DNA of 37,498 nucleotides from Actinomycetes bacterium (GTDB lineage Bacteria; Actinomycetota; Actinomycetes; Nanopelagicales; Nanopelagicaceae), in assembly GCA_014190015.1 (NCBI GenBank), contig BJFT01000010.1, positions 1-37,498 on the forward strand, read 5' to 3'. How positions within the stretch are numbered: position 1 is the first letter of the stretch; the number at the start of each line of letters is the position of its first letter. A program made the translations under genes and the position numbers. The notes below the pieces were generated by a model. The model worked only from the letters and a program-made list of their open reading frames with translations, was not told the DNA's origin and did no database searches. This document shows positions 1 to 37,498 of this stretch, piece by piece.

Positions 1-1
1 C

Positions 2-691
2 GTAGAACAGCGCGCCGTTAAAGATGCCGGATACGCAGCAGGTGCTCGCAAGGTTTACATCATTGAAGAGCCAATGGCAGCAGCAATTGGTGCAGGACTT
101 CCAATTCACGAACCAACTGGAAACATGGTCGTAGATATTGGTGGCGGTACTACAGAAGTTGCCGTTATTTCACTCGGTGGAATTGTTACTTCTCTATCAA
201 TTCGTGTGGGTGGAGACGAACTTGATCAATCAATTATTAACTGGGTAAAGCGCGAATTCTCATTGCTACTTGGTGAGCGCACAGCCGAAGAAATCAAAAT
301 GGCTATCGGTTCTGCTTATCCACTTCCAGGTGAAAATGATGCGGAAATTCGTGGCCGAGATTTAGCAACAGGTTTACCAAAGACAATTGTTGTATCGGCT
401 GCAGAAATTCGCAAAGCACTCGAAGAACCAGTAAATGCAATTATTAACGCGGTTAAGAGCACTCTAGATAAGTGTCCGCCAGAGCTTGCAAGTGATCTTA
501 TGGATCGCGGAATTGTTCTTACAGGTGGAGGAGCACTTCTTAAGGGCCTCGATGAGCGCTTGCGTAAAGAGACTGGAATGCCAATTCACGTTGCAGAGCG
601 TCCGCTCGATGCAGTTGTAGAAGGTTCCGGAAAATGTATTGAAGAGTTCGAAGCCCTTGAAAAGGTTTTGATCTCTGAGCCTCGTCGATAG
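2..691 (+). CDS. mreB: Rod shape-determining protein MreB, 5'-truncated by window edge
   Basis: Bacterial actin homologue that forms membrane-associated filaments and positions the elongasome. The frame is open from base 2, so only the C-terminal 229 residues are seen; family members are about 340-350 aa, so roughly a third is missing upstream. Visible actin-fold signatures are the phosphate-binding [18 protein letters not shown] near the start and the adenosine-binding [16 protein letters not shown] near the end. An internal ATG at 74 is not the start, because conserved MreB sequence ([16 protein letters not shown]) runs through it. mreC follows after 11 bp, then mreD, mrdA and rodA, the classical elongation operon. 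Nothing is unusual in the visible part. Confidence 0.96.
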
Positions 692-702
692 GTAATTAGT
701 AG

Positions 703-1629
703 ATGCGTTATGGCGGCGAAGGACGCTCGCGCCTCCTACTCATCATTCTTATCGTCACATCTTTATTCTTAATTACCCTTGATCTTCGCGGCGTAAAGAT
801 TCTCGATGGCCTTCGAAGCGGAACACAGAATGTTCTTTCACCATTTCAAAAAGCAGGCTCCACAGTTGTCTCTCCATTTCGCGATTTCTTTGGTGATGTC
901 ACACATTTAGGGCGCACCCGTAATGAGATTGAAAAACTCAAAGCAGACAACGCACGATTGAGAAATCAATTACTTCAGCGAAAGAGTGCTGATGCCGAGT
1001 TGGAGCAACTTAAATCTGTTCTAGACCTTGCAGGACGCGCAGGGTATAAAGTGTTGGCTGCACGCGTAATTTCACAGGGTGCAAGCACAAGCTTTACTCA
1101 GACAATTACTATCGATGTAGGTACTTCCTCAGGAGTTCGACAGAATATGACTGTCGTCTCTGGCGAAGGACTCGTAGGAGTTGTAAAAGAGTCGTACCTG
1201 AATTCAGCACTCATCATGTTGGCTACCGATCCAGATTTTAAAGTCGGTGTAAGAATTGCCGGCACTCAACAAATTGGAATTCTCTCTGGACGTGGTTCGA
1301 AGCGAGCAGATTTACAATTACTTGATAACCAAAAAATCGTAAAAGTTGGTGACGTTCTATTAGCCCGTGGAAGTACAAATAATCGCCCATTTGTTCCAGG
1401 CATCCCTGTTGGAATCATTAGTGCAGTTGATAACACCGCTGGATCTATTGCTCAGACTGCAACCGTAATGCTCTATCCGAATTTTTCAGCACTCGGCGTT
1501 GTAAGCGTTGTCCTCAGTGCAGGCAAGAACAACCCGGGGGATGCCCTTGTTCCCGCTGCACCACAACCAACACCTGTTCCAACAGTTACTATTTTTGCGA
1601 CTCCAACTCCAACGGCGACTACGAAGTAG
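703..1629 (+). CDS. mreC: Rod shape-determining protein MreC
   Basis: Membrane-anchored scaffold that links MreB filaments to PBP2 and RodA outside the membrane. The 308-aa protein has a short basic N-terminus, one membrane segment at about residues 10-30, a coiled-coil stretch at about 70-105 (EIEKLKADNARLRNQLLQ), and the beta-barrel MreC core with GLVGVVKE and GRGSKRADLQLLD-type motifs. Residues from about 284 form a Pro/Thr-rich tail (TPVPTVTIFATPTPTATTK), probably disordered. It starts with ATG 11 bp after mreB. A clear Shine-Dalgarno is not obvious, which fits translation coupled to mreB. mreD starts 7 bp downstream of its stop. Confidence 0.95.
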   Translation: MRYGGEGRSRLLLIILIVTSLFLITLDLRGVKILDGLRSGTQNVLSPFQKAGSTVVSPFRDFFGDVTHLGRTRNEIEKLKADNARLRNQLLQRKSADAELEQLKSVLDLAGRAGYKVLAARVISQGASTSFTQTITIDVGTSSGVRQNMTVVSGEGLVGVVKESYLNSALIMLATDPDFKVGVRIAGTQQIGILSGRGSKRADLQLLDNQKIVKVGDVLLARGSTNNRPFVPGIPVGIISAVDNTAGSIAQTATVMLYPNFSALGVVSVVLSAGKNNPGDALVPAAPQPTPVPTVTIFATPTPTATTK

Positions 1630-1636
1630 CTCAGAG

Positions 1637-2158
1637 ATGTTGGCCAGGCAATTTTCTATTTCATCCTTAATTTTTTTGATCATATTTTTGATTCAAGAGA
1701 GCTTTATCAATCAATTGCGATTGCCAGGCGGTGGATTTTCACTACCTTTACTGATCGCCTTAACTTGGGCAGCACTTAGTACGCCGACGGTTGGCGCACT
1801 GACCGGATTTATCTCTGGATTTTTGATGGATTTATCTCAGAGCTCAAGCGGAGCAATGGGCCATTGGACTCTGCTCATGATTCTTGCATGTTACGTAGTG
1901 GCCTTCTTAGGTTTTGGAAACGATAACGTTCGAGGAAATCCAATTACAAATATTCTTCTTGTTTCATCTGCATCCGTACTCACCCTCATATCTTTTGTTA
2001 TCACTGGATTTCTTCTTGGAGTCTCTTTTGGAAGTTTCTCCAGAGTTCTAATTACCATCCTTGGAAATGGAATTTGGGCTCTCTTTGTTACGCCATTGAT
2101 TCTTCCGATTGTCACTCGACTGCATCGGACACTATTTGGTAATCAGGCTCATATATGA
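1637..2158 (+). CDS. mreD: Rod shape-determining protein MreD
   Basis: Small polytopic membrane protein of the elongasome, 173 aa. I chose ATG 1637 (MLARQFSISSLIFLII). The frame is open further upstream to 1508, but that part lies inside mreC, and hydrophobic MreD-like sequence only begins at 1637. About five membrane segments are visible, with the family-typical pattern GFISGFLMDLSQSSSGAMG in the middle (the xGxxxGLxxDl region). Its TGA overlaps the ATG of mrdA by 4 bp (ATGA), so the two are probably translationally coupled. Identification rests on hydropathy, that motif and its position between mreC and mrdA. Confidence 0.9.
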   Translation: MLARQFSISSLIFLIIFLIQESFINQLRLPGGGFSLPLLIALTWAALSTPTVGALTGFISGFLMDLSQSSSGAMGHWTLLMILACYVVAFLGFGNDNVRGNPITNILLVSSASVLTLISFVITGFLLGVSFGSFSRVLITILGNGIWALFVTPLILPIVTRLHRTLFGNQAHI

Positions 2159-4242
2159 ACCAACGTGTTCGCTTAAGTCTTTTGGTTGTGCAGATATTTG
2201 TTCTGACATTAATGATTGCACTAGTTGGTCGACTCTTTTATTTACAGGTAGCAGCCGCTCCTAAGTACAAAGATGCAGCGCTGAGTATTCAAAGCAGAGA
2301 TGTTATAAATCCTGCTATTCGAGGTCTTATTGTTGATTCATCAGGTGTACCGCTAGCTCTAAACCGCGTTGGACTTGCAATTACCGTTGATCGAATTACT
2401 TTGGATAAGCAACCGGATAAAGGCACGCGAGTTTTGGCGAATGTCTCTTCACTTCTCGGCTTGTCATACACCGATGTGTATCGTGCAACACGTTTGTGCG
2501 GAGAGTTGCCAAAGTACGACAAAGCAGGTTGTTGGACTGGTTCTAGGTACCAACCTATTCCAATCACAAAAGAAGCAGATCCAGAAATTGCGCTACAAAT
2601 TGTCGAACGCACAAATGAGTATCCTGGAATTGGTGCAACTCCAGTTGCAATTCGAAATTATCCAGGTTATGCCGGAGTCAATGCTGCACATGAATTGGGA
2701 TACGTCGGACCCGTAACAGAAGAGGATTTATCTGGAATAAATGGTCGCTCGTACTATCGCAGCGAAACAATCGGAAAGACTGGACTCGAATACCAATACG
2801 ATTCTTATCTACGCGGCACACCAGGAATTAGAACAGTAATTGTGGATCGTAAAGAATCCATCACACGTGAAAGTCAGAACACACAACCTATTGGCGGAAA
2901 TCACTTAGTTACGAGTTTGGATGTTCGTTTGCAAGCCGGTGTTGAAAAAGCACTTTCTGATGCGGTTGGTCGCGCACGAGCTAGTGGCTACCCGGGAGAT
3001 TCAGGTGCTGCCGTTGTTATGGATATCCGCAATGGACAAATTTTGGCAATGGCTTCGTATCCAACCTATGACCCAAATTCGTGGGAAAAGGGTTTATCAG
3101 TAAAAGATGCAAAAGCACTCTTTAGTGAAAAAAATAATGTGCCTGCTTTATCTAGACCGTTACAAGGTTTATTTGCCCCGGCATCAACTTTTAAAACTGT
3201 TTCAGTTGTTGCAGCAGCAAATGCGGGCTATAACCTCAATGCAATTTATAACTGTCCTTCAGAGACGCAAATTGGTAATCGTGCTTTCCGAAACTTTGAT
3301 AGCAAAGCTCTGGGGCGTATCAGCATGAAAAAAGCCATCGCCGTTTCATGTGACACTATTTGGTATCAGATTGCTTATGATGAATGGGTTCGAGATGGTG
3401 GATTAAAGCCAAAATCTAACCCAAATGATTATTTCTTCAAGGCAGCGCAAGGATTCCAAGTAGATAAGAAAACAGAAATTGATTTGCCATCTGAACTTGC
3501 AGGACGCTTAGCTAATCGTGAATGGCGCAAAGATTGGTATAAAGAGAATAAAGATTTTTACTGCAATTACAAAGAGCGAGCTCAGAAGAGTCAGTTAACG
3601 ACATTTCTCATTGAATTAGCCCGTGAAAACTGTCTAGACGGAGACAAAATTCGAGCAGGTGATGCTGTTAACTTCTCTATTGGACAAGGCGACACTCTCA
3701 TTACGCCACTTAAGTTAACTCAGATGTATGCAGCACTTGGCAATGGTGGAAAAATAATGCGTCCAAGTGTTGCTAAAGCGATTGTTTCAACCGATGGAAA
3801 GATAATTAAGAAGATTGAGCCAAAACAACTTGGAACCCTTCCCGCAACCCCAGCGACCTTGAAATTCTTAGAAGCCTCACTCCGAGAAGTAGTTACTGCC
3901 GGAACAGGAACGGGAGCCTTTGCGGGATTCCCGATTGCAATCAGCGGCAAAACTGGAACTGCGCAAGTATTTGGTCGAAATGCGAATGGTTCATTAAAGG
4001 CAGATACATCGTGGTTTGCATCCTTTGGTCCAACACAAAATCCTCGTTATGCAGTTGTGATGATGGTTAGCCAAGGTGGTTTTGGTGCATCTGTCAGTGG
4101 TGTGGGAGTTCGCAAAATCTATGAAACTTTATTTGGTGTCACAGGATCAAGAATTGATCCAGCAAAGGCTATATTTCCTGATGGAAAACCACCGGTGAAA
4201 ATTCCGAAGATTTCACCCGCTACAAAATTGAAGGAGGACTAA
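2155..4242 (+). CDS. mrdA: Penicillin-binding protein 2 (elongation-specific transpeptidase)
   Basis: Class B PBP that cross-links peptidoglycan during side-wall growth, working with RodA. The 695-aa protein has one N-terminal membrane anchor (about residues 8-30), a dimerisation/pedestal domain, and a transpeptidase domain with the catalytic STFK tetrad at S344-K347, the second motif S398-C399-D400, and KTGT at K599-T602. An SxD second motif is usual for PBP2-type enzymes, so it is not a defect. It overlaps mreD by 4 bp and its TAA overlaps the ATG of rodA by one base (TAATG), indicating coupled translation of the transpeptidase with its glycosyltransferase partner. A short insert around residues 460-500 (KDFYCNYKERAQ) is lineage-specific as far as I can tell. 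Confidence 0.95.
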   Translation: MNQRVRLSLLVVQIFVLTLMIALVGRLFYLQVAAAPKYKDAALSIQSRDVINPAIRGLIVDSSGVPLALNRVGLAITVDRITLDKQPDKGTRVLANVSSLLGLSYTDVYRATRLCGELPKYDKAGCWTGSRYQPIPITKEADPEIALQIVERTNEYPGIGATPVAIRNYPGYAGVNAAHELGYVGPVTEEDLSGINGRSYYRSETIGKTGLEYQYDSYLRGTPGIRTVIVDRKESITRESQNTQPIGGNHLVTSLDVRLQAGVEKALSDAVGRARASGYPGDSGAAVVMDIRNGQILAMASYPTYDPNSWEKGLSVKDAKALFSEKNNVPALSRPLQGLFAPASTFKTVSVVAAANAGYNLNAIYNCPSETQIGNRAFRNFDSKALGRISMKKAIAVSCDTIWYQIAYDEWVRDGGLKPKSNPNDYFFKAAQGFQVDKKTEIDLPSELAGRLANREWRKDWYKENKDFYCNYKERAQKSQLTTFLIELARENCLDGDKIRAGDAVNFSIGQGDTLITPLKLTQMYAALGNGGKIMRPSVAKAIVSTDGKIIKKIEPKQLGTLPATPATLKFLEASLREVVTAGTGTGAFAGFPIAISGKTGTAQVFGRNANGSLKADTSWFASFGPTQNPRYAVVMMVSQGGFGASVSGVGVRKIYETLFGVTGSRIDPAKAIFPDGKPPVKIPKISPATKLKED

Positions 4243-5402
4243 TGAGTTCTCTATCAACGCGCAATCTTTATCGCCGTAGATCTCGAGGTTCAGTATTTAC
4301 AGGATTTGATCCGATTCTCACAGCTGCAGTAGCTGCGCTTTTAGTAATCGGAACGCTCCTTGTTTACGCGGCAACTCGTGATTGGTATGCCTCAAATGGT
4401 TTAGATCCACAGTATTACTTAAAGCGCCACGTGTTAAATATTTTAATTGGAGTTCTGCTTGCATGGGGAACCACAATTATTGATTACCGTTTACTGCGTG
4501 CATACACTCCAATTTTGTGGGGACTAGGCGTTTTAGGTTTGATTATTGTTTTGATACCTGGCCTTGGGGCAGAAGTAAATGGCGCAAAAGCATGGATTGC
4601 ATTACCGGGTGGATTTCAGATTCAACCTGCTGAATTAGCGAAGATTTCAATCATTGTTGGTATGTCCATGATTCTCTCTGAGCGCACACACGACAGTAAT
4701 GAACCTACTTCAAGAGATGTCTTACAAGCACTCCTGGTTGCAGGCATTCCAGTTGTATTCATCCTTCTGCAACCTGACATGGGAACTGTATTTATCATCA
4801 GCGCATCCGTCGTAACGATTATTGCCGTCTCTGGTGCCTCTTCGCGTTGGGTTGTCGCTCTATTGCTCATCGCAATCATAGGAGCCTTTGGTGCCACTAA
4901 AGCTGGTGTGATTAATTCATACCAAGTTAATCGCTTGCAATCATTTGTTAATCCAAATGCAGATACGCAGGGAAGTGGCTATCAACTTCGCCAAGCCCGA
5001 ATCACCGTGGGTTCTGGTGGATTATTTGGCACTGGCTTATTTGATGGACCACAAACTAATGGACGATTTGTTCCAGAGCAACAGACAGACTTTATTTTCA
5101 CTGTTGCAGGTGAACAGTTTGGTTTTGTAGGCAGCGCCGGAATTGTTTTACTTTATTTGATTATTCTGATGCGCGCCTTTGCAATTGCCCGAAGAGCTAA
5201 TGATCCATATGGAAGGCTTGTGGCAACTGGTGTAACCGCATGGTTTGCTTTTCAAATATTTGAAAATATAGGTATGACATTGGGATTAATGCCGATGACC
5301 GGTGTTCCGCTTCCATTCATTTCTTACGGCGGATCAAGTATGTTTGCAACGCTCATTGGTTTTGGTTTATTGCAAAACGTGCATGCGCGACACCGCGGAT
5401 AA
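4242..5402 (+). CDS. rodA: Peptidoglycan glycosyltransferase RodA (SEDS family)
   Basis: SEDS polymerase that makes glycan strands from lipid II, paired with PBP2. The 386-aa protein has about ten membrane segments after a basic N-terminus. Conserved SEDS features include FQIQPAELAKISII (the Glu of the QPAE motif), the extracellular loop with GSGGLFGTGLFDGPQ, the catalytic Asp in QQTDFIFTVAGEQFG, and the C-terminal PFISYGGSS. Its start overlaps the mrdA stop by one base, and the preceding AAGGAGG lies within mrdA, giving a strong ribosome binding site (GAAGGAGGACTA before ATG). It is the last gene of the mre operon; a 210-bp gap follows before rne. Confidence 0.95.
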   Translation: MSSLSTRNLYRRRSRGSVFTGFDPILTAAVAALLVIGTLLVYAATRDWYASNGLDPQYYLKRHVLNILIGVLLAWGTTIIDYRLLRAYTPILWGLGVLGLIIVLIPGLGAEVNGAKAWIALPGGFQIQPAELAKISIIVGMSMILSERTHDSNEPTSRDVLQALLVAGIPVVFILLQPDMGTVFIISASVVTIIAVSGASSRWVVALLLIAIIGAFGATKAGVINSYQVNRLQSFVNPNADTQGSGYQLRQARITVGSGGLFGTGLFDGPQTNGRFVPEQQTDFIFTVAGEQFGFVGSAGIVLLYLIILMRAFAIARRANDPYGRLVATGVTAWFAFQIFENIGMTLGLMPMTGVPLPFISYGGSSMFATLIGFGLLQNVHARHRG

Positions 5403-5591
5403 TCAGGTAATTACGCTCAATTTGCTCCTTACTTGGGTTTAGCCTCAACATCTGCCATACTTACACCACAGTTCAGCGCGGCTCGCGAGCACTTCGCGGT
5501 AAAGCCCAAGCGCGAACTCATAGAAGATTTGCTTGATGAGTTAGTTCTTTTCGAAGTTCGAATCAATTCAAGCCAGAGCGCGTTTACTTAA
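5403..5591 (+). other. Open reading stretch directly after the rodA stop, in the same frame
   Basis: The rodA-rne gap stays open for 62 codons in the rodA frame after the TAA at 5400-5402, ending at TAA 5589-5591. It has no start codon of its own at the left end and no clear ribosome binding site. Part of its translation looks protein-like (AAREHFAVKPKRELIEDLL, then DELVLFEVRINSS). In many Actinobacteria radical-SAM and DUF2344 genes sit between rodA and rne; they are absent here. This stretch may be a remnant of a deleted gene, an untranslated rne leader, or chance. I do not recognise the peptide. Confidence 0.25.
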
Positions 5592-5595
5592 ACGC
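5580..5595 (+). promoter_or_regulatory. Hairpin just upstream of the rne ribosome binding site
   Basis: GCGTTT, loop ACTT, AAACGC forms a perfect 6-bp stem with a 4-nt loop, ending a few bases before the AGAGGA ribosome binding site of rne. No T-run follows, so it is not a terminator. RNase E mRNAs in other bacteria are autoregulated through 5' leader hairpins; a similar role here is only a guess. Confidence 0.3.
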
Positions 5596-5612
5596 ATAGA
5601 GGATTTGGTGCC

Positions 5613-7694
5613 ATGGCTATTGAGCCAAAAACGCCGCGCAAGCGTGCGGCTAAGAAAGCTAGTTCAAAAAAATCAGATGCAATTGAGAGTACTGACGTTG
5701 CTGAAACTAAGAGCGCAACAAAGAAGAAATCTGCATCTATTCCTGTTCCAATGTTTCAAGCAGCACCGGTAGCTGAAAAAGCTGCACGCCCTGCAAAGAA
5801 AGCTGCACCTGAACCAGTAGCCGAGGATTCAGGTGAAGATGATTCACGCGCTGGCAGAAATCGCCGCCGCCGACGTGGTGGTCGTGGTCGCCGAAAAGGT
5901 GGAGCAGATACTGCTGAAACATCAAATGAGAATTCAACAACACCATTAACTGAAGATTCTGAAGAATCTACAACTCATCGCCGCCGTCGACGTCGTCGCG
6001 CAACTGGTGAAGGCGTTGTTCCTGGTGAGACTGTTGAAGAAGATGGCGTGCTCACTGTTGTAAAGGTTCGTGAAGTTCGCGAACGGACTCCTCGGGTTGA
6101 AGCACGTCGAGGTCGTCGTGATCGCTCAGAACGTTCAGAACGTGGAGAACGCCGCGAATATCGTGAACCGTATCGCCGCCGCGGAACAATAATCACAGAC
6201 TCCGAATTTTTGGCACGTCGCGAAAATGTTGATCGCGAAATGGTTGTTCGCCAGATTGATGACCGCATTCAAATTGCAGTTATCGAAGACAAGGTAATGG
6301 TTGAGCACTACGTAAACCGCAATAGCAATGTGTCCTACGTCGGTAACGTCTATCTTGGACGCGTTCAAAACGTACTTCCTTCAATGGAAGCTGCATTCGT
6401 AGATATTGGCAAAGGCCGAAACGCTGTGCTCTATGCCGGTGAAGTAAATTGGGATGCTGCAGGTATCTCTGAATCAGAACCACGCAAAATTGAAATGGTT
6501 TTAAAGACAGGACAGCCTGTACTTGTTCAAGTAACAAAAGATCCAATTGGCCAAAAGGGTGCACGTTTAACTAGCCAAATTTCTCTTCCAGGTCGTTACG
6601 TTGTCTACGTTCCTGGTGGCGGAATGAGTGGAATCAGTCGCAGCCTTCCAGAGCAAGAGCGCAATCGCCTTAAGGCAATCTTAAAAGATTTAATTCCTGA
6701 AGGAGCTGGAGTAATTGTTCGTACAGCTGCAGAAGGTGCAAGTGAAGAAGAGATTACTAGCGACGTAGCTCGTTTGAAATCTCAGTGGGAAGATATTTAT
6801 CAGAAATCTGAAAACCCAAACTTCCACGCACCGACAGCTCTTTATTCTGAGCCAGATCTTGCAGTGCGCGTTATCCGCGATATCTTCAACGAAGATTTCC
6901 GCAAGCTCACAGTTCAAGGCAGCCAGGCGTATGAAGAAATCAGTAACTACCTTGGGTTCATTGCTCCAGAGTTAGTCTCTAAATTAGAGAAATACACAGG
7001 CACCGGAGATTTATTCGCCGAGTATCGCGTAGAAGAACAGTTGTCTAAGGCATTTGATCGCAAGGTTTACTTACCATCAGGTGGATCACTAGTTATCGAT
7101 CGCACAGAGGCAATGATTGTTATTGACGTCAACACAGGTAAATTCATCGGTAAGGGTGGAAACCTCGAAGAGACAGTCACGAAAAATAACCTTGAAGCAG
7201 CAGAAGAAATTGCTCGCCAACTTCGCTTACGCGACTTAGGTGGAATCGTTGTTATTGACTTCATCGACATGATTCTTGAATCAAATCGAGAAGCAGTTCT
7301 GCGCAGACTTGTTGAGTGTCTTGGACGAGATCGCACAAAGCACCAGGTTGCAGAAGTTACTTCTCTAGGTTTAGTTCAGATGACTCGTAAGCGGGTCGGA
7401 CAAGGACTTATCGAAGCGTTCTCAACAACATGTGATTCATGTTCTGGCCGTGGAATTCATATTCATACAGAACCTGTGAAGATGAAGGCACCGATGCCAC
7501 AAGTTAATTCACAATCTGCATCCCATGAAGATGTTGAAGAAGAAGCGGCAACAGGACATGAATTTATTGAAGTACAAAATGATGATTTAGCAGTGCCTGA
7601 AATAAAGAAGGATTCACAGAATCAAAAGCCTGGTGGTCGCAAACGCCGCCGAGCCGTGAGCACCGGAGTAGTCACTCCTGGCTCTGCGGAATGA
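5613..7694 (+). CDS. rne: Ribonuclease E/G family endoribonuclease
   Basis: Endonuclease for mRNA turnover and rRNA processing. The 693-aa protein begins with about 190 residues of low-complexity, Lys/Ala-rich then Arg/Gly-rich sequence (NRRRRRGGRGRRKGG; HRRRRRRRA), likely disordered and RNA-binding. The catalytic core follows: an S1 domain (NVYLGRVQNVLPSMEAAFVDIG), the 5'-sensor/RNase H-like region, catalytic D505 in IDVNTGKF and D549 in VVIDFIDM (counterparts of E. coli D303 and D346), and the Zn-link CDSC at C607/C610. A short acidic then basic tail ends the protein. It is compact compared with many actinobacterial RNase E proteins of about 1000 aa. Start ATG 5613 is preceded by AGAGGA. 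rplU and rpmA follow, a standard actinobacterial order. Confidence 0.94.
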   Translation: MAIEPKTPRKRAAKKASSKKSDAIESTDVAETKSATKKKSASIPVPMFQAAPVAEKAARPAKKAAPEPVAEDSGEDDSRAGRNRRRRRGGRGRRKGGADTAETSNENSTTPLTEDSEESTTHRRRRRRRATGEGVVPGETVEEDGVLTVVKVREVRERTPRVEARRGRRDRSERSERGERREYREPYRRRGTIITDSEFLARRENVDREMVVRQIDDRIQIAVIEDKVMVEHYVNRNSNVSYVGNVYLGRVQNVLPSMEAAFVDIGKGRNAVLYAGEVNWDAAGISESEPRKIEMVLKTGQPVLVQVTKDPIGQKGARLTSQISLPGRYVVYVPGGGMSGISRSLPEQERNRLKAILKDLIPEGAGVIVRTAAEGASEEEITSDVARLKSQWEDIYQKSENPNFHAPTALYSEPDLAVRVIRDIFNEDFRKLTVQGSQAYEEISNYLGFIAPELVSKLEKYTGTGDLFAEYRVEEQLSKAFDRKVYLPSGGSLVIDRTEAMIVIDVNTGKFIGKGGNLEETVTKNNLEAAEEIARQLRLRDLGGIVVIDFIDMILESNREAVLRRLVECLGRDRTKHQVAEVTSLGLVQMTRKRVGQGLIEAFSTTCDSCSGRGIHIHTEPVKMKAPMPQVNSQSASHEDVEEEAATGHEFIEVQNDDLAVPEIKKDSQNQKPGGRKRRRAVSTGVVTPGSAE

Positions 7695-7713
7695 GCATAA
7701 AACCCGACTCAGT

Positions 7714-7743
7714 TTGACCCGTGGGTGCGGTTCTCCGTACCCT
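7714..7743 (+). promoter_or_regulatory. Predicted rplU promoter
   Basis: TTGACC at 7714-7719 and TACCCT at 7738-7743 are separated by 18 bp and resemble actinobacterial -35 and TANNNT -10 boxes. Transcription would begin near 7750. The same bases contain an 8-bp hairpin (GGGTGCGG, TTCT, CCGTACCC at 7723-7742, one G-U pair) that would only exist in read-through RNA from rne. Confidence 0.45.
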
Positions 7744-7747
7744 TAGC

Positions 7748-7780
7748 GCCTGCCCGATTCGCACGACGTGCTGATCAGGC
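7748..7780 (+). promoter_or_regulatory. Structured rplU 5' leader
   Basis: GCCTG (7748-7752) pairs with CAGGC (7776-7780), enclosing a second stem GCAC/GTGC (7761-7764 and 7768-7771) around a GAC loop. The element lies at the predicted transcript start and about 20 nt before the GTG of rplU. Ribosomal protein operons often carry autoregulatory leaders; I cannot match this one to a known family. Confidence 0.4.
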
Positions 7781-7801
7781 CTTACGAAGTGGAGTAGTTA
7801 C

Positions 7802-8110
7802 GTGTACGCAATCGTGAAAGCTGGCGGACGCCAGGAGAAAGTCACTGTTGGAGAGACAATTCTTGTCGATCACCTTGATAGCAAGAGTGGTGCAACAGTT
7901 TCATTTTCTGCTGTCCTAGTTGTCGATGGCGCAACTGTTACTTCAGACCCAAAGGCACTCTCTTCAGTCAAGGTAACTGGTGAAGTTATTGATGATGTTA
8001 AGGGTCCAAAGATCGATATCTTGCGTTACAAGAACAAGACCGGTTACCGCCGTCGTCAAGGTTTTCGTGCGCAACATACTCGCGTAAAAATTACAGCTAT
8101 TAATATTTAA
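7802..8110 (+). CDS. rplU: 50S ribosomal protein L21
   Basis: Large-subunit protein that binds 23S rRNA. The 102-aa product [18 protein letters not shown] with the C-terminal signature [19 protein letters not shown] is a full-length L21. It starts with GTG at 7802 after GGAG at 7791-7794, spaced 7 nt. It is followed after 40 bp by rpmA, the invariant L21-L27 pair, and preceded by a structured leader that may let a ribosomal protein regulate the unit. Confidence 0.97.
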
Positions 8111-8150
8111 CCAATAAGTATCCAACCGAGACGTCAATAGGAGTTGAGCA

Positions 8151-8405
8151 ATGGCAAGTAAAAAGGGTGTCTCCTCGACACGTAACGGTCGCGATTCAAA
8201 TGCGCAGTACCTCGGTATTAAGCGCTTCGGTGGTCAGGTTGTTAACAGCGGTGAAATTCTTGTTCGCCAACGTGGAACCAAGTTTCACCCGGGTGCAAAT
8301 GTTGGTCGTGGCAAAGATGACACTCTCTTCGCTCTAGCAGCAGGAGCAGTTGAATTCGGTCGCGCTCGCGGACGCAACGTAGTGAATGTGGTTCCAGTAG
8401 CTTAA
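8151..8405 (+). CDS. rpmA: 50S ribosomal protein L27
   Basis: Large-subunit protein whose N-terminus reaches the peptidyl transferase centre. The 84-aa product [20 protein letters not shown] has the normal N-terminus without the cleavable extension found in Firmicutes, and the family motif [22 protein letters not shown] in the middle. A ribosome binding site AGGAG precedes ATG 8151. An intrinsic terminator follows 16 bp after the stop, closing the rne/rplU/rpmA unit. Confidence 0.97.
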
Positions 8406-8420
8406 TTTTCGGTTCTTACG

Positions 8421-8457
8421 AAAGAGCGAGCCGCGTTCAAGTGCGGCTCGCTTTTTT
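8421..8457 (+). terminator. Intrinsic terminator after rpmA
   Basis: GCGAGCCGC (8426-8434), loop GTTCAAGT, GCGGCTCGC (8443-8451) is a perfect 9-bp GC-rich stem followed by six T. Flanking A residues (8421-8425) can extend the stem into the T-run. It is the only strong stand-alone terminator I find in the window. Confidence 0.92.
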
Positions 8458-8502
8458 ATTTCATTAGAAAATTATTAACAGATTAAAGAGAGGAAAACGT
8501 AG

Positions 8503-9999
8503 ATGACAACATTTGTCGATCGCGTAACTCTCTATGCCACTGCAGGAAAAGGTGGCGACGGTTGCGTCTCTGTAAAGCGCGAAAAATTTAAACCACTCGG
8601 TGGACCTGATGGTGGAAATGGTGGACGTGGGGGAGACGTTATTTTGGTTGTCGATTCAAGCATCACAACACTTTTGGATTTTCATCATTCACCACATCGC
8701 AAAGCCACTTCAGGTCATCAAGGTTATGGCGACCGTAAAGATGGCGTCTTTGGTGAAGATTTAGTTCTTGGTGTTCCAAATGGAACAGTTATTTATGATA
8801 ATCAAGGCAACATGCTCGCGGATTTGGTTGGCATCGGAACAACTTTTATTGCAGCACAAGGCGGGCACGGCGGTTTAGGAAATTTAGCTCTTTCATCTTC
8901 AAAGCGACGTGCACCGGGTTTTGCTCTGCTTGGTGAACCAGGTGAAGAGCGCACACTTGTTCTTGAACTAAAATCAGTTGCAGACATTGCATTGATTGGA
9001 TTTCCTAGCGCAGGAAAATCCTCTCTCATTGCTGCAATTTCTGCTGCGCGCCCAAAGATTGCTGACTATCCATTTACAACTCTTGTTCCAAACCTTGGCG
9101 TTGTTCAAGCTGGCGACACTCGATTCACCGTTGCAGATGTTCCAGGTTTAATCCCTGGTGCGAGCCAAGGCAAAGGCTTAGGTCTTGAATTCTTACGTCA
9201 CGTTGAACGTTGTGTTGCACTCGTTCACGTATTGGATTGCGGCACCCTGGAAACAGACCGAAACCCAATTGTTGATCTAGAAGTTATTGAAAACGAGTTA
9301 GCGATTTATGGTGGACTCGAAGATCGCACACGCATTGTTGCTCTAAACAAAATCGATTTACCTGATGGTAAAGCGATGGCAGACATGGTTGCCCAAACAC
9401 TTCGCGATAAAGGTTATGACGTTTATTTAGTATCTGCAGCTTCACGTGAAGGACTTACTGAACTGACGTATGCGATGGCTCGTTTAATTCAAAAGGCCAG
9501 AATCGAAGCAAAAACCGAAGAACGTACACGCATTATTTTGCGGCCTATTCCAGTTGATGATTCAGGATTCACGGTCAAGGCAAATGCCGATGGTTCATTT
9601 ACTGTGCGCGGAAATAAAGTTGTTCGCTGGGTCCGCCAGACAAACTTTAAGAATGCTGAAGCAATTGGTTACCTTGCAGATCGCCTTGCACAGTTGGGAG
9701 TTGAAAAAGAGCTATACAAGCAAGGCGCAGTTGCAGGAAGTGAAGTGCGAATTGGTTCTGGAGATAACGAAGTTATCTTCGATTGGGAACCAACAATCGA
9801 AGCCGGCGCAGAACAATTAGCTGGCCACCTTCACCGTCGAGGTGAAGATTCACGTCTTGATTCAACATGGAAACCAGAGCGCGAAATCAATGTGCTCAGC
9901 GATGATGAAATTGCACGCCAATGGGAATACAACGTGAGCGACCCACATTCGCCTAAACTTGTCGAAGAGGACGCCGCTGATGAAGAGGGTGAGCAATGA
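8503..9999 (+). CDS. obgE: GTPase Obg (CgtA), ribosome assembly and stress GTPase
   Basis: Essential GTPase that acts on 50S subunit maturation. The 498-aa protein has the Gly-rich Obg fold at residues 1-158 ([25 protein letters not shown] region), a G domain with P-loop GFPSAGKSS at 166-174, switch [14 protein letters not shown] at 212-215 and NKID, then the actinobacterial C-terminal OCT domain (EWxxx [15 protein letters not shown] type) and an acidic tail ([13 protein letters not shown]). Start ATG 8503 follows AGAGAGG. Its TGA overlaps ATG of proB by 4 bp. The rpmA terminator lies upstream, so it probably has its own promoter in 8458-8490, though I see no clear -10 box there. Confidence 0.96.
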
Positions 10000-11111
10000 A
10001 TCGCGAAGCAGTAACGAGTGCCAAGCGCATTGTCATAAAGATTGGTTCATCATCTCTCACCGGTAAAGCTGGCTCTGCACTCGATGATTCTTCCGTAGAA
10101 AAAATCGTAAAAGTTGTTGCTGATTTAAAGTCACGTGGTGCTGAAGTTTTGGTTGTTTCATCCGGTGCAATTGCTGCTGGTTTGGCACCACTTGGTCTAG
10201 CCATTCGCCCGAAGGATCTCGCAACACAACAAGCGGCAGCTTCGGTTGGTCAGGGTTTATTGATTGCTAGATATACCGACCATTTAGCGCGCCATAAAAT
10301 CACAGCGTCGCAAGTACTGCTTACAACTGAAGATATTGTTCGCCGTTCTCACTACCAAAATGCCCAACGAACACTGACAAAGTTGATTTCTCTCGGAGTT
10401 GTTCCAATTATTAATGAGAACGACTCTGTAGGGACACAAGAGATTAGATTTGGCGATAACGATCGTCTAGCCGCTTTAGTTGCACTATTGGTTAATGCAG
10501 ATTTGCTTGTATTGGTTTCAGATATTGATGCGCTCTATGACGCACCTCCTTCGCAAGCTGGTTCAAAAGCAATTCACGAAGTGGCAAAAATTTCTGATAT
10601 CGATTCACTTACATTAGGCGGAGCAGGATCTGCTGGCGTAGGTAGCGGTGGAATGGTTACGAAAGTAGAAGCCGCACGTATTGCAACTAGTGCCGGAATC
10701 GCAATGCTTCTTACTTCACTCGAACAATCAGGTGAAACTCTTGCAGGTAGTTCACTAGGAACGCTGTTTCACGCGCAAGCCAATAAATCCAACTCACGAA
10801 TGCTCTGGCTCGCACACGCATCAACACCACAAGGTCGTTTAATTCTTGACGCAGGTGCAGTGACCGCAATTTTGGAGCGTGGAGTATCGCTGCTGCCAGC
10901 TGGTGTAACAGCGGTGCAAGGTGACTTCATTTCTGGTGATGCTGTCGAATTAGCAAGTGCTGATGGAAAAGTAATTGCACGCGGACTTGTTGCATTTGAT
11001 AGCGAAGAAATTCCTGCAATGCTTGGTCGATCAACAAAGGAGCTTGCACAAAGCCTTGGACCTGAATACGAGCGCGAACTCGTACACAGGGATGACTTAG
11101 TTCTGCTCTGA
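9996..11111 (+). CDS. proB: Glutamate 5-kinase
   Basis: First step of proline synthesis: ATP-dependent phosphorylation of glutamate. The 371-aa protein has an N-terminal amino-acid kinase domain ([66 protein letters not shown]) and a C-terminal PUA domain from about residue 275 ([25 protein letters not shown]). It overlaps obgE by 4 bp. The normal partner proA lies 1.2 kb downstream, separated by a minus-strand hydrolase gene whose 3' end overlaps the end of proB by 15 bp. Confidence 0.96.
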
Positions 11112-12266
11112 AATTTCTTTCAGTACTGCTGCAGTAAATGCTTCATTGTCTCCATTATCAGTTGGTTCATCACTTAATTTCACGATTACCACTTGATAAT
11201 TTGGATCTGTATAAACATATTGACCGTGCAATCCAAGCAACATAGTTGCGCCTGGGTATGGATGCCAGACTTGTGCACCGTAGCCCCAATCACGATCAAG
11301 TGTCGTAGCTGGATTAGTTAAACGTTTCATCCATGCCGGAGAGATAACTTCTTTCTCATTAATTCTTGCTCCCGCTGGGTTTAGAAGCATCTGTCCGATG
11401 CGGGCATAGTCCCGAGCCGCAGCGTTAAAGCAGCAGAAAGTTTTTTCTTGGCCGCCTACGCGATCCACATTCCAATAAGCGTCGTACTCAGCGCCAATCG
11501 GTTTCCATACATTTTCTGAGAAGTAATCTGCAACTCTCATACCGGTTAATTTCTTGATAACCATTCCTAGCATCTGGGTGTCCACACTTCGATATTCGGG
11601 ATGAGTTCCTGGTTCTTGTGCCATTTTTCTATTGTTTTTCAAGAACCAGTTCAAATCTGTTGACGCGTACATCTGTGCGATGGCAACGCCCCATCCAGAG
11701 GGGCCTGATGGATAATTATCACTGACGCCAATTCCACTCTCCATATCAAGCAGGTGTTGAATTGTTACGTCGTCAAAACTTGTACCACTTTTAAAGTCAG
11801 GCAAAATGCTGACGAATGTGTCGCTCTCTTTAAGTTTTCCCTGCGCAATGAGTTGACCAATCATTATTGAGGTCATTGTTTTGGCAGCAGAATAAGATGG
11901 AAGCCGAGACTCTTTAGTTTTTCCGTTCAAATACTTTTCAAAAGTTATTTCACCATTTCTTATTATCAGAAATGCGTTCGTTTTAGTTTTTGCTAGAAAT
12001 TCATCGAATGTGATTTTCTGACCATCCCATGTAACGGTGGCGGGATTTTCAGTATTGGCCAAACTCCAGGCCATCGTTGGGTTAGTACTAGATTCAATCC
12101 AATGCCCGGGCATCAAATCAGGAGTTTTTGAAGCAGGAGCCAACCCCAACTTGATAGCTGCAATTGGCTCTGGATATCTGATTGCTTTGGTTAATCCAAA
12201 GAGCGCCAGATACAAAACAAATACGCTGATAACAATGTTTCGGAGAACCTTAATTAATTTATACAC
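11097..12266 (-). CDS. Membrane-anchored serine hydrolase, beta-lactamase class C / 6-aminohexanoate-dimer-hydrolase-like
   Basis: A 389-aa penicillin-recognising-fold hydrolase; the substrate is unknown. Residues about 10-28 form an uncleaved-looking membrane anchor (IVISVFVLYLALFGLTKAI), placing the catalytic domain outside the cytoplasm. The nucleophile motif is S126-A-A-K129 (PSYSAAKTMTS). A downstream EYRSVDTQMLG resembles the Tyr motif of the EstB/NylB group, and GLHGQYVY near the C-terminus occupies the place of KTG. It starts with GTG at 12266; no Shine-Dalgarno is present, but a TACCCT box lies 6 nt upstream, so the mRNA is probably leaderless. The gene interrupts the proB-proA pair in the opposite direction. 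Roles in cell-wall trimming or ester/amide hydrolysis are possible; I cannot choose. Confidence 0.85.
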   Translation of the reverse strand: MYKLIKVLRNIVISVFVLYLALFGLTKAIRYPEPIAAIKLGLAPASKTPDLMPGHWIESSTNPTMAWSLANTENPATVTWDGQKITFDEFLAKTKTNAFLIIRNGEITFEKYLNGKTKESRLPSYSAAKTMTSIMIGQLIAQGKLKESDTFVSILPDFKSGTSFDDVTIQHLLDMESGIGVSDNYPSGPSGWGVAIAQMYASTDLNWFLKNNRKMAQEPGTHPEYRSVDTQMLGMVIKKLTGMRVADYFSENVWKPIGAEYDAYWNVDRVGGQEKTFCCFNAAARDYARIGQMLLNPAGARINEKEVISPAWMKRLTNPATTLDRDWGYGAQVWHPYPGATMLLGLHGQYVYTDPNYQVVIVKLSDEPTDNGDNEAFTAAVLKEISEQN

Positions 12267-12272
12267 GAGGCA

Positions 12273-12278
12273 AGGGTA
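12273..12278 (-). promoter_or_regulatory. -10 box (TACCCT) of leaderless serine hydrolase transcript
   Basis: On the minus strand TACCCT is followed by 6 nt (TGCCTC) and then the GTG start at 12266. No Shine-Dalgarno exists in the gap. The spacing predicts transcription starting at or next to the start codon. Confidence 0.55.
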
Positions 12279-12286
12279 ACTCCCGT

Positions 12287-12292
12287 TAGGCT
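12287..12292 (+). promoter_or_regulatory. -10 box (TAGGCT) of leaderless proA transcript
   Basis: TAGGCT is followed by 7 nt (TAGCACT) and the ATG of proA at 12300, with no Shine-Dalgarno. It lies only 8 bp from the divergent -10 box of the serine hydrolase gene, so the two promoters share DNA. Confidence 0.6.
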
Positions 12293-12299
12293 TAGCACT

Positions 12300-13568
12300 A
12301 TGGATGCCACGGCGATTGTTTCTGAGTTAGCACTCAAGGCTCGCGCTGCCTCACGTTCGCTTTCTACTGCAACAGGTGATCAAAGATCACAAGCATTGCG
12401 TGAAATTGCTGATGAAATTGATAGAACTTCTGATTTCATTCTTGCTGCAAATGCCGAGGATATGGCGCGAGCTAAATCTGAGAATATGCATCCACAAATG
12501 CAAGATCGTTTACTTTTAACGGCTGATCGAATTAAGGGAATTTCCTCTGGAGTCCGACAAGTTGCTGCATTAGAAAATCCCTTGGGCAGAGTAATACGCG
12601 AAAAGGATTTACCAAATGGTTTACACCTTGAACAGCGCACTGTTCCATTCGGAGTTGTTGGCATGGTTTATGAAGCACGGCCAAATGTCAGTGTCGATGC
12701 AGCCGTCATCTTGCTCGCATCTGGAAATGCTGCGTTATTGCGCGGCTCGTCATCTGCAGCTTCAAGCAACGCTGCACTCCTTAAAGTTATGCGAGATGGT
12801 TTAGCAAAGACTTCGATATCGCCTGAAGTAATTCAATTAGTCCCATCAGATGATCGCGCAACCGTGAAAGCCCTGTTGCACGCACGAGGACTCGTCGATT
12901 TAGTTATCCCACGTGGAAGTGCATCTTTAATACGCATGGTTGTGGATGAAGCAACTGTTCCAACGATCGAAACTGGCGCTGGAGTGTGCCACGTCTACAT
13001 TGATGAATTTGCAGATCTTTCAATAGCTCTTCCAATTCTTATCAATTCAAAGACGCACCGACCAAGTGTTTGCAATGCAGCAGAAACTCTCTTGGTCCAT
13101 AGCAAGGTTGCTGAAAAATTCATGCCTGTGGCGTTGCAAGCATTAAAAGATGCTGGCGTGATTCTTCACTGCGACAAGCAAACTCTCGATATTGCAGGCA
13201 AGAACAATATTGAGGCGACTCTGGTAACTGATGAAAATTGGTGCACCGAGTACGGCGTTTTAGAGATGAATGTAGGCATCGTAAATAGCGTTGACGAAGC
13301 TATTGATCACATTGCCAAGTTTGGGACAAAACACACTGAAGCAATCGTGACTGAGTCTCGCGAAGTTTCAGATCGCTTCATTGCTCACTCAGATTGCGCC
13401 GCTGTCATGGTTAACACATCCACACGTTTTACAGATGGAGAGCAGATGGGATTCGGCGCTGAAATTGGAATCTCAAATCAGAAATTACACGCACGCGGGC
13501 CAATGGGCTTAGAAGCAATGACCACTACTACGTGGATAGTTACTGGCTCTGGGCAAATTCGCAGTTAA
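12300..13568 (+). CDS. proA: Gamma-glutamyl phosphate reductase
   Basis: Second step of proline synthesis: NADPH reduction of glutamyl phosphate to glutamate semialdehyde. The 422-aa protein of the aldehyde dehydrogenase superfamily carries the nucleophile C258 in RPSVCNAAETLLV, the upstream GMVYEARPNVSVDAAVI and the conserved C-terminal FTDGEQMGFGAEIGIS and ARGPMGLEAMTTTTW. ATG 12300 has no ribosome binding site; the TAGGCT box 7 nt upstream points to a leaderless transcript. Although proB is nearby, the intervening reverse gene means proA must be transcribed separately. gatC begins 25 bp downstream with its own predicted promoter. Confidence 0.96.
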   Translation: MDATAIVSELALKARAASRSLSTATGDQRSQALREIADEIDRTSDFILAANAEDMARAKSENMHPQMQDRLLLTADRIKGISSGVRQVAALENPLGRVIREKDLPNGLHLEQRTVPFGVVGMVYEARPNVSVDAAVILLASGNAALLRGSSSAASSNAALLKVMRDGLAKTSISPEVIQLVPSDDRATVKALLHARGLVDLVIPRGSASLIRMVVDEATVPTIETGAGVCHVYIDEFADLSIALPILINSKTHRPSVCNAAETLLVHSKVAEKFMPVALQALKDAGVILHCDKQTLDIAGKNNIEATLVTDENWCTEYGVLEMNVGIVNSVDEAIDHIAKFGTKHTEAIVTESREVSDRFIAHSDCAAVMVNTSTRFTDGEQMGFGAEIGISNQKLHARGPMGLEAMTTTTWIVTGSGQIRS

Positions 13569-13581
13569 GCCCGCAATTAAT

Positions 13582-13587
13582 TAGACT
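13582..13587 (+). promoter_or_regulatory. -10 box (TAGACT) of leaderless gatC transcript
   Basis: TAGACT followed by GCACAC (6 nt) and ATG 13594, with no Shine-Dalgarno. It fits the recurrent TANNNT-N6-start pattern in this window and gives gatCAB its own promoter inside the 25-bp proA-gatC gap. Confidence 0.6.
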
Positions 13588-13593
13588 GCACAC

Positions 13594-13893
13594 ATGAGTT
13601 CACTTTCCCGCGATGATGTCGCCAATTTGGCGCGTTTAGCGCGCATTGAGATGACGGATCAAGAACTCGAAAACCTCACAACAGAGTTCGGTGTGATCCT
13701 TAACGCGGTTGCACGTGTTCAAGAAGTCGCGACAACTGATGTGGCTGCAACATCTCACCCACTCGCACTAACAAATATTTTTAGAACTGATGTCGTTATT
13801 CCTAGTTTGACTCCGGAGGAAGCTCTTTCGGGTGCTCCTGCAAGCGAGGATCAACGTTTCCGAGTTCCACAAATTCTTGGTGAAGAAGCATGA
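13594..13893 (+). CDS. gatC: Asp/Glu-tRNA amidotransferase subunit C
   Basis: Small subunit that wraps and stabilises GatA in the GatCAB complex, which converts Glu-tRNA(Gln) and Asp-tRNA(Asn) to the amide forms. The 99-aa product [20 protein letters not shown] with [22 protein letters not shown] and the C-terminal FRVPQILG is a complete GatC. Its TGA overlaps the ATG of gatA by 4 bp (ATGA). The start has no ribosome binding site and a TAGACT box 6 nt upstream. Confidence 0.95.
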
Positions 13894-15386
13894 TTAAAAA
13901 TTCTGCTGCCGAGATGGCGCAATCACTTGCTAGCGGTACAATAACTTCTGTTGCATTGACGCAGGCACATCTAGATCGAATTGCCGAAGTCGATGGAAAA
14001 GTCCATGCTTTTTTGCACGTTGATACACAAGGTGCGCTTAAGCAAGCAGCTGATGTAGATGCCGCTCGTGCACGTGGAGAAAAACTCGGTCCATTAGCAG
14101 GCGTCCCACTTGCACTTAAAGATGTGCTTGTTCAAAAAGATGTACCGACAACATGCGGGTCCAAGATTCTTGAGGGATGGCGTCCACCATATGACTCAAC
14201 TGTTGTCTCTAAGTTAAAAGGCGCAGGTGTTGTAATTCTTGGCAAAACAAATATGGATGAGTTTGCAATGGGTTCATCCACGGAAAACTCTGCATACGGT
14301 CCAACACATAATCCATGGGATCTCACTCGAATTCCTGGCGGATCTGGCGGTGGATCATCCGCGGCCCTTGCAGCTTTTGAAGCACCGCTAGCAATCGGAA
14401 CAGATACAGGTGGATCCATTCGCCAGCCTGCAGCGGTCACAGGAACAGTAGGAGTTAAACCAACCTATGGCGGAGTTTCACGTTACGGATTGGTTGCCTT
14501 TTCATCTTCACTTGATCAAGCAGGACCCTGCGCACGAACAGTTTTAGATACAGCGTTACTCCATGAAGTAATTGCTGGACATGATCCAAAGGATTCAACG
14601 AGTATCAATGCACCTGTTCCACAAGTAGTTGCTGCAGCAAAGAGCGGTGACGTAAAGGGAATGAAAATTGGCGTAGTAAAAGAACTAAATGGTGATGGTT
14701 ACCAAGCTGGTGTACGTCAACGTTTCGAAGAATCTCTCGAATTACTCGCGCAAGCAGGAGCGGAAATTGTTGAAGTTTCGGCTCCCAACTTTGAATATGC
14801 CCTTGCTGCGTATTACCTAATTGCTCCATCTGAGTGTTCATCCAACTTAGCCCGATTTGATGCAATGCGTTACGGACTTCGAGTCGGCGACACAGATGGT
14901 GCTTCAGCTGAATCAGTCATGAACATGACTCGTGAAGTTGGATTTGGCCGTGAAGTTAAGCGACGTATTTTGCTTGGAACGTACGCATTGTCATCTGGAT
15001 ATTACGATGCTTATTACGGTAGCGCTCAAAAAGTTCGCACACTAATCACTCAAGATTTCAATAACGCATTTGCTAAGTGCGATGTCATGGTTTCGCCTAC
15101 CTGTCCAACAACTGCATTTAAAATCGGTGAAAAAGCTAACGATCCACTAGCTATGTATTTAAATGACATTGCAACGATTCCCGTCAACATGGCAGGAATT
15201 GGCGGAATGAGTCTGCCTTGCGGTGTTGCTTCAGAAGATGGCTTGCCAGTTGGTTTCCAAATCATGTCACCTGTAATGCAAGATCAAAGAATGTATTCAG
15301 TAGGTGCAGCTCTCGAGGCAGCACTTCTTAGCAAGTGGGGAGCACCGCTTCTCTCACAAGCCCCATCGCTAGGTGGTGCAGCATGA
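13890..15386 (+). CDS. gatA: Asp/Glu-tRNA amidotransferase subunit A (glutaminase)
   Basis: Amidase-signature subunit that releases ammonia from glutamine for GatB. The 498-aa protein shows the Ser-cisSer-Lys triad: K77 in PLALKDVL, S152 in PGGSGGGSS, and nucleophile S176 in [11 protein letters not shown], with the same spacing as in characterised GatA enzymes. The C-terminal half contains the family block [13 protein letters not shown] and PVGFQIM. It overlaps gatC and gatB by 4 bp on either side, so the three subunits are coupled in translation at equal ratio. Confidence 0.97.
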
Positions 15387-16894
15387 GCGCATTGACATAT
15401 GAGGATGTAATTTCAAAGTACGAACCTGTACTTGGACTAGAAGTGCACGTTGAGTTAAACACGAATTCAAAGATGTTCTGTGGTTGCAGCACTATTTTCG
15501 GTGCAGAACCAAACACACAAACTTGCCCTGTTTGTTTAGCTCTTCCAGGCGCACTTCCTGTAGTTAATGAAAAAGCAATTGAGTCAACCATTTTAATTGG
15601 CTTAGCACTTAATTGCTCCATCGCTCCATTTAGCCGATTTGCACGCAAGAATTATTTCTATCCAGATATGCCTAAGAATTTCCAGATTTCACAATACGAC
15701 GAACCAATCTGTGTCAACGGTTATGTTGATGTTGAAATCGATACTGATGAAGGACCAAAGAGTTTCCGTATTGAAATTGAACGTGTTCACATGGAAGAAG
15801 ACACCGGTAAATCACTTCACGTAGGTGGATCAACTGGTCGTATCCACGGAGCCGATTATTCTCTCCTTGATTACAACCGTGCAGGCATTCCGTTGGTTGA
15901 AATTGTCACCAAAATTGTTCCTGGCACAGGGAAGTACGCGCCAGAAGTTGCGAAGGCCTATGTTGCAGAACTGCGCGATATTTTGCGGGCACTCGGAGTT
16001 AGTGATGTAAAGATGGAACAAGGTTCGTTGCGCTGCGATGCCAACGTTTCATTGCGATTAATTGGTTCAGATGTTTTAGGCACACGAAGTGAAACAAAGA
16101 ACGTTAACTCACTTCGATCCGTAGAACGCGCCGTTCGCGGAGAAATGATCCGCCATGCAGAACGCCTCAACAAGGGCGAAAAAGTTGTTCAAGAAACTCG
16201 TCACTTTCAAGAAGACACCGGCTTAACTCGCTCAGGTCGTTCTAAGGAACAAGCAGAGGATTACCGCTATTTCCCAGAACCAGATTTGGTGCCAGTAGCA
16301 CCTGATGCACAGTGGATTGAAAAACTCCGTGCATCCTTACCTGAACGACCATCACTACGTCGCAAACGTTTACAAGAACAGTGGTCAGTGCCAGATAAAG
16401 AGATGGCGGCGATGATCAATGCAGACGTTCTAAATCTTGTTGAAGAGACGGTTTTGTTGGGTTCTGACCCAACAAAGGCTCGTTCATGGTGGCTCGGAGA
16501 AATCTCTCGTTTAGCAAATGAAAAAGATGTAACTATCTCAGAGTTAGCAATTAGCGCTAAAGATGTTGCAGAAATTGTTTCTTTAGTCGCACAAGGCGAG
16601 TTAACAGACAAGCTTGCTAGAGGCGTTGTTGAAGGTGTTATCGCAGGAGAAGGAACTCCTGCACAAGTTATTGCATCTCGTGGAATTAAAGTTGTTAATG
16701 ATGATGGTGCGCTCATGGCTGCGATTGAAAAAGTTTGCTCGGAACAATCTGAAACTGCGGAGAAGGTTCGAAATGGGCATGTGCCTGCAGCAGGTGCACT
16801 CATCGGTGCGGTCATGAAAGAGACAAAGGGCCAAGCAGATGCTGCTCGCGTACGAGAGCTTCTACTTGGCCACCTTGGACAAGCTGCTAATTAA
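15383..16894 (+). CDS. gatB: Asp/Glu-tRNA amidotransferase subunit B
   Basis: Kinase/amidotransferase subunit that activates the mischarged tRNA and transfers ammonia. I placed the start at ATG 15383 ([20 protein letters not shown]), overlapping the gatA stop by 4 bp; the frame is open further upstream but that part lies within gatA. The 503-aa protein has the cradle domain [16 protein letters not shown] with [12 protein letters not shown] (zinc cysteines), [17 protein letters not shown] and a C-terminal YqeY-like tail domain ([12 protein letters not shown]). The convergent MFS gene ends 6 bp beyond its stop; I see no terminator in between. Confidence 0.97.
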
Positions 16895-16900
16895 TTAGTT

Positions 16901-18355
16901 TTAGTGGGCAATAACGCCCTCTGTTTCAACTACTGATTCTTTTCCAATGTTAATAAAGAAGAAAAGAACTACAGCGCCAACTAGCAAGAGCGCAGAGCTG
17001 ACTGTAAATGCCACAGTAAAGCCGTGCGTGATTCCAAATGTTGGAGCCTTATCCGGATTACTTGCCATGTAGGAAGTTGCAGCGGTTGCAGCAACAGTGT
17101 TTAGAAGCGCCGTTCCGAGTGATCCACCAACTTGCTGGCTTGTATTGAGAAGTGCACTCGCAACACCGGCATCACGGTTTCCGACGCCGTGCAGCGAAGT
17201 CGTTGATAGCGGGATGAAAACAAGTGCCATACCGCTAGACATGATTAGTAGCGAAGGCAGTACGTGAGTTACATATGAAGTTTCTGGAGTAATTTGCGTA
17301 AGCATCAGTAAACCGATAGCTGCTGCAACTAATCCAGGAACCATTAATCGTTTTGGTCCAACTTTTGGCAGTAATTGTGAGGCAATGCCAGCAAAGACGA
17401 TGATTCCTGCAGTAAATGGCAAGAATGCAAAGCCTGAACGAAGTGGCGTATAACCAAGAACTGTTTGTAGATACAAGCCCAAGAAGAGGAACATAGAAAA
17501 CAGTCCTGCACCAACAACGAGTGAACCAAGGTATGAGCCGCCACGATTACGTTCGGTGACCACACGCATAGGCATTAATGGATTAGCAACCTTTGTCTCA
17601 ATCAAAACAAATGCAGCAAGCAGAACAATAGCGACGCCTAAGAATGTAAGAGTCGTTGTATCTGACCAGCCCTTTGTTGCAGCTTCATTAAATCCATAAA
17701 CGAGTGCAAACAAACCAGCGGATGCAGTAAATACACCTGGCAAGTCATAGCTGTGATCTCCACCTGCTTTTGATTCGTGTACATATTTAATTGCTAATAG
17801 CGCAGCAGCAATTGCGATTGGTGTGTTAACTCCAAGACACCAGCGCCATGAGAAGTATTCAGTTAGTGCGCCACCCAGAATTAATCCGATTGCAGCGCCG
17901 CCACCTGAGATCGCGCCATACACACCAAATGCGCGTGCGCGCTCTTTTGGATCTGTAAATGTCACGCTGACAATTGAAAGTGCAGCTGGCGCAAGAAGTG
18001 CGCCGAAGACGCCTTGCAATGCACGGGATGCAAATAACAACTCTTGAGTTGATGCGAGCCCGCCAAGTGCTGACGCCGCTGCAAAACCAAGGAGTCCAAT
18101 TATAAAAATTTTCTTTCGACCGACGAAGTCAGCGATACGTCCACCTAAAAGTAAGAGCGAACCGAAAGCTAGTGTGTAGGCGGTGATAACCCACTGTTGA
18201 TTTGCATCTGTAATGCCAAGGTCTGCTTTCGCACTTGGGATAGCGATATTTACGATTGAGCTATCTAGTACGACCATTAATTGAGCAATAGCGATAACGA
18301 GAAGTGTGCGCCAGCGATCTGGTGCCTGGCCTGCTGGGTAGTTTGGGTTAGTCAC
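16901..18355 (-). CDS. MFS drug exporter, DHA2 (EmrB/QacA) family
   Basis: A 484-aa proton-driven exporter with about 14 membrane segments. Visible family motifs are VVLDSSIVNIAIP in the first segment (motif D1), GGRIADFVGRKKIFIIG (motif A loop), and GAISGGGAAIGLILGGAL followed by SWRWCLGVNTPI (motif C and beyond). The substrate cannot be told from sequence; toxic organic compounds are usual in this family. It starts at GTG 18355 with GGAG 7 nt upstream and a TAATCT box a little further, so unlike several neighbours it seems to have a short translated leader. It is divergent from ilvD, with 55 bp between. Confidence 0.9.
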   Translation of the reverse strand: MTNPNYPAGQAPDRWRTLLVIAIAQLMVVLDSSIVNIAIPSAKADLGITDANQQWVITAYTLAFGSLLLLGGRIADFVGRKKIFIIGLLGFAAASALGGLASTQELLFASRALQGVFGALLAPAALSIVSVTFTDPKERARAFGVYGAISGGGAAIGLILGGALTEYFSWRWCLGVNTPIAIAAALLAIKYVHESKAGGDHSYDLPGVFTASAGLFALVYGFNEAATKGWSDTTTLTFLGVAIVLLAAFVLIETKVANPLMPMRVVTERNRGGSYLGSLVVGAGLFSMFLFLGLYLQTVLGYTPLRSGFAFLPFTAGIIVFAGIASQLLPKVGPKRLMVPGLVAAAIGLLMLTQITPETSYVTHVLPSLLIMSSGMALVFIPLSTTSLHGVGNRDAGVASALLNTSQQVGGSLGTALLNTVAATAATSYMASNPDKAPTFGITHGFTVAFTVSSALLLVGAVVLFFFINIGKESVVETEGVIAH

Positions 18356-18371
18356 GCAAAAGCTCCAATTC

Positions 18372-18377
18372 AGATTA
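18372..18377 (-). promoter_or_regulatory. -10 box (TAATCT) of the MFS exporter gene
   Basis: TAATCT on the minus strand lies 16 nt before GTG 18355, with a GGAG ribosome binding site between. Transcription would start about 10 nt before the start codon. Confidence 0.4.
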
Positions 18378-18398
18378 AATTAATTGTTCGTTAGAGGA

Positions 18399-18404
18399 TA
18401 GAAT
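18399..18404 (+). promoter_or_regulatory. -10 box (TAGAAT) of leaderless ilvD transcript
   Basis: TAGAAT followed by TCTCTC (6 nt) and ATG 18411; no Shine-Dalgarno. The box overlaps the palindrome AGAATTCT (18400-18407), which could be chance. Confidence 0.6.
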
Positions 18405-18410
18405 TCTCTC

Positions 18411-20084
18411 ATGCCTAACATGAAGCCGCGGTCAGGAGTAGTCACTGACGGACTCGAGCGATCACCTGCACGAGGAATGTTGCGCGCAGTTGGTATGGGT
18501 GATGAAGATTGGGTTAAACCACAAATTGGTATTGCTTCATCATGGAATGAAATAACTCCGTGCAATATGTCACTTGATCGTCTGGCAAAAGCTTCGAAAG
18601 AAGGAGTATTTGCAGCCGGTGGCTTCCCTATGCAGTTTGGAACTATTTCAGTTTCCGACGGAATTTCAATGGGCCACGAAGGAATGCACTTTTCACTAGT
18701 TTCGCGTGAAGTAATCGCAGATTCAGTTGAAACTGTTATGCAGGCAGAGCGCTTTGATGGAATGGTTACTTTTGCAGGCTGTGACAAATCACTACCCGGA
18801 ATGATGATGGCTGCAGCGCGCTTAGATGTCGCAAGTGTTTTTGTATACGCAGGCTCCACATTGCCCGGTCAGGTAGATGGCCGAGATGTCACAATCATTG
18901 ATGCATTTGAAGCTGTCGGTGCATGCGCGCGAGGATTAATTACAAAAGAACGAGTAGATCAAATTGAACGTGCAATTTGTCCGGGTGAAGGTGCTTGTGG
19001 AGGTATGTACACCGCAAACACAATGGCAGCTATCGGCGAAGCGCTAGGTCTGTCATTACCAGGATCTGCAGCTCCTCCAGCTGTTGATCGCCGCAGAGAT
19101 GCATACGCGATTAAATCAGGCGAAGCAGTCGTAAATTTAATTCGTCTTGGTATTACGACTCGACAAATTCTGAGTAAAAAGGCTTTCGAAAATGCAATCA
19201 CTATTTTGATGGCACTAGGTGGTTCCACAAACGCCGTACTTCATTTATTGGCGATTGCACACGAGGCTGAAGTTGATTTAACCCTCGAAGATTTCAATCG
19301 TATTGGCGCGAAGGTTCCATTACTAGGTGACCTAAAGCCATTCGGTAAATTTGTCATGACGGATCTGGATCGTGTGGGTGGAATTCCAGTTGTACTCAAG
19401 ATTTTGTTAGATGCGGGTTATCTCCATGGAGATACTTTGACTGTTACTGGAAAAACAATGGCTGAAAATTTAGCTGACATCAATCCACCATTTCCTGATG
19501 GTGTTGTTGTACACCCTGCAAACACTCCGCTCTCTAAAGATGTTGGAATCACAATTCTTGGTGGCTCTCTAGCGCCAGAAGGCGCAGTATGTAAAACCGC
19601 TGGAATTGGTATCGATTCCTTCGAAGGTCCAGCTCGAGTATTTGAACGTGAACAATCAGCAATGGATGCAATTGAAGACGGAACAGTTAAAGCGGGCGAT
19701 GTTGTTGTTATTCGCTACGAAGGCCCAAAGGGTGGACCTGGAATGCGCGAAATGTTAATGGTTACTGGCGCAATCAAAGGCGCAGGTCTTGGTAAATCTG
19801 TTTTACTTTTAACAGATGGAAGATTCTCTGGTGGCTCAACTGGACTATGTGTGGGTCACGTTGCACCTGAAGCTGTCGATGGTGGACCAATTGCATTTAT
19901 TAAAGATGGAGATCGCATCAAAATTGACACAGTTAATCGCATGTTAGATTTATTGGTAGACGCTGCAGAACTTGAAAAGCGCAAAGTTGGTTGGAAGCCT
20001 TTGCCACACAAATACACCCGTGGCGTCTTAGCTAAATACAGCAAGGTTGTCGGGTCTGCCTCAAAGGGCGCAGTCTGCGGGTAA
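18411..20084 (+). CDS. ilvD: Dihydroxy-acid dehydratase
   Basis: Iron-sulphur enzyme that dehydrates dihydroxy-isovalerate and dihydroxy-methylvalerate in valine and isoleucine synthesis. The 557-aa protein has three conserved cysteines for the cluster: C51 (ITPCNMSL), C124 (GCDKSLPGM) and C196 ([12 protein letters not shown]). The C-terminal half has [19 protein letters not shown]. It stands upstream of the ilvBNC attenuator and so is controlled separately, by a predicted leaderless promoter. It ends at 20084 and the 204-bp gap to ilvB holds the attenuator. Confidence 0.97.
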
Positions 20085-20118
20085 CTCCGCTCAAATCCTG
20101 AGATGTTTCAACCTGGGG

Positions 20119-20148
20119 TTGACGCTTTGAGCCTATCTATTGGAGAAT
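20119..20148 (+). promoter_or_regulatory. Promoter of the ilvB attenuator transcript
   Basis: TTGACG (20119-20124) and GAGAAT (20143-20148), 18-bp spacer. The -10-like box ends 6 nt before the leader-peptide ATG at 20155, the same distance as at the other predicted leaderless starts. GGAGA in the same place could alternatively be a Shine-Dalgarno of a transcript starting further upstream. Confidence 0.5.
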
Positions 20149-20154
20149 AAGCAC

Positions 20155-20193
20155 ATGTCAACAAAGACAATCCGCTTCGTGGTGGTGATTTAA
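20155..20193 (+). CDS. ilvL: ilvB leader peptide (attenuator peptide)
   Basis: A 12-codon ORF encoding MSTKTIRFVVVI, with three consecutive GTG valine codons then ATT isoleucine just before the stop. It sits between a promoter and an intrinsic terminator upstream of ilvB, so it is read as the sensor peptide of a ribosome-mediated attenuator: shortage of charged Val- or Ile-tRNA would stall the ribosome on codons 9-12. Corynebacterial ilvB leaders likewise carry a run of valine codons. The peptide itself needs no further function. The gene symbol is by analogy. Confidence 0.75.
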   Translation: MSTKTIRFVVVI

Positions 20194-20195
20194 AG

Positions 20196-20224
20196 GCGCG
20201 TGATCTAGCAAAACGATCGCGCGC
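20196..20224 (+). promoter_or_regulatory. Attenuator hairpin between leader peptide and terminator
   Basis: GCGCGTGATC (20196-20205) pairs along its full length with GATCGCGCGC (20215-20224), one G-U pair, around a 9-nt loop. It begins 3 nt after the leader stop, so a ribosome stalled on the Val codons (20179-20187) would cover its left arm. The exact antiterminator pairing is not clear to me by eye. Confidence 0.65.
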
Positions 20225-20225
20225 T

Positions 20226-20251
20226 ACCCTCAGTTAACCTGAGGGTTTTTT
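20226..20251 (+). terminator. Intrinsic terminator of the ilvB attenuator
   Basis: CCCTCAG (20227-20233), loop TTAAC, CTGAGGG (20239-20245), followed by six T (20246-20251). It lies 38 bp before ilvB and directly after the preceding attenuator hairpin. Confidence 0.9.
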
Positions 20252-20288
20252 ACTTTAACGAAGCAGAATTTAAGGAAGGAGCACAAAA

Positions 20289-22039
20289 GTGAGCACACCG
20301 AATGGCACATCTATGAATGGCGCAACTAGTTTGGTTAAGTCACTTGAAGCTGCAGGTGTCGACGTTATGTTCGGCATCCCTGGTGGCGCAATTCTTCCTG
20401 CTTACGATCCAATTTTTGATTCATCAATTAGACACATCCTGGTTCGCCACGAACAAGGCGCTGGTCATGCTGCAACTGGGTACGCGCAAGTTTCTGGACG
20501 CGCTGGAGTGTGCATTGCAACATCTGGTCCTGGCGCAACCAACTTAGTTACTCCACTTGCAGATGCAGCAATGGATTCAGTTCCGCTGGTTGCAATTACT
20601 GGACAAGTTCCAAGCGCCGCAATCGGCACAGATGCATTCCAAGAGGCTGATATCCGTGGCATCACGATGCCATTTACAAAACACAATTATTTAGTAACTG
20701 ATCCCGCTGACATTCCACGCGCAATTGCAGAAGCTTTTCATATTGCGACTACTGGCCGCCCAGGTCCAGTACTTGTTGATATTGCAAAAGATGCACTACA
20801 GAAAGAAACTATTTTTAACTGGCCAACTTCTGTTTCACTCAAAGGTTACCAGCCAGCAATTGCGCCAAATGCGCAATCTATTTCTGATGCCGCAGCACTA
20901 ATCACGCAATCGCATCGTCCTGTGTTCTACGTGGGCGGCGGAATCATCAAGGCGAATGCAGCAAAAGAATTAAGAGAAATTGCAGAGTTACTAGGTGCCC
21001 CAGTTGTCACAACGTTGATGGCGCTCGGCTCATTTCCTCATAGCCATCCTTTGCATATGGGCATGCCTGGTATGCACGGCTCTGTTGCTGCAGTAACAGC
21101 ACTTCAAAAGTCTGACTTGTTAATAACTCTTGGCGCACGTTTTGACGATCGCGTAACAGGAAAACTTTCAACATTTGCAGTCAACGCGAAGGTCATCCAC
21201 TGCGATGTTGACCCAGCAGAAATTGGCAAAAATCGATTCGCCGATGTTCCAGTTGTTGGCGATTTAAAGCACACTTTAATTGCACTAATTCCTGCACTTA
21301 AGGCGGCACTTGCTAAGAACCGTCCAGATTTATCAACTTGGTTGCGCCAAGTGAATAATCTAAAGAGCACCTATCCATTGGGATATGACAAGCCATCAGA
21401 TGGATCCGTTTCTCCGCAATACGTTATCGAACGTATTGCAAAACTTTCAGATCCTGACAGCATCTATGTTGCAGGTGTAGGTCAACATCAAATGTGGGCA
21501 GCACAATTTGTTCCTTACGAACTTCCACGCACATGGCTTAACTCCGGTGGACTCGGAACAATGGGTTATTCAGTTCCTGCTGCGATGGGTGCAAAAGTTG
21601 CAGCCCCAGATACAACCGTGTGGTCAATTGATGGCGATGGTTGTTTCCAGATGACGAACCAAGAACTTGTTACTTGTGCACTTAATAACATTCCAATCAA
21701 GGTTGCAATCATTAATAATGAAAGTCTCGGCATGGTTCGCCAATGGCAGACACTGTTCTATGAGGGCCGTTATTCAAATACAAACCTTGAATCAAAGCGC
21801 GTACCTGATTTTCCTAAATTGGCAGATGCTATGGGTTGTGTTGGTTTGAGTTGTGATCGCCCAGAAGATGTTGATAAGACAATCGAAAAGGCACTTTCAA
21901 TTAATGATCAACCAGTAGTAGTTGATTTCAGAGTTCATCGCGATGCAATGGTGTGGCCAATGGTTGCTGCAGGAACATCTAATGATGACATCATGATCGC
22001 GCGCGAAATGGCGCCCGACTGGGATTCACAGGAGCTCTA

Positions 22040-22040
<1 letters not shown>
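20289..22040 (+). CDS. ilvB: Acetolactate synthase large (catalytic) subunit
   Basis: ThDP enzyme that condenses pyruvate with pyruvate or 2-oxobutyrate, first common step of valine and isoleucine synthesis. The 583-aa protein has the catalytic Glu E55 ([11 protein letters not shown]), the FAD/central domain with [11 protein letters not shown], and the ThDP motif [10 protein letters not shown] ending in INN. GTG 20289 follows GGAAGGAG, spaced 7 nt; an ATG 8 codons later is less well placed. Its TAA overlaps the ilvN ATG by one base. Expression is gated by the attenuator upstream. Confidence 0.97.
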
Positions 22041-24325
<2,285 letters not shown>

Positions 24326-24334
24326 GGAAAAACC

Positions 24335-25372
24335 ATGACAAAGAATTTTAATTTAGCTGTTATCGCTGGCGACGGCATCGGTCCTGAAGTAGTTGCTGAA
24401 GGAATCAAAGTATTAGATGCCGTAGCAAAGAAATATGGCGCAACCTTCACAAAAACTCATTATGACTTGGGCGCTGGGTATTGGCACAAAACCGGTGAAG
24501 TATTGCCAGATTCAGTTCTTAATGAGATTGCTAAATCAGATGTAATCCTTCTCGGAGCCGTTGGAGATCCAACTGTTCCTAGTGGAGTTCTGGAACGTGG
24601 TTTGTTATTGAAATTACGTTTCGCATTTGATCATTACATTAATTTACGTCCAGCGCGTTTGATGCCTGGAGTTATCTCACCACTTGCAACTAAGCAACCA
24701 ATTGATTTCATTGTTGTTCGTGAAGGTACAGAAGGTCCTTACGTTGGCGCAGGTGGAGTTCTTGCAGAAGGAACAGATGCTGAAATTGCGACGGAGGAAA
24801 GCCTTAATACCCGTCGCGGTGCTGAACGAGTAATTCGCGATGCTTTTCGTCGCGCAGCGCTTCGCGATCGCAAGAAACTAACTTTGGTTCACAAAAATAA
24901 CGTCCTAACGCGCGCTGGCGGATTATGGACACGTACATTTAATGAAGTTGCTAAAGAGTTTCCACAAGTGACAACAGATTATTTGCATGTCGATGCTGCA
25001 TCTATGTTCTTTGTAACAAATCCTGAGCGCTTCGACGTAGTTGTTACAGATAATTTATTTGGAGATATCTTGACCGATATTGCTGCTGCAATCTGTGGAG
25101 GCATCGGGCTTGCTGCATCCGGAAACATCAATCCAACAGGTAAGTTCCCTTCAATGTTTGAGCCAGTTCACGGTTCGGCGCCTGATATCGCTGGAAAGAA
25201 TATTGCCGATCCAACAGCGACAGTTATGTCTGTTGCCATGATGCTTGAACATTTAGGACTAAGAGATGCTGCACTAGATGTTCAACGCGCTGTTGCCGCA
25301 GATCTTGCATCTCGCGGCGATAAGAAACGAAGCACAAGTGAAGTAGGAGATGCGCTCGTAGCAGCGCTATGA
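24335..25372 (+). CDS. leuB: 3-isopropylmalate dehydrogenase
   Basis: Oxidative decarboxylation of 3-isopropylmalate in leucine synthesis; the same enzyme type serves the 3-methylmalate step of the citramalate route to isoleucine. The 345-aa protein has [13 protein letters not shown] at the N-terminus, the Arg-rich substrate region ([20 protein letters not shown]), YVGAGGV, and the metal/NAD motif [13 protein letters not shown] followed by [17 protein letters not shown] 24335 follows AAGGAAAA, 9 bp after serA. Being next to cimA, dual use in leucine and isoleucine synthesis is plausible. Confidence 0.96.
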
Positions 25373-25376
25373 ATCC

Positions 25377-26456
25377 ATGAAAATTTCACTTAATCCACAT
25401 GCAAAAGATGCAGCGACTCGCGATGCACTTGTTGCCGAAGGTGGTTTTGGAAAGTACTACACCGACCACATGGTTGTGTGCGAGTGGAATGAAAAAGATG
25501 GTTGGTCCGAACCGGACTTGAAACCATACGGTCCAATTTCATTGGATCCTGCAACTGCTGTTTTCCATTACGGCCAAGAAATATTTGAAGGAATGAAGGC
25601 GTACCGCCAACCAGATGGTGGCATTGGATTATTTCGTCCTGAAGCAAATGCACGACGTTTTGCAAAGTCAGCTAAACGTCTAGCGCTTCCGGAAATGCCA
25701 GAAGAGTTATTTATCGAAACTGTTGAGACTCTCGTAAAACAAGATGCTGGTTGGGTGCCAAACAAAGTTGGTGAATCTCTTTATATTCGACCATTTATGT
25801 TTGCTACTGAAGTTGGTCTCGGTGTTCGCCCATCTAATAAGGCTCTGTACATGTTAATTGCAACTCCAGCTGGTGCGTATTTCGATCCGTCCAAAGCGGT
25901 GAGTGTTTGGATTTCAACTGAGTATGTGCGCGCAGCGCAAGGTGGAACCGGCGAAGCAAAGTGCGGTGGAAATTATGCAGCTTCTCTCGTTGCACAAAAA
26001 GCGGCCGCAAAAGAAGGTTGCGATCAGGTTGTTTGGATTGATGCAAAAGAACGTAAATGGATTGAAGAAATGGGTGGAATGAACCTGTACTTCGTTAAAG
26101 GTTCTGGTGCTGAAGCAACTGTTGTCACACCAAAGTTAACAGGAACACTCTTGCCAGGAATCACTCGCGACTCAATTCTTTCGGTTGCTAAAGATCTCGG
26201 ATACAAAACAGATGAAGTTATGTTGAGTATCGATGATTGGCGCGATGGCGTTGCCTCAGGTGAGATTACAGAAATTTTTGCTTGTGGCACTGCTGCCGTT
26301 GTATCGCCAGTTGGAACAGCGAAGAGCGCAATGGGTACCTGGGTTACTGGAGATGGCCAGCCAGGAAAAATTACAATGCAAATTCGTAATCATCTCTTGG
26401 GCATCCAGCACGGTTCTATCTCAGATTCTCATTCATGGATGCGCAAGGTCATCTAA
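25377..26456 (+). CDS. ilvE: Branched-chain amino acid aminotransferase
   Basis: PLP enzyme for the last transamination to valine, leucine and isoleucine. The 359-aa fold-type IV protein belongs to the long actinobacterial BCAT group, with FHYGQEIFEGMKAYRQPDG, RPFMFATEVGLGVRPS, the Schiff-base lysine K195 in TGEAKCGGNYAASL, and EIFACGTAAVVSPVG. ATG 25377 lies 4 bp after leuB with only a weak ribosome binding site, so translation is probably coupled. Its TAA overlaps the cimA ATG by one base. Confidence 0.96.
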   Translation: MKISLNPHAKDAATRDALVAEGGFGKYYTDHMVVCEWNEKDGWSEPDLKPYGPISLDPATAVFHYGQEIFEGMKAYRQPDGGIGLFRPEANARRFAKSAKRLALPEMPEELFIETVETLVKQDAGWVPNKVGESLYIRPFMFATEVGLGVRPSNKALYMLIATPAGAYFDPSKAVSVWISTEYVRAAQGGTGEAKCGGNYAASLVAQKAAAKEGCDQVVWIDAKERKWIEEMGGMNLYFVKGSGAEATVVTPKLTGTLLPGITRDSILSVAKDLGYKTDEVMLSIDDWRDGVASGEITEIFACGTAAVVSPVGTAKSAMGTWVTGDGQPGKITMQIRNHLLGIQHGSISDSHSWMRKVI

Positions 26457-28045
26457 TGCCAGTTAATGATGCATTCCACATTTATGACACAACGCTTCGT
26501 GATGGCGCACAGCAAGAAGGATTGAATTTATCCGTTCAAGATAAGTTGGCAATTGCTCGCCATTTAGATGATCTAGGCGTTGGTTTCATCGAAGGTGGTT
26601 GGCCAGGTGCTAATCCAAAAGACACAGAGTTTTTTGAGCGCGCGAAGAAAGAACTTAAGTTAAAGAACGCAACTTTTGTGGCATTCGGTGCAACACGTCG
26701 TCCAAATGTGAAAGCTGCCGATGATGCGCTACTTGGTGCTCTTCGAGATAGCGGTGCACCGGCGGTCACTTTGGTTGCAAAGTCATTCGATCGTCATGTT
26801 GATCTAGCGCTAAAGACAACACTTGATGAAAATTTAGCAATGATTAAAGATTCAATCGAACACTTGCGCGCAGAAGGTCAGAGAGTGTTTCTCGATGCCG
26901 AACACTTCTTTGACGGATATCGCTCGAATAAAGCATATGCACTTGAAGTTGTACGCACTGCTGCAGAAGCAGGAGCCGATGTAATTGCCCTGTGCGATAC
27001 AAATGGCGGAATGCTTCCAGATGAGTTGTCACAGGTAGTTCATGATGTTCTACAAGCTAGCAATGCTCGACTGGGAATTCATTGCCACAATGACACTGGT
27101 TGCGCTGTTGCTAACTCAATGGCAGCTATTGCTGCAGGAGCAACGCATGTGCAGGGCACATTAAATGGATATGGCGAGCGAACAGGTAACGCCGATCTCG
27201 TAACCATTATTGCGAACTTAGAATTGAAGAAGAAGCAGCTAGTACTTCCAAAGGACGCACTTCGCGAAGCCTTCAGAATTTCACACGCAGTTGCCGAAGT
27301 TACAAATGTTTCATCAAGTGCGCGTCAACCATACGTGGGCATTTCTGCATTCGCACATAAAGCTGGATTACACGCAAGTGCAATCAAGGTTGATCCATCG
27401 TTATACCAACATGAAGATCCAGAATCAGTCGGTAACGATATGCGCATGCTCGTATCTGAGATGGCCGGTCGTGCTTCAATTGAATTGAAATCCGCCGAAC
27501 TAGGAGTTGATTTAGGTGGTGACCGCGAATTAATCGGTCGAGTAGTTGATCGCGTGAAGGATCTCGAGTCACACGGATTTACATTTGAAGCAGCGGATGC
27601 CTCTTTCGAGCTTTTGCTACTAGAAGAAGTTTCAGGAAAGCGTCCTTCATTTTTTACAATCAAGCACTGGGCGACGACGACAGAGCGCACAACAAAAAAT
27701 GGCATTACAACAAAAGCCGAAGTCAGTGTCGTTGCTGATGGAAAAGAATTCACTTGCAGCGGTTCTGGAAATGGCCCAGTTAACGCAATTGATAATGCTT
27801 TGCGCACTGGACTCATGCAGTTCTATCCAGAACTTGAAGTTCTAGAACTTACTGATTACAAAGTTCGTATTCTTGAAGGTCGCCTAGGAACAGGTGCGAT
27901 CACCCGTGTGCTTGTTGAAACCAGCGATGGCAAAGGCGAGTGGAACACCATTGGTGTTCACGAGAACATCATTGCCGCATCTGCGATGGCTCTTGAAGAT
28001 GCTTTGACCTTCGGTCTTCTGCGTCAAGGGCGTAAACCCGAGTAA
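26456..28045 (+). CDS. cimA: Citramalate synthase
   Basis: Condenses acetyl-CoA and pyruvate to (R)-citramalate, opening a threonine-independent route to isoleucine. I prefer ATG 26456 (MPVNDAFHIYDTTLRDGAQQ), which overlaps the ilvE TAA as TAATG and has AAGG 7 nt upstream; another in-frame ATG at 26435 lies inside ilvE. The 529-aa protein has the HMGL-like domain (DTTLRDG, GWPGANPKD, and metal-binding GIHCHNDTGCAVAN) and a C-terminal LeuA-type dimer domain (VVADGKEFTCSGSGNGPVNA, then ITRVLVETSDGKGEW). Length and the GWPGANPKDTEFF block match the citramalate synthase family rather than 2-isopropylmalate synthase. Its regulatory domain is kept, unlike those of IlvN and SerA. Confidence 0.94.
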   Translation: MPVNDAFHIYDTTLRDGAQQEGLNLSVQDKLAIARHLDDLGVGFIEGGWPGANPKDTEFFERAKKELKLKNATFVAFGATRRPNVKAADDALLGALRDSGAPAVTLVAKSFDRHVDLALKTTLDENLAMIKDSIEHLRAEGQRVFLDAEHFFDGYRSNKAYALEVVRTAAEAGADVIALCDTNGGMLPDELSQVVHDVLQASNARLGIHCHNDTGCAVANSMAAIAAGATHVQGTLNGYGERTGNADLVTIIANLELKKKQLVLPKDALREAFRISHAVAEVTNVSSSARQPYVGISAFAHKAGLHASAIKVDPSLYQHEDPESVGNDMRMLVSEMAGRASIELKSAELGVDLGGDRELIGRVVDRVKDLESHGFTFEAADASFELLLLEEVSGKRPSFFTIKHWATTTERTTKNGITTKAEVSVVADGKEFTCSGSGNGPVNAIDNALRTGLMQFYPELEVLELTDYKVRILEGRLGTGAITRVLVETSDGKGEWNTIGVHENIIAASAMALEDALTFGLLRQGRKPE

Positions 28046-28048
28046 TCT
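28043..28048 (+). promoter_or_regulatory. -10 box (TAATCT) of leaderless xerC transcript, overlapping the cimA stop codon
   Basis: The TAA stop of cimA (28043-28045) is the first half of TAATCT; 6 nt (GTACCT) then lead to ATG 28055 of xerC. There is no Shine-Dalgarno. Confidence 0.55.
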
Positions 28049-28054
28049 GTACCT

Positions 28055-28972
28055 ATGTCCACACATACATTAAATGATGTACGTGTTGCCTTTGAAAACA
28101 ATTTACATACAAAACGTGATCTTTCTCTTCATACAATCCGCGCCTACGTTGGAGATCTCGAAAGCTTTTTCACTCACATAGAAGCTCTAGGTATCTCAGA
28201 TCTACAGACGCTGGATATTTCACACATTCGTTCATGGCTTGCAAATATTTCAGTAAAAGGTGGAGCTCGCACAACGCTGGCTAGACGGGCAGTCACCATT
28301 CGTTTGTTTACAAAGTGGGCACAGAAGAATGGATATCTAACAAAAGATATTGGCATCACCTTGGCAACACCGAAGGGTCATCGTGTATTGCCAGATGTTC
28401 TAAACGTAAGTGATGCCAGAGATGTAATGGAGTCAATGGCGATGCGTGCCGGTGAAGAAGATTCACCAATTGCCATTCGAGACAGTGCAATTCTAGAAAT
28501 TTTGTATGCAAGCGGTGCGCGAGTTGCAGAATTATGTGGCCTTAATTTTGAAGATATCGATTATGAACGCCAAGCAATTCGCGTACTTGGCAAGGGAAAT
28601 AAAGAGCGGTCAATCCCAATTGGCATTCCAGCAATGAAGGCTCTGAAGAATTGGATTGATAACGCACGCCCGCAAATTGCTTCTGATAAATCTGGTTCAG
28701 CACTTTTCATAGGATTACGTGGCAAACGTATTGATCAGCGAACTGTGCGCACCGTTGTTTATGAAGCACTCAGTGCAATCGAGGGATTAGAAAAATTGGG
28801 ACCACATGCGCTGCGACATTCGGCTGCGACTCATCTTTTAGAAGGCGGCGCGGATCTTCGTACAGTGCAGGAAATTTTGGGGCACGCATCTCTTGCGACA
28901 ACTCAGATTTATACCCATGTTTCTACCGAACGTTTACAAAAGGCGTACAAGCAAGCCCATCCCCGCGCATAA
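28055..28972 (+). CDS. xerC: Tyrosine site-specific recombinase XerC
   Basis: Recombinase that resolves chromosome dimers at dif with XerD. The 305-aa protein has an N-terminal SAM-like DNA-binding domain (TLNDVRVAFENNLHTKRDLSLHTIRAYVGDL) and a catalytic domain with R156 (ASGARVAELCGL), the beta-hairpin Lys (GKGNKERSIPI), H251-x-x-R254 (HALRHSAATHL), the GHASLATTQIYTH box and nucleophile Y286. Its place directly upstream of rpsB is usual for actinobacterial XerC and argues against a phage integrase. A TAATCT box 6 nt before the ATG predicts a leaderless mRNA. Confidence 0.93.
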   Translation: MSTHTLNDVRVAFENNLHTKRDLSLHTIRAYVGDLESFFTHIEALGISDLQTLDISHIRSWLANISVKGGARTTLARRAVTIRLFTKWAQKNGYLTKDIGITLATPKGHRVLPDVLNVSDARDVMESMAMRAGEEDSPIAIRDSAILEILYASGARVAELCGLNFEDIDYERQAIRVLGKGNKERSIPIGIPAMKALKNWIDNARPQIASDKSGSALFIGLRGKRIDQRTVRTVVYEALSAIEGLEKLGPHALRHSAATHLLEGGADLRTVQEILGHASLATTQIYTHVSTERLQKAYKQAHPRA

Positions 28973-28979
28973 AGAGTGG

Positions 28980-29008
28980 ATTTTGCACTCCTGATCCTCA
29001 GGTAAGAT
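28980..29008 (+). promoter_or_regulatory. Predicted rpsB promoter
   Basis: ATTTTG (28980-28985), 17-bp spacer, TAAGAT (29003-29008). Transcription would begin near 29015, just before the first leader hairpin. The -35 box is weak; the TANNNT box is good. A 5-bp GAGTG/CACTC hairpin overlaps this region but has no T-run, so I do not call a terminator for xerC. Confidence 0.4.
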
Positions 29009-29014
29009 TTCACC

Positions 29015-29166
29015 CGCACCAGAGCAATCTGGTGACTTCTCAGCACTCATTCGACTTAGTCGAAAATCATTTCGGTCCAGTTCGCTGGTAGATGACGAGT
29101 GCGACGGGTTTAACAAATTGTTAAACCATTAACCGAGCGGGTTATTTTTGCTAAGCAGAAATAACC
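29015..29166 (+). promoter_or_regulatory. Structured rpsB 5' leader (candidate cis-regulatory RNA)
   Basis: Five helices can be read by eye. H1 29017-29034: CACCAGA, GNRA loop GCAA, TCTGGTG. A junction stem GCACTC (29043-29048) with GAGTGC (29097-29102) encloses H2 29050-29064 (TTCGAC, TTA, GTCGAA) and H3 29077-29088 (CCAG, UUCG loop, CTGG). H4 29107-29127: GGTTTAACA, AAT, TGTTAAACC. H5 29140-29166: GGTTATTTTTGC, TAA, GCAGAAATAACC, ending 4 nt before the AAGGAG of rpsB. A competing stem TAACC (29130-29134) with GGTTA (29140-29144) followed by TTTTT resembles a terminator and excludes H5. Autoregulation by S2 or a translation signal is plausible; I cannot match a named family. Confidence 0.65.
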
Positions 29167-29185
29167 TATGAAGGAGCACGCCATC

Positions 29186-29986
29186 ATGGCTGTTGTAACA
29201 ATGCGAGAACTCCTCGACAGTGGAGTCCACTTCGGACATCAAACACGTCGCTGGAATCCAAAGATGAAGCGCTTTATTTTCACAGAGCGCAATGGCATCT
29301 ACATCATCGATATCCAACAATCCCTTGCACTAATTGATAGCGCATACGAATTTGTTAAGGACGTCGTTGCAAAGGGCGGACACGTTTTGTTCGTCGGAAC
29401 AAAGAAAGCAGCACAAGAGCCAATCATCGCTCAAGCTGCACGAGTTGGAATGCCAACAGTGACTGAGCGCTGGCTCGGCGGTATGTTGACTAACTTCCCA
29501 ACTGTTTACAGGCGTATTCAGCGCCTTAAGGAACTAGAAGCTCTTGAAGCAACTAATGACATGTTGCTTACAAAGAAAGAACTTCTCGTACTCCGTCGTG
29601 AGCGCGAAAAACTACACAAGAACCTTGATGGAATTCGCAACATGACTAAGTTGCCAAGTGCAATTTGGGTTGTAGATACCAAGAAAGAGCACCTAGCTGT
29701 CGCTGAAGCTAAGAAGCTCGGCATTCCAGTTATTGCCATCTTGGATACAAATTGCGATCCAGACGAAGTTGATTTCAAGATTCCAGGTAATGACGATGCA
29801 ATCCGTTCAATTGGATTACTTACTCGTGTAATTACTGATGCAATTGCAGCGGGCTTACAAGCACGTTCTGCAGTTGTAAAAGAAGAAGCTAAAACTGAGA
29901 CTCCAGCAGTTGCTGCGGGCGAGCCATTAGCTGATTGGGAAAAAGAAGTAATTGATGCAGCACCAACAACTCCAGTGGAGGCTTAA
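29186..29986 (+). CDS. rpsB: 30S ribosomal protein S2
   Basis: Small-subunit protein. I placed the start at ATG 29186 ([20 protein letters not shown]), 9 nt after AAGGAG; an in-frame ATG at 29168 would consume that ribosome binding site. The 266-aa product has the S2 signatures [23 protein letters not shown] and a typical FPTVYRRI region, [10 protein letters not shown], and [29 protein letters not shown], plus a short acidic C-terminal tail. It leads the rpsB-tsf pair; tsf begins 3 bp after its stop. Confidence 0.97.
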
Positions 29987-29989
29987 CAC

Positions 29990-30814
29990 GTGGCGTATTC
30001 AGCAGAAGATGTAAAGAGACTGCGTGAAGCAACTGCAGCAGGAATGCTCGATTGCAAAAAAGCACTTGATGAAGCAAATGGTGACTACGACAAAGCTGTA
30101 GAAATCATTCGCGTAAAAGGTCTTAAGGGCGTAACAAAGCGCGAAGGCCGTTTAACATCAAATGGTTTAGTTGTCGCTAAGGTTTCAGGAGATGTCGGTG
30201 TAATGCTCGAACTGAACTGTGAAACTGACTTCGTTGCAAAAGGCGATCGCTTTATTGCACTCGGAGATGAATTAGTAGATCACCTTCTTTCTTCAAAAAC
30301 AGAGAGCGTCGAAGCATTTCTTGCTTCAACAATGTCAGATGGCAAAACTGTCCAATCTGTCATCGATGAAGGTAATGCAACACTTGGTGAAAAGATCGAA
30401 ATTCGCAACGTTGCAGTTGTAAATGGCCCAGTTGGTTTGTATTTGCACAAGACAAGCCCAGATCTACCTCCACAAGTTGGCGTTCTAGTTTCACTCGTTA
30501 AAGAAGCAGCTGAAGTTGGTAAAGATGTTGCACAGCACATCGCAGCTTTTGCTCCTAAGTTCGTAAATCGTGAAGATGTTCCAGCGGATCTGATCGAGAA
30601 CGAGCGTCGCATTGCTGAAGAAACGGCTCGCGAAGAGGGCAAGCCAGAAGCATCGCTTTCAAAAATCATTGAGGGTCGTGTCACTGGCTTCGTAAAAGAA
30701 GTTAGCTTGATCGAACAAGCATTCGCTAAGGATGCGAAGAAGACTGTGAAACAAATCCTCGATGAAGCAGGAACCGCCGTCAAGGCATTCCACCGTTTCC
30801 GCGTAGGACAGTAA
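29990..30814 (+). CDS. tsf: Elongation factor Ts
   Basis: Guanine nucleotide exchange factor for EF-Tu. The 274-aa protein has the N-terminal UBA-like domain [26 protein letters not shown] and the EF-Tu-contacting TDFVA motif ([12 protein letters not shown]), then two core subdomains with [10 protein letters not shown]. It starts with GTG 29990, using GGAGG at the very end of rpsB (8-nt spacing). Length and layout are normal for Actinobacteria. Confidence 0.97.
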
Positions 30815-30854
30815 ACTATCTTCCAAAGCACAAGAAGTTGTGAAAGGAGCACTC

Positions 30855-31577
30855 ATGCCCGGTACTAGAGGTAAATACGGGCGAGTGCTCCTTAAACTTT
30901 CTGGAGAAGTTTTTGGTGGAGAAAAAGGCATTGGTGTTGATCCTGATGTTGTGCAAGATGTAGCAAAACAAATCGCAGATGTTGTGCGTTCTGGAGTTCA
31001 AATAAGCATTGTGGTTGGCGGCGGAAATTACTTCCGCGGCGCAGAGTTACAACAGCGCGGAATGGATCGTGCACGCGCGGATTACATGGGAATGCTCGGA
31101 ACAGTCATGAACTGTTTAGCGTTACAGGATTTCTTGGAAAAAGAAGGCGTTGATACTCGCGTACAAACTGCAATCACAATGGGTCAAGTTGCTGAGCCTT
31201 ACATCCCACGCAGAGCAATTCGTCACTTAGAAAAAGGTCGAGTCGTAATATTTGGCGCCGGTGCAGGAATGCCATTTTTCACAACAGATACGGTTGCGGC
31301 ACAACGCGCTCTCGAAGTTGGATCCGAAGCGCTTTTACTTGCAAAGAGTGGTGTCGATGGCGTGTACAACGCCGACCCAAAGAAAGATCCAAGTGCGAAG
31401 AAGTACGACACGATTTCATACGATGAAGTACTCAGTAAATCTTTAGCTGTCGCAGATGCAGCAGCATTTAGTTTGTGTCGTGAGAACAAATTACCAATTG
31501 TGGTATTTGATCTCATGACTAAAGGAAATATCGGTCGCGCGGTTCGCGGTGAAACGATCGGAACCCTTGTCGCGTAA
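30855..31577 (+). CDS. pyrH: Uridylate kinase (UMP kinase)
   Basis: Phosphorylates UMP to UDP in pyrimidine synthesis. I chose ATG 30855 ([20 protein letters not shown]), 5 nt after AAGGAG; a GTG at 30840 in frame lies upstream of that site. The 240-aa amino-acid-kinase-fold protein has [37 protein letters not shown], and [19 protein letters not shown]. It is part of the conserved tsf-pyrH-frr group. Confidence 0.97.
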
Positions 31578-31602
31578 GCGGTGAGGTTACTAAGGAGTCC
31601 TG

Positions 31603-32166
31603 ATGTCAGATATCGCCACTGCTCTAAAAGACGCAGAAATAAAGATGAACAAGGCCGTCGAAGTAGCCAAAGATGATTTCAGCGCCATTCGTACAGGCCG
31701 TGCTCATCCATCACTCTTTAATAAAATAATGGTCGATTACTACGGCACATACACATCACTCTCTCAACTTGCTTCAATCCAAGTTCCCGAAGCACGAATG
31801 GCACTAATTTCTCCATTCGATAAAGGTGCAATGGCATCAATTGAAAAGGCGATTCGCGAATCAGATTTAGGAGTTAATCCAGGATCAGATGGTGTCGTAA
31901 TTAGAGTTAATTTTCCTCAACTAACGGAGGAGCGCCGTAAGGATTACATCAAGGTTGCTCGCACAAAAGCTGAAGACTCTAAAGTCTCAATGCGCAATAT
32001 CCGTCGTGCTGCAAAAGAAGCTATCGAAAAATTAGAAAAAGATGGCCACATTGGAAAAGATGATTTAGCACGTGGTGAAAAAGAGCTAGAAAAAATCACT
32101 AGTGACCACGTTGCAAAGATTGACGAACTTCTCAAGCACAAGGAGAGCGAACTTCTCGAAGTCTGA
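31603..32166 (+). CDS. frr: Ribosome recycling factor
   Basis: Splits post-termination ribosomes with EF-G. The 187-aa product has the family blocks FSAIRTGRAHPSLFNKIMVDYYG, ISPFDKGAMASIEKAIRESDLGVNP, RVNFPQLTEERRKDYIKVAR and the helical C-terminus EKELEKITSDHVAKIDELLKHKE. AAGGAG lies 5 nt before ATG 31603. The gap to pyrH is 25 bp. Confidence 0.97.
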   Translation: MSDIATALKDAEIKMNKAVEVAKDDFSAIRTGRAHPSLFNKIMVDYYGTYTSLSQLASIQVPEARMALISPFDKGAMASIEKAIRESDLGVNPGSDGVVIRVNFPQLTEERRKDYIKVARTKAEDSKVSMRNIRRAAKEAIEKLEKDGHIGKDDLARGEKELEKITSDHVAKIDELLKHKESELLEV

Positions 32167-32182
32167 GAAGCGCATATCTGAC

Positions 32183-33028
32183 GTGTCTGATCTGCATTCA
32201 ATTAATGAAGCCATAAATGCTAAGGCGGGGCGCAAACTCCTGCCCTCGATTCTTGTTGGCCTCACTTTAATTGCATTGGTTTGGCTGACTTTGGCTTATG
32301 CACGTGTGCTCTTTGCTGTACTAGTTGCCATTGCCGTTGCCCTAGGTATTCGAGAAATAGCACGCGCATTTGCAGCAGCAGGCACCTTAATTTCAATGAG
32401 ATCGCTAATACTCGCAACTGTTGGACTTACATATGCAACATGGAGTGCAGGAGTTGAAGGATTAGCAATTGCAACTGCGATTGCCTTACCTGTTCTTCTA
32501 ATTTTCAGATTGCGAAAAGGTCCACAAGATTTCGTAAAGAGTGCAACAGCAACAACTTTGGCACTTATTTATTTGCCATTTCTAGCTGGCTTTTTAATTC
32601 TCTTGGGTCGCCCTGATGATGGTTTAGCTCGTGTGATGACATTTGTTGTTTTGGTTGGCTGCAATGACACATTTGGTTATCTGGTCGGCGTAATGATCGG
32701 CCGTCACCCACTCGTACCATCGATCAGTCCTAAGAAATCTTGGGAAGGTCTAATTGGCTCAGTTGTTTTCACTTCTATTGGTGGCGCATTGAGTTTTCAC
32801 TACATTCTTGATCTTCAATGGTGGATCGGTGCACTAGTTGCACTCATGATTGTTTTTACCGCAACTAGTGGAGACCTTATTGAAAGCGCGATGAAACGCG
32901 ACCTTTCTTTAAAGGATATGGGTTCACTACTTCCCGGTCACGGTGGGATGTTGGACCGTTTAGATTCTGTATTGCTCTCAGCCCCAGCTCTTTATTTAGC
33001 ACTCGAACTCGTTAAGCGTTTCTCATGA
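32183..33028 (+). CDS. cdsA: Phosphatidate cytidylyltransferase
   Basis: Makes CDP-diacylglycerol for phospholipid synthesis in the membrane. I placed the start at GTG 32183 ([20 protein letters not shown]); the open frame reaches back into frr, but that part is frr sequence in another frame. The 281-aa protein has about eight membrane segments and ends with the CDP-alcohol signature [20 protein letters not shown] followed by GMLDRLDS. The ribosome binding site is weak, so coupling to frr, 16 bp upstream, is likely. It overlaps rlmN by 4 bp. Confidence 0.93.
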
Positions 33029-34140
33029 CCGAAATTAAGCTCGTCTTTGATGAGCCGGTGCAGAGAAAGAAAGCCCCTAAACATCTAGCTGATTACTCAC
33101 CAGAGGATCGTCGCGAAATAGCAACAGGTTTAGGTTTACCCGCATTTAGAGCCAACCAAATTGCTAATCACTACTTCACTCATTTATCGAGTGACCCAAG
33201 TGATTGGACAGACATTCCGGCATCGATGCACGAACAAATTCGAGAACACTTCATTCCGACGATGATCACTCTCGTTCGTTCCGTGACGTGCGATAACGGA
33301 ATGACTCGTAAAGATCTATGGAAATTACATGATGGCGTTTTAGTTGAAAGTGTTTTGATGCGTTACACAGATCGCACAACTGTATGTATTTCTTCCCAAG
33401 CTGGTTGTGGAATGAATTGCCCATTCTGTGCAACGGGTCAAGCAGGCCTAACCCGAAATCTGAGTGCAGCAGAAATCACAGAGCAAATTGTCGCTGCCGC
33501 ACGCGCCTGCGCTAATGGTGAATTACCAGGTGGACCAACTCGTCTATCTAATGTTGTGTTTATGGGAATGGGCGAACCGCTTGCTAATTACAACGCAGTA
33601 CTTCGTACCGTTCGAAATATCACTACACCCAACCCCGATGGTTTGGGCATCAGTGCGCGTTCTGTAACTGTTTCCACTGTTGGCTTAGTAAATGGAATTG
33701 AGAAACTTACTGAAGAGGGAATTTCAGTTACCTTGGCAGTTTCTCTACACACCCCAGATGATGAATTGCGCGACTCATTAGTTCCCATAAATTCACGCTG
33801 GAAAGTCAAAGAAGTTCTGGCCGCAGCCGATGCCTATGAAAAGAAGACAGGCCGCCGTTATTCAATTGAGTACGCCCTAATTCGCGATATCAATGATCAA
33901 TCATGGCGCGCCGACTTACTTGGGCGCTTGTTAAAAAATCGCAATGCTCACGTAAATTTGATTCCACTCAATCCAACTCCTGGTTCAAAGTGGACAGCAT
34001 CTAGGCCACAAGATGAAAAAGAGTTTGTCCGAATCCTTGAAGGTTATGGAGTTGCCGTTACAGTTCGTGACACGCGCGGTCGCGAAATTGATGGTGCATG
34101 CGGACAACTAGCTGCTGCAGAGAAGGGAAAATCAGAGTGA
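33025..34140 (+). CDS. rlmN: Dual-specificity 23S rRNA / tRNA adenine C2-methyltransferase RlmN
   Basis: Radical-SAM methyltransferase that modifies A2503 of 23S rRNA and A37 of some tRNAs. The 371-aa protein has the cluster motif C128-x3-C132-x2-C135 ([14 protein letters not shown]), [40 protein letters not shown], and the C-terminal methyl-carrier cysteine C359 in [10 protein letters not shown]. It overlaps cdsA by ATGA and its stop overlaps the GTG of the next gene. Confidence 0.96.
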
Positions 34141-34610
34141 GTTCAATTAAAGATTTTGCTGATAAGTATCAAGAAGGAACAGATTATTTTGAAAAACTCG
34201 TTAAATCTCTGAAGCCAAGTGATTTAGATACAAAAGCACCAGGGGAATGGTCAGCGCGACAGATTGTTCATCACATGGCAGATAGCGAAGCGCAGTCATA
34301 CGCGCGCTTGCGTCGAATGCTTGCAGAACCAGAAGGATCGGTAATTCAGGGGTATGACGAAGGTGCTTGGGCGGAATCAAAAAATCTTGGATATGAAGAT
34401 TTAGATATTGCAAATTCTTTTATTGTGACCATTTCAGTGAGAAATGCATCTGCAGATTTAATTCGCCGAATGTCTTATTCAGATTTAGAAAAATTTGGTA
34501 CTCACACTGAGCGCGGTAAATTCACCGTCACTGATTGGTTGAAGGCTTATTCAAACCACCCCTTTGATCACGGCGCACAACTCGAACGGGCCATCAAAGG
34601 ATTGCCTTAA
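34137..34610 (+). CDS. DinB/YfiT-like putative metal-dependent protein
   Basis: A 157-aa four-helix-bundle protein of the DinB superfamily. I placed the start at GTG 34137, which overlaps the rlmN TGA (GTGA) and has AAGGGA 8 nt upstream. [21 protein letters not shown] holds the first metal ligand (H45/H46) and [12 protein letters not shown] the other two (H141, H145). The family includes thiol transferases and hydrolases of unclear substrate; the function here is unknown. Its 3' end overlaps the convergent FAD oxidoreductase gene by 4 bp. It probably travels in the cdsA-rlmN transcript. Confidence 0.85.
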
Positions 34611-35926
34611 AATAGTTTTTCAATAAGTTTGCCCACAAAGCTTGGGCGCTTTGTAATTCTCTCTTCAATGTCAGCAATTGCTGAAAGTTTAATTCCCAAG
34701 TTAACGCCTAACCAACGAAGTGGTTCCGGTTCCCATTTGGCGCTTTTCCAGCCGACGTATGGCAAAGTCGCACGTATGGTTTTCTTATCAAGTATTAGAT
34801 CAGCCATGGAATTTGCCGCCAAATATGAAAGTGTGACACCGTCTCCAACGTATCCACCAAAGGAACCAAAGTGGCCATCCCAATTTAAATAAGGCGCCCA
34901 GTCGCGCTTGATTGCAACAGCGCCGCCCCACGCGTGAGTGAATTCATAGTTCCTTAAGTCAGGAAACCATTCAATCGCTGTTTCTCGGAGTTTTTTATGA
35001 ATCTTTGCGTGCTGCTCCGACTTATTGCTGCGTGCAGATCCCCATTTATATGGTGCACCACGTCCGCCCATGGCAAGTCGATTATCTGATGTTCTTTGCG
35101 CATAGGTAACTAAATGACGATTTTCATGAAAAGTTTCTCGTTCCTTTAGACCGTACTTAGTCCAAAATTCCTCTGGTAAAGGTTCTGTTGCAATCATTAA
35201 TGAATAAATCGGAATCTGTTCTCTATTTTTCTCGTGATACGCCTCAATGGCGCGAACAACATATTTAGATTCAATGTTCTTGCCTTTAACGCTGATATTT
35301 CCCTGAGTTGAAACATCTGCAAAAGTATTTTCAAAAATGTGAACACCGCGCTTGGCTAGAGATTTAGCAAGAGCGACAACTAGTTGAGTAGGGTTGATGG
35401 TGGCGCAATCTGGGTTAAAAGATGAACCAATTGCTTTCGACATTCGAATTCGCCCAAGAGTCTGGTTTTGATTAAGAACGGATTCACGGGGAAGTAACCC
35501 TTGTTTTATACGCGTAAATTGAGCTTCACTTCGTGCAACCGTTAAGGATCCACTCTTAGTAAACGCAATAGAATCCTCAGAATTTTTGGCGAATTGACCA
35601 ATTTCATCAATCGATTTTTCAAGTTCAGTGTGAAGATTTTTAATGCTTTGCGATGTTACATGTTGTAACAGCATTTCATCGTCAACAGGATAAAGCGCAG
35701 ACGCCCATCCACCATTTCTGCCACTGGCACCTGAACCAACTTGCTGTGCCTCAAGGATTGCAATTTTCAAATCTGGTGCAGAGTTAAGAAGGTGATGCGC
35801 AGTCCACATTCCGGAAAAACCGCCACCAATAATGAGAACGTCCCAATCGCGATGGAGCTCGCCCGGAGTGAAGGTTGGGTGGTTCGCACTGCTCCACCAA
35901 ACGCTTGCTTCTGCTTGATTTCCCAC
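34607..35926 (-). CDS. FAD-dependent amine oxidoreductase (DAO family, PuuB-like)
   Basis: A 439-aa flavoprotein of the D-amino-acid-oxidase fold. The FAD-binding GGGFSG (residues 34-39) follows WDVLIIG, then ILEAQQVGSGASGRNGGWAS holds the second conserved block (GASGRNGG at 66-73). The C-terminal GYVGDGVTLSYLAAN binds the flavin again. Similar actinobacterial proteins lie by polyamine genes, and E. coli PuuB oxidises gamma-glutamylputrescine. With an aldehyde dehydrogenase divergent from it, oxidation of an amine to an aldehyde is the best guess. GTG 35926 has TAGGAT 6 nt upstream, so it may be leaderless, although AGGA could also serve as a ribosome binding site. Confidence 0.85.
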   Translation of the reverse strand: MGNQAEASVWWSSANHPTFTPGELHRDWDVLIIGGGFSGMWTAHHLLNSAPDLKIAILEAQQVGSGASGRNGGWASALYPVDDEMLLQHVTSQSIKNLHTELEKSIDEIGQFAKNSEDSIAFTKSGSLTVARSEAQFTRIKQGLLPRESVLNQNQTLGRIRMSKAIGSSFNPDCATINPTQLVVALAKSLAKRGVHIFENTFADVSTQGNISVKGKNIESKYVVRAIEAYHEKNREQIPIYSLMIATEPLPEEFWTKYGLKERETFHENRHLVTYAQRTSDNRLAMGGRGAPYKWGSARSNKSEQHAKIHKKLRETAIEWFPDLRNYEFTHAWGGAVAIKRDWAPYLNWDGHFGSFGGYVGDGVTLSYLAANSMADLILDKKTIRATLPYVGWKSAKWEPEPLRWLGVNLGIKLSAIADIEERITKRPSFVGKLIEKLF

Positions 35927-35932
35927 ATGAAC

Positions 35933-35938
35933 ATCCTA
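35933..35938 (-). promoter_or_regulatory. -10 box (TAGGAT) of the FAD oxidoreductase gene
   Basis: On the minus strand TAGGAT is followed by GTTCAT (6 nt) and GTG 35926. It matches the leaderless pattern; the AGGA inside it is an alternative Shine-Dalgarno reading. Confidence 0.5.
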
Positions 35939-35968
35939 GATGTCACAGGAAAATAACTACACTTTTTT

Positions 35969-35991
35969 GCCCTCAGGGCGTAATCTCGCCC
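35969..35991 (+). promoter_or_regulatory. Aldehyde dehydrogenase promoter with inverted repeats (possible operator)
   Basis: TAATCT (35981-35986) lies 6 nt before ATG 35993, without Shine-Dalgarno. The box is exactly flanked by GGGCG (35976-35980) and CGCCC (35987-35991), a perfect inverted repeat. Just upstream, GCCCT-C-AGGGC (35969-35979) is another. A repressor bound here would cover the -10 box. Confidence 0.5.
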
Positions 35992-35992
35992 C

Positions 35993-37420
35993 ATGGAAAA
36001 ATTGAGCAACTTCATAAATGGCAAGAGCGTTGAATCTAAGTCTGGAAAGACTTCGGATTTAGTTAACCCTGCAACAGGTCAAGTTTTTGCAACCGCACCA
36101 AATTCCAATGCCGCAGATGTAGATGCAGCGATGAAAGCCGCAGCCGATGCTTTTCCTATTTGGCGCGATTCGACTCCATCTGAACGTCAACGCGCAATCC
36201 TAAAAATTGCGGATGCAATTGAAGCTCGTTCAGAAGAGTTAGTAAAAATCGAAAGTCAAAATACAGGCAAGCCAATTGGAATTACGACATCTGAAGAAAT
36301 ACCTCCGATGTTAGATCAAATTAGATTCTTTGCAGGCGCTGCACGCAACCTTGAGGGAAAATCCGCAGCCGAATACATGCGCGGAATGACATCTTTTATT
36401 CGCCGCGAACCAATTGGCGTATGTGCACAAGTAACTCCATGGAACTATCCAATGATGATGGCTGTCTGGAAGTGGGCACCCGCAATTGCTGCAGGAAATA
36501 CAGTTGTACTCAAGCCAAGTGATACAACTCCAGCATCAACTGTGTGGATGGCTCAATTAATGAGTGAGTTCTTACCTGCTGGCGTAGTCAACGTTATTTG
36601 CGGAGAGCGCGAAACTGGCGCAGCACTTGTAGATCATCCAACACCTGCAATGGTTTCAATTACAGGTTCTGTTCGCGCAGGCATGGAAGTTGCCGGAGCT
36701 GCAGCAAAACAACTCAAGCGCGTTCATCTTGAATTAGGTGGAAAAGCACCAGTCGTTGTTTTCAATGATGCAGATTTGCCGGCAGCAGCGGAGGCAATTG
36801 CACTGGCTGGTTACTTCAACTCAGGCCAAGATTGCACAGCAGCAACCCGTGTAATTGTGCAAGAGGGCGTTTATGAGGAATTTGTCACCCTTCTTGCTGA
36901 TCAAGCGAAGAACAACATTGCAATTGGTATGCCTGATCAAGATGTTTTGGTCGGTCCAGTTAACAACGCCAACCAACTTAAGAGAGTTGCAGGCTTCCTC
37001 GAGCGCACACCTTCGCATGCTCGCGTGATGGCTGGCGGATCTCAATTACAGCAACCTGGATTCTTCTTTTCCCCAACTGTTGTGGCAGATCTCAAGCAAG
37101 ATGACGAGATGATTCAAAGCGAAATCTTTGGTCCTGTCATTACGGTCCAGAAGTTCACAGATGAAGCCGATGCGATTGCTATGGGTAATGGCGTTGAGTA
37201 CGGCTTGGCATCTAGCGTCTGGACCAAGGATCATGGGCGCGCTATGCGCATGTCCAAGGCGCTGGATTTCGGCGTGGTCTGGATCAATACTCACATTCCG
37301 ATGGTCTCTGAAATGCCGCACGGTGGCTTCAAGCGCTCGGGATACGGCAAAGATCTTTCTCAATATGGGTTCGAGGATTACACCCGAATCAAGCATGTTA
37401 TGACTAATCTAGGCGCATAA
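35993..37420 (+). CDS. Aldehyde dehydrogenase, probably gamma-aminobutyraldehyde dehydrogenase
   Basis: A 475-aa NAD(P)-dependent aldehyde dehydrogenase. The Rossmann region starts at QVTPWNYPMMMAVWK with the conserved N151, followed by KPSDTTP, ITGSVRAG, the general base E247 in LELGGKAP and nucleophile C281 in SGQDCTAATR; the C-terminus has SEIFGPV and MPHGGFKRSGYGKD. The closest group I recognise is the gamma-aminobutyraldehyde dehydrogenases (PatD-like), but betaine aldehyde dehydrogenases are similar. A divergent amine oxidoreductase and a probable transporter gene downstream favour polyamine degradation. ATG 35993 has no ribosome binding site; see its TAATCT box. Confidence 0.85.
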   Translation: MEKLSNFINGKSVESKSGKTSDLVNPATGQVFATAPNSNAADVDAAMKAAADAFPIWRDSTPSERQRAILKIADAIEARSEELVKIESQNTGKPIGITTSEEIPPMLDQIRFFAGAARNLEGKSAAEYMRGMTSFIRREPIGVCAQVTPWNYPMMMAVWKWAPAIAAGNTVVLKPSDTTPASTVWMAQLMSEFLPAGVVNVICGERETGAALVDHPTPAMVSITGSVRAGMEVAGAAAKQLKRVHLELGGKAPVVVFNDADLPAAAEAIALAGYFNSGQDCTAATRVIVQEGVYEEFVTLLADQAKNNIAIGMPDQDVLVGPVNNANQLKRVAGFLERTPSHARVMAGGSQLQQPGFFFSPTVVADLKQDDEMIQSEIFGPVITVQKFTDEADAIAMGNGVEYGLASSVWTKDHGRAMRMSKALDFGVVWINTHIPMVSEMPHGGFKRSGYGKDLSQYGFEDYTRIKHVMTNLGA

Positions 37421-37458
37421 GCACAAACCCGGACTACTGCACAAAGGAGCAAACTCGA

Positions 37459-37498
37459 ATGGATTCAAAGCGTTCACTCTCACCAGAAGCACGTTCAA
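37459..37498 (+). CDS. Start of an unidentified protein, truncated by window end
   Basis: ATG 37459 follows AAGGAG by 9 nt, giving MDSKRSLSPEARS before the sequence ends. The good ribosome binding site and the frame open to the edge support a real gene. Only 13 residues are visible, so the product cannot be named. From context (aldehyde dehydrogenase and amine oxidoreductase next door), a polyamine ABC transporter component such as the substrate-binding protein is a guess. Confidence 0.6.
   Translation, partial: MDSKRSLSPEARS

Follow-up and report, generated by a model that had tools for sequence, protein, structure and literature searches.

What is the function of the long, highly folded RNA that precedes the gene for ribosomal protein uS2 in an actinobacterium, and does it have relatives elsewhere? 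The question was raised by a 37,498-nt stretch of DNA (the window) from a low-GC actinobacterial genome of 1.25 Mb, in which positions 28980-29185 were originally predicted to encode a structured leader. The leader, rpsB and tsf lie on the + strand. The first gene past the leader is rpsB, which codes for uS2 (29186..29986; Pfam Ribosomal_S2, E 1e-93), and it is followed in the same operon by tsf, which codes for EF-Ts (29990..30814; Pfam EF_TS, E 1.3e-64). The gene after tsf belongs to the amino-acid kinases (Pfam) and by its position is taken to be pyrH; 5' of the leader is a gene for a xerC-like recombinase (28055-28972, Pfam). The conserved start of rpsB is at 29186 and not at the ATG at 29168, which is in frame and leads automatic gene callers to place the start 18 nt early, within the Shine-Dalgarno region.

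Fold and conservation of the leader

The 206 nt from 28980 to 29185 fold with a minimum free energy of -65.1 kcal/mol, compared to -46.8 ± 4.3 kcal/mol in dinucleotide shuffles (z = -4.23), and none of the 200 shuffles was equally low. For comparison, rpsB upstream regions were gathered from the genus, the class and the phylum. A first alignment of 12 near relatives, with the structure drawn by hand, contained 46 double-change cells compared to 15 in shuffles, and the model made from it (R1) matched leaders in remoter relatives, including Nonomuraea and Herbidospora. The acI-derived model R2, trained on 36 leaders from the R1 round, matched 79 of 98 loci and in all of them hit the site 5' of rpsB where the leader should be. 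When applied to 393 kb, R2 gave no further match at E<=0.3 beyond the rpsB leaders, the E-values of the covariance models being rough.

The original prediction had called for a covariance-model search for compensatory changes, and these are found across the helices. In the 79-leader alignment, 94.6% of 2953 cells are paired, a double change is seen in 37 of the 40 pairs, and the double-change cells number 873, compared to about 260 in shuffles and 77-131 in controls with slid partners; these counts ignore phylogeny, and they are biased toward the model because the alignment was fitted to the nested helices. Nor has any core helix been destroyed in relatives that keep rpsB. The hairpins, the GCACTC/GAGTGC junction, the TAAGAT box and the TAACC/GGTTA pairing with its TTTTT are all present where the prediction had placed them, and its central claim of a structured, conserved rpsB leader holds.

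Reading from the 5' end, the leader opens with the hairpin P0 (29016..29034), in which 29017-29023 pairs with 29028-29034 (CACCAGA-GCAA-TCTGGTG, with a GCAA loop of the GNRA type). Double changes occur in all seven model pairs of P0 and 96% of its cells are paired in the 79 leaders, while its loop and stem length differ among relatives. The alignments show a conserved linker next, ACUUCUCA at 29035..29042, which reads GACUUCGC in the high-GC relatives. The lower part of P1 is formed by GCACUC (29043..29048) and GAGUGC (29097..29102), with 98.5% of cells paired and double changes in 6/6 pairs, and the upper part by UCAU (29067..29070) and AUGA (29092..29095), with double changes in 3/3. Between them, the internal loop of P1 carries an optional hairpin, P2a (29050..29064), recognized by helix covariation in the 79-leader alignment and short or missing in three loci (L054, L055, L106). 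P1 encloses P3 (29077..29088), a hairpin of the form CCAG-UUCG-CUGG that is followed by U(C/A)G and shows double changes in 4/4 pairs. In one acI leader (L018, reverse strand, about 2326-2536), several tens of nucleotides are inserted in P3, which lengthens the hairpin, and the remaining fold is intact.

After P1 comes the linker GACG (29103..29106), at which the alignments place GGAGG in t44-type leaders and CAGG or CUAGG in other Actinomycetes. Next is P4 (29107..29127), a hairpin of 9 bp with double changes in 9/9 pairs, which is absent from the E. coli leader and from some Streptomyces leaders. Five Streptomyces loci (L075, L080, L082, L101, L129) can be regarded as natural deletions of P4, and in them the strand that follows P4 in the window comes almost directly after the P1 strand, as in E. 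coli. The last hairpin of the window (29140..29166, 12 bp) ends 4 nt 5' of the Shine-Dalgarno sequence AAGGAG, which can be read at 29171..29176. This hairpin is lineage specific: it is preserved by compensation in most acI relatives, others have a different hairpin or none, and Streptomyces has none.

A central pseudoknot

The original prediction listed the parts of the leader correctly and overlooked the pseudoknot at its center. The strand UUCGGU (29071..29076), just before the UUCG hairpin P3, pairs with ACCGAG (29132..29137), which lies after P4 and within a conserved AACC. Although this pairing was left out of the covariance model, standard base pairs make up 95.5% of its cells in the 79 leaders. 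Both strands change together in many lineages, as in CCTAGT/ACTAGG (L109), AGCAGT/ACTGCG (L115), GGCAGT/ACTGAC (L153), ATCGGT/ACCGAT (L068) and TGTGGT/ACCACG (L045), and four loci each carry GCTGGT/ACCGGC (L120, L122, L125, L159) and GTCGGT/ACCGAC (L037, L064, L130, L157). Across 34 loci read by hand, 176 of 204 pseudoknot positions pair, compared to 157 ± 3.4 with the strands swapped; this table was chosen by eye, so it lends support without being independent evidence. Some loci (L089, L112, L105) retain just 3-4 of the pairs, L089 and L112 having three.

The 16S rRNA helix h35 (CUCGU/ACGAG), part of the uS2 site, resembles the pseudoknot in the form CUCGGU/ACCGAG. Sequence mimicry of h35 is unsupported, since the pseudoknot bases vary freely among lineages (for example, GGGGU/ACCCC and CCUAGU/ACUAGG).

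Distribution and promoter

A third model, R3, built from 57 sequences, was run on 198 sampled genomes of the class Actinomycetes. It found the leader in 130 of them, representing 64 of 90 genera, and this is a lower bound set by strict filters; for example, the leader of Nesterenkonia (L118) shows ATCGGT/ACCGAG by eye. An earlier class-wide scan with R2 had given 17 of 198 genomes, held down by the strict filters and a narrow training set. The match lies 18-78 nt 5' of rpsB on the same strand in 26/26 genomes for which the rpsB coordinates are known, and it is the single match in 126 of the 130 positive genomes. The others have a second match (G070:C9:8933-9070, G174:C20:43261-43413, G106:C166:3321-3454 and one in a further genome), which may be a second copy of the rpsB leader, contamination or chance.

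The position of the promoter is fixed as well. The -10 box TAAGAT (29003..29008) corresponds to a TANNNT box that ends 5-8 nt 5' of the first hairpin, class-wide, in 78 of 79 loci, compared to 7.7 expected from shuffles. With this placement the RNA very probably starts at P0, at about 29014-29016 in the window, which agrees with the start predicted originally, immediately 5' of that hairpin.

Relation to the rpsB motif and t44 RNA

The original prediction had mentioned that S2 leaders exist in other phyla; what it missed was the tie to the proteobacterial rpsB/t44 leader, which is laid out in the same way. Meyer et al. (2009) described the rpsB motif as a long P1 with P2 and P3, both of variable length, in which J2-3 forms a pseudoknot with the 3' extension after P1; they reported it from the Alpha- and Gammaproteobacteria, the Cyanobacteria and some Firmicutes and did not name the Actinobacteria (PMC2704228). 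The leader in the window (29016-29166) has this arrangement: it lies directly upstream of rpsB, its long P1 (29043-48/29097-102 and 29067-70/29092-95) has an internal loop carrying P3 (29077-88), and the strand before P3, which is J2-3, is pseudoknotted past P1 (29071-76/29132-37). Actinomycetes leaders differ from the motif in adding P0, the optional P2a within P1 and P4 before the 3' strand of the pseudoknot, and in replacing the GGAGG that follows P1. Of the conserved 3' core GGAGG...AACC, the class keeps AACC and has GACG or CAGG in place of GGAGG.

The rpsB leader of E. coli MG1655 shows the layout of the rpsB motif and is t44 (RF00127, 83.5 bits; also called tff), which Rfam still types as an sRNA gene. 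It reads ACGUAUC-GGCA-CAUAUUCC-GGGGU-GCCCUUUGGGG-UC-GGUAAUAUG-GAUACGU-GGAGG-CAUA-ACCCC and shares with the window leader the order of the parts, the NNGGU-hairpin-UC core and the AACC strand, whereas the sequence differs and the window has extra hairpins. An Rfam scan of the window reported no family, RF00127 included, even at E<=10. In 118 Actinomycetota genomes, the t44 model gave 12 matches at E<=1, all below the gathering cut-off of 44 bits (the best, 37.2 bits, is outside the class Actinomycetes), and no leader from the class Actinomycetes was scored. By hand comparison of positions, 10 of the 12 matches are immediately 5' of rpsB, all in other classes. The t44 control search also matched in Thermotoga maritima.

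The deep classes of the phylum provide the connection. The t44-type core GCGGAGG..AACC is present in 36 of 60 rpsB upstream regions from deep-class Actinomycetota, compared to 1.2 expected. In 36 of these regions, a strand forms 4.83 pseudoknot pairs on average with its own partner, a value not reached in any of 2000 swaps, and 4.53 with swapped partners; the number of leaders with at least five pairs (20, compared to 16.7 when swapped) is not distinctive. From the other direction, the best match of the acI-derived model R2 coincides with the leader for 14 of 25 deep-class loci, compared to 2.6 expected, and the model scores the E. coli leader at chance level only. Intermediates are found too: L187 combines P0 and AAUUCGCACGCCC in the Actinomycetes style with GGCGGAGG..AACCGA in the t44 style and is without P4, and L179 and L183 have GGAGG and P4 together. 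In deep-class leaders such as L181, L185, L197, L205, L211 and L218, the conserved GGAGG after P1 resembles a Shine-Dalgarno sequence upstream of the real one, and in t44-type leaders it may be a decoy or standby site that was lost in the class Actinomycetes.

One could consider the leader an independent, convergent S2 leader that is merely similar to the rpsB/t44 motif, since no sequence model matches both the class-Actinomycetes form and t44 and a narrow distribution is reported for most leaders of ribosomal protein genes (PMC7247131). Convergence is nevertheless rather unlikely in our estimation, given that position, helix order and pseudoknot are the same, that NNGGU-[hairpin]-UC and AACC occur in both, and that graded intermediates exist inside the phylum. 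The common layout, the deep-class t44 matches and the intermediates argue instead for one family with a remodeled Actinomycetes branch and not for a new kind of leader.

How the leader may act

It is likely that the leader is a divergent, Actinomycetes-type form of the uS2 autoregulatory leader (rpsB motif/t44), in which excess S2 stabilizes the pseudoknot and lowers the translation of rpsB-tsf. The RNA very probably begins at P0, and the long, interrupted P1 carries P3. The UUCGGU before P3 pairs with the ACCGAG past P1 to give a pseudoknot shortly 5' of the ribosome binding site. When present in excess of free 30S subunits, uS2 would bind the leader and stabilize the fold, with less ribosome loading on rpsB, and tsf would be lowered through coupling. 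The identification of uS2 as the presumed ligand draws on homology to the S2-regulated leader of E. coli, where excess uS2, with bS1, represses at translation in vivo; binding and repression by uS2 are demonstrated for E. coli only (PMC10931766).

Control is expected at translation initiation because there is no conserved terminator and because many Streptomyces pseudoknot strands end about 6 nt before the Shine-Dalgarno sequence (ACCGAG-aaaccc-AAGGAG). In the window, about 48 nt separate the 3' strand of the pseudoknot from the start codon, with the 12-bp hairpin between, so that it is less evident here than in Streptomyces how the pseudoknot would directly block the ribosome binding site. 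A stabilized pseudoknot acting on translation would be the simplest model.

The same fold could respond to EF-Ts, or to uS2 with bS1, instead of uS2 alone. EF-Ts is not known to be an mRNA-binding repressor; the leader always lies directly 5' of rpsB, and its E. coli homolog responds to uS2. Such a ligand is thus improbable, even though tsf lies in the operon and uS2 needs bS1 to repress through the E. coli leader efficiently (PMC10931766).

There is also little probability that the leader is a constitutive structural 5' UTR that responds to no regulatory ligand and serves to stabilize the mRNA or as a ribosome standby site. A hairpin at the extreme 5' end could shield the mRNA, but the conserved pseudoknot and internal-loop nucleotides exceed what stability needs, and the homologous leader is one of demonstrated autoregulation.

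Finally, the original prediction had proposed two mutually exclusive 3' forms, and the alternative pairing is present in the window as UAACC-GAGCG-GGUUA-UUUUU (29130..29149), which would terminate transcription when neither the pseudoknot nor the 12-bp hairpin forms; the GGTT of the last hairpin also faces AACC in most acI relatives. Such an attenuator is very improbable, and the terminator/antiterminator switch was rejected for low stability and poor conservation: the stem has 5 bp and -3.9 kcal/mol, whereas the last hairpin reaches about -15 kcal/mol, the 9 bases that follow the stem include no more than 2-3 T in many relatives (L013-L016, L019, L036), the stem is missing or broken in L057, L036, L053-L056 and L060-L062 and missing class-wide, and a consensus scan for terminators called none. 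We found no conserved, stable hairpin with a U-run that competes with another structure, and judge the form in the window nonfunctional. In L057, the alternative stem is broken while the last hairpin is preserved by compensation. The presence of both strands is explained by the pseudoknot, which constrains AACC, and by the last hairpin, which constrains GGTT.

Significance and comparison with known leaders

The uS2-responsive reading offers a concrete, testable model of how Streptomyces, mycobacteria and acI, an abundant freshwater lineage, may control an essential ribosome operon. It also means that S2 autoregulation probably has a much greater age and range than current catalogs show. More tentatively, with the odds slightly against it, the uS2 leader may be among the oldest and widest of ribosomal protein leaders, descending from the common ancestor of the Proteobacteria, Thermotoga and Actinomycetota and rebuilt in Actinomycetes by loss of GGAGG, insertion of P4 in the pseudoknot connection and locking of P0 to the promoter, with the uS2-responsive pseudoknot kept. 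The leader also suggests that ribosomal protein leaders may be shared among phyla far more widely than current families show, having drifted in sequence below Rfam thresholds.

No earlier Actinobacterial rpsB leader was found in the open-access literature, and the 20 ribosomal protein motifs of one comparative study include no S2 leader (PMC7247131). The Actinobacterial L31 and L17 leaders in that study are likewise cis leaders of ribosomal protein genes found by comparative genomics; they belong to other genes, and the L31 motifs are single hairpins (PMC7247131). A 2021 paper noted that almost nothing was known on ribosomal protein autoregulation in this group (PMC8470358). The mycobacterial rpsO (uS15) leader is likewise an actinobacterial ribosomal protein leader with a pseudoknot 5' of the start site, and it has been shown to act on translation (PMC8470358). 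It differs in gene, protein and structure from the leader described here, for which it serves as a mechanistic precedent only.
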